From assembly GCA_017517305.1 (NCBI GenBank), contig JAFWZV010000003.1, positions 62,001-126,000 of the forward strand: DNA of 64,000 bases, in the 5' to 3' direction. Origin of the DNA: Lachnospiraceae bacterium (GTDB lineage Bacteria; Bacillota; Clostridia; Lachnospirales; Lachnospiraceae). The notes beneath the pieces are model-generated. The model was not told the origin of the DNA. It did not search any database and worked only from the letters and a program-made list of their open reading frames with translations. Position 1 is the stretch's first letter; each line of letters begins with the position of its first letter. Of the stretch, positions 1 through 64,000 are shown in pieces. A program made the position numbers and the translations under genes.

Positions 1-32
1 ACAATTAGGTAAATCTTTGATTTTTTATTCAT
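1..32 (-). CDS. Start of an unidentified gene running off the left edge
   Basis: An ATG on the minus strand at 32-30 is preceded, seven bases upstream, by an aaaaaaggag ribosome site, and the frame stays open to the window edge. The ten visible residues (MNKKSKIYLI) are too few to name a product. It is divergent from the prephenate dehydrogenase gene. The call rests only on the start codon and ribosome site. Confidence 0.45.
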   Translation of the reverse strand, partial: MNKKSKIYLI

Positions 33-112
33 AATTAAACTCCTTTTTTATAAACTAACCTAATTATTTCCAATCAAATTACAGCTTATTCAAAAAATAT
101 ATAATTTAGGGG

Positions 113-142
113 TTGATTTAGCACTTTAAAGTGTTGTATTAT
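113..142 (+). promoter_or_regulatory. Candidate sigma-A promoter for tyrA
   Basis: TTGATT at 113-118 and TATTAT at 137-142 are separated by 18 bases, about 50 bases before the tyrA start. The palindrome cactttaaagtg lies in the spacer and could be an operator. Confidence 0.45.
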
Positions 143-191
143 GTCCTTGTGAGAGTTTTCTCAAAATATGAATTGGGAAGGAATTTTTTCT

Positions 192-1034
192 ATGACAGTT
201 GGAATAGTTGGATTAGGTCTTATCGGTGGTTCCTTTGCTAAGGCCTACAGTGAGAATGATGAACATAGAGTTTACGCCTATGATATAAATGAGCAGGTTA
301 TGAGGGATGCTTATAATATGAAGATTGCAGAAGGAGAGCTTAATAAGGCAACTATAGGTAGCTGCGACCTTATCCTTCTCGCCCTATACCCACAGGCATC
401 AGTGGATTACCTTAAGAACAACGCTATGCATATATCACCTAATACGGTAGTCATTGATTGTTGTGGTGTTAAAGAGTTTGTATGCAAGGAATGTTTCCCT
501 ATAGCTAAGGAATATGGCTTTACCTTCGTGGGAGGACACCCTATGGCAGGTCGTCATTTCTCCGGACTAGAATACAGTACGAAAACTATGTACAATGGTG
601 CATCTATGGTTTTAGTTCCAGAGGATTTATCAGACGAAACCACTATAGAAAAAGCCAAAAAGCTTCTCTCCCCTATAAAGTTTGGGAAATTTACAATCTG
701 TGATGCAAGAAGACATGATGAGATGATTGCATTTACCTCACAGATGGCCCACGTAGTATCAAATGCTTATGTAAAAAGTCCTACGGCTAAAAATCACGAC
801 GGTTTTTCCGCAGGAAGCTACAAGGACTTAACTAGAGTTGCCTGGTTAAATGAAACTATGTGGACAGAGCTTTTCCTAGAGAATAAGGAATGTTTATTAG
901 AAGAGCTCACTTATTTTATTAACTCCCTCTCTGAGTATAAGAAAGCTATGGAAAATAATGATGCAGACACACTAAAAAAGCTTCTTGCTGATGGAAAAAA
1001 ATGCAAAGAAGAAATAGATGGTTTAACAGAATAA
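192..1034 (+). CDS. tyrA: Prephenate dehydrogenase
   Basis: Predicted to oxidise and decarboxylate prephenate to 4-hydroxyphenylpyruvate in tyrosine synthesis, in the cytoplasm. The N-terminus is a Rossmann fold with GIVGLGLIGGSFAKAY binding NAD(P), and VGGHPMAGRHFSG and the all-helical C-terminal half match the family. About 280 residues, the usual size for the short form without a chorismate mutase or ACT domain. The start at 192 is chosen because aagga lies about ten bases upstream and the dinucleotide-binding strand follows at once; an ATG at 168 would add eight residues. No other aromatic pathway gene is adjacent. Confidence 0.88.
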   Translation: MTVGIVGLGLIGGSFAKAYSENDEHRVYAYDINEQVMRDAYNMKIAEGELNKATIGSCDLILLALYPQASVDYLKNNAMHISPNTVVIDCCGVKEFVCKECFPIAKEYGFTFVGGHPMAGRHFSGLEYSTKTMYNGASMVLVPEDLSDETTIEKAKKLLSPIKFGKFTICDARRHDEMIAFTSQMAHVVSNAYVKSPTAKNHDGFSAGSYKDLTRVAWLNETMWTELFLENKECLLEELTYFINSLSEYKKAMENNDADTLKKLLADGKKCKEEIDGLTE

Positions 1035-1045
1035 CATATATAAAA

Positions 1046-1090
1046 AAGACGCTATATAATCCAACCATAAGGTCAACTATATAGCGTCTT
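1046..1090. terminator. Bidirectional terminator between tyrA and the flagellin gene
   Basis: A perfect 13-bp stem (1046-1058 with 1078-1090) with a 19-base loop, flanked by A-rich sequence on the left and T-rich sequence on the right, sits between the convergent 3' ends of tyrA and flagellin. Confidence 0.8.
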
Positions 1091-1104
1091 ATTATATTTC
1101 TTTA

Positions 1105-2929
1105 CTACGGAAGTAGCTGCAATACATTTTCAGGCTGACTATTTGCATTTGTAAGCATTGCCTGAGCTGCCTGTTGCAGTATACTAATCTTAGAATGCTC
1201 CATAATCTCATAAGCCATATCGGTATCTCTAATTTGGCTTTCTGCTGCCTGAAGATTCTCTGCGTAATTCTCATTACTATTTAATGTAAACTCCATTCGA
1301 TTGGTGTAGGCTCCGAATAAGCTTCTTTGATCAGATACGAACTTTACAGCATCTCTAATACTGTTCATTGCTTTCTCTGAATCTTTTCTTGTAAGTACAT
1401 TTGTATTCTCTAGACCTAACTCCTTTAATCTAAATACATCATACTTAATGTGAAAACATTCATCCTTTTGGGCACCTGTCTGAATTCCCAAGTCTCTCCA
1501 AACCTTGTATATAGGAACATCTATTTGATGGTTGTTAACAGAACCATAATAGCCACTGGTAGTTCTACTTATTGATGGACCATAAATATTAGAATTGTCT
1601 ATATCTAACACTGTATTATCATTTAATGCTGTCTTAATTCGTTGCATTAATGATTCTTCGTCATCACTATCGTAAACAGAAATATTCATAGTAAGCGTAC
1701 CAACATAATCAGTAGTAGTTACTCCATATGTATATGGCGTATCCGCTTCTAAATGATAATAACACCTTATACTTATCTCCATTTGAGTCAGTTCTATATT
1801 CCCACCACTGATTTTCGTCCTCAGGTCCCCAATCATTGGCCTGATACCTCATATCTGTAGCAGTCGCATTAACTGTGCCTATATTTTTCATGTTAAACTT
1901 TATTACCCAACTATTATCTTCCGCTACATCATTATAAGATGGTCTATCTGCAATATTTGGGGTTCCTGCAACAGCTCCAGTCTCAATCCAAGTAGTGTCA
2001 TATGCTTCAAAATTTCTTTCACTCGTTAATTCAGAAATATAATTTGTTGATATCCTATAGCTAATTCCATTTACAGGAGTATTAGTATTTACCGCTTCGT
2101 AAGAATTCACATAACTACTAAGATTTACTCCATCTATACTTTGTGCTATATCATCAAGTGTAGCGGTTTCTGCCATTTTCCAAGTTACTGGCAAATCAAA
2201 ACCCTGAAGTTCTGGATTATTAGCAATATCCAGATAATCACTTAATACAAATGACACCTCATCATTATCTAATGCTCCTATTTCATCCCATCCAATAAGG
2301 GCACTTTCGTAACTTTTTCCATTATATCCAACCCAGCTAATTTTAAATCCATAATTATCTGGATTAGTTTCGTCAGTTCCCTCAACACTAATATTATATC
2401 CGTCCTTGGCTACTGCTACCTTATTTGTCTGAGTAACTGTAAAGCCACTATATTGTGTTGGAATTTTAAGTGCCTGCTCCTTTTTTGTACCTATCTGTGT
2501 TCTTGTCTCACTGTTTTCATCCCATATCTTCATTCCATTAAATTCAGTATCCTCAAGTACCTTTTCAATTTCTTCCTTAAGGCACTGAATCTCACTATCT
2601 ATAGCTTCTCTATCTTCTACGTTATTAGTATCATTAGCTGACTTAACTGCCAATTCCTCCATACGGTGAAGCATACTGTGAATCTCAGACAATGCCCCAT
2701 CTGCTACCTGCACAAAGCTTATACCATCCTCTATATTATTAGATGCCATATTAAGTCCACGAATCTGGTTCCTCATCTTTTCAGATATACTTAATCCTGC
2801 CGCGTCATCAGCAGAACGATTAAGCTTATATCCACTAGATAATTTCTCCATCCTCTTGGACTGTATCTTAGTATTTCTATTAAAAATATGTTCAGCATTC
2901 ATTGCCAATATATTATTTTGAATTCTCAT
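1105..2929 (-). pseudogene. hag: Flagellin, interrupted by a one-base frameshift
   Basis: Filament subunit of the flagellum. The N-terminal part (from 2929) starts MRIQNNILAMNAEHIFNRNT and contains LSSGYKLNRSADDAAGLSIS, the conserved flagellin D0/D1 helix region; the C-terminal part ends with AYEIMEHSKISILQQAAQAM, the matching C-terminal helices. The two halves lie in different frames. Around 1765-1768 the first frame reads SNGDKYK and the second continues CYYHLEADTP, so removing one base (aagg to aag) would restore a protein of about 608 residues with a large variable middle. As it stands the first frame runs on to a stop at 1709. The start at 2929 has gaggtga six bases upstream. Either a true mutation or a sequencing error; there is no long homopolymer at the site. 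Confidence 0.85.
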
Positions 2930-2970
2930 GCTGCTCACCTCAAAGAAATCTTCATATTCTTTATACATTA

Positions 2971-2997
2971 TTATCGGATAAATACTTTAAATATTTA
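2971..2997 (-). promoter_or_regulatory. Sigma-28 (SigD-type) flagellar promoter
   Basis: On the minus strand TAAATATT (2997-2990), 11 bases, then TCCGATAA (2978-2971). This fits the motility sigma factor consensus TAAA...N11...GCCGATAA closely and lies about 40 bases upstream of the flagellin start. Confidence 0.75.
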
Positions 2998-3085
2998 ACT
3001 TATATTTAGTAATTGATTCTGCATTGAAACAGATTAATTATGCACAAAACCAATAAATTAAAACCTTCTTGTCTTTAATTGTCAC

Positions 3086-3114
3086 TTGACATTTTTACAT
3101 TTCAGTCCTAAAAT
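3086..3114 (+). promoter_or_regulatory. Sigma-A promoter for the thrS leader
   Basis: TTGACA at 3086-3091, a 17-base spacer and TAAAAT at 3109-3114, immediately before the T-box leader. Confidence 0.75.
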
Positions 3115-3129
3115 CAAATTTAGTTTAAT

Positions 3130-3405
3130 AAACTTATCAGCTATGAAGAGACGAGTACCATAAAATCGGTCTACAGAGAGAGTTCCACTACCCGCTGAGA
3201 GAGAACTTAGAATACGCTTATGGGAAGACTACCTCGGAGCTGCCTATGCAAAACATAGGCCGTTGATTACGTTACAATCATTAAAGAGTGTCACTTTGTA
3301 AGATGTGTACTTATCCTTTGTAAGTACGGATTTATTCAAAGTGGAACTAGGGTGGAACCGCGATTTATCGTCCCTAGCGTAAGATTACGCTAGGGACTTT
3401 CTTTT
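3130..3405 (+). promoter_or_regulatory. T-box leader of thrS with intrinsic terminator
   Basis: The T-box core agggtggaaccgcg lies at 3349-3362; the A after TGG would pair with a U discriminator, as in Gram-positive tRNA-Thr. An AGTA loop-E-like motif near 3150 and an ACC triplet in gactacctcgg near 3230 are a plausible specifier loop reading a Thr codon. The terminator (stem 3370-3380 with 3387-3397, then T-rich) ends the leader. Uncharged tRNA-Thr should favour the antiterminator and switch thrS on. The specifier assignment is inferred. Confidence 0.88.
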
Positions 3406-3429
3406 ATAATTATCTCTAGCGATTAAACA

Positions 3430-3554
3430 GCCCTGTGACTCTATGCCAATTTGTAAATCCCCAACAGGCATCCCACAAGGGGTGAAGGCAACCTCTTACA
3501 GTTGCCGTAATCCCTTAGTGGGTGCTGTGGGGGATGGGCTAAAACTCACAGGGC
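3430..3554 (+). ncRNA. Long rod-like structured element between the T-box and thrS
   Basis: Nested inverted repeats make one long hairpin: GCCCTGTGA (3430-3438) with TCACAGGGC (3546-3554), ATCCCCAACAG (3457-3467) with CTGTGGGGGAT (3525-3535), GCATCCCAC with GTGGGTGC, AAGGGGT with ATCCCTT, and GGCAAC (3487-3492) with GTTGCC (3501-3506). It follows the T-box terminator and ends some 25 bases before the thrS ribosome site. I do not recognise a riboswitch family; it may be a second regulatory fold or an inserted palindromic repeat. Confidence 0.55.
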
Positions 3555-3590
3555 GTCAGTAGTAGAAAAAAGTAGAAAGGAAGAAAAACT

Positions 3591-5528
3591 ATGATTATCA
3601 CTTTAAAAGACGGATCATCAAAAGAGTACGCTCAGCCAATGAGTGCCTATGACATAGCAGCTGATATCAGCGAGGGTCTTGCACGTATGGCTTGTGCAGC
3701 AGAGATTAACGGAGAAGTATGTGACCTTAGAACAATTGTAGATAAGGACTCTACTCTTAACATTTTCACATTTAATGATGAAGCAGGTAAGAAAACCTTC
3801 TGGCATACTGCAAGCCACATTTTAGCACAGGCTGTTAAGCACATTTTCCCAGATGCAAAATGTGCTATAGGACCAGCAATTGACAATGGTTTTTACTATG
3901 ACTTTGATATGCCTTCACTTAGCCGTGAGGACTTAGATAAGATTGAGGCTGAGATGAAGAAGATAGTTAAGGAGGGTTCTGAGGTTACTGCCTTTACCCT
4001 TCCTAGAGCTGAGGCAATCAAGCTTATGGAGGAAAAGGATGAACCTTACAAGGTAGAGCTTATTAACGACCTTCCAGAGGATGCAACTATTAGCTTCTAT
4101 ACTATGGGTGATTTCACTGACCTTTGTGCAGGTCCACACCTTATGAATACTAAGGCTGTTAAGTTCTTCAAGTTAACATCTTCATCAGGTGCTTACTGGA
4201 GAGGAAACTCAGACAACAAGATGCTTACTAGAATCTATGGTACTGCATTTACTAAGAAGGCAGACCTTGAAGAAAGACTTGAGTTTTTAGAGAATATTAA
4301 GCTTCGTGACCACAACAAGTTAGGTAGAGAGCTTGAGCTTTTCACAACTGTAGACGTAATCGGTCAGGGACTTCCACTTCTTATGCCAAAGGGTGTTCAG
4401 ATTATCCAGACACTTCAGAGATGGATTGAGGACGAGGAGGAAAAGCGTGGTTATGTAAGAACCAAAACTCCTCTTATGGCAAAGAGCGACCTTTACAAGA
4501 TTTCAGGACACTGGGATCACTACAAGGATGGTATGTTCGTCCTTGGTGATGAGGAAAAGGACAAGGAAATATTCGCCCTTCGTCCTATGACTTGTCCATT
4601 CCAGTACTATGTTTATAAGGCAAGCCAGAAGTCATACAGAGACTTACCTATCAGATATGGTGAAACTTCTACTCTCTTTAGAAATGAAGACTCAGGTGAA
4701 ATGCACGGTTTAACTCGTGTTCGCCAGTTTACTATATCAGAGGGTCACTTAATTGTTAGACCGGATCAGATGATTAGCGAGTTTAAGGATTGTATCGCTC
4801 TTGCACAGTACTGCTTACAGACCTTAGGCGTTGAAGAGGATGTGACATATCACTTATCAAAGTGGGATCCTGAAAACAAAGAAAAATACATCGGTGAACC
4901 TGAGGTTTGGGAGAAGACAGAGCAGGATATTAGAAATATTCTTAATGAGTTAAATATTCCATTTACAGAGGATGTGGGAGAGGCTGCATTCTATGGTCCT
5001 AAGGTGGATATTAATGCTAAAAATGTTTACGGCAAGGAAGACACCATGATTACTATTCAGTGGGATGCTTTACTTGCAGAGCAGTTCGATATGTACTTCA
5101 TCAACAAGGACGGCGAAAAGGAAAGACCATACATCATCCATAGAACCTCTATGGGATGCTATGAGAGAACTCTTGCTTGGCTTATCGAAAAGTACGCTGG
5201 TGCATTCCCTACTTGGTTATCACCTGAGCAGGTAAGAATCCTTCCTATATCTGAGAAGCATCACGAGTATGCAAACACTGTACTTGCAAAGCTTAAAGCT
5301 GCTGGTGTACGTGCTACTATAGATGAAAGAGCCGAGAAGATTGGATACAAGATTCGTGAGGCTAGACTTAATAAGCTTCCTTATATGCTTATCATCGGTG
5401 CTAACGAGGAGGAATCTGGCTCAGTTTCTGTTAGAAAGCGTGGCGAGGATGGAGACCTTGGAAGCATGTCTGCAGATAAGTTCATTGCTGATATTGTTAA
5501 GGAAATTGCAGATAAGGTTATCAGCTAG
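3591..5528 (+). CDS. thrS: Threonyl-tRNA synthetase
   Basis: Charges tRNA-Thr with threonine. The 645-residue protein has the full layout: TGS domain (about 1-60), the editing/second additional domain with the HTASHILAQAVKH zinc/hydrolase motif (about 73-85), the class II catalytic core (GHWDHYKDGMF, RPMTCPFQ, and the motif 3 region HRTSMGCYERTLAW), and a C-terminal anticodon-binding domain. The start follows aaggaag. It is a single-gene unit under the T-box leader, so expression should respond to threonine supply. Confidence 0.97.
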   Translation: MIITLKDGSSKEYAQPMSAYDIAADISEGLARMACAAEINGEVCDLRTIVDKDSTLNIFTFNDEAGKKTFWHTASHILAQAVKHIFPDAKCAIGPAIDNGFYYDFDMPSLSREDLDKIEAEMKKIVKEGSEVTAFTLPRAEAIKLMEEKDEPYKVELINDLPEDATISFYTMGDFTDLCAGPHLMNTKAVKFFKLTSSSGAYWRGNSDNKMLTRIYGTAFTKKADLEERLEFLENIKLRDHNKLGRELELFTTVDVIGQGLPLLMPKGVQIIQTLQRWIEDEEEKRGYVRTKTPLMAKSDLYKISGHWDHYKDGMFVLGDEEKDKEIFALRPMTCPFQYYVYKASQKSYRDLPIRYGETSTLFRNEDSGEMHGLTRVRQFTISEGHLIVRPDQMISEFKDCIALAQYCLQTLGVEEDVTYHLSKWDPENKEKYIGEPEVWEKTEQDIRNILNELNIPFTEDVGEAAFYGPKVDINAKNVYGKEDTMITIQWDALLAEQFDMYFINKDGEKERPYIIHRTSMGCYERTLAWLIEKYAGAFPTWLSPEQVRILPISEKHHEYANTVLAKLKAAGVRATIDERAEKIGYKIREARLNKLPYMLIIGANEEESGSVSVRKRGEDGDLGSMSADKFIADIVKEIADKVIS

Positions 5529-5621
5529 AATTTGCTATCAATAATTTATGTAATATAGGGAATTTTAGTTTAATTTTAATCTTATTTATATATTAATTTT
5601 ATATTATATATGCTACAATGA

Positions 5622-5650
5622 TGGAAGAGTCAGATTTTTCGACTCTTCCA
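5622..5650 (+). terminator. Hairpin after thrS / at the start of the next transcript
   Basis: TGGAAGAGTC (5622-5631) pairs perfectly with GACTCTTCCA (5641-5650), followed by ttttac. It could end the thrS transcript, but it also lies just after a TACAAT hexamer at 5614-5619 and may instead be a 5' leader hairpin of the next gene. Confidence 0.55.
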
Positions 5651-5675
5651 TTTTACTTATAGAGGGGGTTTTTAT

Positions 5676-7106
5676 ATGCAATGTCCTTATTGCTTCGCGC
5701 AGCTTCCAGATGGTTCACAAGCCTGTGGCTATTGTGGGGGACAGCTTTATAACGAGATGCAATATTCAACAAATTATCCTAATGGGCAGGATAACTATAA
5801 TCAAAATGCTAATCCTGAATATCCTAATTACCCAGGTAGTGCAGATATGAATCAATATAGTCAATATGATAACCAAGCTCAGCCTCAGGATTATAACCAA
5901 TACAATAACCAGGCTCAGCCTCAGGATTACAACCAATACAATAACCAGACTCAGCCTCAGGATTACAACCAATACAATAACCAGACTCAGCCTCAGGATT
6001 ATAACCAATACAATAACCAAGCTCAGCCTCAGGATTATAATCAATACAATAATCAGGCTCAGCCTCAGGATTATAATCAATATAATCAAAATACATATCC
6101 ACAGCAGGCCTATGGTTACGACAACAATGCCTATAACCAGCAAGCTATACCTTATCAGGCAGCAACAACTGCTCCTAAGCTGGCAAAATCAGGCTCTGGA
6201 AAATCCAATAAAGCCATTATCATTTCCGTTATAGCAGTTGCAGTTATTGCCATAATAATTGGACTTGTTCTCATAATAGGTGGTGGCAAAGACAAGGATA
6301 AGGACAAAGATAAGGATCCTGTTACTACCACTGAAGCCACTACTACTGAGGCTACTACTACTGAAGAACCTACCACTGAAGCTACTACCACCGAAGCTAC
6401 TACCACCGAGGAGCCTACTACTGAGGCTACTACCACTGAAGAACCTACTACCGAAACACCTGTAACTACTGATAATTACAATGGAAAATACGTATTTACT
6501 CACTACGACCAAAATGGTGAATTAGTTCCTGTAGGTGATGTTGAAAATACAACGGGCTCATATTTAGATAGCACAATGATGATCTACAACAATACCTGTC
6601 TCTTATTATCTGATATGGAAAATGTAAGTAAGGTATATTGTGACATTACTATACAAGACGGAGTAGTTTCCTTAGACGATGGCAGTGAAATAGTTAGTGG
6701 TACCTATAATCAAGAAGAACAAACCATTCGTATAATATACAATGACACAACTATGGTTTACACCTTAGACCCAGGAGATGGTAGTACCTATGATATGGCT
6801 GGGGATTACTCTTTAGCCTATGGAATGTATGGTAACGAAACCTACACTCTTGAAAGCATGAGAGAAACTATGGAAGATCCTTCCTACGATATGACCTTAA
6901 AGGTTTATGGTGTTTTATGTACTCTTACATCTTTTGAAAACGGAAGCATAAAAGTAGGCTCAACTTATCTTCAGGCCGTTGGAACTGATTTATACTTTGA
7001 AGATGGTTCAGGTGCTATCATGGGTGAATATAATCCTGAGAATCAAACCATTACTATGTTTACCAGTGGCTTAGATTTGGTATTTGAACTTGACACAGCC
7101 CAGTAA
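5676..7106 (+). CDS. Zinc-ribbon membrane protein with 12-residue repeats and a Thr/Glu linker
   Basis: Function unknown. Domain order: a zinc ribbon with Cys 3, 6, 17 and 20; an N/Q/Y/P-rich region with five uninterrupted copies of DYNQYNNQ(A/T)QPQ (residues 72-131) and degenerate flanking copies; one transmembrane helix (about 179-203); a KDKDKD stretch; a TTTEATTTEEPTTE-type linker; and a C-terminal extracytoplasmic region of about 210 residues that contains two similar halves, each ending in a YNxExQTI...-like strand pattern. The C-terminal region resembles that of the next gene (7279), so the two are probably paralogues. The likely topology is cytoplasmic ribbon and repeats with an outside sensor or binding domain. 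Confidence 0.85.
   Translation: MQCPYCFAQLPDGSQACGYCGGQLYNEMQYSTNYPNGQDNYNQNANPEYPNYPGSADMNQYSQYDNQAQPQDYNQYNNQAQPQDYNQYNNQTQPQDYNQYNNQTQPQDYNQYNNQAQPQDYNQYNNQAQPQDYNQYNQNTYPQQAYGYDNNAYNQQAIPYQAATTAPKLAKSGSGKSNKAIIISVIAVAVIAIIIGLVLIIGGGKDKDKDKDKDPVTTTEATTTEATTTEEPTTEATTTEATTTEEPTTEATTTEEPTTETPVTTDNYNGKYVFTHYDQNGELVPVGDVENTTGSYLDSTMMIYNNTCLLLSDMENVSKVYCDITIQDGVVSLDDGSEIVSGTYNQEEQTIRIIYNDTTMVYTLDPGDGSTYDMAGDYSLAYGMYGNETYTLESMRETMEDPSYDMTLKVYGVLCTLTSFENGSIKVGSTYLQAVGTDLYFEDGSGAIMGEYNPENQTITMFTSGLDLVFELDTAQ
5889..6068 (+). repeat. Five in-frame tandem 36-bp repeats
   Basis: Five consecutive 36-bp units encode the 12-residue repeat of the zinc-ribbon protein, with small sequence changes between units. 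Because 36 is a multiple of three, unit gain or loss changes protein length without a frameshift. The repeats also keep several other frames open; those are not genes. Confidence 0.92.
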
Positions 7107-7206
7107 CCAAAAGTTACCTTTATTCTTAAAAGGCATATTTTTCAACATTTTTTGATATTTTCTTGAAAAATAAGGTATTCAATTTTTTAAAAGTATGTTA
7201 TTATTG

Positions 7207-7235
7207 AAAGAGCTTGTGAAAATACAAGCTCTTTT
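7207..7235 (+). terminator. Hairpin between the two zinc-ribbon genes
   Basis: AAAGAGCTTGT (7207-7217) pairs with ACAAGCTCTTT (7224-7234) and a short T run follows. Probably the terminator of the upstream gene; it could also sit in the leader of the next. Confidence 0.7.
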
Positions 7236-7278
7236 ACAATTTTAAAGAGAGAAATAGAGAAAGAGAGGAACAAAAACT

Positions 7279-7815
7279 ATGGTATGTCAGAATTGTGGAA
7301 CACAGTTACCAGACGGAACTCCAGCATGTCCTACTTGTGGCGCTCAGCTTGCAGCACAGCAGCCATATATGGATCCTAATCAGATGTTTAATCAGGCTCC
7401 AGCTGCAGCACCTGCAAAGAAGAACAACACTGGTATGATTATCGGTATCGTTGTAGCAGTAGTAGCAGTAATCGCTATTATTCTTGTTGCAGTTAACCTT
7501 CTTGGTGGAAGTGAGTATGATGGTAAGTATAAGCTTACTTCATGTGCTTCTATGGGTATGGAGTTTACTGTAGAGCAGATGGAAGCTATGTCAGGCGAAA
7601 GCTTTGATATGACTTTAGAGGTTAAGGGTAGCAGATGTACTCTTGATGCTAAGGCTATGGGTTATGACAAGGCTTCATGTAAGATTAAGTTCGACGGTGA
7701 TGAAGTTACACTTATCGACGGAGATGAGACATTAGTTGGTACTTACGATGCTGATGCAAAGTCTATCACTATCTCAGCTTCAGGCGTAGATATGATCTTT
7801 ACATTACAGGATTAA
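7279..7815 (+). CDS. Zinc-ribbon membrane protein, short paralogue
   Basis: A 178-residue protein of unknown function. It has a zinc ribbon (Cys 3, 6, 17, 20), a short Pro/Ala/Gln-rich linker, one transmembrane helix (about 51-75, rich in Val and Ile), and a C-terminal domain of about 100 residues (YDGKYKLTSCASMG ... GTYDADAKSITISASG) that looks like a small beta-barrel or META/lipocalin-like fold. The codons are GC-richer and favour AAG/GAG/CTT compared with the larger paralogue upstream, which suggests higher expression. A strong hairpin follows the stop. Confidence 0.85.
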   Translation: MVCQNCGTQLPDGTPACPTCGAQLAAQQPYMDPNQMFNQAPAAAPAKKNNTGMIIGIVVAVVAVIAIILVAVNLLGGSEYDGKYKLTSCASMGMEFTVEQMEAMSGESFDMTLEVKGSRCTLDAKAMGYDKASCKIKFDGDEVTLIDGDETLVGTYDADAKSITISASGVDMIFTLQD

Positions 7816-7832
7816 TTCCTACTGATTAATAT

Positions 7833-7866
7833 AAAAAAGCACAGTTCATATGAACTGTGCTTTTTT
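7833..7866. terminator. Perfect palindromic bidirectional terminator
   Basis: A perfect 17-bp-per-arm palindrome with A6 at one end and T6 at the other lies between the convergent genes ending at 7815 and 7877. Confidence 0.92.
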
Positions 7867-7876
7867 ATTATACTTG

Positions 7877-8533
7877 TTATTCCTTTATCTTAACAAAACA
7901 GCTGATAAGTGACACCATCAAGCCCACAACCATAATATATATTCCTGGCATAAGACTTTTAAAAATTTCACCTGTTGTAATATCTGTTTCTAAAACGATT
8001 CCAACCTTATCTAATAAGTCTGTTGCCCAAGCAGCTACATTTCCCATATCCACCAGCATAAGTACAAACATACAAAGAATTAGTACAACTGGCAATATCT
8101 TAAGAACTGGAATTCTTACAAAGGAAAGAATCACTAATAATATAATACTTACCAGTATAGCATACGGTATTATATTCCACATACCAGATATTAAACCAAC
8201 ATTTTTTCCCACCTTAAACAAATTGTATTGAATATCTACCTCCTGATGAAAATGAGAAAAATCAATCGCTGGAAGCATTAGGCCAATAAACATTATAATA
8301 CTACCCAATAAACCAAGTATCATGCTTGCTGATATAAAGCCTTTAATACCTGTTGTCTCTGATGAAATGTCATTACTATATGCTTGATATCCCATATTAC
8401 CATAGGTATTATATTGAGGCTGGTTATTCATATAAGGATTATACTGTGGCTGACTATTATTATAATTTCCTTGTGGAGCCTGTCCGTTCATATATGTATT
8501 AAACTGCTGCCCCTGATTATTATAATTATCCAT
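7877..8533 (-). CDS. Four-helix membrane protein with N/Q/Y-rich N-terminus
   Basis: Function unknown. The first 55 residues are rich in Asn, Gln and Tyr (QYNPYMNNQPQYNTYG), like the repeat region of the protein at 5676. About four transmembrane helices follow (around residues 63-85, 118-138, 142-162 and 193-215). Its start overlaps the stop of the upstream gene by one base (TAATG), so it is the last gene of a translationally coupled three-gene operon. It may insert into the membrane with the two upstream proteins. Confidence 0.75.
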   Translation of the reverse strand: MDNYNNQGQQFNTYMNGQAPQGNYNNSQPQYNPYMNNQPQYNTYGNMGYQAYSNDISSETTGIKGFISASMILGLLGSIIMFIGLMLPAIDFSHFHQEVDIQYNLFKVGKNVGLISGMWNIIPYAILVSIILLVILSFVRIPVLKILPVVLILCMFVLMLVDMGNVAAWATDLLDKVGIVLETDITTGEIFKSLMPGIYIMVVGLMVSLISCFVKIKE

Positions 8534-9228
8534 TACTTATTCCTCTTTGTGTAATCTAAAAATATTGATATGCCGTATAACACTTGTCCAACTATAAGCA
8601 TAATAGGACCAACTCCTCTTCCTCCTGAGAAGGAACTAGCATTTTGTACTCCCACTATAGCCTCCTCCTGAATGTTAATAGACTCAATATAATGACTATA
8701 ATCATTATTTCCCATAATAATAGCGAAGAAAAATACTGTTAAAATTATAGGAAGAGCTCTAACAAAATAGTTATCCTTAAACATTACCAGTGGTCTTATA
8801 CAACTACAAGCTGAAAAAGCAATCATATCTATGGCAGATAACATTATAAGAACTGCCATTACAATCAATATTTTTTCATCAAAGGCTATATCAGCATTTT
8901 TTCCACCAAGCTCAAATAAGTTGGAGCTTATTTTCTCCCCATTTTGCTCTATCCACATCCAAGAATAAAAGGAAGAAAGATATACTAATATTGCACCAAA
9001 TAATGCCACCAATGTAGAGGTGTTTGAACCTAGCTCTTTTACATATTTACTAAAATCAAAGAATTTATCTAAAATTTGCGGGGATTCATTTCCATCACTA
9101 TTATCATCTCCCCCAGCAACTTTAGTCTTTATTTCCTTCAAAACCACAGGTGCCTCTATATCTGCTCCACATTCTAAGCAATAGGATGCACCCTCCTTAA
9201 TTTCCTTTCCACAGTTACTACATGTCAT
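8533..9228 (-). CDS. Zinc-ribbon multi-pass membrane protein
   Basis: Function unknown. It starts with a zinc ribbon (Cys 3, 6, 17, 20; CSNCGKEIKEG ... CLECG), then a hydrophilic linker, then about four transmembrane helices. The middle gene of the operon: its start overlaps the previous gene by 11 bases and its stop overlaps the next start by one. The 'CSNCGKEI...C.ECG' ribbon is a common N-terminal tag of uncharacterised Clostridia membrane proteins. Confidence 0.78.
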   Translation of the reverse strand: MTCSNCGKEIKEGASYCLECGADIEAPVVLKEIKTKVAGGDDNSDGNESPQILDKFFDFSKYVKELGSNTSTLVALFGAILVYLSSFYSWMWIEQNGEKISSNLFELGGKNADIAFDEKILIVMAVLIMLSAIDMIAFSACSCIRPLVMFKDNYFVRALPIILTVFFFAIIMGNNDYSHYIESINIQEEAIVGVQNASSFSGGRGVGPIMLIVGQVLYGISIFLDYTKRNK

Positions 9229-9820
9229 AATTATCCCCTTCTCCTTTCTTGCTTGTTAAACTATCCTTAACATTATCTATAAAATAATAAATGTATACTC
9301 CCACCTTAGATAGTATAGCTACAGACAATCCTATAATATAAAGAATAGGTCCCACACCATGATTGCAATATCCCGTTGCATCCTTTATCCAATATATTAA
9401 TGCTTCAACCTCTCCTGCTCTGTAACTCATTTTTTCCACCAAGGTATCATTTTTTATAGCCATAACAACTATTACAATTAGCCCAATATACATCATTATT
9501 TCAAGCAAAACTGACGCACTAAGCCTACTCCTTAGTTTAATCTTATAGTCAAAATACTCTATAAGCACAAGAGCTATGCTATTAATAATAACAAATACTC
9601 CCATAGCAATATAGGCCTTTTCCTTAACCTGCCCCCCTGATAGCTGAAACATATTAAAGGAAAAGTCCTCACTAACACCTGTGTAGGCAAGAGCTGAAGA
9701 ATACCAGCTAAACATAGGAGATATAAGTATTAAAATATATCCTAACAGGCTTATTAGTACTAATCTCTCACTTAAACAATAGCCTATAAAGCCTAGAAGG
9801 TTATTAAAGAATTTCTTCAT
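9218..9820 (-). CDS. Multi-pass membrane protein, first gene of the operon
   Basis: A 200-residue protein of unknown function with about four transmembrane helices. The layout resembles the membrane part of the next protein (a loop before helix 2 reading FNMFQLSGGQ here and SNLFELGGKN there, then a GVGPIL/GVGPIM motif before the last helix), so the two are diverged paralogues. It lacks the zinc ribbon. The 11-base overlap with the next gene implies coupled translation. Confidence 0.75.
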   Translation of the reverse strand: MKKFFNNLLGFIGYCLSERLVLISLLGYILILISPMFSWYSSALAYTGVSEDFSFNMFQLSGGQVKEKAYIAMGVFVIINSIALVLIEYFDYKIKLRSRLSASVLLEIMMYIGLIVIVVMAIKNDTLVEKMSYRAGEVEALIYWIKDATGYCNHGVGPILYIIGLSVAILSKVGVYIYYFIDNVKDSLTSKKGEGDNYDM

Positions 9821-9900
9821 TGTAGAAATTTCTCCATTTCCAAATGTTTTCCACTACACTATATCACAGTTTTTCTATTAAGTGAATATTTTTATAATTG

Positions 9901-10800
9901 CTACTTACAAGCCAATGCAAGCATAAGCATAGGATAGTACTTCTCCTTAGTAAAGGGCCATATAATGGACTGACACATACCAAGCTCCTCTAGCTTATCC
10001 ATAATAATTGCCTTATACATTAGCTTGTGCCAATATTCATTTCCTGCCACTTCTATGAAATTCTGTTCCATACCTGAGAGAAAATCTCCCCCATATATTC
10101 CCTTCTCAAAACACTTGATTAGCTGATTGGCCTTATCCTCTGCCTCATTATTACTATAGCAGGAGCAAAGCTCATAACCTGTAATCACCAAAGACTTTGT
10201 AAGCTGCCTTAGGCTTATATATAACCTTTCTGTTGCAAGCTGGTTTAACTTATTAATCTCCTCATGCATTAGGTTTATATCTATATGCTTTATCTTATCT
10301 TTATAAAAATATAAAAGCGCAGCAAATCTGGCATTCAGCTGACTGGCAAGTCCAACAGCCACACTACAGTCCACATTATATGTATTCAATTTAATTGGTT
10401 CTGGCATATTTTTTATTAAATCTGCAAAATAATCCTGAAACTCTTCTATGGTTGCTCCATCCATAATAAGGGCTTCAAACATCTCGTAATCCTCATCTGT
10501 TATTGTCCAAAAACCCACATCAGCTACCTTACATACCTCTTTACTTAAGCCCAGTTCTTCTCTAAGGCTTCTTAGCTTGTCTATATCCTGATCAATAAGT
10601 AGTAGCTTGTATTCCTTGGATAATTCACATATGTCTATATCGTTACAACCACCTGCACCCCAAATTGCAACCCAAGAATTTTTTCTACAGTTTTCTTCCA
10701 GTCCCTTTTTTATGTAGGTGGTAAGCTGGTTGCGATATTGGGACCAGAATTCGTATTGAGAGTCTGTATTTTCAGTTTTTATCATTTTGAAATAGGACAT
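9901..10800 (-). CDS. Protein with a SAM-binding-like N-terminal domain, function unknown
   Basis: About 299 residues. The segment VAIWGAGGCNDIDICELSKE followed about ten residues later by LLLIDQD looks like strand 1, the glycine loop and the acidic end of strand 2 of a Rossmann-type methyltransferase. The rest is mostly helical, with several Cys (ELCSCYS, ACK at the end). The substrate cannot be told. The start at 10800 is chosen because aggaggaaatccc precedes it; the open frame upstream lies in the repeat region and has no ribosome site. It is a single gene with a repeat array directly at its 5' side. Confidence 0.7.
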   Translation of the reverse strand: MSYFKMIKTENTDSQYEFWSQYRNQLTTYIKKGLEENCRKNSWVAIWGAGGCNDIDICELSKEYKLLLIDQDIDKLRSLREELGLSKEVCKVADVGFWTITDEDYEMFEALIMDGATIEEFQDYFADLIKNMPEPIKLNTYNVDCSVAVGLASQLNARFAALLYFYKDKIKHIDINLMHEEINKLNQLATERLYISLRQLTKSLVITGYELCSCYSNNEAEDKANQLIKCFEKGIYGGDFLSGMEQNFIEVAGNEYWHKLMYKAIIMDKLEELGMCQSIIWPFTKEKYYPMLMLALACK

Positions 10801-10813
10801 GGGATTTCCTCCT

Positions 10814-10982
10814 CTGCATGCAGTGGTAATCTTCTCATTCACATCGCAAGCATAGCTTGCTCTGTGCTGCGTACTCGCCAAATAGATTCCACTGCATGCA
10901 GTGGTTCTCTATCCATTCACATCGCAAGCATAGCTTGCTCTGTGTTGCGTACTCGCCAAATAGATTCCACTGCATGCAGTGG
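10814..10982. repeat. Two and a fraction copies of a 78-bp tandem repeat
   Basis: A 69-base core (10836-10904 and 10914-10982) is repeated almost perfectly with period 78, and its end motif ctgcatgcagtgg appears a third time at 10814. Each unit holds short palindromes (ctgcatgcag, gcaagcatagcttgc). It is GC-richer than the surrounding intergenic DNA. No gene is supported here. Confidence 0.88.
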
Positions 10983-11067
10983 AATCCAAGTAACACCAAG
11001 CACTTGCATCTGTAACTTCGTTACATTCAGTGCTTGGTGTTACTTGGATTCATGCTTCGCATGAATC
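10982..11067. repeat. Long perfect inverted repeat (23-bp arms) plus a 9-bp hairpin
   Basis: The arm at 10982-11004 pairs perfectly with 11029-11051. The loop holds a nested stem TGTAAC/GTTACA. A second hairpin, GATTCATGC (11047-11055) with GCATGAATC (11059-11067), overlaps its end. It has no T run, so it is not a typical terminator; more likely a palindromic repeat element or a structured RNA. Confidence 0.85.
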
Positions 11068-11142
11068 TGCTTGGCTCGCTAGACGCACAAAAAAACACCG
11101 ACCCCACAGCTTAAAATCTGCAAAACCGATGCCTTTAAAAAG

Positions 11143-11215
11143 TGGGCCGCCGGGGGCTCGAACCCCGCACACCCTGATTAAGAGTCAGGTGCTCTACCAA
11201 ATGAGCTAGCGGCCC
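11143..11215 (-). tRNA. tRNA-Lys (anticodon CTT)
   Basis: A complete 73-nt cloverleaf. The acceptor GGGCCGC pairs with GCGGCCC, the anticodon loop is CTCTTAA, and the T loop is GTTCGAGCC-like (gggGTTCGAGCcccc). The CCA end is not encoded. Confidence 0.96.
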
Positions 11216-11258
11216 GTATTGATTTGTGAATTTCTTGTGTTTCACAAGAACAAAATCA

Positions 11259-11287
11259 ATTATATAACAAGGAATTAAATAATGCAA
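11259..11287 (-). promoter_or_regulatory. Sigma-A promoter of tRNA-Lys
   Basis: On the minus strand TTGCAT (11287-11282), 17 bases, TATAAT (11264-11259), about 44 bases upstream of the tRNA. A small TTCTTGTG/CACAAGAA hairpin lies in the short leader. Confidence 0.75.
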
Positions 11288-11347
11288 GTCTTTTTTTTAT
11301 TTTTTTTGCATTTTTTTAAACTTTATGAATTATGCCTTATTTTTCTT

Positions 11348-11395
11348 GTTAATTTGTCCACTTTTCACAACATCTAAGTTAGTGGACAAATTAAC
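11348..11395. repeat. 14-bp inverted repeat in the tRNA-Lys/trmB gap
   Basis: GTTAATTTGTCCAC (11348-11361) is perfectly inverted at 11382-11395 around a 20-base spacer. No T run follows. The rest of 11288-11523 is AT-rich with no other feature that I can support. Confidence 0.6.
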
Positions 11396-11523
11396 GAATA
11401 ACTTATTTATTTTCCTTTTACTATAAAAATATGCATTGATTTTTGATTTTAATGATTTTCTTTTCACAAACTAACCAACTTTATCATCTCTTAATAATAG
11501 CTTATTCTTATTATGAAAAATTG

Positions 11524-12168
11524 CTACACTCTATTAGGATGAAATACTACTCTACAGATTGGATTTCCCATCTGAGAAAACTTCTCCTCGTATTCTGTCA
11601 TAACATTCCCCTCTACATATGGAGAATTATGAAGATCAAAGGTTACATTATCCTTAATCCATCCTGCCTCATCAATTTGCTCTAAGGAAAAATCAAACAG
11701 TGATTTATTATCAGTTTTAAAGGTTATACCACCATCTTCACTAAGAATCTCCTGGTATCTCTCTAAAAACTGAACTGAGGTAAGTCTTCTCTTAGCATGT
11801 CTATCCTTTGGCCATGGATCAGAGAAGTTTAAGTAGATGTAATCCACTTCCCCTTTGTCGAATACATTGCCTATGTACTCAGCCTCCATTCTAATAAAAC
11901 ACAAGTTAGGAAGCTGCTCCTCTGTCTGCTTTTCAATAGCTCTAACCAGAACACTTGAGAATTTTTCCACACCTACATAATTAATGTTGGGATTTTCCTT
12001 AGCAAGCTGAATAATAAATTTTCCCTTACCCATACCAATTTCTATATGTATAGGATTATCATTTCCAAATTTTTCTCTCCACTTGCCCTTCATAGATTCC
12101 TCATCCTGAATTACAAACTCACTTACTGCAATGGTCTCTCTTGAACCCTTTACATTTCTTAATCTCAT
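11524..12168 (-). CDS. trmB: tRNA (guanine-N7)-methyltransferase
   Basis: Methylates G46 of the tRNA variable loop using SAM. The SAM loop IHIEIGMGKGKFIIQLA, the acidic GVEKF strand end, and the family motif YLNFSDPWPKDRHAKRRLT are all present, and the length of about 214 residues is normal. The start is taken at 12168 (MRLRNVKGS), which matches the usual N-terminus; a TTG four codons upstream is possible, and neither has a strong ribosome site. Confidence 0.93.
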   Translation of the reverse strand: MRLRNVKGSRETIAVSEFVIQDEESMKGKWREKFGNDNPIHIEIGMGKGKFIIQLAKENPNINYVGVEKFSSVLVRAIEKQTEEQLPNLCFIRMEAEYIGNVFDKGEVDYIYLNFSDPWPKDRHAKRRLTSVQFLERYQEILSEDGGITFKTDNKSLFDFSLEQIDEAGWIKDNVTFDLHNSPYVEGNVMTEYEEKFSQMGNPICRVVFHPNRV

Positions 12169-12329
12169 AATATCAATCAAGAACTAAATATCTAGCTCTT
12201 TTCCCTTTCAATTATTTTATATGTAATATATCATCTACCAATTTACTTTTCTACCTTTTTTTTATAATTAATCTTGTTATTTTTTCTATAATATAGGATA
12301 ATTATATAGATAATGCTTATATTTAGATA

Positions 12330-13793
12330 ATGAGGAAGATTGATTTGAAGAAGATAATTACTTCTATATTAATATTAACTCTTGTTCTTGTTGCCCCTTG
12401 TGGTAAGATATGCTCCTACGCAGAAGAATTGGAGGATGAATATGTGGAGGATACTGAGGAATATTCTGAAGAAGAAAACACTTCTGAGGAAGTCACAGAA
12501 GAAACAAAGGACGAAAATGGATTTCCTATCATAACCTGCCAATCCGCCATAGTCATGGATGCAAGTACAGGGCAGGTAATATATGAGAAGGATGCCTACT
12601 CTAAGCAGTATCCAGCCAGCACTACAAAAATTATGACTGCACTTATTGCTCTAGAGCAGGGAAATATGAATGACACCCTTGTAATGTCTGAGAATGCAAT
12701 TTGGGGTATTGACAGAGACAGCAGTAACATAGGTCTTGACGTTGGAGAAGAAATCTCTATGAAGGATGGTCTTTATGCCATTTTAATGAGCTCCGCAAAT
12801 GAAGTCTGCGTAGGTGCTGCTGAACACATTTCCGGAAGTACAGATGCCTTTGTGGAACTTATGAATGATAAAGCCAAAAGTCTTGGTTGCACCGGAACCA
12901 ACTTTGTAAATGTTAATGGTCTTCATGATGATAATCATTACACCTGTGCATATGATTTAGCTATAATGGCAAGGGCCGCCTTGTCAAATCCTACCTTTAG
13001 GGAAATGTCAGCTTGTACCTATTACGAGGTTCCACCAACTAACAAGATAAATGATATAAGATATCTGTGGCAGAATAACGAGCTTATATGTGAAACCTCA
13101 GATTACTACTATTCCTACTGCACTGGTGGTAAAACAGGATACACAGATCAGGCTGGTGGTACACTTGTATCTTGGGCATCCTTTAACGATATGGAGCTTA
13201 TATGTGTTGTTATGAACACTCAGCCTAAGAACAATATTTTCGCAGATTCCATTAAGCTATATGATTATATGTTTTACAATTACTATCGTCATGGCTTTTT
13301 ACAGGATTTTGAATTCTCACCTGAACAGCTTACTAATGCTCAGAAGGTTCTCAATGAATACTACGGTTGTGACAATGCGGGTAAGCTAAAGCTTAATGCC
13401 GATACCAATAAGGAGCTTTTAGTAAACTATTCTGCTGACCCAGACAGCTTTTGGAATTCACTATCCATTTCTACTGATAGAATAGACGAAGGAATTATAG
13501 GAACTTTAACCGTCCATGATTCCAACTTTACATATATTAAACTGCCGGTGTACTTTAGTGGTTATGTCCGGTCTGATGATCCAGAAGCCATAAGAGCTGC
13601 CTATGCTGATGGCTCTCTTCGACCTATACCAGACAAAAAGGCAGTTAATATTATTAAAAAATTAGCAGTTTGGATAATTGTACTTGTAATTATCCTTGTA
13701 TTTCTACCTATTAGAATTACTGCTGGACCTAGAGCACTTCTTCTCTCCATATTTAAGAGAAAAAAGAAGAAGAAAAACAGAAAAAGGAGGTAA
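12330..13793 (+). CDS. D-alanyl-D-alanine carboxypeptidase (PBP5-type)
   Basis: Trims the terminal D-Ala of peptidoglycan stem peptides at the outer face of the membrane. A signal peptide (about 1-31) is followed by a Glu/Asp-rich stretch, then the serine transpeptidase-like fold with SxxK at STTK (97-100), SxN at SAN in MSSANEVC, and KTG in GGKTGYT. The C-terminus has a transmembrane helix (WIIVLVIILVFLPI) and a very basic tail KKKKKNRKRR. The family includes DacF and DacB of sporulating bacteria. Four bases separate it from the next gene, so they form an operon. Confidence 0.92.
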   Translation: MRKIDLKKIITSILILTLVLVAPCGKICSYAEELEDEYVEDTEEYSEEENTSEEVTEETKDENGFPIITCQSAIVMDASTGQVIYEKDAYSKQYPASTTKIMTALIALEQGNMNDTLVMSENAIWGIDRDSSNIGLDVGEEISMKDGLYAILMSSANEVCVGAAEHISGSTDAFVELMNDKAKSLGCTGTNFVNVNGLHDDNHYTCAYDLAIMARAALSNPTFREMSACTYYEVPPTNKINDIRYLWQNNELICETSDYYYSYCTGGKTGYTDQAGGTLVSWASFNDMELICVVMNTQPKNNIFADSIKLYDYMFYNYYRHGFLQDFEFSPEQLTNAQKVLNEYYGCDNAGKLKLNADTNKELLVNYSADPDSFWNSLSISTDRIDEGIIGTLTVHDSNFTYIKLPVYFSGYVRSDDPEAIRAAYADGSLRPIPDKKAVNIIKKLAVWIIVLVIILVFLPIRITAGPRALLLSIFKRKKKKKNRKRR

Positions 13794-13796
13794 GGT

Positions 13797-14930
13797 ATGG
13801 ATTCAAATAACAAAACTGATTTGGAGATAATTTGTGCGGCCAATAAGGAAATGCTTGATTACTTCAATTCCCGTTTTTTAGAAAAACTAGAGGATATTCA
13901 AGAGCTTAAAACACAATCCTTTGAAATTGATGTAAAAATCGAAGAGCTTGAAAAGACTAAGGATATCTATGCCTTTAAATCCAATTCAAGAAAAAGCATT
14001 TTTACACCTAATACTAACGACGATTCTGATAATGTTCGTGGTCAAATTATTGACCAACAGATAGAGGAACTAAGACAAATTCAAGAGGGGCTAGGCACCA
14101 AGCTTAGAAGTAAGGAGATTAAGCTTAACGCGTTAAAACGAAGACTAAATTCCTTAAATCAAGCTCAGGATGCTCTAAAGCGTGTATCCCCTGAAGCACT
14201 TAATTCTAGTTATTCAGAGGATGAGGAAGGCTTTGAGTTTATAGAAACAGATACGTCTAATAGAAGTCATATATCACATGGACATAGTATATTAATGCAG
14301 GATGCTTTCGATAAAGCTTATCTTACAACTCTAATAGACAGAAATATTAAGAATAATCTATTGGGTTTAACTAATAAGCTAGAGCTACTAACCTATCTTT
14401 TAGGAACAGATATTAGCAGGGCTAAGCTTACTCTAAAGGAAATTATCTCAAGCTCTAAGGATATAGCCGCTTCTGTAGATGACATAGCAGCAAGACTTAA
14501 CAAAAGCATTGATTCTGGCAAACCACTATGGTCCCAAGTGGATGAATTCATTATGCTTCGCAGAGAACAATATCCTGAATATCTTATTGAAGCCGATGTG
14601 GATTGTTCTGATTACGAGCTTAATGTACATCCAGTATTTATCATTAACACCTTAGTTCTTTTAGATATATTCTTTGATAATATATTTAAACACTCTAATG
14701 CTAACAATATAGTATTTAAGCTTAGTATTACACCTAACCTTATTGAATGTGAAATATCAGACAACGGTATTGGCATTAGTGACAACTACTTAAATACCAG
14801 TCCATGGTATTCAAGTCTTCACAAGGCCCATGAGATTATTTATCTCTTAGGTGGTAATATTAGAATCAATGGGGATATTACGACAGGAACGTATGTTCGG
14901 TTTGATTTTCCTATACAATTTAATTCATAA
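13797..14930 (+). CDS. Cytoplasmic GHKL-ATPase protein with coiled coil (histidine-kinase-like)
   Basis: A 377-residue soluble protein. The N-terminal 130 residues are predicted coiled coil (IEELEKTKD..., EELRQIQEG...). The C-terminal part is a GHKL ATPase: N box FFDNIFKHSNAN, G1 box ISDNGIGI, and a final GTYVRFDFPI strand. The helices before the ATPase (LIDRNIKNNLLGLTNKLELLTYL) occupy the place of a kinase dimerisation domain, but I see no clear H-box histidine. It lies four bases after the carboxypeptidase and 12 before argS. It could be a sensor protein, an anti-sigma-like kinase or an inactive histidine kinase. Confidence 0.7.
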   Translation: MDSNNKTDLEIICAANKEMLDYFNSRFLEKLEDIQELKTQSFEIDVKIEELEKTKDIYAFKSNSRKSIFTPNTNDDSDNVRGQIIDQQIEELRQIQEGLGTKLRSKEIKLNALKRRLNSLNQAQDALKRVSPEALNSSYSEDEEGFEFIETDTSNRSHISHGHSILMQDAFDKAYLTTLIDRNIKNNLLGLTNKLELLTYLLGTDISRAKLTLKEIISSSKDIAASVDDIAARLNKSIDSGKPLWSQVDEFIMLRREQYPEYLIEADVDCSDYELNVHPVFIINTLVLLDIFFDNIFKHSNANNIVFKLSITPNLIECEISDNGIGISDNYLNTSPWYSSLHKAHEIIYLLGGNIRINGDITTGTYVRFDFPIQFNS

Positions 14931-14942
14931 CTGGAGGATATC

Positions 14943-16646
14943 ATGAAACATAAAATTATCGACTTACTAGAAAAAAACGTTGAAGGATTAAATAGAGAAG
15001 AAATATCAGCTCTTATTGAAATTCCACCTAAGCCAGAGCTTGGAGATTTTGCATTTCCATGCTTCAGACTTGCTAAGACTATGAGAAAGGCACCTCAGAT
15101 GATAGCTGCAGATATAAAAGAAGCTATCGGTGATGTTGATTTTCTTCAGGAAATTTCAGTTCAGGGTGCTTATCTAAACTTCTTTATAAAGAAGGATATT
15201 TTCGTAAAGACCATGGTGGAGGCAGCATCTGCTAATAATTTTGGTGGCTCATCTGTTGGAGATGGACAAACAATCTGTATAGACTACTCCTCTCCTAATG
15301 TTGCTAAGAATTTCCATGTAGGTCATCTACGTACTACTATTATTGGAAATTCTCTCTACAAAATTTATTCAAAGCTTGGATACAATGTGGTTAGAATAAA
15401 TCACCTTGGTGACTGGGGTACTCAGTTTGGAAAGCTTATCGTTGCTTACAAGGCATGGGGTAACGAGGATGCTGTTAAGAAAGATGGCGTTGGAGAGCTT
15501 ATGAAGCTTTATGTTAAATTCCATGATGAAGCAAAGAAAAATCCTGCTTTAGATGACGAAGCAAGAGCTTGGTTTGTAAAGATGGAACAGGGAGACGAAG
15601 AGGCTCTTAAGATATGGCAATGGTTTAAAGATATAAGCCTTATAGAGTACAAGCGTACTTATGATCTTCTTGGTATGGATTTTGATTACTATCTTGGAGA
15701 AAGCTTCTATAGAGATAAAACTGATGATGTTGTAAATAAATTGACTTCAGCTAATCTTCTTACAGAAAGTGAAGGTGCTAAAATTGTAGATCTTGAAGCT
15801 TACGATATGGCTCCATGTCTTATTCTTAAGAATGATGGTAGCTCAATATATGCAACTAGAGATTTAGCTGCTATCTTCTATCGTAAAAATACCTACAATT
15901 TTGTAAAGTGCCTCTATGTAACTGGTCAGGAGCAAAAGCTTCACTTCGCACAGGTATTTAAGGTTGTTGAGCTTCTAGGTAATGAATGGGCTAAGGATCA
16001 GTTAGTTCATATTCCATACGGCTTAGTAAGTCTTGAAGGTGCAAAACTTTCAACAAGAAGTGGTAATATTATCTATGCTGAGGATATTCTTCTTGAAGCA
16101 GTATCTAAGGTGAAGGAAATTATCCTTGAAAACATGGAGAAGAAGGGTCAGGAAATACCTGATGTTGATGGAACAGCTAAAATGGTTGGTGTTGGTGCCG
16201 TATTATTTAACGACTTATACAACCAAAGAATTAAAGATGTTTCCTTTAGTTGGGACAAGCTTCTTAACTTTAATGGTGAAACTGGACCTTATGTTCAGTA
16301 TACCTATGCTCGATGTTCAAGTATTTTAAGAAACCTTGAAAATTATAATGAAAATGCTCCTATAGATTATTCACTTATAACAGACGCAGATTCAATTGAT
16401 CTTCTTAAGGAAATTAATCGTTTCCCACAGGTAGTAGTTGATGCTGCAGAAAAGTATGAGCCATCTCAGGTAGCGAGATTTGCAGTTGCAGTTGCACAAT
16501 CCTTTAACAAGTTCTACAATGCTAATAGAATTAATATAGAAGATGAGGCATTAAAGAACTCCAGAGCTGCACTTGTAAGACTTACAAGAAAGACTATTAA
16601 AGATGCTATGTTACTTCTTGGTATTGATTGCCCTGAACAAATGTAA
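14943..16646 (+). CDS. argS: Arginyl-tRNA synthetase
   Basis: Charges tRNA-Arg. Class I enzyme: the HIGH-type motif is in NFHVGHLRTTIIGN, the KMSKS equivalent is KLSTRSGN, and the C-terminal helical anticodon-binding domain is present (GPYVQYTYARCSSILR...). The N-terminal Add-1 domain recognising the tRNA D loop fits the first about 100 residues. At 567 residues it is of normal length. The ribosome site ggaggatatc is in place. Last gene of a carboxypeptidase-GHKL-argS run, closed by a terminator. Confidence 0.97.
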   Translation: MKHKIIDLLEKNVEGLNREEISALIEIPPKPELGDFAFPCFRLAKTMRKAPQMIAADIKEAIGDVDFLQEISVQGAYLNFFIKKDIFVKTMVEAASANNFGGSSVGDGQTICIDYSSPNVAKNFHVGHLRTTIIGNSLYKIYSKLGYNVVRINHLGDWGTQFGKLIVAYKAWGNEDAVKKDGVGELMKLYVKFHDEAKKNPALDDEARAWFVKMEQGDEEALKIWQWFKDISLIEYKRTYDLLGMDFDYYLGESFYRDKTDDVVNKLTSANLLTESEGAKIVDLEAYDMAPCLILKNDGSSIYATRDLAAIFYRKNTYNFVKCLYVTGQEQKLHFAQVFKVVELLGNEWAKDQLVHIPYGLVSLEGAKLSTRSGNIIYAEDILLEAVSKVKEIILENMEKKGQEIPDVDGTAKMVGVGAVLFNDLYNQRIKDVSFSWDKLLNFNGETGPYVQYTYARCSSILRNLENYNENAPIDYSLITDADSIDLLKEINRFPQVVVDAAEKYEPSQVARFAVAVAQSFNKFYNANRINIEDEALKNSRAALVRLTRKTIKDAMLLLGIDCPEQM

Positions 16647-16663
16647 TATATATTAGATTATTT

Positions 16664-16705
16664 ACACCCAGTGTGAAACAATATGAGTTTTCACTGGGTG
16701 TTTTA
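16664..16705 (+). terminator. Intrinsic terminator of argS
   Basis: ACACCCAGTG (16664-16673) pairs with CACTGGGTGT (16692-16701), extended by TGAAA/TTTTCA, with T residues after it. Confidence 0.85.
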
Positions 16706-16801
16706 TATTGTGTTCTTTATTTGCCACACTATTTTGACCTTGGTTTATGTTTGGCACAATATATTGTGGTATTTATTTCTAATGTATATATCCTATATGT
16801 A

Positions 16802-16817
16802 TGTTTCACGTGAAACA
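16802..16817. promoter_or_regulatory. parS site, perfect
   Basis: TGTTTCACGTGAAACA, the canonical 16-bp ParB binding palindrome, 1.9 kb upstream of parB. Confidence 0.95.
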
Positions 16818-16878
16818 CTTGTACTTTGTGCATTTTGACTGTTATTTTTTAAGTTTGTTTTTTCAGAAATCGTTACTC

Positions 16879-16894
16879 TGTTTCACGTGAAACC
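16879..16894. promoter_or_regulatory. parS site
   Basis: Canonical parS with only the last base changed (ends AAACC). Confidence 0.92.
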
Positions 16895-16949
16895 TATAAT
16901 TCTAAGTTTATTTCTGTGATTTATTTCCTTCGGTTATCTCTATTTGATT

Positions 16950-16965
16950 TGTTTCACGTGAAACG
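16950..16965. promoter_or_regulatory. parS site
   Basis: Canonical parS with only the last base changed (ends AAACG), directly next to the DnaA box cluster. Confidence 0.92.
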
Positions 16966-16985
16966 CAAAAGATTGTTGATAAGTG

Positions 16986-17068
16986 TGTGGATATTGTGGA
17001 CTCTTATATATGGTCTGTGGATAATTATGTGGTTATGTGGATAAGTCAATGGTACATATTGTGGATAA
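16986..17068 (-). promoter_or_regulatory. Cluster of DnaA boxes away from dnaA
   Basis: Three perfect TGTGGATAA boxes (17016-17024, 17036-17044, 17060-17068), all in the same orientation, plus the near match TGTGGATAT at 16986-16994 and gttgataa sequences on both sides (near 16974 and 17081). It is followed by several hundred bases of very AT-rich DNA. Such a density is usual for an origin or a DnaA-titrating locus. Confidence 0.8.
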
Positions 17069-17097
17069 GTTGTTAAGTGTGTTGATAACTATCTTTG

Positions 17098-17113
17098 TGT
17101 TTCATGTGAAACA
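17098..17113. promoter_or_regulatory. parS site, one mismatch
   Basis: TGTTTCATGTGAAACA: canonical except for one central base, which breaks the symmetry of the CACGTG core. Confidence 0.75.
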
Positions 17114-17228
17114 TTATTTTATTATATACTATTATCATTACCTCTTATTATTTTATTTGTTGTAAATATAATTATTCATCTAGTTTATTCTATTAAGTTA
17201 GTTCTCAAAATTATTATAATTATGGATT

Positions 17229-17244
17229 GGTTTCACGTGATACC
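17229..17244. promoter_or_regulatory. Degenerate parS-like site
   Basis: GGTTTCACGTGATACC keeps the core TTTCACGTGA but differs at three outer positions. Binding is uncertain. Confidence 0.5.
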
Positions 17245-17382
17245 AATTTATCTTATATGATGATTATATGATTTAAACTTATTATACTTTGTTCACATCT
17301 TGCGTTTTAATAATTATTTATATTATATTCAGATTTTATATTTGTTTCATCATAGTGTTTTATATAAATTTAATATTCTATG

Positions 17383-17398
17383 TGTTTCACGTGAAACT
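17383..17398. promoter_or_regulatory. parS site
   Basis: Canonical parS with only the last base changed (ends AAACT). Between here and the next site (17399-17729) the DNA is very AT-rich and holds no gene that I can support. Confidence 0.92.
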
Positions 17399-17729
17399 TC
17401 TGTTATATTTCACTTATTAATAGAAGCATCTACAATACTGATTTATTTTAATGATATTTATATGATTTATCACAGCAATTAAGCATATTTTGACAACATA
17501 ATATTTAAATCTTTAATCAGCATATTCATTTTCATTATATATAATATTACATCTGCTATTTTAACTAACAATTACATACCATTAATTCTACTAACAAATC
17601 CTTATTACATTATTAATCTATTAATTATGATGTACTCTAATTATTTGGTTTACATAATACTGTCACGTGGTTACACATCTTTTTTTCTCTTTATATTACT
17701 ATGAAAACACTATGTAGCTCCAATTTCCA

Positions 17730-17745
17730 TGTTTCACGTGAAACA
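17730..17745. promoter_or_regulatory. parS site, perfect
   Basis: TGTTTCACGTGAAACA, about 115 bases upstream of the parA start. ParB bound here could also repress the parAB promoter. Confidence 0.95.
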
Positions 17746-17861
17746 TACCATCAAGAGATATAATCAATATATTGTACCTTGTAAGATTTTATTCCCATAT
17801 TTAGATATGGCGAAGAAAGTCATTTAATGATATAATGTTTAGTAATTATGGAGGTTTGAAC

Positions 17862-18641
17862 ATGGGAAGAATTATTGCAATAGCCAACCAGAAGGGTGGC
17901 GTTGGTAAAACTACAACTTCAATTAATCTTGCTGCCTGTTTGGCAGAAAAGGGCAAAAAGGTTTTAGCCATAGATATGGATCCTCAGGGTAATCTTACCA
18001 GTGGTCTTGGCATAGATAAGAATGCTTTGAATTTAACAATATATCAAGCAATCTGTGGAGAATGCAATATTGGTGAATGTATGGTTGTTCGACCTTTGGA
18101 TAAGAAGCTCAATCTGAGTGTGCTTCCTTCTAATAGAAACTTAGCAGGTGCAGAGGTTGAGCTAATAAACGAAGATAAGCCTCAATTTATACTCAAAAAC
18201 CTAATTAAGGGAATACGAAAAAACTTCGATTTTATCATAATTGATTGTCCTCCTGCCTTAGGAATGCTTACAATCAATTCCATGACTGCTGCTGACACAG
18301 TATTGGTACCTATTCAGTGTGAATTCTTCGCTTTAGAGGGATTATCACAGCTTATATACACTATTGATTTGATTAAGAAGAGTCTTAACAAAAACCTTGA
18401 GATAGAGGGTGTAGTTTTTACTATGTACGATTCACGAACCAATCTATCTTTGGAGGTGGTGGATAATGTTAAGAACCATCTTGACCAATACATTTACAAA
18501 ACTGTGATTCCTCGTAATGTTAGATTAGCAGAAGCACCAAGCTTTGGACTTCCTATTAATCTATATGACAGTAGGTCCTCAGGTGCACAGGGCTACAGAG
18601 AACTAGCTGATGAGGTTATTAAGAATAAATTATTTCAGTAA
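17862..18641 (+). CDS. parA: Chromosome partitioning ATPase ParA/Soj
   Basis: ATPase that positions ParB-bound origins and, in Bacillus (Soj), controls DnaA. The deviant Walker A motif KGGVGKTTT is within the first 20 residues, Walker A' is VLAIDMDPQGN and Walker B IIIDCPPALG. About 259 residues without a helix-turn-helix extension, as in chromosomal ParA. The start at 17862 is chosen because ggaggt precedes it. parS sites upstream and parB downstream complete the system. Confidence 0.96.
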   Translation: MGRIIAIANQKGGVGKTTTSINLAACLAEKGKKVLAIDMDPQGNLTSGLGIDKNALNLTIYQAICGECNIGECMVVRPLDKKLNLSVLPSNRNLAGAEVELINEDKPQFILKNLIKGIRKNFDFIIIDCPPALGMLTINSMTAADTVLVPIQCEFFALEGLSQLIYTIDLIKKSLNKNLEIEGVVFTMYDSRTNLSLEVVDNVKNHLDQYIYKTVIPRNVRLAEAPSFGLPINLYDSRSSGAQGYRELADEVIKNKLFQ

Positions 18642-18770
18642 ATAGTCATAATATCTATTTTAAGAATATAGACTACAAATCAAGCAAAACGTTTTTATAT
18701 CGTTTTTACATTTCATAAGATAATTTGTGTCCTACAATTTATAAAAAAGGACATATTAAGGAGGAAGGTT

Positions 18771-19721
18771 ATGGCAACTAAAAAGAGTAGACTAGGTGAC
18801 GGTCTAAAAAGCTTAGGACTAGCTGCTAGTGATGTAGATTCAAATGATAAAGCTAGTGGCACCAAGACTTCCGGTAATACTACAACCAAAACGGTTGTCA
18901 AGGAGGTCGTTAAAGAGGTTATTAAACCAGTTGAACAAACTGTTAATATAAACACTATCGAACCTAACAAAAGTCAGCCAAGAAAGACATTTGATCTAGA
19001 TGCATTAGAGGAGCTTTCAGCATCCATTAAGCAGTATGGTATTATTCAACCACTTGTGGTTGCTAAGCACAAGGATTACTACGAGCTTATCGCTGGTGAG
19101 AGACGTTGGAGAGCTGCTAAGATGGCAGGACTTAAAGAGGTTCCTGTTGTAATTAAAGACTACACTCCTCAGGAGATTGTAGAGATTGCTCTTATAGAGA
19201 ATATTCAAAGACAGGATCTTAATCCTATTGAAGAAGCTATGGCTTATCAAAGACTTATAGAAGAATTTAGCCTGACTCAAGATGAGGTTGCTGAAAAGGT
19301 TTCAAAGAGTAGACCTGCTGTAAGTAACTCCCTTAGATTACTTAAGCTTACTAAGAAGGTTCAACAGATGCTTATAGACGATATGCTTTCTATGGGACAT
19401 GTTAGAGCTCTCATCTCCATTGAGGATGAAACTCTTCAGTATGAAACAGCACTTTACATTTTCGATAAGAGACTTAGTGTTAGAGAGACAGAAAGCTATG
19501 TCAAGAAGGTTCTTTCTGCTCCAAAGGATACTCCAGCCTCTAGCAGTTCAAAGGTTGATTACTCTTTCCTATATAAGGATATCGAAGAGAGAATTAAAAG
19601 TAGCCTTGGAACAAAAACTACCATTAAGGCTAAGAATAAGAATAAGGGTAAAATTGAAATTGAATACTATTCAGAGGATGATTTAGACAGAATTACCCAG
19701 ATATTATTAAGTGCAAAATAA
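18771..19721 (+). CDS. parB: Chromosome partitioning protein ParB/Spo0J
   Basis: CTPase that loads at parS and spreads to form the partition complex. The N-terminal tail (KSRLGDGLKSLG) is followed by a Lys/Thr-rich linker, the ParB/Srx catalytic domain (LIAGERRWRAAKMAG; the GERRWRA CTP motif is present), the HTH domain (SLTQDEVAEKVSKSRPAVSN), and a short C-terminal dimerisation domain. 316 residues; the longer linker near residues 22-55 is Thr/Lys/Val-rich. Ribosome site aaggagg. 129 bases after parA. Confidence 0.96.
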   Translation: MATKKSRLGDGLKSLGLAASDVDSNDKASGTKTSGNTTTKTVVKEVVKEVIKPVEQTVNINTIEPNKSQPRKTFDLDALEELSASIKQYGIIQPLVVAKHKDYYELIAGERRWRAAKMAGLKEVPVVIKDYTPQEIVEIALIENIQRQDLNPIEEAMAYQRLIEEFSLTQDEVAEKVSKSRPAVSNSLRLLKLTKKVQQMLIDDMLSMGHVRALISIEDETLQYETALYIFDKRLSVRETESYVKKVLSAPKDTPASSSSKVDYSFLYKDIEERIKSSLGTKTTIKAKNKNKGKIEIEYYSEDDLDRITQILLSAK

Positions 19722-19735
19722 GTGAGGAGCTTTTT

Positions 19736-20314
19736 ATGAATTCAGATAATAAAATAGTGGAGATCACAGTTCTTGGAATGAAGATTGAAACTATTACTAC
19801 TATACTTGCTATACTGGTAATTCTTCTTATTATTATGATGATTTTTACCATCCATAAGATGAATATAATTACCAGAAAATACAAAGCTCTTATGAGTGGA
19901 AAAAAGGGAGCTGACCTAGAGAAAATAATTAGGTACCGCTTTAAGGAAATGGATAAGGTTAAGGCTAATGCTAAGCGAGTAACCAAAGAACATAAGGAGA
20001 TTAAAGCTCATTTATCAAGCTGTGTTAGCAAGACAGCCCTTGTAAAATATGATGCATTTGAGCAAATGTCAGGAAAACTTAGCTTTGTTATAGCTTTACT
20101 TAATGATCAGCATACAGGAATTATACTTAATGCTATGCATTCAAGAGAGGGTTGTTTTACCTACGCCAAGGAAATTATTAAGGGCGAATCCTACATTCCT
20201 CTATCAGAAGAAGAGATGGATGCACTTGAAAAGGCTATGACTGTTGAGGAAGAAATCAACGGACTAAATACTGACACTGAAGATGATATTAATTTTGATG
20301 TATATGATGAATAA
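19736..20314 (+). CDS. DUF4446-type membrane-anchored protein
   Basis: One N-terminal transmembrane helix (about 18-40) and a cytoplasmic part with a coiled coil and the motif YDAFEQMSGKLSFVIALLN, which is the hallmark of DUF4446 proteins. These proteins commonly follow parB in Clostridia and have no proven role. 192 residues including an acidic tail. It starts 14 bases after parB and ends 11 before serS, so it is probably co-transcribed. Confidence 0.8.
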   Translation: MNSDNKIVEITVLGMKIETITTILAILVILLIIMMIFTIHKMNIITRKYKALMSGKKGADLEKIIRYRFKEMDKVKANAKRVTKEHKEIKAHLSSCVSKTALVKYDAFEQMSGKLSFVIALLNDQHTGIILNAMHSREGCFTYAKEIIKGESYIPLSEEEMDALEKAMTVEEEINGLNTDTEDDINFDVYDE

Positions 20315-20325
20315 AGGAGATTATT

Positions 20326-21606
20326 ATGTTAGACATTAAATTTGTACGAGAAAACCCAGACATAGTTAAGGAGAATATTAAGAAGAAGTTCCAGGATGCT
20401 AAGCTTCCTCTTGTTGATGAGGTTATAGAGCTTGACAAGCAGGCCAGAGCACTTCAGCAGGAAGCAGATGAGCTTCGTGCTAAGAAGAACCAGATTGCGA
20501 AGCAGATTGGTGCACTTATGGCTCAGGGCAAAAAGGATGAGGCCGAGGTTGTAAAGCAGGAGGTTGCGAAAAACGCTGCCAGACTTGCAGAATTAGAGAA
20601 GCAGGAGCCAGTTGTTAAGGAAGAGTTAAAGCAGAAAATGATGGTTATCCCAAATATCATTGACCCTTCTGTTCCTATAGGAAAGAACGATGAGGAAAAT
20701 GTTGAGCTTGAGAAATTCGGTGAGCCGGTTGTTCCTGAATTTGAGGTTCCATACCACACTGAAATTATGTCTAAGTTTAATGGTATCGACCTTGAAAGTG
20801 CTGGTAAGGTTGCAGGTAACGGCTTCTACTACCTTATGGGCGATATTGCTAGACTTCACTCAGCCATCATTTCTTATGCTAGAGACTTTATGATTGACAG
20901 AGGCTTTACTTACTGTATTCCTCCTTTCATGATTAGATCAAATGTTGTTACGGGCGTTATGAGCTTTGCTGAGATGGATGCAATGATGTACAAGATTGAG
21001 GGCGAGGACCTTTACCTTATCGGTACAAGTGAGCACTCTATGATTGGTAAGTTTATCGATACATTAAATCCAGAGGAGAGCCTTCCACAGACTCTTACTA
21101 GCTATTCACCTTGCTTTAGAAAGGAGAAGGGAGCTCATGGTATCGAAGAGAGAGGTGTATACAGAATTCACCAGTTCGAGAAGCAGGAGATGATCGTTGT
21201 ATGTAAGCCAGAGGATAGCATGGATTGGTTCCACAAGCTTTGGAAAAATACAGTTGATTTATTCCGATCTATGGATATTCCTGTTAGAACTATTGAGTGT
21301 TGTTCTGGAGACCTTGCAGACCTTAAGGTTAAGTCTTATGACGTTGAGGCTTGGTCACCTCGTCAGAAGAAGTACTTTGAGGTTGGTAGCTGTTCAAACC
21401 TTGGTGATGCTCAGGCTAGACGTTTAGGCATTAAGGTTAAGGCTGCAGATGGAACTAAGTATTTTGCACACACATTAAATAACACAGTTGTTGCACCACC
21501 ACGTATGCTTATTGCTTTCCTTGAGAATAATTTAAATGAGGATGGAAGCGTTAATATACCAGAGGTTCTTCGTCCATACATGGGTGGCAAGGACGTTATC
21601 AGATAA
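20326..21606 (+). CDS. serS: Seryl-tRNA synthetase
   Basis: Charges tRNA-Ser and tRNA-Sec. The N-terminal antiparallel coiled-coil arm (about 30-105) that grips the tRNA long variable arm is clear. The class II core has SPCFRKEKGAHG, RVYRIHQFEKQE (motif 2 region) and the motif 3 region NNTVVAPPRMLIAFLENN. 426 residues. Codon choice (AAG, GAG, CTT, GTT) is biased as in highly expressed genes. Ribosome site aaaggag. Confidence 0.97.
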   Translation: MLDIKFVRENPDIVKENIKKKFQDAKLPLVDEVIELDKQARALQQEADELRAKKNQIAKQIGALMAQGKKDEAEVVKQEVAKNAARLAELEKQEPVVKEELKQKMMVIPNIIDPSVPIGKNDEENVELEKFGEPVVPEFEVPYHTEIMSKFNGIDLESAGKVAGNGFYYLMGDIARLHSAIISYARDFMIDRGFTYCIPPFMIRSNVVTGVMSFAEMDAMMYKIEGEDLYLIGTSEHSMIGKFIDTLNPEESLPQTLTSYSPCFRKEKGAHGIEERGVYRIHQFEKQEMIVVCKPEDSMDWFHKLWKNTVDLFRSMDIPVRTIECCSGDLADLKVKSYDVEAWSPRQKKYFEVGSCSNLGDAQARRLGIKVKAADGTKYFAHTLNNTVVAPPRMLIAFLENNLNEDGSVNIPEVLRPYMGGKDVIR

Positions 21607-21692
21607 GGGCTTTTAATTAGATAAGAGCTATACCCACAGTGAGCAGGGGTACCTGCTCACTTGTTGATTTTCTATGTGAAGGAGATGAATCT

Positions 21693-22568
21693 ATGCATTC
21701 ATATTTGAGAGCCGTAGGCTTTAGTGAAATAAAAACCAGAAAGCTTCTGGAAAACATATATGTATCATCTCTGAAAAATCCTAATAGGAAGATGATTACC
21801 ACCACAGGCATCGACACCTCTCTCATTCAATTTGAGAAGGACTTTGGAGCTAATATGGGACTTACTCTTGTAGGGGAATACGATATTAATGGTTCTCTCT
21901 CTATAGAGCATTATTTTCCATATATAAAGGGTGATGTTTTTATGGAATTCGAAAATATTTCCATCGAAAAACAAACAGATAAGGAATCCTATGCTGGTGT
22001 TTGTGAGGATTATAGATTGGGTATGACTCTTATTTTCTATGTGCTAAATATATCCGATTATGCCAAGTCAAAATGGCTTAATTACTCTAATAGAAATTTG
22101 AGTCGTGTTAAGCTTTCCGGTCTTTCCACTGGCGGAACTATTCTTCTTGGTGTTATGCAAGACGAAAGTTCAAGACTTTATGAGGAGAAGCTAAAAAGAA
22201 GAAGAAATAATCTTTTAGCCCAGGCGAGAGAAGGGAATACTGAAGCTATAGAGAATCTTACTCTTGAAGAGATGGATACTTATGCAACCTTATCCGGTAG
22301 AGTACATTATGAGGATATTTTGACCATAGTGGATACTAGCTTTATGCCTTGTGGAGTAGAATGTGATCACTATATGATTACAGCTCATATATTAAAGGTT
22401 ACTGAGATTACTAATTCCTACTCCAAGGAGCTTATATATAATCTAGCGCTAAAGTGCAATGATATATACTTAAATGTTGCAATTAACGCAAAGGATCTTC
22501 AGGGCGAGCCTAGTGTTGGACGTCGCTTTAGAGGTGAAATCTGGCTTCAGGGACATGTACAAATTTAA
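21693..22568 (+). CDS. DUF3881-like conserved protein
   Basis: Starts MHSYLRAVGFSEIKTRKLLE, similar to the start of DUF3881 proteins, which are conserved in Lachnospiraceae with no known role. 291 residues, soluble, mixed alpha/beta. The start is placed at 21693 because gaaggagatgaatct lies just upstream; the open frame from 21639 has no comparable site. It follows serS by 86 bases. The family assignment is from memory of the N-terminal pattern. Confidence 0.65.
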   Translation: MHSYLRAVGFSEIKTRKLLENIYVSSLKNPNRKMITTTGIDTSLIQFEKDFGANMGLTLVGEYDINGSLSIEHYFPYIKGDVFMEFENISIEKQTDKESYAGVCEDYRLGMTLIFYVLNISDYAKSKWLNYSNRNLSRVKLSGLSTGGTILLGVMQDESSRLYEEKLKRRRNNLLAQAREGNTEAIENLTLEEMDTYATLSGRVHYEDILTIVDTSFMPCGVECDHYMITAHILKVTEITNSYSKELIYNLALKCNDIYLNVAINAKDLQGEPSVGRRFRGEIWLQGHVQI

Positions 22569-22597
22569 AAAATAAAAATCCTAAGCCTTAGTTCTTA

Positions 22598-22626
22598 TTT
22601 ACATTTTCACAAATATATTTTAAAAT
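22598..22626 (+). promoter_or_regulatory. Sigma-A promoter of tRNA-Arg
   Basis: TTTACA at 22598-22603, 17 bases, TAAAAT at 22621-22626, about 30 bases upstream of the tRNA. Confidence 0.6.
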
Positions 22627-22657
22627 AAATGAGTGTCTACAATGGACACTTAAATAT

Positions 22658-22731
22658 GTTTCCGTAGCTCAGCTGGATAGAGCAACCGCCTCCTAAGCGG
22701 TAGGTCGGGCGTTCGAATCGCCTCGGGAACG
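22658..22731 (+). tRNA. tRNA-Arg (anticodon CCT)
   Basis: A 74-nt cloverleaf: the acceptor GTTTCCG pairs with CGGGAAC (one T-G pair), the anticodon loop is CTCCTAA, and the T arm is GGGCGTTCGAATCGCCT. The CCA end is not encoded. Confidence 0.95.
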
Positions 22732-22746
22732 CTCACGAAGCAATGA

Positions 22747-22875
22747 GAAGTGCGTTACAAAATATGACAACGGAAGTACGATGCTTGCATCAGTACAACT
22801 GTTGTCATATTTTGTAACATAGGGCGAATGCCCGTGGGCTTGTCGAACCGTCAGGTTCGGCAAGACTAGCACTTC
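22747..22875 (+). ncRNA. Predicted four-way-junction RNA or palindromic element next to tRNA-Arg
   Basis: The outer stem GAAGTGC (22747-22753) pairs with GCACTTC (22869-22875). Inside are three arms: an 18-bp perfect stem (22754-22771 with 22801-22818), a GGGC/GCCC hairpin (22822-22833), and CTTGTCGAACC (22839-22849) with GGTTCGGCAAG (22854-22864, one G-U). It lies 15 bases after the tRNA and ends 33 before the next gene start. No known family is recognised. It may be an RNA or a mobile palindromic repeat. Confidence 0.6.
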
Positions 22876-22908
22876 AAATTGTAAATACCTTATTTGAAAG
22901 GAGCTTAT

Positions 22909-24564
22909 ATGACATCTTTAAATAACGAAAAAATTTATATAATCGGACATAAAAACCCAGACACAGATTCCATCTGCTCAGCCATAAGCTATGCTTACCT
23001 TAAGAACAAGCTTACTGGTAAAAGCTATGTTCCTATGCGTGCTGGTGATATTAATGCAGAAACTGAATATGTACTGAAGTATTTTGATTTTCCAACACCT
23101 GAACTAGTTGAAAATGTTTTCACTCAGGTTAAGGACGTGGAATACAGACACCTTGACGGTGTTTCTGGAGAGATTTCTATCAAAAAGGCTTGGGAGATTT
23201 TAAGCGGAACTCATTGTACCACTCTTCCATCCATAGATGAACACCAGAATCTAGTTGGTCTTATTACCGTTAAGGATATTGCAATGACCTATATGGAGGT
23301 ATATGACAACGAAATTATTGCCACAGCAAAAACTCCTTACCAAAACATTTTAGATACTCTTTCCGCAAGACTTGTGGTAGGTGACCCTAATGACCAGGTA
23401 GTTACCGGTAAGGTTTTGATTGCTGCTGCAAATCCTGATATGATGGAAAACTATATTGAAAAGAATGATATAGTTATACTTGGTAACCGATATGAATCTC
23501 AGCTTTGTGCCATAGAGATGGAGGCTCAGTGTATCATCATATGTGATGGTGCAGATGTATCAAAAACTATTACTAAGCTGGCTGAGGACAGAGGCTGCTC
23601 AATTATTATAACACCTTATGATACCTACACAGTAGCTCGTCTAATTAACCAGAGTATTCCTATCAGACACTTTATGAAGAAAAACAATCTCATAACATTT
23701 TCTGATGAGGACTATATCAATGATATTAGAAATGTTATGGCTAGTAAACGTCATCAGTACTATCCTGTATTAGATGAAAATGAAAAATATATGGGACTTA
23801 TTTCCCAGCGTAATTACTTGAATGCAAATCCTAAAAAGGTAATTCTTGTTGACCACAACGAGCGTTCTCAAACAGTAGATGGTATTGAGGATGTTAATCT
23901 TTTAGAGATTATCGACCACCACAGAATCGGTGGCTTACAGACTATGAATCCTGTATATTTTAGGAATCAGCCTCTAGGTTGTACTGCAACTATAATCTAT
24001 GAAATGTTTATGGAGACAGGTATAGAAATTCCTAAGGATATAGCAGGCTTACTTTGTTCTGCAATTATCTCTGACACTTTGATGTTCAGGTCACCAACCT
24101 GCACTTATAAGGATAAAGAGGTTTGTGAAAAGCTTGCAACCTTAGCAGGAATAAAAATTGACAAATACGCTGTTGCAATGTTTAACGCAGGTAGCAAGCT
24201 AAAGAACAAATCTGTAGATGAAATCTTTCATCAGGATTATAAGGTATTCTCCACAGATGGCTTAAAGTTTGGTATAGGTCAGATTACTTCATTTAACAGC
24301 GACATATTACAGGAGCTTAAGCCAAAGCTGTTAGCTCATATGGAACAGGAGATAAAAGCGAAGGGTGTAGATATGCTTTTCTTTATGCTGACAAATATAT
24401 TTACTGAAGATACAGAGCTTCTCTATGTGGGTAATCAGGCAGCATCCCTTCTTACTAAAGCTTTTAACAAAGAAGATGTTAGTGGTGGAAGTGTCTTACT
24501 TGAGGATGTTGTATCACGAAAGAAGCAGGTTATTCCTTCAATTATGAATGCATTCCATTCTTAA
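22909..24564 (+). CDS. Manganese-dependent inorganic pyrophosphatase with CBS and DRTGG domains
   Basis: Hydrolyses pyrophosphate to phosphate in the cytoplasm. A family II (DHH) enzyme: GHKNPDTDSICSA at the N-terminus carries metal ligands, LLEIIDHHRIGG is the DHH motif, and the DHHA2 domain is at the C-terminus. The long insert (about residues 70-310) fits a pair of CBS domains with a DRTGG domain, known in Clostridia to bind adenine nucleotides and regulate the enzyme. About 551 residues. The start at 22909 follows gaaaggag. Confidence 0.92.
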   Translation: MTSLNNEKIYIIGHKNPDTDSICSAISYAYLKNKLTGKSYVPMRAGDINAETEYVLKYFDFPTPELVENVFTQVKDVEYRHLDGVSGEISIKKAWEILSGTHCTTLPSIDEHQNLVGLITVKDIAMTYMEVYDNEIIATAKTPYQNILDTLSARLVVGDPNDQVVTGKVLIAAANPDMMENYIEKNDIVILGNRYESQLCAIEMEAQCIIICDGADVSKTITKLAEDRGCSIIITPYDTYTVARLINQSIPIRHFMKKNNLITFSDEDYINDIRNVMASKRHQYYPVLDENEKYMGLISQRNYLNANPKKVILVDHNERSQTVDGIEDVNLLEIIDHHRIGGLQTMNPVYFRNQPLGCTATIIYEMFMETGIEIPKDIAGLLCSAIISDTLMFRSPTCTYKDKEVCEKLATLAGIKIDKYAVAMFNAGSKLKNKSVDEIFHQDYKVFSTDGLKFGIGQITSFNSDILQELKPKLLAHMEQEIKAKGVDMLFFMLTNIFTEDTELLYVGNQAASLLTKAFNKEDVSGGSVLLEDVVSRKKQVIPSIMNAFHS

Positions 24565-24625
24565 AATTACAAAATATAAGCTGACAAAATTACTATAATT
24601 TGGTATAAAGATTTAACCTACTTAA

Positions 24626-24654
24626 TTGATAATACAATTAACCTGTGGTAAAAT
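24626..24654 (+). promoter_or_regulatory. Sigma-A promoter
   Basis: TTGATA at 24626-24631, 17 bases, TAAAAT at 24649-24654, about 34 bases before the start of the next gene. Confidence 0.65.
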
Positions 24655-24687
24655 AGAAATAGTATGAAAAAACTAAGGAGGAATTTC

Positions 24688-25269
24688 ATGAAGAGTAAAT
24701 CTCAGACAACACTTACAATTAGTGCAGTTGCATTTGTAGCAGCATTATTGATTGATTTATATTTAATTATTGCTTATCCATCTAATATTGAACTTATAAT
24801 AGCAGTTTCTCTCATTGTAATTGTTGACACCTATTTCATGGTGGATGGAATTCTTGCAAAGATAGATGACATTGCAGCAGTTGCCATCGACAAGCAGAAT
24901 GAGCTTACAAAGGTTGAGAAGGGAATCTATTCTGTTGCCAAAAGAGAAGAGGTTGCCAGAGCTCAGAGTATGTCAGCTCTCCTTGATATGATGGATGATA
25001 TGAAAACTGAGAATGCTAAGCTATATCAGGAAATGCTTGATCAGGACAAGCTTATGTCCAAGCTTATGATTAAGAAGGATGGAGATAATGCTACTAAGAT
25101 AGTTAATAGCAATGAGCGTCTGGCTGTACTTATTGCACAAACTGCAACTGCCAATGCTAAGTCACAGAACGAAGCTCTTGAAATTTTAAATGACATCTGT
25201 AAGGAATTAGAGCAGAGAAATGGTAGTCAAAATAATGACTACTCACATCTTCGCGTAATGAAATCTTAA
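24688..25269 (+). CDS. Small membrane protein with coiled coil
   Basis: About 193 residues, function unknown. Two hydrophobic helices near the N-terminus (TISAVAFVAALLIDLYLII and LIIAVSLIVIVDTYFMV) are followed by a charged, helical cytoplasmic part (about 70-190). The start at 24688 follows aaggagg. The position after a good promoter and 27 bases before the exonuclease gene suggests co-transcription. Confidence 0.7.
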   Translation: MKSKSQTTLTISAVAFVAALLIDLYLIIAYPSNIELIIAVSLIVIVDTYFMVDGILAKIDDIAAVAIDKQNELTKVEKGIYSVAKREEVARAQSMSALLDMMDDMKTENAKLYQEMLDQDKLMSKLMIKKDGDNATKIVNSNERLAVLIAQTATANAKSQNEALEILNDICKELEQRNGSQNNDYSHLRVMKS

Positions 25270-25296
25270 GTAAAATTTTAATTAAGGATACATAAT

Positions 25297-26274
25297 ATGA
25301 ACTACATCGTTTTCGATCTTGAGTGGAATCAAAGCTATGGTGGATTCACTGAGAATCCTCGCATGCCCTTTGAGATAATTGAGATCGGCGCAGTCAAGCT
25401 GGATTCAAAATTTAATATTATAGACAGCTTTTCCAATTTGGTAAGACCTAAGCTTTATAAGAAGCTGCAACCTCATATAAAAAGCATCCTAAACTATGAT
25501 GAGAAGGATTTAAAGGCTGGAAAGCCCTTTGATATGGTTTGCAGAGATTTTATAAAATGGTGTGGAACAGATTACATTTTCTGTACCTGGGGTCCTATGG
25601 ATTTAAGCTATCTACAGAATAACATGGACTACTATTATATGAAGCCCCTTGAGACTCCTCTAAAGTTCTATAATGTTCAGCAGATTTACACTGATCTTAA
25701 GGAAAAGGATGGCGCAATTGTAAAGCTAGAGAAGGCGGTAACAAATCTATCCATAGATATAGACAGACCATTTCACTCAGCGGTAAATGATGCCTACTAT
25801 ACAGCCCTGGTTCTTACAAATATACGTCCTAAGGATTTGTCAGATCGTTATAGCTACGATGTATATAATAATCCTAAGGCTAAGGAGGACGAGATAATAT
25901 CCTACCACAAGCACTATATGGAGCATATCTCTAGAGAGTTTGATGATAAGAAGGATATTATGATGGACAAAGAGCTGGCCACTATGCGTTGCTACAAATG
26001 TGGTAAGAAGGCAGCCAAGAAGATTAAGTGGTTCACACACACTCCTAATACATACATTAGCGTGTGCAAGTGCTGGTACCATGGACTTATGATTAGTAAG
26101 ATTAAGATTAAGCAGAATAAAAACCTAAAATATTTTGCTATTAAGACTGTTCTTCCTACAGACAAGCTTGGTCTGGAAAATATAAGACAAAGACAGGAAG
26201 AACTAAGACTTAGAAGACAACAGAAGCGTCACAAAACAGATGACGTGGAGGTTACTGAAACAGATACCAAATAA
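25297..26274 (+). CDS. DEDDh-type 3'-5' exonuclease with C-terminal Cys cluster
   Basis: Likely degrades or trims nucleic acid. The exonuclease fold covers residues 1-180: IVFDLEWN (Exo I, D and E), the Exo II-like region around FCTWGPMDLSYL, and HSAVNDAYYTA (Exo III, H and D). This resembles KapD/ERI-1-like exonucleases. The C-terminal 90 residues add CYKCGKK ... CKCWYHG, a possible zinc site, and a basic tail. The substrate is unknown. Confidence 0.82.
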   Translation: MNYIVFDLEWNQSYGGFTENPRMPFEIIEIGAVKLDSKFNIIDSFSNLVRPKLYKKLQPHIKSILNYDEKDLKAGKPFDMVCRDFIKWCGTDYIFCTWGPMDLSYLQNNMDYYYMKPLETPLKFYNVQQIYTDLKEKDGAIVKLEKAVTNLSIDIDRPFHSAVNDAYYTALVLTNIRPKDLSDRYSYDVYNNPKAKEDEIISYHKHYMEHISREFDDKKDIMMDKELATMRCYKCGKKAAKKIKWFTHTPNTYISVCKCWYHGLMISKIKIKQNKNLKYFAIKTVLPTDKLGLENIRQRQEELRLRRQQKRHKTDDVEVTETDTK

Positions 26275-26334
26275 TAATTATAATATTTTTATTAGATTTC
26301 CATATTTCGTATAGAGCACCATTAGCTCAAAGTA

Positions 26335-26363
26335 AAACAGCCCCTTTTTTAAAGGGGCTGTTT
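26335..26363. terminator. Bidirectional terminator overlapping the 3' end of rsmG
   Basis: A perfect 13-bp stem (26335-26347 with 26351-26363), T-rich on one side and A-rich on the other. The rsmG stop codon is inside it, so the convergent exonuclease and rsmG transcripts share it. Confidence 0.85.
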
Positions 26364-27062
26364 GCTTGCTGTCCCGGCTTTTCTTGGATAAGCCTTTGGG
26401 GTAGCTTTTACTTTCTTAATAAATACAAAGCTTCTTCCTATATCTGAATCAGGAAGAGTAAGCTTTTCTACCTTTTCTAATTTTCCACCTAATATAGAGA
26501 TTGCTTTTTTCCCTGCCTCTAATTCCTCATCCACAGTGAGAGTTTTATAAGGAATAAAATATCCTCCCTCCTTCACAAATGGAAGAGTGTACTCAGCAAG
26601 AACTGACATATTTGCCACAGCTCTTGAAACCACTAAGTCGTACTTTTCTCTCATATTCTTATTACGACCACCTTCTTCAGCTCTACCATGAATAGCTTCG
26701 CAATCTATAAGTCCAAGCTCATCTATAACACTTTGAAGAAACTTAATTCTCTTATTAAGGGAATCAAATAAAATTACATTTAATGTGGGAAATGCTATCT
26801 TAAGTGGAATTCCTGGAAATCCAGCTCCTGTTCCCACATCTATAACCTTAAGACCTTTATCCTTTATGTCATAGTAACCTGCTAATGCCACACTATCCAT
26901 AAAATGCTTAAGAATAACCTCGTCCCTCTCAGTTATTGCTGTAAGATTCATAACCTTATTTGTCTCTATTAACATGTCATAGTAGGTTTCAAATTGTTGA
27001 AGCTGAGTATCAGAGAGTGGACTTCCAGTCAGCTCCTCAACATACTTACTTAATCTATCCAT
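26349..27062 (-). CDS. rsmG: 16S rRNA (guanine527-N7)-methyltransferase
   Basis: Methylates G527 of 16S rRNA using SAM; loss gives low-level streptomycin resistance in many species. The SAM motif VIDVGTGAGFPGIPLKI, DSLNKRIKFLQ, and the family motif SRAVANMSVLAEYTLPF are present. 237 residues. It begins eight bases after mnmG, the usual gidA-gidB operon. The C-terminal tail (KKVKATPKAYPRKAGTA) is normal for the family. Confidence 0.96.
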   Translation of the reverse strand: MDRLSKYVEELTGSPLSDTQLQQFETYYDMLIETNKVMNLTAITERDEVILKHFMDSVALAGYYDIKDKGLKVIDVGTGAGFPGIPLKIAFPTLNVILFDSLNKRIKFLQSVIDELGLIDCEAIHGRAEEGGRNKNMREKYDLVVSRAVANMSVLAEYTLPFVKEGGYFIPYKTLTVDEELEAGKKAISILGGKLEKVEKLTLPDSDIGRSFVFIKKVKATPKAYPRKAGTASKQPL

Positions 27063-27070
27063 ATTAACTC

Positions 27071-29023
27071 CTATTTATTAGCTGTCAGGTATATCATAAG
27101 CACTGACACATCCGCTGGCGACACTCCTGATATTCTTGATGCCTGACCTAATGATGCAGGTCTTACCTGAGCAAGCTTTTGCCTAGCTTCCTTACGAAGA
27201 TTTGACACATCATCATAGTTAATATCAGCAGGAATTAACTTTTTCTCCATCTTCTTAAAATGCTCCACCTGCTGCTTTTGTCTGGTAATATATCCCTCGT
27301 ATTTAATATCTATGTTTATCTGTTCTATTACCTCTGGTGAAAGAGGACCAACTGTTTCTCTGTCAGGGTCAAGCTCTGCCAAAGCTTCGTAATCAAGCTC
27401 AGGTCTTCTAATAAGCTCTGCCAGAGAGGCAGCAGTCTTAAGAGGTGTTGAATTATGTGTCTCTAAGAATTCCTGAACCTTCTTATTAGCGCCAACCATA
27501 ATCTCAGATACTCTTTCTATCTCTGCATTAATTTGATTTCTCTTAGTACAAAATGCCTTATATCTATCCTCATCTATAAGACCAATTTCGTAACCTATAT
27601 CTGTAAGTCTAAGGTCTGCATTGTCCTGTCTTAAAAGAAGTCTATACTCAGCTCGTGATGTCATCATTCTATATGGCTCGAAGGTTTCCTTAGTAACAAG
27701 ATCATCTATAAGAACTCCTATATAACCCTGTGACCTATCAAGGATAATTGGTTCCTTACCCTGAAGCTTTCTAGCAGCATTAATACCTGCCATAAGTCCC
27801 TGGGCAGCAGCCTCCTCGTAGCCTGAGCTACCATTAAGCTGACCTGCAGAAAAAAGTCCCTCGAAATTCTTAAACTCTAATGATGCATCAAGATTAACTG
27901 CATTGATACAATCATATTCGATAGCATATGCATTTCTAATAATAGTGACATTTTCAAGTCCCGGAACTGTTCTTATCATGGCATACTGCACATCCTCTGG
28001 AAGAGAAGATGACATACCACCCATGTACATCTCATTGGTAAATTCGCCCTCCGGCTCAATAAAAAGCTGATGGCGATTCTTATCCGGAAACTTCATAACC
28101 TTATCCTCAATAGACGGACAATATCTAGGACCTGTACCCTCTATAAATCCTGAGAATAATGGTGAACGATCAATATTATCCTTTATAATCTGATGAGTCT
28201 CCTCATTGGTATAAGTAAGCCAGCAGGATATCTGGTCTCTCTTAATATCTTCTTCAGTATTGGTAAATGAGAATGGAACAATCCTCTCATCACCCTTTTG
28301 TTCCTCCATCTTAGAGAAATCTATGGTCTTCTTATCAAGTCTAGCTGGAGTACCTGTTTTAAATCTTCTAATAAATATTCCTGCATCACTCATAGAGTCA
28401 GATAAACCATTTGCCGCCTGAAGACCATTAGGTCCAGTGTGATTAACCACGTCTCCATAAATACATCTTGCCTTAAGGTAGGTTCCTGTACAAAGGACAA
28501 CTGCCTTGGCAAGGTAGGTTGCACCTGAGAAGGTTTTTACACCTTTGATTATTTTCTTAGTTTCGGAAGTAGTCTGGGAATTATCATCTTTATCATTAGA
28601 TAAATCAACTACAACCTCCTCATAAAGAAGCTCTGTAACCTCAGCCTGTCTTAGAGTAAGATTATCAGTATTCTGAAGGGTAAGTCTCATATGCTTAGTG
28701 TACTCCACCTTATCAGCCTGGGCTCTTAAGGAGTGAACTGCCGGACCCTTAGATACATTTAGCATCTTAGACTGTATATAAGTCTTATCAATATTCTTAC
28801 CCATCTCACCACCTAAGGCGTCAATCTCTCTAACCAGGTGACCCTTGGAGCTACCACCAATATTTGGATTACAAGGCATCAGGGCAACACTGTCCATACT
28901 TATAGTAAATAAAATTGTCTTAAATCCAAGTCTTGCCGCAGCAAGTGCCGCCTCACAGCCAGCATGTCCTGCACCAACAACTACAATATCATATTCTTCT
29001 TGAATATATGAATTAACTGCCAT
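27071..29023 (-). CDS. mnmG: tRNA uridine-5-carboxymethylaminomethyl modification enzyme, FAD subunit
   Basis: Works with MnmE to modify U34 of certain tRNAs. The FAD-binding motif [22 protein letters not shown] is at the start, [23 protein letters not shown] and [14 protein letters not shown] are family signatures, and the C-terminal GidA-associated helical domain contains [19 protein letters not shown]. About 650 residues. The start at 29023 follows gaaaggaac; the frame extends eight codons further without a better site. mnmE lies close by on the other strand, separated by a membrane gene and the CRISPR-like repeats. Confidence 0.96.
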
Positions 29024-29209
29024 AGCCTTGTTCCTTTCTAAAATCACTAAACTCTATTTTAACAAATATTTTTATTGTTGCAACCATAAATTATAGCGTG
29101 ATTATCGTATAAATAATATATTCTATACATCAATTTATAATTAATTGATTTTTGTAGTTAGTTAACTTATAATCTAAAAGTAAATGTGGAAAGAGAAAGG
29201 GTACAAATT

Positions 29210-30607
29210 ATGTGGAAATACTGGGATTGGAATGAAATATCAAGAAAATTTGTTAAGCATTATTCAAGATTAATTTTTTTATTCTTGAGTTTATTTTTGA
29301 TATATTCAATAACTACAAAACCTCTCTTCAATGTACTTAATGTATATAATTTCACAAGTAAAAGACCTGAACTGATAGAAGTTTATAGTTCTATTATAAT
29401 TTTTGCCTTGCCACATCTACAGGAAGCTTTTATGTTATCTCTCATTACTGTACCTGTATTAATCATACTTACTTGGATACCAGATACAAAAAACCTTATA
29501 ATTAGTAGTATTCTTTATAATTTTTCCTTGGTGTTATTTGGTTTACTTTCTTTAGCATATATGTGCGGAGTAATATTCATTTTAAAATCAACTTGCTGGG
29601 GATTTCTTTATTTATTTATTGTAATTCTATTAGTTATTACTACATTATTTATTAACCACTTATATTACAAAAAAAATAAAGAAAAATTTGATAATGAACA
29701 TACTAATATTGATAAAAAATTACTTATTTTTGTAATTGTATCCATCTTAGGACTAGAGATTTTTATTGCTTTTCCAAGATTAATGGATTCAAAAAAATCT
29801 TTAAATACTTATTATGAAACAGTTTGTAATAATCTTTACCATGACTCATATCGTCAGTATTTTTCTTTAATTACAGATAAAGAATCTAAATACTATAAAG
29901 ATGTTAGAGATGAATTACAAATCAGTAGTGAATCATATATTCTTCTTCAATTTATTAATTTATATAGTTCAGAGGAATATAATTTTACTCCTGAAGAAAT
30001 CATAGAATGCTATAATGCACTAGAAAATACAGATTTAAAAACAAGCTCTGATTCTTGGAATGGTTTATTGATTCTATTTGATGCAAACAAATCTGCATAT
30101 GAAAATAGCCAACACCTAGAAAAATATAACATGAAATATAGTCTACTTTCAAATGGCTATACAGCAAAACATTCTTTCTATGAAAATGTAATTAGACGAT
30201 TAGTTGAGCTAGGCTATAAAGACTATAATAACCTACAAATAATAGACAAAGCTGTAATAGATGAAGCTTGTTTATATGTTTATAATGCTTTTGAGAGTGG
30301 ATTATATGAACCGATCAAAGAGGTAAATCTAAATATATCTCACAGTGGTGGAGAATATATTATCTCTGCTGATGAAAATAAACAATATTTTGTGTACTTA
30401 TACAATGTTAATAAATATGACGAAAATATAATACACATTCATCTACATCATACCGTTGGCTATTATTTTGATGAAAATACCGTGATAAATATTAAAGGTT
30501 TAGAAAATTACGTAATCTCAGATAAAGAACTAATCTTCCAACCAGAGCATAATCGTCAGCTACCTGATTATGCAGATTTTGACTTTGATATTATATTAAT
30601 GGAATAG
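29210..30607 (+). CDS. Unknown membrane protein, AT-rich
   Basis: 465 residues, not recognised. The first about 205 residues contain five or six transmembrane helices (for example LIFLFLSLFLIYSI and LLIFVIVSILGLEIFIAF); the remaining about 260 residues are hydrophilic and rich in Tyr, Asn and Asp, probably outside the cell. Codons are strongly A/T-ending (AAT, AAA, TTA), more so than the flanking mnmG and mnmE, which hints at later acquisition. The start at 29210 is preceded by gaaaggg; a GTG at 29186 is possible. Confidence 0.75.
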   Translation: MWKYWDWNEISRKFVKHYSRLIFLFLSLFLIYSITTKPLFNVLNVYNFTSKRPELIEVYSSIIIFALPHLQEAFMLSLITVPVLIILTWIPDTKNLIISSILYNFSLVLFGLLSLAYMCGVIFILKSTCWGFLYLFIVILLVITTLFINHLYYKKNKEKFDNEHTNIDKKLLIFVIVSILGLEIFIAFPRLMDSKKSLNTYYETVCNNLYHDSYRQYFSLITDKESKYYKDVRDELQISSESYILLQFINLYSSEEYNFTPEEIIECYNALENTDLKTSSDSWNGLLILFDANKSAYENSQHLEKYNMKYSLLSNGYTAKHSFYENVIRRLVELGYKDYNNLQIIDKAVIDEACLYVYNAFESGLYEPIKEVNLNISHSGGEYIISADENKQYFVYLYNVNKYDENIIHIHLHHTVGYYFDENTVINIKGLENYVISDKELIFQPEHNRQLPDYADFDFDIILME

Positions 30608-30643
30608 CTTATATAAAAGAGCACCTATGTTATGTCCTATTCT

Positions 30644-30693
30644 TACTATAAATTCTATGCATAAATTTTATACATAGAATTTATAGTATTTTT
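30644..30693 (+). terminator. Terminator-like hairpin after the membrane gene
   Basis: A 16-bp perfect stem (30644-30659 with 30673-30688), followed by a T run. The following 30694-30822 is AT-rich and could act as a leader to the repeat array; I see no gene in it. Confidence 0.75.
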
Positions 30694-30822
30694 ATGCATA
30701 GAAATTAATCTTGAATTGTACATTTCCATGGTTTATAATTTGTGTGTTATAATTTATTCATATACTTTTGCCTAGATAAAATGCCCTGTTATCCTTATAA
30801 ATCAAGGGCTCTAGAAGCAAGG

Positions 30823-31001
30823 GTTTTATTAATTGATTCCCCGTTAGGGGACGGATACTGATTAGATATCTCTTCCTCATTAGGTATCTTCTGTTTTATT
30901 AATTGATTCCCCGTTAGGGGACGGATACGTAGCCTGTCTCAACATTCTGAAAGTGTGATATAGTAGTTTTATTAATTGATTCCCCGCCAGGGGACGGAAC
31001 A
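30823..31001 (+). CRISPR. CRISPR-like mini-array, three repeats and two spacers
   Basis: Two identical 36-nt repeats (30823-30858 and 30893-30928) and a third, diverged copy (30966-31001). They begin gttttattaattgattcc, hold a CCCCGTTAGGGG hairpin and end acggatac. Spacers are 34 nt (30859-30892) and 37 nt (30929-30965) and unrelated. The repeat end ggggacggatac resembles the ggggacggaaac ends seen in some type I-D/III repeats. The decayed last repeat and the AT-rich upstream DNA suggest the array reads left to right. No cas gene is in this window, so it is an orphan or remnant array. Confidence 0.75.
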
Positions 31002-31003
31002 AA

Positions 31004-31032
31004 AAACCACTCTGAAATATTCAGAGTGGTTT
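31004..31032 (+). promoter_or_regulatory. Hairpin between the repeat array and mnmE
   Basis: AAACCACTCTGAA (31004-31016) pairs perfectly with 31020-31032 around a three-base loop, three bases after the last repeat and 11 before the mnmE ribosome site (aaaggag). It could end array transcripts or control mnmE. Confidence 0.6.
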
Positions 31033-31050
31033 GTATATAAAGGAGATTTT

Positions 31051-32424
31051 ATGAAAGACACAATCGCAGCCATTGCCACAGGTATGGGCAATTCTGGCAT
31101 TGGAATAATTAGAATAAGTGGTGATGAAGCTTTATCCATAGCAAATAAAATCTTCATCCCAAAGAATAAAAATAAATCCATAGCTTCAATGGAAACCTAC
31201 ACCGCAGCCTATGGTGTTATAAGCTACGAAGGAGAAATCTACGACGAAGCCATTGCTCTTGTTATGAATGCTCCTAGCACCTACACTGCTGAGGATGTGG
31301 TGGAGCTTGACTGTCATGGTGGAATAACTGTGTTAAAAAGAATATTTGATTTGGTTATAAGACTTGGTGCTAGACCAGCTGAACCGGGAGAATTTACTAA
31401 GAGAGCATTTCTTAATGGACGTATAGATATGTCACAGGCTGAATCTGTTATGGACTTAATTCATGCCAAGAATGATATGGCGGCAAAATCCTCACTTAAG
31501 CAGCTTTCAGGAGAGTTAACTAAGCTGATTAAGGATATGAGAGAAAAGCTTCTCTACAATATAGCTTACATTGAATCAGCTCTTGATGACCCTGAAAACT
31601 ACTCCTTAGATGAATTTCCACAACAGCTAGAAGGGGTTGTGGATAACATGTTGATAACTGTGGAAAAGCTAATAAAATCAAGTTCTGACGGACGTCTCAT
31701 AAAAGAGGGTATAAGAACCGCCATAGTAGGTCGTCCAAATGCTGGAAAATCCTCTGTACTAAACATGCTTTTAGGGGAGGAAAGAGCCATAGTTACAGAC
31801 ATAGAGGGTACCACTAGAGATACCCTTGAAGAATATATCAATATAGATGGAATTACACTAAATATAGTAGATACGGCTGGAATCCGTACTACATCTGATA
31901 CTGTAGAGAAAATCGGTGTGGACAAGGCAATAGCCTCTATTGACGATGCTGACCTTATCCTATATATAGTTGATGGAACCACCACTTTAGATGAAAACGA
32001 TTTCAAAATAATGGATAAAATAAAGGACAAAAAATCCATAACTTTAATCAATAAAAATGACTTAGAAACCATTGTGGATAAAGTGTTGATAACTAACACT
32101 ATAAACACAAAAATCCTTGAAATATCAGCAAAAGAGGGCACTGGCAAGAACAATCTACACACCCTCCTAAAAGAAATGTTTTTCAACAACGAGTTAAACT
32201 ATAACGATGAAATATACATCACAAACCAAAGGCATAAATCCTTGCTCTATGAAGCAAAAGAAAGCCTAAACAAAGTACTTGAAAGCATTAAGCTTTGTAT
32301 GGGAGAGGACTTCCTTACTATCGACCTAATGGCAGCCTACGCTTCCCTTGGAAAAATCATCGGTGAGGAACTAGAAGACGACCTAGTAAACAAAATCTTT
32401 GCTGAATTCTGCATGGGCAAATAA
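31051..32424 (+). CDS. mnmE: tRNA modification GTPase
   Basis: GTPase partner of MnmG in U34 modification. An N-terminal tetrahydrofolate-binding domain (DTIAAIATGMGNSGIGIIRISG), a helical domain, and an inserted G domain with GRPNAGKSSVLN (G1), DIEGTTRD (G2), DTAG (G3) and NKND (G4). It ends with FCMGK, the conserved Cys-containing tail needed for function. 458 residues. The start at 31051 follows aaaggag; the open frame upstream runs through the CRISPR-like repeat and is not coding. Confidence 0.97.
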   Translation: MKDTIAAIATGMGNSGIGIIRISGDEALSIANKIFIPKNKNKSIASMETYTAAYGVISYEGEIYDEAIALVMNAPSTYTAEDVVELDCHGGITVLKRIFDLVIRLGARPAEPGEFTKRAFLNGRIDMSQAESVMDLIHAKNDMAAKSSLKQLSGELTKLIKDMREKLLYNIAYIESALDDPENYSLDEFPQQLEGVVDNMLITVEKLIKSSSDGRLIKEGIRTAIVGRPNAGKSSVLNMLLGEERAIVTDIEGTTRDTLEEYINIDGITLNIVDTAGIRTTSDTVEKIGVDKAIASIDDADLILYIVDGTTTLDENDFKIMDKIKDKKSITLINKNDLETIVDKVLITNTINTKILEISAKEGTGKNNLHTLLKEMFFNNELNYNDEIYITNQRHKSLLYEAKESLNKVLESIKLCMGEDFLTIDLMAAYASLGKIIGEELEDDLVNKIFAEFCMGK

Positions 32425-32439
32425 ATCTATTTTTTAATC

Positions 32440-32478
32440 AATTAAAATTAGAGGTCATATTTGACCTCTTTTTAATTT
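32440..32478 (+). terminator. Terminator after mnmE
   Basis: AGAGGTCA (32450-32457) pairs with TGACCTCT (32462-32469), extended by AATTAAAA/TTTTTAATT. The stretch 32479-32610 beyond it shows no feature that I can support. Confidence 0.75.
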
Positions 32479-32610
32479 GTCAACCCCAAATACCTACTAT
32501 TTTCAACATTTTTATATAGTATTTTCAACATTTCACATTTGTCAAGTGCAATTCCTGCCTCTATCTTGCATCTCGTGCCACAAGGTCTATTGTATACTCT
32601 TAAGAATAAA

Positions 32611-32862
32611 TATGGCCGCAGGCCATAGCAAAAGAAAGTCCCGGTACAAATTATGTGCCAGGACTTTCTTCATACACAGCTCAAAAAATGTGCCATTAAA
32701 TTATATTCCCACCGCGACAGGGTTCAGCGGAGCTGACCGTTTTAAGTGTCAGCGAAGCTGAATCCCTAGGCAGGTGGGCCATTAAATTAGATTGCACATT
32801 TTTTTGAGCGTCCTAGAAAAGAAAACCGGCACATAATTTTATGTACCGGTTGACTTTCTTTT
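32611..32862. repeat. Composite palindromic element (MITE-like or structured RNA)
   Basis: Four folds in order: TATGGCC/GGCCATA (32611-32627); AAGAAAGTCC/GGACTTTCTT with inner GGTACA/TGTGCC (32632-32670); a large stem from 32679 to 32809 with GCTCAAAAAATGTGC against GCACATTTTTTTGAGC, CCCACC against GGTGGG and a GGGTTCAGC.../...GCTGAATCCC core (32720-32766); and AACCGGCACATA/TATGTACCGGTT (32825 on). The second and last hairpins are near inverted copies of each other with aaagaaagtc/gactttctt at the outer ends, so the whole behaves as an inverted repeat of about 230 bp. No coding sequence inside. Confidence 0.7.
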
Positions 32863-32868
32863 ACTCGC

Positions 32869-33495
32869 CTAATTCTTCTTAAGATATACAACAACCTTAC
32901 GATATGGCTCCTCGCCCTCACTTCTAGTTGCTACATACTTATCATTCTGAAGAGATGAATGAATAATTCTTCTCTCATATGGATTCATTGGCTCTAATGT
33001 AAATGATCTTCTTGTTCTCTTAACCTTGAAAGCAATATTTCTTGCAAGATTCTCAAGAGTATCCTTTCTTCTCTGACGATAGTTCTCAGTATCAAGCTTA
33101 ACTCTTATATAAGACTCGCTCTTCTTATTAACAAATAAGCTGATAAGATACTGAAGAGCATCTAAGGTCTGTCCACGCTTACCAATTAAGATTCCCATAT
33201 CAGGACCAGCAACGTCAATATTCATAACACCCTCATCCTTATCGTAATCTATAGTAACCTTAGACTCGACCTCCATAGCCTTGAAAAGATTATCAAGATA
33301 AGTCTGAATTTCATCAAGGAAGGAATCCTTCTTCTTAGCCTTAATTACTGCAGGCTTAGCTCCAATTCCAAGGAAACCTGATGAACCCTTCTCAACAACC
33401 TCATAATCTAATTCACTACTAGCTACTCCTAACTCCATAGAAGCATTTGTAAGAGCCTCTTCAACTGTCTTAGCTTTGAACTCTTTAAATTCCAC
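32869..33495 (-). CDS. jag: RNA-binding protein Jag (KhpB)
   Basis: An RNA-binding protein with an N-terminal Jag domain (EFKAKTVEEALTNASMELG ... GFLGIGAKPA), a KH domain (IGKRGQTLDALQYL) and an R3H domain at the C-terminus (PMNPYERRIIHSSLQ). Linked to cell division and membrane protein biogenesis in Gram-positives. 208 residues. Its start overlaps the yidC stop by one base, so translation is coupled. Confidence 0.95.
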   Translation of the reverse strand: MEFKEFKAKTVEEALTNASMELGVASSELDYEVVEKGSSGFLGIGAKPAVIKAKKKDSFLDEIQTYLDNLFKAMEVESKVTIDYDKDEGVMNIDVAGPDMGILIGKRGQTLDALQYLISLFVNKKSESYIRVKLDTENYRQRRKDTLENLARNIAFKVKRTRRSFTLEPMNPYERRIIHSSLQNDKYVATRSEGEEPYRKVVVYLKKN

Positions 33496-34757
33496 TAGTT
33501 CTTTCCTCCGTTATTATCGTTAAACTTTTGAAGAGCATTTGCCTTAGCAGCAAGACTACCCTCTCTATATTTAACATTTCCACTACTCTGTGTCTTCATA
33601 GTTGAAGAATTATAATTCTTCAATCTAGAATTAGTAATATTTGATTTTGGTGCAGTGCTTTCCTGTGGTTGCTGACCATAAGCTGCTTCTGCCATCTTCT
33701 CTGCAAAGGTCTTCTTACCTGAAGCCTTACGCTTCTCAATCTTCTTAGCTGCCTTTTCCTTACACTTCTCAACAATCTTATCCATATCTGCATGATTGAA
33801 ATATGCATGAATAGATTTAGAAGTAATAAAGCTAAGCAATGAACCTGTTGCCCAGTATAAACCTACACCGGTTGGAACATTTACAGTTACGAAGAAGGAC
33901 ATAAGTGGGAAAACCTTCATCATAGTCTTCATAGACTTCATAGTAGCATCTGCCTGTGGATCTCCTGAGCTTTGCATTGGTGTTGCATTCAAACTCAAAT
34001 ACTGGAAAACCAAAGACAAGATAGGAATAATAAATGCAGCAGTTAATGCAAATCCTGGTGCAGTAGCTAGGTTAATACCACCTATAAAGCTGTACACATC
34101 TGAAATTTGATCCATATTTGCATTAATAGCATCTACTACAGCACCCTTGCCACCTAATAATTCCTTATATGCATCCCAGGAATTATTATCAAACTTTGCA
34201 AGTACATCAATAATAGTATTTGTATTACTATTATTCATCTTAATAATATTTAAGTTAGACACTGTCTCCTTGTACTCACTAAGCTTTTCAAAAGCATTGC
34301 TATCATTCTTAATTGCATCTGCTATAGGTAAATATAAATCCTTTACCTTATTAACATATGCAGGTATGTTCTGAATAACATTATAGAGTGCAAAAAAGAT
34401 TGGCATCTGGATAATTGATGTAAGACAACCTGCTGTCAAATTAACACCATATTTTTCCTGAACTTCTCTAACCTCAGCCTGCTGCTTAAGCATAGACTCC
34501 TGATCTTTTTTGTTTCTATATTTTTTGTTAATTTTATTAATCTCAGGTTGAATATAACTATTAACCTTTGATGATCTTGTCTGCTTGAACATAGATGGAA
34601 GCAGACACATACGAACCGCAATAGTAAATATGATGATTGAAGCACCAATACTTACTATTCCTAAATTGCTGGATAATTCATAGATTCCATTAAGCAATAA
34701 TCCAAGTAGCTTGGATATTGGTCCCATGATTAATCCATCCGCTTGAGTTAAAAACAT
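33495..34757 (-). CDS. yidC: Membrane protein insertase YidC/Oxa1/SpoIIIJ
   Basis: Inserts and folds membrane proteins. About five transmembrane helices; the conserved central region is present (IRMCLLPSMFKQTRSSKV with the essential Arg, and GCLTSIIQMPIFFALYNVI). 420 residues, longer than Bacillus SpoIIIJ, with an extracytoplasmic insert (about 160-220) and a Lys/Ser-rich cytoplasmic tail. No lipobox is evident. The start follows ggaggaaaaaa. Confidence 0.95.
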   Translation of the reverse strand: MFLTQADGLIMGPISKLLGLLLNGIYELSSNLGIVSIGASIIIFTIAVRMCLLPSMFKQTRSSKVNSYIQPEINKINKKYRNKKDQESMLKQQAEVREVQEKYGVNLTAGCLTSIIQMPIFFALYNVIQNIPAYVNKVKDLYLPIADAIKNDSNAFEKLSEYKETVSNLNIIKMNNSNTNTIIDVLAKFDNNSWDAYKELLGGKGAVVDAINANMDQISDVYSFIGGINLATAPGFALTAAFIIPILSLVFQYLSLNATPMQSSGDPQADATMKSMKTMMKVFPLMSFFVTVNVPTGVGLYWATGSLLSFITSKSIHAYFNHADMDKIVEKCKEKAAKKIEKRKASGKKTFAEKMAEAAYGQQPQESTAPKSNITNSRLKNYNSSTMKTQSSGNVKYREGSLAAKANALQKFNDNNGGKN

Positions 34758-34774
34758 TTTTTTCCTCCAAAAAT

Positions 34775-34987
34775 TTAGGGTACAGGATCATAACCACCCT
34801 TGGAAAATGGATTACATCTTAGTATTCTCCACACTGTAAGAGCAGTACCCTTAAAAAAACCATATTTTTCATAGGCCTCTAAGGCATACTGAGAACAGGT
34901 AGGATAAAACTTACACACACCATGTCCCTTAAGAGGTGAAAGATATTTTCTATAAAACTTAATTAAACTAATACAAATCTTTTTCAT
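34775..34987 (-). CDS. yidD: Membrane protein insertion efficiency factor YidD
   Basis: A small 70-residue protein that assists YidC. The family signature [19 protein letters not shown] and the ending [16 protein letters not shown] are complete. It lies between rnpA and yidC in the usual order, 12 and 17 bases away. Confidence 0.96.
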
Positions 34988-34999
34988 ACGAAATTAATC

Positions 35000-35341
35000 C
35001 TAATTATCTATGAGTATATGATGTAGCTTAGCTAAATGTAAAAACGCACTTTCAATCTCCTGATAGGATTTATCCTTTGCATTAACCCTAGCAACTATAA
35101 CCATATCATAACCTGTCTTTAACTTGTCCTTGTTAAGTCTATAGCTTTCTCTAATAAGTCTTGTTATACGATGCCTGACCACGCTATTACCAACTTTTTT
35201 ACTAACAGAGATTCCAATTCTACTGCAACCTAAGTTGTTGGCACTTAAGTACATCACTAAATATTTATTGGCAAACGATTCTTTTTGGTTATACACCTTG
35301 CCGAACTCTCTGTTATTTTTAAGTGTAACAATGTTTCTCAT
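35000..35341 (-). CDS. rnpA: Ribonuclease P protein component
   Basis: Protein subunit of RNase P, which matures tRNA 5' ends. The RNR signature VSKKVGNSVVRHRITRLIRE is present, and the start MRNIVTLKNNREF is typical. The start at 35341 is favoured by ggag just upstream; a GTG four codons earlier is possible. About 113 residues. Part of the rpmH-rnpA-yidD-yidC-jag operon. Confidence 0.96.
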   Translation of the reverse strand: MRNIVTLKNNREFGKVYNQKESFANKYLVMYLSANNLGCSRIGISVSKKVGNSVVRHRITRLIRESYRLNKDKLKTGYDMVIVARVNAKDKSYQEIESAFLHLAKLHHILIDN

Positions 35342-35408
35342 ACTATTCTCCACTTAAACCCTTGCTTTCCGTCACTGGGAAAACAAAAGGTCACAACCTA
35401 GATGTGAC

Positions 35409-35543
35409 CTACGCTGATAATCTCTTTCTACCCTTAGCTCTTCTAGCAGCTAAAACCTTTCTGCCGTTTGCAGTGCTCATTCTCTTTCTGAAACCATGAA
35501 CCTTAGATCTCTGTCTCTTCTTTGGCTGGAATGTCATCTTCAT
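35409..35543 (-). CDS. rpmH: Ribosomal protein L34
   Basis: A 44-residue basic protein of the large ribosomal subunit, starting [18 protein letters not shown] and ending KRLSA, a complete match to L34. The ribosome site aaaggagg is nine bases upstream. First gene of the operon, divergent from dnaA across the origin. Confidence 0.97.
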
Positions 35544-35668
35544 AATAGGTATCCTCCTTTGCTAAATATTAATGTACTTCGAAATATACAATATCAAAGC
35601 ACACCAGCACACATTATATTTAAAAAAACCTTATAAGTCAAGCCATTTATGGCTATTTTTAGGCTTAG

Positions 35669-35772
35669 TTATCCACATTTTTTAGCAATTTACCATAATG
35701 AATTAACATAATGTTATCCACAAAATGTTATTAACTTGTGGATAAGTGGTGTTTTTCATGTTGTTATCCACA
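35669..35772. other. oriC candidate: four DnaA boxes
   Basis: Four perfect boxes: TTATCCACA at 35669-35677, 35714-35722 and 35764-35772, and the inverse at 35737-35745. The next 180 bases (35780-35960) are extremely AT-rich and suit an unwinding element. The rpmH-dnaA position is the standard Firmicute origin. The dnaA-dnaN gap (37391-37677) has only one near box (TTATCCATA near 37484). Confidence 0.88.
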
Positions 35773-35940
35773 TAAAATTAGCTTATTTACTTGGTTTTTG
35801 TCGATTTTGTAAAATGTTAATAAATTAATATTTACTTTACATAAAATTTTTATTTTTTTGCCTTATTTTTTCAAGGCTTTTTATCTTCAAAAATCCTCTT
35901 TCTTCTATATTAAATAGGTACATAATTTATCCTAATCTTC

Positions 35941-35969
35941 TTGTAAAAAAATCAAATTTATAGTATTAT
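35941..35969 (+). promoter_or_regulatory. dnaA promoter
   Basis: TTGTAA at 35941-35946, 17 bases, TATTAT at 35964-35969; dnaA starts 51 bases later. Confidence 0.65.
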
Positions 35970-36019
35970 ATCAGTTAGGTATGCTCTTGTATTTTTAGGG
36001 GCGATTTGGAGGCATTAAA

Positions 36020-37390
36020 ATGAAGAAATTAATTGAAAGTAAGTGGGATGAAATTCTTTCACTTCTTGAAACTCAATATGATATTTCTAATATATTAATC
36101 AAGACCTGGATAGGTACTCTTAAAATTTTCGAGGTTAAGGATAATACTGTTTATTTCTATGTTGATGAAAAGCTTGGAGAGAACGCTGTCAAATTTATTC
36201 ATAAGAAGGAATTTGATTTATTCTTGCTGTCTTCTATTAGAGAAACCTTGAATAATATTGATATTGAAATAGTTATTGATGAGAAGAAACATTTTGTCAA
36301 GGAAGAGGATAAGGCTAAGGAGGTTAAGCTTTCTGAATCCTATCAGGATGCAGTTAGTAGAAGTAATCTTAATCCTAAGTACACCTTTGATACCTTTATA
36401 GTAGGAGATAGTAACAGACATGCACATGCAACCTGTCTTGCAGTAGCTGACATGCCTGCTCAGGATAACTTTAATCCACTTTTTCTATATGGTAATTCAG
36501 GACTTGGTAAAACACACCTTATGCAATCCATAGCTCACTATATTCTTCAGAATGATGATAAGGCTAATGTTTTATATGTAACCTCTGAGCAGTTTACTAA
36601 TGAAATCATTAACGCTATTAAGAATCATACAACTGATGAATTTAGAGAAAAGTATAGAAATGTAGATGTTCTCTTGGTTGATGATGTCCAGTTCATAAAG
36701 GACAAGGATTCAACTCAGATGGAATTTTTCAATACATTTAACACACTTTACGATAATAAAAAGCAGATAATTCTTTCATCAGATAGACCACCTAAGGATA
36801 TTAAAACCTTAGATGCAAGAATTATATCTAGATTTGAGTGTGGTGTTCCTATTGATATTCACGAGCCTGATTACGAGACTCGTATGGCCATTCTTAAGAA
36901 TAAGGCTGAGAGAGAAAACCTTAAGGACATTCCAGATGATGTTTATATCTACATAGCAGAGAATGTTACCAACAACATAAGAGAGCTTGAAGGTGCACTT
37001 AACAAGATATCTGTTTATTCCAAGCTTATGAATGAAAAGGTTACTCTTGAAACAGCTAAGGATTCTCTTAAGGATTTTATCAATAAGGATGCTAATATTA
37101 AGATTACTCCTGAAAGAATTGTTTCTGTTGTCTGCGAGCATATGAATATCTCAGAGAACGACATTAAGTCCAAGAAGAGAAGTCAAGATATTGCCACAGC
37201 TAGACAAATTATTATGTTTTTACTTAGAAAATATACTCTTCTTTCTCTAAAATCTGTTGGAGACATTGTTGGTGGAAGAGATCACACCACTGTTATGAAT
37301 GGAGTTAAGAGAGTTGAAGAAAATTACAATAAGGATGAAAGCTTCAAGAATAACATAGACACTATTATTAAAAAACTTAATCCTTCATAA
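36020..37390 (+). CDS. dnaA: Replication initiator DnaA
   Basis: Binds DnaA boxes and melts oriC. Domain I (about 1-85), a short linker (domain II), the AAA+ domain with Walker A LYGNSGLGKTHLMQ and Walker B VLLVDDVQFI, and the C-terminal DNA-binding domain with the signature GGRDHTTVMNGVKRV. 456 residues. Four boxes lie upstream of its promoter, so it is probably autoregulated. Confidence 0.97.
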   Translation: MKKLIESKWDEILSLLETQYDISNILIKTWIGTLKIFEVKDNTVYFYVDEKLGENAVKFIHKKEFDLFLLSSIRETLNNIDIEIVIDEKKHFVKEEDKAKEVKLSESYQDAVSRSNLNPKYTFDTFIVGDSNRHAHATCLAVADMPAQDNFNPLFLYGNSGLGKTHLMQSIAHYILQNDDKANVLYVTSEQFTNEIINAIKNHTTDEFREKYRNVDVLLVDDVQFIKDKDSTQMEFFNTFNTLYDNKKQIILSSDRPPKDIKTLDARIISRFECGVPIDIHEPDYETRMAILKNKAERENLKDIPDDVYIYIAENVTNNIRELEGALNKISVYSKLMNEKVTLETAKDSLKDFINKDANIKITPERIVSVVCEHMNISENDIKSKKRSQDIATARQIIMFLLRKYTLLSLKSVGDIVGGRDHTTVMNGVKRVEENYNKDESFKNNIDTIIKKLNPS

Positions 37391-37677
37391 ATATGTTGAT
37401 TAAATGTCTATAACCTGTTGTTTGATGTTATTTAATATGTTGATAATTAAAAACTTTAAATTTTAAAGCATTTTAACACCTTAAGTTATCCATATTTTTA
37501 ACACACTAAATTCAAGGTTTAAGGACAAGCTTATCACCATTTAAAACCTTTATAAAACAAGGGGTTTAAGAGGTTAACTTAAAATCCACACCCCCTACTA
37601 TTATTACTACTAATTTATAATTATTTATTATTATAATTTTTGATTTATTTTCACTGTGGAAAGGAGTTATTAACATC

Positions 37678-38796
37678 ATGAAAATAAAATGTTCAAGATC
37701 AAGCTTAATGAAATCTCTTAATATTGTATCAAAGGCAGTATCTAACAAAACTACTATGCCAATACTTGAGTGTATTCTTATAGATGTATATGCTGACTGC
37801 ATTAAGCTTGTAGCTAATGATTTAGAGTTAGGTATAGAAACAACACTTGAGGGTGATGTTTTAGAGATTGGAAAGATTGCAGTAGAAGCTAAGCAGTTTA
37901 CTGAATATATTAAGAGACTTCCAGAGAGTGAAATTTTATTAGAGTCAACTCCTGATACAAAGCTTAATATAAAATGTGAACGTTCAGACCTTGAATTTTT
38001 GGCATGTAAGCCAGGAGAAGAATTTACAGACCTTCCAGAGGTAGAGAAAAGTAAGAGTATAACTGTATCACAGTTTACTTTAAAGCAAGTAATTAATCAG
38101 ACAATATTCTCTATATCAGATAATGAGAATAACAAGCTTATGACTGGTGAGCTTTTTGAGGTTGTTGATGGAAAGCTTAAGGTTGTATCTCTTGATGGTC
38201 ACAGAATTTCTATGAGAAATATAGAGCTTTCAGGAAATCCTGACAATGTAAAGGTTGTTGTTCCTGGAAAAACCTTAAATGATATTTCTAGAATTTTAAC
38301 TGGTGGAGTAGATGATATGGTTAATATCTATTTTACTGATAGAAATATATTATTTGAGTTTGAAAATACAGTTGTTGTTTCTAGATTACTTGAGGGAGAG
38401 TATTTTAAGATAGTACAGATGCTTTCCATAGATCAAAAGATTAGTGTAAAGGTTAATAATAAGGATTTCTTAAGTACTCTTGATAGAGCTTCTATATTTA
38501 TCAGAGAGTCAGATAAGAAGCCAATAGTTATTAGTATTAAGGATGACAACAATATGTACTTCAAGGTTAATAGCCAGAACGGTAATATGAATGAAACCTT
38601 AGAGGTAGATAAGAAGGGTGATGATATTCTTATAGGATTTAACCCAAGATTCTTAATGGATGTACTTCGTGTTGTAGATGATGAGGAAATTAATTTATAT
38701 ATGAAGGATGCTAAGTCACCTTGTATTATAAAGGATGATAACGAATCCTATGTATATGTAATTCTTCCAGTAAATATTAATGCCAGCGCATACTAA
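37678..38796 (+). CDS. dnaN: DNA polymerase III beta clamp
   Basis: The sliding clamp. Three clamp folds over 372 residues, starting MKIKCSRSSLMKSLNIVSKAV and ending YVYVILPVNINA, with the typical LDGHRISMRN strand. The ribosome site is ggaaaggag. It follows dnaA by 287 bases of AT-rich DNA. Confidence 0.97.
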   Translation: MKIKCSRSSLMKSLNIVSKAVSNKTTMPILECILIDVYADCIKLVANDLELGIETTLEGDVLEIGKIAVEAKQFTEYIKRLPESEILLESTPDTKLNIKCERSDLEFLACKPGEEFTDLPEVEKSKSITVSQFTLKQVINQTIFSISDNENNKLMTGELFEVVDGKLKVVSLDGHRISMRNIELSGNPDNVKVVVPGKTLNDISRILTGGVDDMVNIYFTDRNILFEFENTVVVSRLLEGEYFKIVQMLSIDQKISVKVNNKDFLSTLDRASIFIRESDKKPIVISIKDDNNMYFKVNSQNGNMNETLEVDKKGDDILIGFNPRFLMDVLRVVDDEEINLYMKDAKSPCIIKDDNESYVYVILPVNINASAY

Positions 38797-38810
38797 TTAG
38801 GAGGATTATT

Positions 38811-39026
38811 ATGCATATATTAAAGCTTCGTGATGGAGAAGAATTTATTAAGCTTGGACAGGCACTTAAGGCTACAGGACTTGCTGATTCAGGTATAGAT
38901 GCTAAGGAATTTATACAGCAAGGCCTTGTTCTTGTGGATGGAGAAGTGGAAACCAGAAGAGGAAGAAAGCTTTATGATGGAGCTCATGTAGAATTTGATG
39001 GTGAGTCCATTAGTATACAGTCTTAA
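38811..39026 (+). CDS. yaaA: S4-domain RNA-binding protein (YaaA/RlbA)
   Basis: A 71-residue S4-like protein (FIKLGQALKATGLADSGIDAKEFIQQGLV, then GEVETRRGRKLYDG). It sits between dnaN and recF as in Bacillus, where it is thought to act in ribosome assembly. 14 bases after dnaN. Confidence 0.93.
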   Translation: MHILKLRDGEEFIKLGQALKATGLADSGIDAKEFIQQGLVLVDGEVETRRGRKLYDGAHVEFDGESISIQS

Positions 39027-39043
39027 TTAAGTGAGGCTAGATA

Positions 39044-40132
39044 ATGGTTATAAATAATTTGGCACTTAATAATTATCGTAATTATTTAAGTGAGGAAATT
39101 AGTTTTTCAGAAGGCATAAATATTTTATATGGTGATAATGCTCAGGGTAAAACCAATATATTAGAGGCCATATATATGCTTGCCACAACCAAATCTCACA
39201 GAACCAGTAAGGATAAGGAGATTATTAATCTAAGCTTTGATGAAGGTCATATAAAGGCGTCTGTAAATAAGAGATGTATAAACTATAGAATAGATATGCA
39301 TCTTAGGAGAAATAAATCAAAGGGTGTTGCCATAGACCAGGTACCTGTTAGGAAAACTTCACAGCTTATGGGTATGGTAAATGTTGTTTTATTTTCGCCA
39401 GAGGATTTAGATATTATAAAAAATGGTCCTTCTGAGAGAAGACGTTTCATAGATATGGAGCTATGTCAGCTAAATAAGATTTATTATAGTAATCTCAGTA
39501 ATTATAATAAAATTCTTAATCAGAGAAATAATTTACTTAAAAATATCTATTATGACAAATCTCAGATGGATATGTTAGATGTGTGGGATGCACAGCTGGT
39601 AGATTTTGGTATAAAAATTATAAAAGATAGGAATAATTTTATTGATAAGATTAATGAAATTATCCTTGATATACATAAAAGGCTTACAGGTGATAAGGAA
39701 ATCATAGCTGTAAAATATGATAAGAATGTTACTGAGGAAAAATTTGCCAAAGAACTAAGCCTTAAGAGGGACATAGACCTAAGATATCAGAATACTCAGG
39801 TTGGACCTCATAGAGATGATATATCATTTTATATAAATGATATGGATGTTAAAACCTATGGTTCTCAGGGACAGCAGCGAACAGTTGCATTATCCTTAAA
39901 GCTAGCTGAGATAGAGTTAGTTAAGGAATTAATAGGAGATAATCCCATATTACTGTTAGATGATGTAATGTCAGAGTTAGATTCATCCAGAAGAGATGCA
40001 TTACTATCATCCATTAATGATATCCAGACTATCATTACATGTACAGGATATGATGATTTTATAAAAGAAAGGCTAACCGTGGATAAGGTATATATGGTTA
40101 GTAAGGGGACTATACAGCAGGTAAATCTATAA
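39044..40132 (+). CDS. recF: Recombination and repair protein RecF
   Basis: Loads RecA at single-strand gaps. SMC-like ATPase: Walker A GDNAQGKTNILEAIY, signature YGSQGQQRTVALSLKLAE and Walker B PILLLDDVMSELD. 362 residues. 17 bases after yaaA and 26 before gyrB. Confidence 0.97.
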   Translation: MVINNLALNNYRNYLSEEISFSEGINILYGDNAQGKTNILEAIYMLATTKSHRTSKDKEIINLSFDEGHIKASVNKRCINYRIDMHLRRNKSKGVAIDQVPVRKTSQLMGMVNVVLFSPEDLDIIKNGPSERRRFIDMELCQLNKIYYSNLSNYNKILNQRNNLLKNIYYDKSQMDMLDVWDAQLVDFGIKIIKDRNNFIDKINEIILDIHKRLTGDKEIIAVKYDKNVTEEKFAKELSLKRDIDLRYQNTQVGPHRDDISFYINDMDVKTYGSQGQQRTVALSLKLAEIELVKELIGDNPILLLDDVMSELDSSRRDALLSSINDIQTIITCTGYDDFIKERLTVDKVYMVSKGTIQQVNL

Positions 40133-40158
40133 CTGCTGTAGCCTAAAGGAGGATATAA

Positions 40159-42081
40159 ATGGGCAGTAATGAACAATCAAATTATGGTGCCGATCAAATT
40201 CAGATACTTGAAGGATTAGAGGCGGTACGTAAGAGACCAGGTATGTATATTGGTAGTACCTCTACTAGAGGATTGCATCACTTGGTTTACGAAATAGTTG
40301 ATAATGCAGTTGATGAGGCTCTTGCTGGATTCTGTAATAATATTGATATTACTATTAATGCAGATAATTCAGTAACAGTTGTGGATAACGGTAGAGGTAT
40401 ACCTACTGGTATTCATGAGAAGGCTGGAATACCTGCTGTTGAGGTTGTATTTACAATTCTTCACGCAGGAGGAAAATTCGGCGGTGGAGGATATAAGGTT
40501 TCTGGTGGTCTCCACGGAGTTGGTGCCTCTGTAGTTAATGCACTTTCTAACTGGCTTGAGGTTGAAATTTCAAGAGATGGAAAGGTATATAGACAGCGCT
40601 ATGAGAGAGGAAATGTTATCTATAAGCTGAAAGAGGTTGGTAAGAGTGATAAGACAGGAACTAAGGTAACATTTATGCCAGATGATACTATCTTTGATGA
40701 TGTAATCTTTGATTATGACACTCTTAGAAGAAGATTCAGAGAGATGGCATTCCTTACTAAGGGTCTTAGAATTAATATTGAGGATAAGAGAGAGGGTAAA
40801 GAAAAGAGTGCAACCTTCCACTATGAAGGTGGTATAAAAGAATTTATTGAGTATCTTAATAAAAATAAAACTACTCTTTATGATAAGGTTATATATTGTG
40901 ATGGATATAAGGATGATATCTATGTTGAGGTAGCTCTGCAGCATAATGATTCCTTTAATGAGAATACACTTAGCTTTGTTAATAACATTACAACTCCAGA
41001 GGGTGGTATGCACCTTACAGGTTTTAGATCTGCCCTTACTAAGGTATGTAATGATTATGCTAGAAATAATAAACTACTTAAGGATAAGGAGGATAACCTT
41101 TCAGGTGATGACCTTAGAGAGGGACTTGCTTGTATAGTAAGTATTAAAATTCCTGATCCTCAGTTTGAGGGACAGACTAAGCAGAAGCTTGGTAATGCTG
41201 AGGCTAGAACTGCAGTTGAGGGTATTGTATTTGAGAAGCTTACTTATTTCTTAGAGCAGAATCCTCAGGTTGCTAAGGCTATAGTTGGTAAGGCTGTACT
41301 TGCTCAGAGAGCTCGTATAGCAGCTCGTAAGGCTAGAGATGTGGCTAGAAAGTCAACACTTGAAAGCTCTATGGCACTTCCAGGAAAGCTTGCTGACTGT
41401 TCAGATAAGGATCCTAAGAATTGTGAAATCTACATCGTAGAGGGAGATTCTGCGGGTGGTTCTGCTAAGACTGCTCGTTCTAGAGCTACACAGGCTATAC
41501 TTCCTCTTAGAGGTAAAATCCTTAATGTAGAGAAGGCAAGAATTGATAGAATTCTTGGTAATGAAGAAATTAAAGCTATGATAACTGCATTTGGTACAGG
41601 TATCAGAGAAAACTTTAATATAGAAAAGCTTAGATATGATAAGATTATTATCATGACAGATGCGGACGTAGATGGTGCTCATATTGCAACACTTATGCTT
41701 ACCTTTTTCTTCAGATTTATGCCTGACCTTATAAGACAGGGTCATGTATATCTGGCACAGCCACCACTTTATAAGTTGGAGAAAAATAAGAAGACTTGGT
41801 ATGCATACAGCGATGAGGAGCTTGCTAAAATATTAGATGAGGTTGGAAGAGACCAGAATAATAAGATTCAGCGTTATAAGGGTCTTGGTGAGATGGATGC
41901 TGAGCAGCTTTGGGATACAACTATGGATCCTGAGAAGAGAGTTCTTCTTAGAGTATCTATAGATGAGGAAAGTGAGTCAGAGCTTGATATTACCTTTGAT
42001 ACTCTTATGGGTGAGAAGGTTGAGCCAAGACGTGAGTTTATAGAGGCAAATGCCAAGTTCGTTAAGAATCTTGACATTTAA
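40159..42081 (+). CDS. gyrB: DNA gyrase subunit B
   Basis: ATPase subunit of gyrase. GHKL ATPase domain ([35 protein letters not shown]), the transducer domain, and the TOPRIM domain with [10 protein letters not shown] and DADVDGAHI, then [15 protein letters not shown]. 640 residues, normal for Gram-positive GyrB. Confidence 0.97.
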
Positions 42082-42091
42082 TGGGAGGTAA

Positions 42092-44686
42092 ATGATGGAC
42101 GATAGTAATATTTTTGATAAAATCCAAGAAGTGGATTTGAAAAAGACCATGGAAGAGTCATATATTGACTATGCCATGAGTGTTATCGCGGCTCGTGCTC
42201 TCCCTGATGTAAGAGACGGTCTTAAGCCAGTACAAAGAAGAATACTTCACTCCATGGTAGAGCTTTCTAACTATCCAGATAAGCCACATAGAAAGTGTGC
42301 CCGTATCGTGGGTGATACCATGGGTAAATATCACCCACATGGTGATAGCTCAATCTATGAAGCTATGGTAAAGCTTGCACAGGAGTGGAATACCAGATAT
42401 CAGCTTATCGATGGACATGGAAACTTTGGTTCTGTGGACGGAGATGGAGCTGCGGCAATGCGATACACAGAAGCAAGACTCTCTAAGATTGCATTAGAGA
42501 TGATTGCTGATATTAACAAGGATACAGTAGATTTTGTACCAAACTTCGACGAGACTGAGAAGGAGCCAATAGTACTTCCAAGTAGATATCCTAACCTACT
42601 TGTAAATGGTACTTCAGGTATCGCCGTAGGTATGGCTACAAATATTCCACCTCATAACCTTAGAGAGGTTATAAATGGTGTTGTTAAGATTATTGATAAT
42701 CAGGTAGAGGAAGACAGAGAAACTGATATAGAGGAGCTTATGGAGATTATCCAGGGTCCAGACTTCCCTACAGGTGCGCAGATACTTGGAACATCAGGTA
42801 TTAGCGAGGCTTATAGAACAGGTAGAGGTAAGATTAAGGTAAGAGCTATATCTGAGATTGAGCCTATGAGTGGTGGAAAGCAAAGAATTGTTGTAACTGA
42901 GCTTCCATACATGGTTAATAAGGCTAGACTTATTCAGAAGATTGCCGAGCTTGTTAAGGAGAAGAAGCTTGATGGTATTACAGACCTTAGAGATGAGTCT
43001 TCTCGTGAAGGTATGAGAATTGTAATCGAGCTTAGAAAGGATTGCAATGCAAATATTATCTTAAATCAGCTTTATAAGCATACACAGATGCAGGATACAT
43101 TTGGTGTAATTATGCTTGCTCTTGTAAATCAGGAACCTAGAGTATTAAATCTTCTTGAAATGCTTACATATTACTTGAAGCATCAGGAGGAGGTTGTTAC
43201 AAGAAGAACTAAGTATGAGCTTGATAAGGCAGAGAAGAGAGCTCATATCTTAGAGGGATTACTTATAGCTCTTGATCATATTGATGAGGTTATTAAGATA
43301 ATCAGAGCTTCAAAGTCTGTTGCAGATGCTAAGCTTAAGCTGATGGAGACCTTTGGTCTTACAGACGCTCAGGCAGAAGCTATTGTAGAGATGAAGCTTA
43401 GAGCTCTCACAGGTTTGGAGAGAGAAAAGCTTGAGAATGAGTATAAGGAGCTTATGGTTAAGATTGCTGAGTTACGTGCAATTCTTGCTGATAGAAAGAA
43501 GCTTCTTGGAGTTATCAAGGAGGAGATTCTTATTATTGCTACTAAGTTTGGCGATGACAGAAGAACTTCTATTGGTATAGATATGGATGATGATATCTCT
43601 GTTGAGGATCTTATTAAGAAGGAGAATATCGTTATCGCTATGACTAAGCTTGGCTATGTTAAGCGTATGTCTATCAATAACTTTAAGAGCCAGCACAGAG
43701 GTGGTAAGGGCATAAAGGGTATGCAGACCATAGAGGATGACTTTATAGAAGATCTCTTCATGACTACTACCCACCATTACATTATGTTCTTTACTAACCA
43801 GGGTAGAGTATATAGACTTAAGGCTTATGAGATTCCAGAGTCAAGTAGAACTGCAAGAGGAACAGCTATTGTTAACCTTCTTCAGCTTATGCCTGATGAG
43901 AAGATTACAGCTGTTATACCAATCTTAAAGTACAATGAGGGCAGATATCTCTTCATGGCTACTAAGAATGGTATTGTTAAGAAGACTAAGATTACAGAAT
44001 ATGCAAATGTTAGAAAGTCTGGTCTTGCTGCTATTACTCTTAAGGAAAATGATGAGCTTATCGAGGTTAAGTCAACTAACAACAAGAAGGATATAATCCT
44101 TATCACTAAGCAGGGTATGTGCATCCGATTCAATGAAAAGGATGTAAGAAGCACAGGTAGAACATCTATGGGTGTTATCGGTATGAATGTTGCTGACGGT
44201 GATGAAATCGTTGGTATGCAGATGGATACTCAGGGTGATTCAGTGCTTATAGTATCTGAGAATGGCTTAGGTAAGAGAACACTTATTGATGAATTTACTC
44301 CACAGAGACGTGGTGGAAAGGGAGTTAAGTGTTACAAGATTACTGAGAAGTCAGGTCCTGTAATTGGATTTAAGGCAGTTAGTGATGATAATGAGATAAT
44401 GATTATTACTAATCAGGGAATTGTAATCAGACTTCTTTGTAAGGATATATCTACTCTTGGAAGAATCACTACAGGCGTTAAGCTTATCAATATGGATATT
44501 GCAAATGATATTACAGTTGCAAGTATTGCCAAGGTAAGACAGAAGTCTGCAGATGAGTCAGAGTCTCTTACAGCTTTAGAGCAGGAGATGGAGGCTCAGG
44601 ACAATGAAGAAGGAGATGTAGAGGATACTGTAGAGGACTCATTAGATGAGGGCTTAGCAGATGATACAGATCCTAAGGACGAGTAG
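42092..44686 (+). CDS. gyrA: DNA gyrase subunit A
   Basis: Breaks and rejoins DNA for supercoiling. The active-site Tyr is in [12 protein letters not shown]; the quinolone pocket reads [12 protein letters not shown], with the usual Ser at the first resistance position; the GyrA box [10 protein letters not shown] marks the C-terminal beta-pinwheel. 864 residues with a long acidic tail ([16 protein letters not shown]). Ten bases after gyrB. Confidence 0.97.
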
Positions 44687-44720
44687 TTATAAGATTAATT
44701 AACATTTTAGTTTACTGGTT

Positions 44721-44746
44721 CCAGGGCTTAAAGCTTTTAAGCTCTG
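44721..44746 (+). terminator. Hairpin after gyrA
   Basis: CCAGGGCTTAAA pairs with TTTTAAGCTCTGG. The T run is weak, so it may be an attenuator or processing site before the small membrane gene. Confidence 0.5.
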
Positions 44747-44772
44747 GGGCTTAAATAAAAGAGGTAATTAAT

Positions 44773-44976
44773 ATGGGAGATACATTAATAGAAGGTCTTG
44801 AGGGACTAACCAAAATTGAAGGATTAGCAGATGTTCTTTTCGATGCAATATACTGGTTGGCGGTTATATTTGTAATTTTATTGATTGCATATATATTTGT
44901 TTCACTTAGTATTTTTGTAACCAAGGTTAAGAATGGAACCCTTGGGGAGAAGGATGATGATTATCTAGATGATTAG
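44773..44976 (+). CDS. Small single-pass membrane protein
   Basis: 67 residues with one strong transmembrane helix (AIYWLAVIFVILLIAYIFVSLSIFV as two close segments, about 26-50) and an acidic C-terminus (EKDDDYLDD). Function unknown. It has a ribosome site (gaggtaatta) and a terminator after it, and lies 86 bases after gyrA. Confidence 0.65.
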   Translation: MGDTLIEGLEGLTKIEGLADVLFDAIYWLAVIFVILLIAYIFVSLSIFVTKVKNGTLGEKDDDYLDD

Positions 44977-44999
44977 CTAGTATTTAGAGGCTAAAAATT

Positions 45000-45032
45000 A
45001 CCCGCGGTATGAAAAACTACCGTGGGTTTTTT
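45000..45032 (+). terminator. Intrinsic terminator
   Basis: ACCCGCGGTA (45000-45009) pairs with TACCGTGGGT (45018-45027; one G-U pair), followed by a T run. Confidence 0.88.
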
Positions 45033-45133
45033 AATGCCTACTTTTAGATACTTGTTTTTCCCATGATTTAGTTGCATAATATTACTATGTGTAAATATAA
45101 AAAGTAGTTTATAAAGAGGGTTATAGATTAATT

Positions 45134-45976
45134 ATGAGAACAATTAATACAGACATAGTAGTAGAAACAGTTAGGGATATGTGTATCCAGGCTAATATTT
45201 TCCTTGCTCCTGATATGGAGGAAAGAATGAGAAAGGCTGCGGATGAAGAGGATGGAATCCTAGGTAAGCAGATTATGAATCAGCTTATAGAGAACATGGA
45301 GATTGCAGGAAGTGATAGGATACCTATATGTCAGGATACAGGTATGGCAGTGTTCTTTGTAAATGTGGGACAGGATTTACATATAGAGGGAATGAATCTT
45401 ACAGATGCCATCAACGAAGGGGTAAGACAGGGTTACACCGAAGGATTTCTTAGAAAGTCAGTGGTGGCAGATCCACTTATTCGTGAGAATACTAAGGATA
45501 ATACCCCTGCTATTATTCACTACGATATAGTTCCTGGAGATAAGCTAACCATTACCATAGCGCCTAAAGGCTTTGGAAGTGAGAATATGAGTAGGGTGTT
45601 TATGCTTAAGCCGGCTGATGGTGAGGAAGGAGTAAAGGCAGCAGTGCTTCAGGCAGTTAAGGACGCAGGTCCTAATGCATGTCCACCTATGGTAGTAGGA
45701 GTTGGACTTGGAGGAGATTTTGAATTAGCAGCAAAGCTTGCCAAGAAGGCACTTACCAGAGATGTTAATTCACACTCTGATAAAGAGCATATTGCTAGAA
45801 TAGAAAGAGAGCTGATCGAAATGATTAATGCTACAGGCATTGGACCTGGAGGCTTAGGTGGAAAAACCACAGCTCTTGCTGTTAATATTGAAACATATGC
45901 TACACATATTGCAGGAATGCCTCTGGCAGTAAATATGTGCTGTCATGTAAATAGACATGTAACTAAGGAGATATAA
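45134..45976 (+). CDS. Fumarate hydratase class I, alpha (N-terminal) subunit
   Basis: Iron-sulfur fumarase interconverting fumarate and malate; the homologous pair TtdAB uses tartrate. The 4Fe-4S cysteines fit C in PICQDTGMAVFF, NACPPMVVG and the late MCCHVNRH. KGFGSENMSR is a family signature. 280 residues. The partner subunit is two genes downstream, with a membrane gene between them. The annotation as fumarase rather than tartrate dehydratase is inferred. Confidence 0.92.
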   Translation: MRTINTDIVVETVRDMCIQANIFLAPDMEERMRKAADEEDGILGKQIMNQLIENMEIAGSDRIPICQDTGMAVFFVNVGQDLHIEGMNLTDAINEGVRQGYTEGFLRKSVVADPLIRENTKDNTPAIIHYDIVPGDKLTITIAPKGFGSENMSRVFMLKPADGEEGVKAAVLQAVKDAGPNACPPMVVGVGLGGDFELAAKLAKKALTRDVNSHSDKEHIARIERELIEMINATGIGPGGLGGKTTALAVNIETYATHIAGMPLAVNMCCHVNRHVTKEI

Positions 45977-46000
45977 GATATATAAAAGGGGGATTTTTAC

Positions 46001-47749
46001 ATGGGAAAATTTAAAAATTTTATTGAGGAACAAAAGTCAGATTTGAGAGGGCTAATGTATAACTATACATTTACAATAATTGCAGTTGCACTGGCATCTA
46101 TAATCTTCTGCATTGACTTTGAGTTGGATGAAGCTAATGATTTTGTTACTTACACAGAGTTTTTCCTACTTATGTTTGCATTGGGAGCATTGCTAATAGA
46201 GACCTTTTTCGTGGATAAGACACAACCTAAAAATTGGGGAAGGCTTACTATATTTTATGTCTTAGATACTGCTTTGGCTTTGATTTGGACATTGATAGCT
46301 TACTTTGATGATGAGATAGCCAATGGATTTGATTATCCGGATATATATTATCTTAATATATCCAAGATACTTGCTGTGTATATAGCAGCCATAGTTGTAG
46401 CCACAATTTATAAGCTAGTAAAGCTAAGTGGACTTAGCTTTGATACATATATTTCTCGAGCAATCTTTGGATTGCTTAAGATGTGGGGATTATTTTTTGT
46501 ACTTTATCTGGCTATATGTATGCTGCTTTCTATATTCGAAGCCCTTATTATGGATATAGATTATTGGGATATATTAGATAATTTAACTGTGTTAATATGC
46601 GGATTTGTATGCTTCCCATACAGCTTGCTAACCATAACAGATACCAAGGATGAAAATTCAAAGTATACCAAGGGACTTATAAATGTGGTCCTTATGCCGG
46701 CAGTTATTATTGCTTTGCTTATTGTTTATTTATATATATTCAAAATTATACTTAGCTGGGAAATGCCTTCAAATGAGGTGTTTGACATTTGCTTATACGT
46801 GTTTGTTTTAGGTGGTCCTGTATGGTTTATGTGTAATGGCTTCCTTAGGGAGAAAGCATCTCTTAAGGGTGAAGAGCCAGGCTTTTATGGAAAGGTTGTA
46901 AAAAATATAAAATATGCTTATATTCCTTTAATTATATTGGAGATTATTTCCATAGGAATAAGAATAGCAAGCTATGGCCTTACAACAGATAGATATATGG
47001 GTGTTGTGGCTATAATTTTCCAAATAATTTACGTACTTTGGGATGTAATAGGAAAGCTTATGAAGAAGGAGCTTAAGGAAGAGCTTCTACTTATTGTAGG
47101 TTTTGGAATATTTACATTTGCCATGCTTTGCCCAGGTCTTAATATGGATAAGCTTCCTGCTAATGTTCAGATAGCACGTTTTGAGAAAGCTCTTGATAGG
47201 GAAGATTATGCAACTGCAGGTACTATATATGAATATCTGGATTCCTATAGATGTGAATATGGTGATGTGTACTTAGATGATAAATTCACAAAGAAGGAAA
47301 GAGAAGAGCTAGAGCTTAAATTCTATGATTATGTAGAAGAGGAAGATCAATATAAGTATACTGAATACATGAGAGCCTACGTTCCAACAAATATAAGAAA
47401 TAATGGAGTGGAGATAGCAGGATTTACGCATATTTATGAATTTTCCTATTATTGTAACTATGACAAGGAATATTCTAGTGAAGATATTAAAGCTATTATT
47501 GTTACATACGGTGATAATTTTGAGATAAATGTAGATATAACTCAGGTTGTTGATTTAGCTATCAAGTTAAAGGCTGATGATTTGAATTATTCTCAGGAAA
47601 TGGATTATCAATACATAAAATTAAGTAACAATTGTTGTGTTGTAATTGAAGAAATTACCTTTAGACATAACACTTACACTGGTGAGATAAGTGGACTGGA
47701 TTTTAGCGGTTACATTCTTACCAATGAGGGAGGACATAATGGACAATAA
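46001..47749 (+). CDS. DUF4153-like multi-pass membrane protein
   Basis: 582 residues with about eleven predicted transmembrane helices in the first 400 residues and a soluble C-terminal domain of about 180 residues (KLPANVQIARFEKALDREDYATAGTIYEYLDSY ...). The helix layout and the PANVQIARFEKAL segment look like DUF4153 proteins, whose role is unknown. It lies 24 bases after the fumarase alpha gene and overlaps the beta gene by 11 bases, so translation is coupled to beta. Confidence 0.72.
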   Translation: MGKFKNFIEEQKSDLRGLMYNYTFTIIAVALASIIFCIDFELDEANDFVTYTEFFLLMFALGALLIETFFVDKTQPKNWGRLTIFYVLDTALALIWTLIAYFDDEIANGFDYPDIYYLNISKILAVYIAAIVVATIYKLVKLSGLSFDTYISRAIFGLLKMWGLFFVLYLAICMLLSIFEALIMDIDYWDILDNLTVLICGFVCFPYSLLTITDTKDENSKYTKGLINVVLMPAVIIALLIVYLYIFKIILSWEMPSNEVFDICLYVFVLGGPVWFMCNGFLREKASLKGEEPGFYGKVVKNIKYAYIPLIILEIISIGIRIASYGLTTDRYMGVVAIIFQIIYVLWDVIGKLMKKELKEELLLIVGFGIFTFAMLCPGLNMDKLPANVQIARFEKALDREDYATAGTIYEYLDSYRCEYGDVYLDDKFTKKEREELELKFYDYVEEEDQYKYTEYMRAYVPTNIRNNGVEIAGFTHIYEFSYYCNYDKEYSSEDIKAIIVTYGDNFEINVDITQVVDLAIKLKADDLNYSQEMDYQYIKLSNNCCVVIEEITFRHNTYTGEISGLDFSGYILTNEGGHNGQ

Positions 47750-48377
47750 AAGAGTTATAAATGTGCCCTTTAATAGGGAACAACTAGGAGTGTTAAAAGC
47801 GGGAGATTATGTGTATCTTACAGGTACACTTTATAGCGCTAGAGATGCTGCACACAAGAGACTTTTCGACAGTATTATCATGGCAGATAATGGTATAATG
47901 GGAGAAAATGCAACAACTGGAGAAGGCCTTAGTGGCAAGGAATTATTTGACAAGGGCATTCTTCCACTAGATATAACTGATAATATCTTCTATTACCTTG
48001 GACCTACCCCTGCAAAAGAAGGCCAGGTTATAGGCTCGGCAGGACCAACTACCAGCTCTAGGATGGATAAGTACACTCCTCTACTTTTAAGCAAGGGTTT
48101 AATTGGTATGATAGGAAAGGGTAAGAGAAGCAAAGAGGTTATAGAGTCAATAGTTAAAAACAAGGCAGTATATTTTGCAGCTGTAGGTGGTGCAGGAGCA
48201 TTGCTTTCAAAATGTATTAAAAAGTCAGAGGTTATAGCCTATGATGATCTTGGAACTGAGGCTATCCGTAGACTTAGGGTAGAGGATTTTCCTGTTATAG
48301 TTGTAATTGACAGTGAGGGAAATAATCTATATGAAACTGCAGTAGAGGATTACAATAGTTCAAAGAGTGCACGTTAA
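47739..48377 (+). CDS. Fumarate hydratase class I, beta (C-terminal) subunit
   Basis: The partner of the alpha subunit. The swivelling domain is recognisable: GDYVYLTGTLYSARDAAHKR (substrate and catalytic residues), YLGPTPAKEGQVIGSAGPTTS and MIGKGKRS. 212 residues. The start at 47739 follows gggaggacata; the earlier in-frame ATG codons lie within the upstream gene and lack ribosome sites. Confidence 0.92.
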   Translation: MDNKRVINVPFNREQLGVLKAGDYVYLTGTLYSARDAAHKRLFDSIIMADNGIMGENATTGEGLSGKELFDKGILPLDITDNIFYYLGPTPAKEGQVIGSAGPTTSSRMDKYTPLLLSKGLIGMIGKGKRSKEVIESIVKNKAVYFAAVGGAGALLSKCIKKSEVIAYDDLGTEAIRRLRVEDFPVIVVIDSEGNNLYETAVEDYNSSKSAR

Positions 48378-48499
48378 AAAGCTACTTATTTAATATTGTA
48401 GGATTGCAGAAATTTAAAATATAAAAATCTAGGTGTAATATGTACATAACCTAGAAACTAATTATAGCATAATGTGTGAGACAAAAAGGAGAAATGATT

Positions 48500-50239
48500 A
48501 TGGACGAAGAAAAGAAGGAAAAGATTAAAGAAGAAAAACCAAAAAAGCAAAAAAAGGTGAAGGTTGTCTATGATGTAGATGGCAAGATGAAGAAGGAAAA
48601 GAAGAGACAGGCAGCAGGATTTGGTAAGTGGAATATTATAGCACTTATAATCTTACTTGCCCTAGAAGCCCTTTTTTATTACTTCATAACTCCTGCTATT
48701 AATATTCATACCACAGGCTTTTGGGTATGGTTAGCTATAACAGTAGGTGGATTACTAATTTGCACTATGGATTTTAGTGCCGATAACCTTGTCATAAGCC
48801 ACAAGAAGGGTCAGTCCCAGGGAGTTACAGGAGCTACAAAATGGTTTGCTATAGCTCTTGGTCTTTGTGTGGTGGTTCCTATTGTAGGTGGAATTGCTTC
48901 ATCAGCTATGTTTAGAGCGTCTACTTACGCCTCTATTATAGAAATTCAGGATGGAGATTTTGCTACAGATATTGCTCCAAGCGAAAACATTAATGATATT
49001 GCACTTATGGATACTGACAGTGCTAGAATTATTGGTGAGAGAGCCATCGGTTCTTTGTCAGATGTAGTCAGTCAGTACGAGGTAAGTGATAGCTATAGTA
49101 CCATTGACTACAATGGAAAGCCTATGAAGGTTGCTACACTTGAATATGCAGGATTTTTCAAATGGTTTAATAATAAGGATGCAGGTATTCCAGGATATGT
49201 TCTTGTAGATCCTGTAAAGAATGAGGCAAAATATGTAAAGCTTGAAAATCCAATTAAGTATACACCATCAGGTTGTTTCGGAGATAATTTGTATAGAAAG
49301 GTTCAGATGTCTTATCCAACCTATGATTTTAACGGATTTTATTTTGAGCTTGATAATGAGGGAAATCCTTATTATATCTGTCCAGTATTAAAGCCTAATG
49401 CAGGTCTTTTTGGAGCAAAGGATGTAAAGGGAGTTGTAATATTTGACCCATGTACAGGAGACAGTGAGTACCTTGAGGTAGGTCAGATTCCTAACTGGGT
49501 AGACAGAGTTTATGATGGAGATTTAGCTTGTCAGAAGTATAATTGGTATGGAAATCTTTCAGGTGGATTTATCAACAGTATCATTGGTAACAAGGGCTGT
49601 AAGGTAACAACTGATGACTATGGCTACAAGGTTATGAATGGTGATGTTTGGGTATATACTGGTGTAACTTCTGTAAATGGAGATCAGTCCAATATCGGTT
49701 TTGTTATGATGAACTCACGTACAGGTGAGAGTAAATACTATACTATTGCAGGTGCAGAGGAGCATTCAGCTATGGAGTCTGCAGAGGGACAGGTGCAGAA
49801 CTTAGGATATGAGGCATCCTTCCCATCACTTATTAATATAGATGGTGTACCAACCTACATTATGGTGCTTAAGGATAATGCAGGACTTGTTAAGATGTAC
49901 GCACTTGTTAATGTTGAAAAGTACAACATTGTTGCTACAGGAGCAACCCAGCGTGAAGCTCTTGCAAGCTATCGTAAGCTGATGGTGGAAAATGGAATTG
50001 TATCTAATGAGGTAGTTATATCTGATGAAACACCTAACAAAGAGATAACTGTTAAGGAAATTAGATATATCAGCATGGAAGGGGAAACCTATGTGTATAT
50101 CACAGCAAAGGATGGTTCTGTTTATAAGCAGAATTTTGCTGATAATGAGACACTTATCTTTGTTGAGCCTGAGATGAAGATTAAGGTATATTATAATGAG
50201 ACTGAGTCAGGTATTAACGAGCTTGTGTCTTATGAATAG
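48500..50239 (+). CDS. Large conserved membrane protein, function unknown
   Basis: 579 residues. A highly charged, Lys/Glu-rich N-terminus (about 45 residues) is followed by three transmembrane helices (around 47-65, 74-92 and 113-133), then an extracytoplasmic region of about 430 residues without an obvious enzyme motif. The repeated YVLVDP...EAKYVKLENP and VVIFDPCTGDSEYLEVGQIP segments look like beta-rich repeats. Start chosen at 48500, eight bases after aaaaagga-g; an ATG at 48494 is too close to that site. Confidence 0.75.
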   Translation: MDEEKKEKIKEEKPKKQKKVKVVYDVDGKMKKEKKRQAAGFGKWNIIALIILLALEALFYYFITPAINIHTTGFWVWLAITVGGLLICTMDFSADNLVISHKKGQSQGVTGATKWFAIALGLCVVVPIVGGIASSAMFRASTYASIIEIQDGDFATDIAPSENINDIALMDTDSARIIGERAIGSLSDVVSQYEVSDSYSTIDYNGKPMKVATLEYAGFFKWFNNKDAGIPGYVLVDPVKNEAKYVKLENPIKYTPSGCFGDNLYRKVQMSYPTYDFNGFYFELDNEGNPYYICPVLKPNAGLFGAKDVKGVVIFDPCTGDSEYLEVGQIPNWVDRVYDGDLACQKYNWYGNLSGGFINSIIGNKGCKVTTDDYGYKVMNGDVWVYTGVTSVNGDQSNIGFVMMNSRTGESKYYTIAGAEEHSAMESAEGQVQNLGYEASFPSLINIDGVPTYIMVLKDNAGLVKMYALVNVEKYNIVATGATQREALASYRKLMVENGIVSNEVVISDETPNKEITVKEIRYISMEGETYVYITAKDGSVYKQNFADNETLIFVEPEMKIKVYYNETESGINELVSYE

Positions 50240-50272
50240 GTAGTATAAAAAATAGTTAATATGAGATAAGGT

Positions 50273-50308
50273 AAAAAACCACCTGGCAAATTTGCCAGGT
50301 GGTTTTTT
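50273..50308. terminator. Perfect palindromic terminator
   Basis: An 18-bp-per-arm palindrome with A6 and T6 ends, 33 bases after the stop of the membrane gene. The gap 50309-50483 before the tRNA promoter shows nothing else. Confidence 0.92.
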
Positions 50309-50483
50309 GTGTGGTTAATAATAAAATTGTCTCTTATATCGATTGGGAGCTTTACACTGGAAAAATAAAAAAATAATGGGATGTACATGTATATTTTTTA
50401 AATAGATGCATATTATATAAGAGGAGAAAGAGTAGCTTCAAGTACTAAAATAACATCTGCCATAGGAAAAGTTTGTAAACTCA

Positions 50484-50512
50484 TTGACAAACTGCAATTG
50501 ATTTGATATTAT
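50484..50512 (+). promoter_or_regulatory. Sigma-A promoter of the tRNA cluster
   Basis: TTGACA at 50484-50489, exactly 17 bases, TATTAT at 50507-50512, about 64 bases before tRNA-Ser. Confidence 0.8.
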
Positions 50513-50575
50513 ATTAAAGCGTGTTAGCGCAAAACTAAATATCACCAGATACATTGGTAGGTTGTTTAGGCATTT

Positions 50576-50663
50576 GGAGATGTACTCAAGTGGCTGAAGA
50601 GGCGCCCCTGCTAAGGGTGTAGGTCGTTTGCGCGGCGCGAGGGTTCAAATCCCTCCATCTCCG
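50576..50663 (+). tRNA. tRNA-Ser (anticodon GCT)
   Basis: An 88-nt class II tRNA with a long variable arm. The acceptor GGAGATG pairs with CATCTCC, and the anticodon loop is CTGCTAA. The discriminator is G; CCA is not encoded. Confidence 0.95.
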
Positions 50664-50754
50664 TTACATAGAATATAGTGAAAATACTTGTTGACTTATT
50701 AACAGCTTTCACATATAATCTATTTTGCTGACTGCAAGTCAGTAGTATAAATAT

Positions 50755-50827
50755 TCCTCCTTAGCTCAGTCGGTAGAGCACCTGACTGTTAATCAGGGCG
50801 TCGTTGGTTCAAGTCCAACAGGGGGAG
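50755..50827 (+). tRNA. tRNA-Asn (anticodon GTT)
   Basis: A 73-nt cloverleaf: the acceptor TCCTCCT pairs with AGGGGGA, the anticodon loop is CTGTTAA, and the discriminator is G. Confidence 0.95.
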
Positions 50828-50865
50828 CTTGCTTCTAATAATGAAGCTACATAAATTTTATATTA

Positions 50866-50936
50866 GGCGCGATCGCCAAGTGGTAAGGCCCCGGTCTGCA
50901 ACACCGTTATCGCCGGTTCAAATCCGGCTCGCGCCT
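50866..50936 (+). tRNA. tRNA-Cys (anticodon GCA)
   Basis: A 71-nt cloverleaf: the acceptor GGCGCGA pairs with TCGCGCC, the anticodon loop is CTGCAAC, and the discriminator is T (U), as is normal for tRNA-Cys. Confidence 0.95.
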
Positions 50937-51080
50937 CTTTAAGAACCTAGAACTTTGTTTCTAGGTTTTATTTTTTATATTTTCTATAATATTTTTGCTT
51001 ATTGTAGGAAATATGAACTTGTTTTTAATTTAAACTGTTGTACTATATTCTTTGTAAATAACAAAAGGAGAGTATGTAAT

Positions 51081-51971
51081 ATGAAGAAGAAAATTAGTAT
51101 GTTGCTTATAGGTATGTGCTTAGCTGTTGGTTTAACAGCCTGTGGCAAGGAGGATGATAGTAAGAAAACCACTGAGACTAAACAGGAGCTTACTACAGAG
51201 GCTGAGGTAACCACTGAAAAAGTCACTGAGGCAGAGACTACAGAGGTTGTTGAGGATACAACTGAGGCTACTACAGAGGCTGTGGTGGAGGAGATAGTTG
51301 ACGCAGTTCCAGAAGGACCTGCAGAGGCTAATTTTGGTCCTGATAATGTAGGCTTTTATATGCAGGGGGTAGAGTTCAAGCTTCCTATGGCCTATAGCGA
51401 ATTCTATGAGAAGGTAACAGCTATGGGATGGATTATACCAGAGGATGGTGTGAGAAATAGTTATAATGGAGATTATAAATTATCTGAGGTTGAATTTACT
51501 CGTGCCATAGAGGGTCAGGAAGAAGTTGAGTGGTTTGATATAGAGGTTATAAATAGTGCAGATACAGCTGCAGAGGTTGATCTTGCAGACCCTAATATTC
51601 AGGTAGTTAATATTACAATTGGTATGTATGCAGGAAAGGTAGATATTTTTGATTCTTCTGCCGGTACGTATGTGCGTAATTTCCATACCGATTTTTATAT
51701 CAATAAAGAGGTTGGACTTGGAAGAAATATTAGAAATGCATATGAAGCATGGGGTGGTTCAATGGTAGAGAATCACGGAAGATTTATATGGACAACCGGA
51801 AGTGAGCAGGATGCGGGTAATGGAATGGGCACAGACCCATATATAAGCTTATCAAGTGTACAGAGAAGAGAGGATACTACACTTTATTCAGAGCTTTATA
51901 ACCATTATGGTGAGTGTGAGGATATAATAGACTTTATAAGCTTGCAGAATAATCCATTTGTAGAGAAGTAG
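51081..51971 (+). CDS. Lipoprotein, function unknown
   Basis: 296 residues. A lipoprotein signal peptide (MKKKISMLLIGMCLAVGLTAC; lipobox LTAC with the Cys at 21) is followed by a Thr/Glu-rich spacer (TTETKQELTTEAEVTTEK ...) and a C-terminal domain of about 190 residues, acidic, without a recognised family. The start at 51081 follows aaaggag; the frame is open further upstream into the tRNA terminator region but without a start signal. The Thr/Glu spacer resembles the linker in the zinc-ribbon protein at 5676. Confidence 0.82.
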   Translation: MKKKISMLLIGMCLAVGLTACGKEDDSKKTTETKQELTTEAEVTTEKVTEAETTEVVEDTTEATTEAVVEEIVDAVPEGPAEANFGPDNVGFYMQGVEFKLPMAYSEFYEKVTAMGWIIPEDGVRNSYNGDYKLSEVEFTRAIEGQEEVEWFDIEVINSADTAAEVDLADPNIQVVNITIGMYAGKVDIFDSSAGTYVRNFHTDFYINKEVGLGRNIRNAYEAWGGSMVENHGRFIWTTGSEQDAGNGMGTDPYISLSSVQRREDTTLYSELYNHYGECEDIIDFISLQNNPFVEK

Positions 51972-51983
51972 AATATAATTATT

Positions 51984-52018
51984 AAGAGCTTTGCTTAAAT
52001 TAAGCAAAGCTCTTTTTT
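51984..52018 (+). terminator. Intrinsic terminator of the lipoprotein gene
   Basis: AAGAGCTTTGCTTAA pairs perfectly with TTAAGCAAAGCTCTT, followed by a T run. Confidence 0.92.
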
Positions 52019-52186
52019 GAAATTATGGATACAACGTAGAAAAAATAGGTAGTTTATATTATGCTAAAAATCCGATGAATACCCGTTAATAATATTAAAA
52101 TTAGAATTGTAGATATGTAGTAAAATTGATATAATTAATATTGGATTAGTGTAATAAAAAATGACTGTAAAATAATAGGAGTAGCT

Positions 52187-52789
52187 ATGAAAAATATTAT
52201 TCTAGCATCCCAGTCTCCAAGACGTAAGGAGCTACTTGCTCAGGCAGGTTTTTCATTTGAGATAATTACATCTGATGTGGAGGAGATAATTACTCATACC
52301 AAGCCATGGGAAATCGCAGAAAGCCTATCTAGTCAAAAGGCAGAGGATGTGTTTAATAAGGTTATAGATAAATATGGAGAAGATAAGGCAGACAATTATC
52401 TGGTTATAGGTGCAGATACAATAGTTGCCATAGAGGATAGGATTCTTGGTAAGCCAAAGGATAGAGCTGATGCTTATGATATGATGAAGCTTCTGTCAGG
52501 GAAGACTCATCAGGTTTATACTGGGGTGACGGTTGTATCATCAGGTGACACCAAATCAAATATTCATACTTTTAATGAATGCACAGATGTTACATTTTAT
52601 GAGATAACAGATGATGAAATTAATGAGTATCTAGATGCTAGTTTGGAGTGGTCAGACAAAGCTGGAGCATATGGCATTCAGGCTACTGTAGGAGCTAAGT
52701 TTGTTAAGGAAATAAAGGGTGATTATAACAATGTAGTAGGACTTCCTATTGCAAGACTGTATCAGGTACTTAAAGAGATAGAGAGGTAG
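52187..52789 (+). CDS. maf: Maf-family nucleotide pyrophosphatase
   Basis: Hydrolyses non-canonical or excess nucleoside triphosphates and is linked to septum inhibition. The signature IILASQSPRRKELLAQAGFSF is at the start; VIGADTIV and GKPKDRADAYDMM LLSGKTHQVYTGV match the family, and DKAGAYGIQ is the conserved late motif. 200 residues. Five bases before the AAA+ gene. Confidence 0.95.
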   Translation: MKNIILASQSPRRKELLAQAGFSFEIITSDVEEIITHTKPWEIAESLSSQKAEDVFNKVIDKYGEDKADNYLVIGADTIVAIEDRILGKPKDRADAYDMMKLLSGKTHQVYTGVTVVSSGDTKSNIHTFNECTDVTFYEITDDEINEYLDASLEWSDKAGAYGIQATVGAKFVKEIKGDYNNVVGLPIARLYQVLKEIER

Positions 52790-52793
52790 TATT

Positions 52794-54506
52794 ATGGAGT
52801 GGGGTTTTAATGCAGTAAGAGTTAAGGAACAAAGTAAGAACTTGTTCCACCTTTGTATAAAAAGAGCGGAAAGCATAGGCTTACATGAGTACATAAAATC
52901 TGACGGAAAGGTTTCCTTAGGAGAGGCATATCGTATTGATATGAAGAATTTCCTTATCTACCTGGCTTATGCCGATGGCGGTGTAAATAAGGAGGAGGTT
53001 AAATACATTAATGAACTAATGGGACTTCAGATGTATCCGGATATCATATCAGATTATGCGGACAGATGGAATCTAAAGGAGATAAGCTTCTTAGATAGAC
53101 CACCTTTGTCACTAGAGCCCTTTGTAAGATCAAATGTTGGACCTGAGACAGGGGAGATAAGTGATTCCTATTATGATTTGGTGGATCTTTATGTAACTAC
53201 ATTTAATTATATTGGCAATGATTTTATAGCCTGTAATAAGGAGATTAGTCAGGGAGAGATAGATGCACTTTCTTCCTATACTATGATGCTGGCAGATTAC
53301 ATAGATGAATACCAAGGTAAGATAAAGGAGTTTAAGCCTACTATAGCCTACAAGCCTGGTAGTAAGATTACTCAGGAGGAGAAGCCTGATTATGTGTCCT
53401 TTGACGCTGAGGATCTTTATAACGGTGGAGATGACAGAGTACTAAATACAGGAAGAAGTGCCAGATATTCCTTAAGACAGGACAATGATGTTTTAGGTAC
53501 AGATAGAGTTGTAAATAATAGTGAAAATGTATCTAGAGATATTTCTACACATGATAACTTTAAGTTCTCTACAGAGGATGACAAGAGATATGAAAAGTCC
53601 ATGAAGGAGGATAAAAAATTCAGAGTGGAAAATGGTACTGATGATGTGCCAGAGCAAAACACAGCAGATGTTTTATCCAACCAGGACAGTATGGAAAAGC
53701 TTATGCAGCAGCTTAATGATTTAACTGGTATGGAAAGCGTGAAGAAAGAGGTTAATAATCTTATTAACCTACTTAAGATATGTCAGATTCGTAAGGCTAA
53801 GGGACTTCAGGTTCCTCCTACCAACAATCATCTGGTATTTTTAGGTAATCCGGGTACAGGTAAGACAACTGTGGCCAGAATACTGTCTCAGATATATCAT
53901 GGATTGGGAATACTTTCTAAGGGTCACTTGGTTGAGGTAGATAGATCAGGTCTTGTAGCCGGCTATATGGGTCAGACTGCGGAGAAGGTTACTGAAGTAA
54001 TTGAGAAGGCAAAGGGAGGAATCCTATTCATAGATGAGGCCTATGCACTTTCCTCAGGAAAGCAGGAGGGAGATTTTGGTCAGGAGGCTATAGATATCCT
54101 TAACAAGGCTATGGAGGATAACAGAGATGACCTTATTGTTATTGCTGCAGGATATCACAATGAGATGCAGGATTTCCTTGATGCAAACCCAGGTCTTCGT
54201 TCACGTTTTAATAGAACTATAGAGTTTCCTAACTATAGTGCGGATGATTTAATTGAGATTATGAGTAACAGGGCTAAGAAGCTTGATTATAATATTGAGC
54301 CTGAGACTTTAGAGTATATTAGAGCTAAATTCAGACAGTTTCTTATGGTTCCACCTAAGAACTTTGGTAATGCCCGTTCAGTGAGAAATTATTTGGATAA
54401 TGCTATAAGTAACCAGGCTAACAGATTGGTTACAAATCCAAGTCTTGACTTAGATGAGCTTACCACTATTACTATAGAGGATGTGGCGAATCTTACCTTA
54501 TCATAA
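52794..54506 (+). CDS. CbxX/CfqX-type AAA+ ATPase with a TerB-like N-terminal domain
   Basis: 570 residues. The N-terminal about 170 residues look like a TerB-type helical domain (AYADGGVNKEEVKYINELMG). A low-complexity linker follows (about 190-290), then the ATPase: Walker A FLGNPGTGKTTVAR, Walker B GGILFIDEAYAL, and RSRFNRTIEFPNY near the arginine finger. This is the SpoVK/CbbX branch, which remodels protein assemblies. It is probably co-transcribed with maf. Its target is unknown. Confidence 0.85.
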   Translation: MEWGFNAVRVKEQSKNLFHLCIKRAESIGLHEYIKSDGKVSLGEAYRIDMKNFLIYLAYADGGVNKEEVKYINELMGLQMYPDIISDYADRWNLKEISFLDRPPLSLEPFVRSNVGPETGEISDSYYDLVDLYVTTFNYIGNDFIACNKEISQGEIDALSSYTMMLADYIDEYQGKIKEFKPTIAYKPGSKITQEEKPDYVSFDAEDLYNGGDDRVLNTGRSARYSLRQDNDVLGTDRVVNNSENVSRDISTHDNFKFSTEDDKRYEKSMKEDKKFRVENGTDDVPEQNTADVLSNQDSMEKLMQQLNDLTGMESVKKEVNNLINLLKICQIRKAKGLQVPPTNNHLVFLGNPGTGKTTVARILSQIYHGLGILSKGHLVEVDRSGLVAGYMGQTAEKVTEVIEKAKGGILFIDEAYALSSGKQEGDFGQEAIDILNKAMEDNRDDLIVIAAGYHNEMQDFLDANPGLRSRFNRTIEFPNYSADDLIEIMSNRAKKLDYNIEPETLEYIRAKFRQFLMVPPKNFGNARSVRNYLDNAISNQANRLVTNPSLDLDELTTITIEDVANLTLS

Positions 54507-54589
54507 TGTATGAAGAATATAGAGGTTTAATTAAATAAAAAATTTAATACATAATGTGTATTTATATTATTTAGATGATATTAGGTTAA

Positions 54590-56110
54590 ATGGTTTGTAT
54601 GAGAAAATATATATGTGAAGGCTTGGCCAAGTATCTTGCCAAGGAATATAAGCCATGGCACATGCCTGGCCATAAAAGAAATAATTTTATAGAAGATGTA
54701 GAAGAAGAGGCTGACATAGATATGGCAGCCTTTTCGACATTGGACCAGAAGGATATGGAATGGGCACTTAATATTGATACTATTCTTGGTCTTGCTGCTT
54801 CTATAGATGTGACAGAGGTGCCAGGCACAGATGATTTGCATCATCCTGAGGATATGATACTAAAATCCCAGCAACAACTTTCAGAAATTTATGGCTCTTA
54901 TGCCAGCTACTATATGGTAAATGGCTCTACAGGCGGAATTTTAGCTGCTATAGGAGCGGTTGCTGATACAAAGAAAGGAAGTCTCCCAGGGAGTGAAAAA
55001 ACAGCTCAGATTATTATTGCAAGAAATTGTCACAAGTCAGTGTATAATGCATGTCAGTTATTTGGCCTAGAACAGATATATATTGAGCCAGAGTATATTT
55101 CTCTTAAAGCACCAGCTAGCTGTGATGAAATTAAGGGACATAAAGCAAGTGGAGAATTAAGCTCCCATATCTACGGAGCCATAGACCCAGAGGAGATAAA
55201 GCAATTAGTAGAGAATAATCCCAATGTGGTAGCAGTGGTTATAACCAGCCCAACCTACGAGGGAGTAATATCAGATGTTGCAGGAATTAAGAGGGCACTT
55301 GAGCCATACAAAATTCCTCTTATAGTAGATGAGGCACATGGAGCACATTTGCCATTTATAGAGGATTTGCCACCGTCAGCAGTAACCCTAAAGGCTGATA
55401 TAGTGGTTCAAAGTCTCCACAAGACTTTGCCTTCACTTACTCAGACAGCAATAATTCATGTTAACAATGAAGGTCTTAATGCTAAGGTCAAAAAATATAT
55501 TTCAATATTTATGAGTTCATCACCTTCCTATATTATGCTTTGTTCTATGGAGCAGGCGGTGGTTGATGCTTGGAATAGAAAGAAAGATTTGCAAAGCTTC
55601 AATGAATATCTAAAAAATCTTTATGCTTTTAGAAATAGTTTGAAGGATTTAAAGAATATAAGGCTATTAGGAAAAGCAGATAATTATTTTGCCTATGATG
55701 AAAGTAGAATAGTGCTATACGGAGATATAACAGGAGAGGCACTGGCAACAAAGCTTAGAAATATGGGCAATATTGAGATAGAAATGAGCGGTATTAATTA
55801 TGTGGTTTTAATTTCCACCTATGCTGATAGGTTAGAAGCTTTTAAACATTTGGAAAAAACTATAAAGTTGGTGGATGAGCAACTTTGTATTGCGTCTTCT
55901 ACCCAGACTTCATTAAATATAGAAGAGATTAAAAAGAGAGAGTTTAAAATAGAAGAATTAGATAAGCTTGTGGGAACATTGTCCCAAGATAATATTTATG
56001 TATATCCACCTGGAAGCTATATTGTGGCAGCAGGTGAATATATTTCACAGGAGGCAGTGGACAAGATAGGGGAGCTTATGGCTTCAGGGAAAAGGATAAT
56101 AGGACTATAA
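54590..56110 (+). CDS. Orn/Lys/Arg decarboxylase family enzyme (PLP)
   Basis: Predicted to decarboxylate a basic amino acid. The N-terminus has WHMPGHKRN, the central part LIVDEAHGAHLPF, and the PLP lysine is in VQSLHKTLPSLTQ. 506 residues is the short form found in Firmicutes (YaaO-like), without the large N-terminal wing domain of the enterobacterial enzymes. The substrate cannot be assigned. The start could also be the Met four codons in (54599). No good ribosome site is visible for either. Confidence 0.9.
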   Translation: MVCMRKYICEGLAKYLAKEYKPWHMPGHKRNNFIEDVEEEADIDMAAFSTLDQKDMEWALNIDTILGLAASIDVTEVPGTDDLHHPEDMILKSQQQLSEIYGSYASYYMVNGSTGGILAAIGAVADTKKGSLPGSEKTAQIIIARNCHKSVYNACQLFGLEQIYIEPEYISLKAPASCDEIKGHKASGELSSHIYGAIDPEEIKQLVENNPNVVAVVITSPTYEGVISDVAGIKRALEPYKIPLIVDEAHGAHLPFIEDLPPSAVTLKADIVVQSLHKTLPSLTQTAIIHVNNEGLNAKVKKYISIFMSSSPSYIMLCSMEQAVVDAWNRKKDLQSFNEYLKNLYAFRNSLKDLKNIRLLGKADNYFAYDESRIVLYGDITGEALATKLRNMGNIEIEMSGINYVVLISTYADRLEAFKHLEKTIKLVDEQLCIASSTQTSLNIEEIKKREFKIEELDKLVGTLSQDNIYVYPPGSYIVAAGEYISQEAVDKIGELMASGKRIIGL

Positions 56111-56120
56111 GGAGAACAAG

Positions 56121-57212
56121 GTGCAAGGCTATAGAATGTTTAAACAATTAAATAGTGTAGAGGATTTAGAGTTATCCTTCTATGAGGAGGTTTCCCAGAT
56201 ACCTGAGAATGAGGGAGATTTAGAAACCACCGTAAGCTATGTAAAGGATACTAGAGATGGAAAGCTTTATATTAAGAAGGAAATATTAAATGGTGACAAA
56301 GCTGTATATGAGGAGCTGCTTAGATATGAGGAAAAGAATGGCAAAAAGCTAGCCGGAGTACCTAAGCTATTTACCATTACAGATGATGGAAACAGAGTTT
56401 ACACTATAGAGGAATTTATAAATTGTCCAACCCTACATAGTGTAATGGAGTCTCAATCTGTTACTGCTGAGGAGCTTACACTTATATTTAGAGAGGTGTG
56501 TATAGTATTAGAGAGACTTCACAAGTCTGCTAAGCCTATAGCTCATGGTGAGGTTTCCGCCAGAAATATATTGGTGGATATGGATGCAGTAAGAGGTATA
56601 ACTAAGAATCAGAAGGTTTACCTGGTGGATTTTAACAGGGGAACTAAGCAACATCTTAGAATAGATATAAGTCAGGATATGAAGGATTGCTGCAAAACCT
56701 TGAGACAGTGTATGGATACCTTGGTGTTAAAAAGTATAACAGAGTTTGATGGACCACTTTGGGAAGGACTTAAGGATATTGCTGAGAATGGTCCCGTAAA
56801 ATTCACCACAGACCGTCAGATGATATCTGGTCTAGGAATGCTTATAGGCAAACGTGCTCCGAGAAGGGAAAAGTCAAATAAAAAAAGCTACGCATTACCA
56901 GGCTTTAGAACTAAGAAGCTATGGAAGATGCTTATAGCTTCATTTGCATATATATTTATGGTGTTAATTGCCATTAATGTGGATATGGATTATGAAGGAA
57001 TATGGAATGTGTATGAGAGACTTTGTGCTTTTGGTTTGATGTTTTCATATCCAGCATGGTTTTGCAATTATATGGGGGTTAGAGATAAGTACAGTTGGTT
57101 AAATGGAAAGAGCGTGGTTAAGAAGCTTATAGGACATTTTATAGCGGTGGTTGCAATATTTGGTTTCTGGATGATGATGATAATAGGACCGGATTTACTT
57201 AATATATTTTAG
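56121..57212 (+). CDS. Protein-kinase-like membrane protein with degenerate catalytic motifs
   Basis: 363 residues. The kinase-like fold occupies residues 1-250: a candidate ATP-anchoring Lys in LYIKKEI (52 or 53), hinge-like IEEFINC, catalytic-loop HGEVSARN (142-149) where the usual Asp is Glu, and DFN (170-172) instead of DFG. Two or three C-terminal transmembrane helices (about 272-290, 300-318 and 340-360) anchor it. Probably a pseudokinase or a weak kinase. GTG start at 56121 after aaggag; an ATG five codons later is possible. Ten bases after the decarboxylase gene. Confidence 0.72.
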   Translation: MQGYRMFKQLNSVEDLELSFYEEVSQIPENEGDLETTVSYVKDTRDGKLYIKKEILNGDKAVYEELLRYEEKNGKKLAGVPKLFTITDDGNRVYTIEEFINCPTLHSVMESQSVTAEELTLIFREVCIVLERLHKSAKPIAHGEVSARNILVDMDAVRGITKNQKVYLVDFNRGTKQHLRIDISQDMKDCCKTLRQCMDTLVLKSITEFDGPLWEGLKDIAENGPVKFTTDRQMISGLGMLIGKRAPRREKSNKKSYALPGFRTKKLWKMLIASFAYIFMVLIAINVDMDYEGIWNVYERLCAFGLMFSYPAWFCNYMGVRDKYSWLNGKSVVKKLIGHFIAVVAIFGFWMMMIIGPDLLNIF

Positions 57213-57231
57213 ACTCGGAAGTGGAAATAGT

Positions 57232-57269
57232 AAAAACCATTTCATCCGTGTGGGTGAGATGGTTTTTTT
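57232..57269 (+). terminator. Intrinsic terminator of the kinase-like gene
   Basis: AAACCATTTCA pairs with TGAGATGGTTT, and a run of seven Ts follows. Confidence 0.82.
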
Positions 57270-57335
57270 GATTGGTATCTCCAAGCTGTGGGATATGTCA
57301 AAAGGCAAACTATGAATAAGGTCCTTTCTAGAAAT

Positions 57336-57396
57336 CACTTCCGTAACTTTTGCGGAGGTGTTTTTGTTTTGGTCTATACTGCAGATGTAGCTGAGG
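57336..57396 (+). promoter_or_regulatory. Hairpin plus promoter-like module upstream of the ClpP-type gene
   Basis: CACTTCCG (57336-57343) pairs with CGGAGGTG (57353-57360), followed by a 36-base stretch (57361-57396) containing TATACT at 57375-57380. The stretch is 31/36 identical to 62366-62401, which has the same hairpin type before it. Read as an upstream terminator followed by a promoter shared with the radical-SAM gene. Confidence 0.55.
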
Positions 57397-57439
57397 GGAG
57401 AAATTTATCAAAATCTATTAGAAAAGGAGAATAGGAATT

Positions 57440-58054
57440 ATGACTAGATATGCTAAGGAAACTGCAAAAGGAATTGAAATACTAGCATTAGAGGAGGTGC
57501 TTTATTCAAGTAGGGAGATTTTTCTTACAGAGGAGGTAAATACAGATACATCAGTTCAGTTGATTAAAGAGCTGATGGTGCTAGAGAAGCTTGACCCTAC
57601 CAAGGAGGTGACACTTTACATTAATTCACCTGGTGGAGAGGTTATCAGTGGAATGGCGGTGTATGACTACATTCAGATGATGAAGGCTCCAGTTAAGACT
57701 GTTTGTATTGGAACAGCAGCCAGTATGGGGGCTATGCTTTTCTTGGCTGGTGATAAGCGGGAAATGCTTCCACACACCAGACTTATGATTCACGATCCTG
57801 CCTTTGGAGGTGGAAATATGGCGGGTAAGAAGCCACATGAGTTGCAGCAGTATGTAGATAAGCTTAAGCAAACTCAGGATATAATAGTAGATATTATTGC
57901 TCAGAAGACAGGTAAGTCTAAGGAAGAGGTTCGTGATACTACTAAAGAGGATGCATATTTTAATGTGGCTGAGGCTATGGAGTATGGGCTTGCTACAGGT
58001 ATTTACAATAAGCTTAATGATACCTTGGGTAACGAGAATTTGGTGTTGTTATAA
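57440..58054 (+). CDS. ClpP-family serine protease
   Basis: 204 residues. The catalytic Ser is in GTAASMGAML, the His in RLMIHDPAFGG, and an Asp in EDAYFNVAEAMEYGL. The oxyanion segment INSPGGEVISGMAVYDYI is intact. The middle segment GGNMAGKKPHELQQYVDKL follows the ClpP handle pattern. It has no Clp ATPase neighbour, unlike housekeeping clpP next to clpX, so it is probably a second copy dedicated to this locus. Ribosome site aaaaggaga. Confidence 0.9.
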   Translation: MTRYAKETAKGIEILALEEVLYSSREIFLTEEVNTDTSVQLIKELMVLEKLDPTKEVTLYINSPGGEVISGMAVYDYIQMMKAPVKTVCIGTAASMGAMLFLAGDKREMLPHTRLMIHDPAFGGGNMAGKKPHELQQYVDKLKQTQDIIVDIIAQKTGKSKEEVRDTTKEDAYFNVAEAMEYGLATGIYNKLNDTLGNENLVLL

Positions 58055-58222
58055 AAAAGAGTTGAGGTTTAATAAAGTGCTGGGTATAATTTGATTATGG
58101 ATAAATTCTGTGGAAATTACGGAAAAAAGTTATTGGTGATTTAGTATATGAACAAGCAAGGTAATGTGTGGGTGGTACTGCACATTTCCTTGCAAAATTA
58201 ATAATAATTTGGAGGTAGAACT

Positions 58223-59221
58223 ATGAGAGAAGAAATTTTGGAGAACAAGGCAGATTTGGAGCTTAAGCTTAGAGGTCTTATGGATCATTTTACAGGATTA
58301 GATACCTTTGTGAGTGAGTATGTATGTGATGAGGAGGGAAAGTTGTCCGAGGATAAGGTGGACGAACTTATCAGTGAGCTAATAGGGATAATGTACAACC
58401 ACTGGTACTATCAATTTAATAATGGAATGTCTGGAGCTAAAAAGGTGTGCTTAGAGCAGTTTTTGTATCTGGCTATTATGTCCCATAGATATGGAGATAA
58501 TGTGAGAACCTTTAGAAATATTTTATCTCTGCTAGATGATGATAATTATTCTAATTTATTTGAACTTTATGAGGATGAGATAAATGAGCATAGAAGCTGT
58601 CCTAGAGGCTTCTTTGGGAAGCTACATGAAAATTATGTGGAGCTTTCAGGACATACCATTCTAGAGGATATGGAGGAGGCCGACAAGGCTATTATAGATG
58701 GGGAGCTTGATGCAAAAAGGACATCTCAGAAGTATAGACAGCAGCAGGAGTCTATATGTGCAGAGTATGAGGACAAAGGTATAGAACCTGTATATCATAG
58801 AGAGGCTACCTATGAAGAGATGATAGGCTACCAGGAAAGTGTGCCAGATGACTATATAGAAGAAATAAATCCTGAAACAGGGGAATTAAGCTATGTGCCT
58901 GTATGGAATAAGTTATCACCTACATTTATGGATAGAGCACTAAAACGACTTGATGAAGAATATGTGGCTGAGGTTAAGGAAAAAGAGGCTTTAGCCCTGG
59001 CTCAGTGGAGGGAGAGTATCAAGGATCCAGCCAGATTCCTTCAGGCGTGTAGAGATTTTAGGAAGCTTTACTTTGTGGTAGGAATTAACAGGAAGGAGCT
59101 TGAGGAGACCTTCGTTCGCTTTCTTAACAAGCAGGGCAAGGGAAAGCTTGATAATACAGATAAGGTTAATGAGCTTTATGTAACTCTTGCCAGAGCAAAG
59201 AAAATATCTGACCGTGCGTAG
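58223..59221 (+). CDS. Unknown helical protein
   Basis: 332 residues, not recognised, soluble, very acidic and helical (for example EEADKAIIDGELDAKRTSQKYRQQQE). No signal or membrane segment. It follows the ClpP-type gene by 168 bases containing an imperfect hairpin (aaggtaatgtg/cacatttcctt) and has ribosome site ggaggtagaact. 15 bases before the next gene, so the pair is co-translated. Confidence 0.75.
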   Translation: MREEILENKADLELKLRGLMDHFTGLDTFVSEYVCDEEGKLSEDKVDELISELIGIMYNHWYYQFNNGMSGAKKVCLEQFLYLAIMSHRYGDNVRTFRNILSLLDDDNYSNLFELYEDEINEHRSCPRGFFGKLHENYVELSGHTILEDMEEADKAIIDGELDAKRTSQKYRQQQESICAEYEDKGIEPVYHREATYEEMIGYQESVPDDYIEEINPETGELSYVPVWNKLSPTFMDRALKRLDEEYVAEVKEKEALALAQWRESIKDPARFLQACRDFRKLYFVVGINRKELEETFVRFLNKQGKGKLDNTDKVNELYVTLARAKKISDRA

Positions 59222-59236
59222 AGCGGGGGTGATAGT

Positions 59237-60232
59237 ATGTTTAAGAAAAATTTCTATGATTGGGTAAAGTATGATTTTACACATAGTCAGGAGCTACAGG
59301 GAAATGCCAAATCATTTCTAGCCCGATATTACAAAGAGTACTACGATATGGGAGCGGCATATGATGAACTTAAGAGGCTTGCAGATGGCTTGAAGGTGGG
59401 AAAGACCTCAAAGGAATTGGTCTTTCATAAGGCCAAGGAGATGTATAGTAAGTCAAAGCTTCAGATAGTTAAGGAAATGCCAGATAGAGAAGGGATTATA
59501 TCTTTTAGAAGCTTTAATCCCTTCAAGGGAGCATGTGAAGGTGATATGACTGCTGCTGAAGTGGTAGAGTTAGCTAATATGGTTCTAGATGCCAGAATAG
59601 ATAAGGCTATTAAAGAATACATATATAATATTGATCATGGTAGGAAAACGGATAATACCCTTGATATTATAGATAAGCTTTTTGAGGAGCAGGGTGTAAA
59701 AATAGAGTTTGACGATAATGCAAAGCTACAGGTTAATAAAACAGAATGCTCCAACCAAGAGGATGTTAATTCTGAGAAATTTAAAGAAGAAGCTGAGAGA
59801 GTATATAAAATAATTTGGAATAGCAAAAAGGATAATATAGTGCTTCCAATATATCAAGAGGGAAATATAGGTATATATATTATGGGAAGGAAGAATATTA
59901 TCAAAGAAGATTGGAGTGAAGGAATAGACAGAATAGATGGGGCAGAAGAATTATCAGAGACTGAAAAAATGGTTCTAAAAAAAGTCTATGAAAGCAATAA
60001 AGCATATTATTGTTTTGTGGATAATACACCTTATAGAGATGGGGATAGTCTTATGCCTGATATCATAGTTAATGTATGCTATGACTTAGATGATGTCATA
60101 AAAGAATTTGGTAGAAATAGAAAGTATACCAGTGAAATATATCGTAATGTCAATGGTATGGGAGATACTGAATTATTATCTGAACTTGGAGAGAAATATA
60201 GACATTATTTTTCCAAGGACGAGATGGATTAA
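59237..60232 (+). CDS. Unknown protein
   Basis: 331 residues, not recognised, soluble. The first half is helical with basic patches (YDELKRLADGLKVGKTSKEL); the second half is more mixed (NIVLPIYQEGNIGIYIMGRKNIIKED). Ribosome site gcgggggtgatag. It is the second gene of a pair and ends at a terminator. Confidence 0.72.
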   Translation: MFKKNFYDWVKYDFTHSQELQGNAKSFLARYYKEYYDMGAAYDELKRLADGLKVGKTSKELVFHKAKEMYSKSKLQIVKEMPDREGIISFRSFNPFKGACEGDMTAAEVVELANMVLDARIDKAIKEYIYNIDHGRKTDNTLDIIDKLFEEQGVKIEFDDNAKLQVNKTECSNQEDVNSEKFKEEAERVYKIIWNSKKDNIVLPIYQEGNIGIYIMGRKNIIKEDWSEGIDRIDGAEELSETEKMVLKKVYESNKAYYCFVDNTPYRDGDSLMPDIIVNVCYDLDDVIKEFGRNRKYTSEIYRNVNGMGDTELLSELGEKYRHYFSKDEMD

Positions 60233-60275
60233 TTGGAAAAATTAAATAACCAACATTATGTATAAAAGCTGTCAG

Positions 60276-60298
60276 ATTAGAAATGCTGGCAGCTTTTT
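60276..60298 (+). terminator. Intrinsic terminator
   Basis: AAAGCTGTCAG pairs with CTGGCAGCTTT (one G-U), followed by a T run. Coordinates are approximate to a few bases. The gap to 60416 also holds a TATCCG/CGGATA hairpin near 60336. Confidence 0.7.
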
Positions 60299-60416
60299 GT
60301 GTTAACAATTAGCCATATTCCAATATCCGTAAAAATCGCGGATAAGAAAAATTGCCATGCTAAACTGTCACTACAGACATAGGCAGCCTTAAACTAAGGG
60401 CGGAAAGGAGACCAAT

Positions 60417-61034
60417 ATGAGACAAAGTTTGGCAGACGTTTTAGCAGAGGCGAGAAAGGAGAGTATCAGGGAATCAGAGAAGATAAGAGCCTGTGTAGAA
60501 GCTATGGGAGAGGTAACCCTATATGAGCTTCTTCTTAGAAGTGGTTATTCCAATAAGGATAAGGATGAGTTAATAGATAACTATTTATTTATGGGAGTAA
60601 TAATTTCCTATGAAGCTCTTAAGGATTTGTCAGGTCCGGAAATTGAGAAGGGCTTAAGAAAGATGAAGCTTAGGGACTTTTGCTGTATGTCGGACCATTT
60701 AGATAAATATATAGATAAGGAGCTTATGGAAGGGTTACTTAGTGAATATCAGTTGGCAGATATATACGGTATAGCTAATAGAAACATAGGTCACAACATA
60801 CAGGAAGCTGGGCTAAATGGTCATAAAGCGGCAAAGGATTTTGCCAGAATCAATGTAGGCTCCTTAGATACGATGCTTAATTTTCCTGAGGACTATAACC
60901 CAAACCATAACTATGGAAAAAGTAGGATGGGGGATTTTCTGTTAGATGGTGGTATAGGAGGCGCATTTAGACTTTGTAAGGATTATGACATTAATAAGGC
61001 CATTGAAGGGTTTATTAAGTTGGCAACAGAGTAA
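60417..61034 (+). CDS. Unknown protein
   Basis: 205 residues, not recognised, soluble and helical. Starts MRQSLADVLAEARKESIRES; contains a Cys pair (RDFCCMSDH) and HNIQEAGLNGHKAAKDFARI. The ribosome site aaaggaga is in place. 34 bases before the ATPase gene, so probably made together with it. Confidence 0.72.
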   Translation: MRQSLADVLAEARKESIRESEKIRACVEAMGEVTLYELLLRSGYSNKDKDELIDNYLFMGVIISYEALKDLSGPEIEKGLRKMKLRDFCCMSDHLDKYIDKELMEGLLSEYQLADIYGIANRNIGHNIQEAGLNGHKAAKDFARINVGSLDTMLNFPEDYNPNHNYGKSRMGDFLLDGGIGGAFRLCKDYDINKAIEGFIKLATE

Positions 61035-61068
61035 CTTATAAAAGATAAGAAGAAAGGATGATGAAATT

Positions 61069-62319
61069 ATGTGTATGATGAAGAGAAAAAACTACGGAAC
61101 AAGAAATCTATCAGGTGTGATTGTAAGTAACGACACATTTGCCACAGGGCTTAACAACCATGATCTAGTGCTGGCTAAGACGGGAGGAGGTAAGACAGGT
61201 ATATATGTAAGCTCCTATATGGAGGAAGCATATGAAAGTCTTATAGTGGTTGATACAAAGGGTACTCTGTACCGCATGTACAAGGACCATCTTTTAAGTC
61301 AGGGTGTTAAGGTAAAGCTGATAGATATGGTTAATCCCAAACGTTCAACCGTTGGTTATAACCCTCTGACCTTCACTAAGGTGAGGGGCACAAGAGGATA
61401 CAGTCAGAAGGATCTAAAGTCCGTGGTTGCAACACTAATTCCTAAGGATTTGGATGAGCGAGATACTTACTGGGTACTATCGGCTAGAAAGTATCTGTAT
61501 TCTATTTGCTGCTATGTGATGGATTTTCTTTCAACTAAGGATCAAAATCTGGGGTCAGTTTTGGCTATTCATAAGGAATTTTGTTCTGGAAATATGGATG
61601 AGATTTTTGATAGAGTATGTGATGAAAATCCTAAATCGGCTTTTGCTGGTGCATATAAGCAGGTTATAGGTCTTAAGGAATCAAGCAAAACCTGGGCCTG
61701 TGTCCTTGACTTTGCCAGCACTGCCCTAGATGTAATGGATAGTGAGGAGATGAACATTATTTTTGCCAAGAAAAAGAGCATAGATTTTGAAAGCTTAGGC
61801 AAGGAAAAGTCAGTTCTTTTTATCAACATAAGTGATATGGATCGTTGTTTTGATGGAATAGTTAATCTCCTTTACATTCAGGGCTTAAAATCTCTGGTGG
61901 AGCTTGCTGACAGCAACCCTGACGGCAGACTTTCCATGCCGGTGAGATTTATATTTGATGACTTCGCCTGTGGTGCACCTATTGATAACTTTGATAATAT
62001 TATAAGTGTGGTTCGCTCCCGTGATATATCCTGTAGTCTTATAGTACAGAGCTTAACTCAGCTTAATACAGTTTATGGCTCGGATAGGGCCACAACTATA
62101 ATTAATGCCTGTGACCATATGCTGTATCTAAATGGCAATGATGATGTTACTAAAGATTTCTTGGCCTACCGACTTAATAAGCCGAGACATATTATCGACA
62201 GACTGCCTAATAACAAGGCTTATCTACTAGAGGCTGGAAGTGCTCCAAGACTTATAGATAAGGCTAGGCCTTATGCCTTATATAACAGGATTGTGGCTGG
62301 TGAAGAGGCTGAAAAGTAG
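61069..62319 (+). CDS. VirD4/TraG-family ATPase without membrane anchor
   Basis: 416 residues. Coupling-protein-type ATPase: Walker A LAKTGGGKTGIYVSS, then VVDTKGTLYRMYKDHL, NPKRSTVGYNPL, Walker B VRFIFDDFACGAPIDNF, and the characteristic SLIVQSLTQLNTVYG region. It lacks the N-terminal transmembrane helices of conjugative coupling proteins, and no relaxase or type IV secretion gene is in the window. It may be a cytoplasmic motor recruited for another task. The start could be the Met two or three codons further in. Confidence 0.87.
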   Translation: MCMMKRKNYGTRNLSGVIVSNDTFATGLNNHDLVLAKTGGGKTGIYVSSYMEEAYESLIVVDTKGTLYRMYKDHLLSQGVKVKLIDMVNPKRSTVGYNPLTFTKVRGTRGYSQKDLKSVVATLIPKDLDERDTYWVLSARKYLYSICCYVMDFLSTKDQNLGSVLAIHKEFCSGNMDEIFDRVCDENPKSAFAGAYKQVIGLKESSKTWACVLDFASTALDVMDSEEMNIIFAKKKSIDFESLGKEKSVLFINISDMDRCFDGIVNLLYIQGLKSLVELADSNPDGRLSMPVRFIFDDFACGAPIDNFDNIISVVRSRDISCSLIVQSLTQLNTVYGSDRATTIINACDHMLYLNGNDDVTKDFLAYRLNKPRHIIDRLPNNKAYLLEAGSAPRLIDKARPYALYNRIVAGEEAEK

Positions 62320-62338
62320 CAAATATGTTTACAAACAA

Positions 62339-62401
62339 AATGCTTCCGTAATTTCTACGGAAGCATTTTTGCTTTGTTCTATAATGCAGATGTGGTTGAG
62401 G
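62339..62401 (+). promoter_or_regulatory. Terminator plus promoter-like module upstream of the radical-SAM gene
   Basis: AATGCTTCCGTA (62339-62350) pairs perfectly with TACGGAAGCATT (62356-62367) and a T run follows. The 36 bases at 62366-62401 contain TATAAT (62380-62385) and are 31/36 identical to the stretch before the ClpP-type gene. No good -35 is seen at 17 bases; the hairpin occupies that place. Confidence 0.6.
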
Positions 62402-62416
62402 TAGAAAACCTCAAAA

Positions 62417-62537
62417 CCCGGTGTACAGGGCACAGGAAAAAGAATATGTACACAGCGACTGAGATGCGTCTAAAAACATCCAGGGTATACCTACAGAAAG
62501 GCAACTGCTAAAACATCTGAGGTGAAGCCCACCGAGG
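62417..62537 (+). ncRNA. Structured RNA element, copy A
   Basis: GTGTACA (62421-62427) pairs with TGTACAC (62447-62453); CTGAGATG (62459-62466) with CATCCAG (62477-62483, one bulge) around a loop ending CTAAAAA; palindromic GGTATACC at 62484-62491; gaaaggcaact; and GGTG/CACC around aagcc. A near-identical copy lies at 63468. It is in the leader of the radical-SAM gene. No known riboswitch family is recognised. Confidence 0.72.
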
Positions 62538-62580
62538 GATTGCAGACTCTAAAAATGTGTATTAAAGGAGGATGACTACT

Positions 62581-63453
62581 ATGAGAGAATTAAAGTATAT
62601 ACCAAATTCAGTATGCTGGAACATAACAAGCAGATGCAACGAAGCCTGTAAGTTTTGCTACAGAGAAACTAATATGAAGGATTTAACCTTTGAAGAACAA
62701 AAGAAGGTTATTGACGTTCTTGCTTCTGTAGGAATTCTCAAATTAACCTTTGCAGGAGGTGAGCCTTTGTTAATTCCAAGAATCAATGATCTTATCCTTT
62801 ATGCAAAGAGCAAGGGATTGGTGGTGTCTATGACAAGCAATGCTATATTGATTGATGAGAAGCAGCTTAAGTTCCTTCTTGAGAATCTAGACTGGTTAAC
62901 ATTATCCCTAGATGGAGCCACAGACGAGATACAAACACTTATGACCAGACATAGTAAGCATGCTACGAAGGTTAAGGAAATTCTCGAATATGCATCAGCC
63001 TATAAGAAGGGTAAATGTCGCATAAAGATAAATACTGTTGTGAGTAAAAAGAACTACAAGAACGTACAGGATATAGCCCACCTAGTGAAGAAATATAATG
63101 TTACTCGCTGGAAGCTTATGCAGTTTACTCCACTTAGAAGCTACGCCAAGGAGGCTCAGAGTGAGTTTGAGATAAGAAATGATGAGTTTGTCAGTGCTTA
63201 TAATAAAGCCAAGCTTGCTATGGGGAGTATGGTAAATCGTGTGGAGGCTACTTGTAGCAATGATATTGAGCAAGAAACATTTACGGTATTTCCTAACGCA
63301 GATGTAAGAGTTGCGAAGAATCTTCAGGAGAAGACCATAGGAAATTTGCTACGGGACAACCCTGGCGAAATATGGGCAAGAGATGGAAGGGAGTATAAGC
63401 AATTAAATATGAGAACAAAATTCCTGGAGAGGGATGTAGATTTGATAGCGTGA
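62581..63453 (+). CDS. Radical SAM enzyme, viperin-like
   Basis: About 291 residues. The 4Fe-4S motif is CNEACKFC (CxxxCxxC), followed by SAM-binding FAGGEPLL and MTSNAIL, and the late KINTVVSKKNY and VTRWKLMQFTPLR, which resemble the corresponding KINSV...N and RWKVFQ segments of viperin. Near the C-terminus VFPNADVRVAKNLQEKTIGNLL follows the general SPASM/Twitch layout but without extra cysteines. Viperins make chain-terminating ddhNTPs; other radical SAM roles are equally open. The start at 62581 is nine bases after aggag; the ATG at 62572 overlaps that site. Confidence 0.8.
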   Translation: MRELKYIPNSVCWNITSRCNEACKFCYRETNMKDLTFEEQKKVIDVLASVGILKLTFAGGEPLLIPRINDLILYAKSKGLVVSMTSNAILIDEKQLKFLLENLDWLTLSLDGATDEIQTLMTRHSKHATKVKEILEYASAYKKGKCRIKINTVVSKKNYKNVQDIAHLVKKYNVTRWKLMQFTPLRSYAKEAQSEFEIRNDEFVSAYNKAKLAMGSMVNRVEATCSNDIEQETFTVFPNADVRVAKNLQEKTIGNLLRDNPGEIWARDGREYKQLNMRTKFLERDVDLIA

Positions 63454-63467
63454 TAAAATTCGCCTGT

Positions 63468-63584
63468 CCAGTGTACAGGGCACCAAAGAATATGTACACA
63501 GCGACTGGCTGCGGCTAAAAACAGCCAGGGTATACCTACCGAAAGGCAACTTCCAAAGCATCTGGGGTGAAGCCCACCGAAGGT
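63468..63584 (+). ncRNA. Structured RNA element, copy B
   Basis: Same order of motifs as copy A: GTGTACA (63471-63477) with TGTACAC (63493-63499); CTGGCTG (63505-63511) with CAGCCAG (63522-63528) around cggctaaaaa; GGTATACC (63529-63536); cgaaaggcaact; GGTG/CACC. Where A has GATG/CATC, B has GCTG/CAGC, a paired (compensatory) change. It follows the radical-SAM gene by 15 bases and precedes the next gene by 39. Confidence 0.75.
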
Positions 63585-63623
63585 TAGTATATGATAATGA
63601 CTTACAAAATAGGAGGTAATCGT

Positions 63624-64000
63624 ATGGAAGATATACTTACAAAATTAGCTCAGAAAAACTTAGGTATGGGAGGCCCGGTAAGCCAGGAGGAGATTGAAGA
63701 GTTTTTCAAGGATAATATGCAGAAATATAGCTGGAGACTAATTGCCAGAATGAGTGAAAAAGAACATAAGGATGATACGTGGGATTACCTATACACCGAT
63801 GATATGGGAATAGGAATCACATTAAATCCAAATGTCAAGGGTTTTCGCTTTAGCAAAAATGTAAAGATAATCTACAAATTAAGCTCACATGAGAGTAACC
63901 CTTGGGATTATGCTTTCAAAGATGGTTCAATATTTTTTGAAAAGAAATATATTGAATTTAGAAAAATGGTTAAAGAAATGAGTATATTAGAGGAGGAGAC
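63624..64000 (+). CDS. Unknown protein, partial at right edge
   Basis: Starts at 63624 after a strong aggaggtaatcgt ribosome site and stays open for at least 125 codons to the window end. The start reads MEDILTKLAQKNLGMGGPVS; the middle has DDTWDYLYTDDMGIGITLNP. Not recognised, soluble so far. It is the second gene with the structured RNA element in its leader. Confidence 0.8.
   Translation, partial: MEDILTKLAQKNLGMGGPVSQEEIEEFFKDNMQKYSWRLIARMSEKEHKDDTWDYLYTDDMGIGITLNPNVKGFRFSKNVKIIYKLSSHESNPWDYAFKDGSIFFEKKYIEFRKMVKEMSILEEE

Follow-up and report, generated by a model that had tools for sequence, protein, structure and literature searches.

What is the repeated sequence that stands before each of two adjacent genes near the end of this stretch of DNA, and does it act on the genes behind it? 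The window, that is, the whole stretch analyzed here, comprises 64,000 nucleotides (nt) from the 2.72-Mb genome of a Lachnospiraceae bacterium (G000; GenBank assembly GCA_017517305.1, contig JAFWZV010000003.1, positions 62,001 to 126,000 of the forward strand). A preliminary description had noticed two copies of about 118 nt and proposed that they form an undescribed structured RNA. The reading favored here, to which we give a probability of roughly 0.6, is that the element represents a new family of structured leader RNA acting in cis on the cargo genes of a genomic island.

Two copies of one element precede adjacent genes

The two copies lie on the forward strand at positions 62418 to 62535 (copy 1) and 63468 to 63585 (copy 2), each before one of two adjacent genes as first described, and are 87% identical by blastn. 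A repeat search of the window aligns them in three matches, of 107 nt at 78% identity, 23 nt at 100%, and 16 nt at 94%. When a 136-nt stretch with copy 1 is used as the blastn query, it matches the bacterium's own genome at two places only, the second with 87% identity and an E value of 6.6e-35.

The conserved core of about 66 nt is composed of a hairpin of 7 bp (P1), the linker ACAGCGACU, a hairpin of 6 bp (P2), and the tail AGGGyA. It spans 62418 to 62488 in copy 1, where P1 (62421 to 62453) pairs GTGTACA (62421 to 62427) with TGTACAC (62447 to 62453) around the loop GGGCACAGGAAAAAGAATA, and P2 (62459 to 62483) pairs CTG(A)GAT (62459 to 62465) with ATCCAG (62478 to 62483). In copy 2 the core spans 63468 to 63533, with GTGTACA (63471 to 63477) and TGTACAC (63493 to 63499) as the arms of P1 (63471 to 63499) and CTGGCT (63505 to 63510) and AGCCAG (63523 to 63528) as those of P2 (63505 to 63528). 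All of the motifs listed in the preliminary description are present: the GTGTACA/TGTACAC arms, the CTG..CAG hairpin with CTAAAAA in its loop, the palindrome GGTATACC, and the GGTG..CACC hairpin. The change from GATG/CATC to GCTG/CAGC between the copies, read there as compensatory, is real, and copy 1 has in addition one bulged A in that stem, P2, relative to copy 2.

The palindrome GGTATACC and the GGTG/CACC hairpin, which had been counted among the parts of the element, are not conserved in the three relatives found outside the window and occur, among the five sequences, only in the two window copies; the element proper is thus the first 66 nt or so. In the corresponding region one relative (G031) reads AGGGTAACAACCACCAAGAG and seems to be without about 35 nt in the middle. 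By eye, the 3′ half of the window copies resembles two tandem versions of one AGGGTAACAACCACCAAGAG-type unit.

Single-sequence folding energies are unremarkable. The minimum free energies of the 136-nt stretches are ordinary (z scores of −0.13 and −0.21), and those of the cores are modest (−1.06 for copy 1, −2.33 for copy 2, and −0.02 for G031). Single-sequence folding was therefore dropped as a proof of structure, and the case for structure rests on covariation and not on stability.

Relatives of the element in other genomes

Relatives of the element are rare. A blastn search with copy 2 over 145 genomes, the own genome included, retrieved a single further genome (2 of 145 in total), namely, G031, a member of the same genus in which the element lies at L007:4185-4252. 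A covariance model of three sequences and 66 positions (R1) was searched over 37 genomes of the genus, 299 of the family, and 392 of the order, with the own genome included each time. Convincing matches within the genus occur in 2 of the 37 genomes, G000 with its two copies and G031. The family sample shows none that is convincing beyond the window's own copies, with 22 weak places there not inspected. Two matches stand out in the order sample, G520 (E value of 5.3e-6 per genome) and G099 (8.3e-6), which belong to two genera of another family (f11) in the same order. These E values are 65- to 100-fold better than the best of all other matches (5.4e-4, in the family); the best others in the order and genus reach 8.4e-4 and 1.9e-3.

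The weak matches in the family, genus, and order were taken as chance because of their position in open frames. Of 45 that were checked, all but two fall wholly inside an open frame of 150 codons or more (43 matches), and the frames around the remaining pair measure 140 and 142 codons; this check left out 23 places (22 family rows and 2 genus rows, one of them shared), and the criterion is imperfect, since the true copy in G520 also lies inside such a frame, in antisense. The cores have 55 of 66 letters (G031), 40 of 63 (G520), and 36 of 63 (G099) in common with copy 2, and 49 of 63 are common to G520 and G099. The five elements represent four loci (the window with two copies, G031, G520, and G099) and form two close groups, one of three sequences from a single genus and the other of G520 and G099.

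A second covariance model, made from all five sequences (R2) and searched over 83 loci, finds nothing below an E value of 5e-4 beyond the five copies already known, some of which it meets in two overlapping loci, and the next in rank are weak matches already met; in L141 to L143 it finds nothing at E values up to 1. When 672,222 bases of loci were scanned with a descriptor (AGCGAC plus 6 of 7 in P1), the only additions were L141, L027/L028, and L044, which were rejected, being without most of the other fixed blocks. The window element has no blastn match among phages and plasmids. With the G520 element as the query there is none in phages and there are two poor plasmid matches at an E value of 2, and three exact-pattern scans of viral contigs returned 0 matches. 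Of what the preliminary description had looked for in a covariance search, homologues and covariation were found, the latter with 9 of 13 pairs, but the many homologues were not, the yield being 2 of 37 genomes in the genus and two genomes in the order.

Covariation supports a conserved two-hairpin fold

The five sequences were aligned (A7) by fitting to the covariance model. Of the 65 paired cells in this alignment, 96.9% pair. The figure for shuffles is 73.4%, with none of 500 reaching the observed value; pair counts are biased toward the structure because the G520 and G099 copies were retrieved with a model that holds it. Changes on both sides with pairing kept are seen in 9 of the 13 pairs, against a shuffle mean of 4.8 (1 of 500 as high), whereas further pair types, 14 versus 9.8 in shuffled alignments, stand out less (12 of 500 shuffles reach that number). 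At 0.785, the covariation score exceeds that of shuffled alignments (0.278), none of 500 reaching it, and slid structures score at most 0.246. With P2 in a hand-set register, 64 of 65 cells pair, and RNAalifold, run on the same model-fitted alignment, recovers both stems unprompted.

The arms of P1 read GUGUACA/UGUACAC in copies 1 and 2, GUAUACA/UGUAUAC in G031, GUUGGUG/CAUCAAC in G520, and GUUGGAG/CUCCAAC in G099. Three cells, two in G520 (P1 pair 5 and P2 pair 4) and one in G099 (P2 pair 4), form a pair only as G-U in the gene-strand reading, which points to an RNA made from the gene strand. In G031, P2 contains one G.A mismatch and is absent from the minimum-energy fold. The stems vary, and 32 of 74 columns are invariant over the five sequences. 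These include the linker ACAGCGACU, AGGG.A in the tail, and loop letters in both hairpins (GGGC and AGA in P1, GCG in P2). This combination of fixed loops and freely varying stems suggests that a partner recognizes the RNA.

A partial check on the model bias comes from a sequence-only pattern (linker, P2 loop, and tail, with no pairing asked), outside which the 5′ arm of P1 falls. This pattern matches G520 and G099 and misses G031. In both G520 and G099, P1 is complementary at 7 of 7 positions, a value that sampled upstream sequences reach in 567 and 539 of 20000 cases. The five sequences, on a model-fitted alignment, thus present the covariation-supported conserved fold that characterizes a structured leader.

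Two further helices were considered by eye. A pseudoknot between the P1 loop and the 3′ part would pair GGGC with GCCC in the window copies and GGCG with CGCC in G520 and G099, has nothing to correspond to it in G031, and is not claimed. The other helix, joining the 5′ flank to the P2 strand, was set aside, as full pairing is seen in only 2 of the 5 sequences.

Comparison with known RNA families

Rfam 15 at gathering scores gives no match on the element anywhere in the window, and at E values up to 5 nothing credible falls on it between 62380 and 63660. Around the G031 copy the same relaxed search returns only MIR530 (E value of 0.56) and CRISPR-DR27 (3.9), both on the opposite strand and far under gathering. 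The proposal of an undescribed structured RNA has therefore held, with homologues and covariation now added on a wider alignment. In L127/L128, at E values up to 1, the single Rfam match is to STnc490 and lies away from the element, at L128:2239-2346 on the minus strand. It is below threshold (37.8 bits versus a gathering score of 56), closely precedes an IS200-type transposase gene (PF01797), and perhaps represents the terminal structure of an IS200-type insertion sequence.

Orphan riboswitch candidates are covariation-supported leader RNAs of unknown ligand. The element is like them in its variable stems, fixed loops and linker, leader position, and compact core of about 66 nt, and unlike them in that it has no visible expression platform and that the genes behind it have no evident common pathway. 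In type III toxin-antitoxin systems, too, a structured RNA precedes a gene; here, however, there is no tandem array of cores and no gene-strand terminator between RNA and gene, and none of the genes behind the element matches a toxin in the libraries searched.

The layout also resembles that of putL and putR of phage HK022. These two putRNAs are about 70 nt long, similar in sequence, and folded into two stem-loops each, with one just behind the promoter and the other further down (PMC9378689). The resemblance, one of layout only, thus extends to length, hairpin number, two similar copies per element, and the role of leader part. On the other side, HK022 is a lambdoid phage whereas the present genomes are Clostridia, and G031, G520, and G099 show one copy each in the stretches searched. 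Among the matches listed in a literature search, the parts of the papers seen hold no account of the element; a large survey of human microbiomes that reports thousands of candidate structured RNAs may include it (PMC8040213).

The element lies upstream of unrelated genes

All five elements lie on the sense strand upstream of a start codon, with 38 to 92 nt between the end of the core and the start, the start codon of G031 being uncertain. In copy 1 this distance is 92 nt to the likely start at ATG 62581, or 83 nt to the ATG at 62572, which abuts GGAGG; in copy 2, it is 90 nt to the likely start at ATG 63624. The full 118-nt repeat ends about 40 nt before the start codon, as the preliminary description states. 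Copy 2 begins 14 nt past the stop codon of the gene that copy 1 precedes.

The gene behind copy 1 (62581 to 63453, forward strand, in an open frame from 62572) encodes a viperin-like radical-SAM protein. The product matches the PADLOC pVip profile (E value of 3.9e-45), the three pVip models being its only PADLOC matches at E values up to 0.01, and carries CNEACKFC, an instance of the radical-SAM CxxxCxxC motif. Viperin and viperin-like chains lead its PDB list, the top chain being named "Radical SAM core domain-containing protein." It thereby resembles the prokaryotic viperins, but its score with the NCBIfam model viperin_w_prok (NF038283) is 145 bits (E value of 2.5e-42), under the cut-off of 180, so it is a relative of viperin and not a certified member. 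We know of no viperin with a structured leader. A 30%-identical relative in the genus (G036, L010:1420-2265), followed by a gene with a cytidine-deaminase domain (1027-1407; PF00383, E value of 1.5e-8), is without the element.

The gene behind copy 2 (forward strand, 63624 to 64000 and on to G000:C2:126229) encodes 201 amino acids (aa) with a C-terminal domain of the RNA polymerase alpha subunit type (alpha-CTD; PF03118, E value of 3.4e-12). An alpha-CTD gene also follows the element in G031, and the two proteins are 42% identical over 55 aa, whereas the cores of G031 and copy 2 agree at 55 of 66 letters, a contrast that counts in favor of the leader reading. In G520 and G099 the element precedes a YbjN-like gene, a name taken from plasmid records that match the G520 protein; Pfam gives no YbjN match for this protein. 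The two YbjN-like proteins are 79% identical over 42 aa, and the G099 frame stops after 50 codons. The expectation that homologues would stand before radical-SAM genes as a rule was not borne out: one of the five genes is viperin-like, two are alpha-CTD genes, and two are YbjN-like.

Signals around the element are few. In G520 and G031, sequences that match a promoter consensus, and the consensus only, end 11 nt and 6 nt, respectively, ahead of the element; the scan found none near the window copies and none on the G099 gene strand. In each of the four loci scanned (window, G031, G520, and G099), the stretch from element to start codon contains no terminator on the gene strand, and by eye no pairing with the ribosome-binding site is common to the copies; the element therefore presents no visible expression platform. 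A hairpin resembling an intrinsic terminator (62337 to 62369, forward strand) follows the upstream VirD4-like gene described below, just before copy 1. It overlaps a 59-nt block on the same strand (62343 to 62401) with a terminator-like stem and a TATAAT box, which is 81% identical to positions 57338 to 57396 upstream of the clpP-like gene. This block is a possible start region for a copy 1 transcript, although the promoter scan found none there, and its presence before both the ClpP gene run and copy 1 means that the two gene runs may share a start signal.

The island and its partner genes

The two copies lie in an island of about 7 kb on the forward strand (57213 to 64000 and, with window numbering continued, to about 64286), which is flanked by a kinase-like gene and by a gene for a MATE-like transporter, both named by eye. 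The island contains genes for a ClpP-like protease (57440 to 58054, forward strand; PF00574, E value of 2.6e-52) and a VirD4/TraG-like ATPase (61069 to 62319, forward strand; PF02534, E value of 1.9e-31; conju_CD1115, 226.7 bits against a cut-off of 250). The kinase-like gene (56121 to 57212) is present in 8 of the 37 genus genomes. The island is absent from five of the six other carriers outside G031; in these five (G009, G003, G030, G018, and G005) the MATE-like gene directly follows the kinase-like gene. The sixth carrier, G010, is represented by a 3.3-kb contig with the kinase-like gene, two other frames, and no MATE gene, so that presence of the island cannot be read from it either way. 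In G031 a related, larger island has the element at its left end. The profile of a 332-aa island protein finds only G000 among 397 family genomes, a sample from which G031 is apparently absent, and that of a 205-aa island protein finds only G000 and G031 among the 37 genus genomes.

The ClpP and VirD4-like proteins of G031 are 85% and 81% identical to those of the window. In G520 the order is element, YbjN-like, ClpP, and VirD4-like, the three genes having overlapping or near-touching ends. Element, ClpP, and VirD4-like ATPase thus occur together in three of the four loci, across two families; the contig of the fourth, G099, is short (5.8 kb). The link to the gene pair is not absolute, since in an IMG/VR contig (L144) a ClpP gene adjoins a 39%-identical VirD4-like gene and the element is not detected at E values up to 5. 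As baits, the ClpP and VirD4-like proteins yield many matches, those in plasmids being mostly annotated as ordinary ClpP and conjugation proteins, and no phage record is common to both among the matches listed.

Other features of these loci were recorded in passing. ClpP-like and VirD4/TraG-like genes occur together in four loci (window 57440 to 62319, L007/L125, L135:9855-11709, and L144:1979-3842), directly adjacent in G520 and L144, and the pair may be a distinct protease-ATPase system or a mobile-element module. The gap between the kinase-like and MATE-like genes (window 56121 to 57212 to L006:6287-7726) resembles an insertion hot spot, being empty in five relatives and differently filled in G000, G031, and G010. 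The kinase-like gene of G031 (L007:2883-3973) lies in two overlapping frames and so looks broken by a frameshift, unless the assembly is in error.

A structured leader RNA as the favored reading

A leader acting in cis brings these observations together most simply. Action in cis accounts more readily than action in trans for one copy before each of two genes in a single island, with one of the copies intercistronic, and we put the chance that the element works in cis at about two in three. The RNA would be made as the 5′ part of an mRNA or, for copy 2, of an intercistronic stretch, and would fold while emerging. One common factor, whether a ligand, a protein, or RNA polymerase, would recognize the fixed loops and the linker, and its binding would set how strongly the following gene is expressed. 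Versions with a small ligand, a bound protein, or bound polymerase (put-like antitermination) carry roughly equal weight. The genes behind the element (viperin-like, alpha-CTD, and YbjN-like) are unrelated, which suggests a signal that concerns the state of the island or the cell and not one pathway. A bolder extension, which we regard as doubtful, would make the RNA the common sensor-switch of an undescribed type of island marked by ClpP and the VirD4/TraG-like ATPase. Its cargo, here the viperin-like nucleotide-modifying enzyme and elsewhere the alpha-CTD or YbjN-like proteins, would stay silent until a common signal such as phage infection.

An RNA acting in trans, independently of the gene behind it, corresponds to the other option raised in the preliminary description, a small RNA as a working part of the locus; it would be a scaffold, guide, or decoy for the ClpP/VirD4-like proteins or the cargo. 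The company of the ClpP and VirD4-like genes in three of four loci and two families would suit such a small RNA, and the fixed loops could be protein contacts. We nevertheless consider it improbable, if worth keeping in mind, because each of two copies in one island directly precedes a gene, copy 2 starts only 14 nt past a stop codon, a simple scan shows no promoter-like site for either window copy, no gene-strand terminator separates element from gene in four loci, and the gene pair occurs without the element in L144. The put-like version of the cis reading, in which a nascent two-hairpin RNA would bind RNA polymerase and pass downstream terminators, draws on the HK022 layout (PMC9378689) and on the polymerase-type alpha-CTD gene behind two of the five elements. 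Taken by itself it is unlikely: the likeness is one of layout only, and there is no known terminator that would need to be read through. Furthermore, 7 of the 37 genus genomes have alpha-CTD matches in excess of one per genome, and ten stretches with such further genes are without the element, the two matches of that search sitting inside genes of L104 and L105.

Action at the level of DNA, as a palindromic operator or as an end or recombination site of a mobile element with RNA pairing as a by-product, would fit the palindromic TGTACA, GTATAC, and GGTATACC, the mobile look of the island, and the IS200-type transposase gene (PF01797) 207 nt upstream of the G099 copy. It is very improbable, however, as the spacing of the arms varies (19, 15, 15, 12, and 12 nt), which would change the helical phase; symmetry of the DNA is broken at the G-U cells and lacking in the conserved letters of loop and linker, the orientation is always that of a leader, and by eye no transposase is seen in the open frames near the other three loci. 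Chance or simple duplication, with the window copies a recent repeat and the distant matches accidents, could account for the great rarity (2 of 37 genus genomes) and accords with the accidental look of most other model matches, 43 of 45 checked being in long open frames. It is scarcely credible: the f11 matches exceed the best other match 65- to 100-fold in E value, have the fixed blocks in common with the window copies, and both precede the same gene, in one case beside the same ClpP and VirD4-like pair.

If the cis-acting leader is real, it would place RNA-level control, by a family outside Rfam 15, before a viperin-like gene in an island of apparent cargo or defence type, and the invariant loops would offer a handle for finding what the RNA senses. 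The element is rare and has few copies, so its weight depends on function.

Additional features

The G031 island also encodes a 955-aa protein (L125:7387-10254) that matches PADLOC MkoA (E value of 1.9e-39) and DpdJ (1.8e-32). Next to it are encoded a 1372-aa AAA/peptidase-M41 (FtsH-like) protein and a second one, 50% identical and at least 1305 aa long. Elsewhere in the window, a T-box leader is found at positions 3134 to 3378 (RF00230, 104.9 bits).
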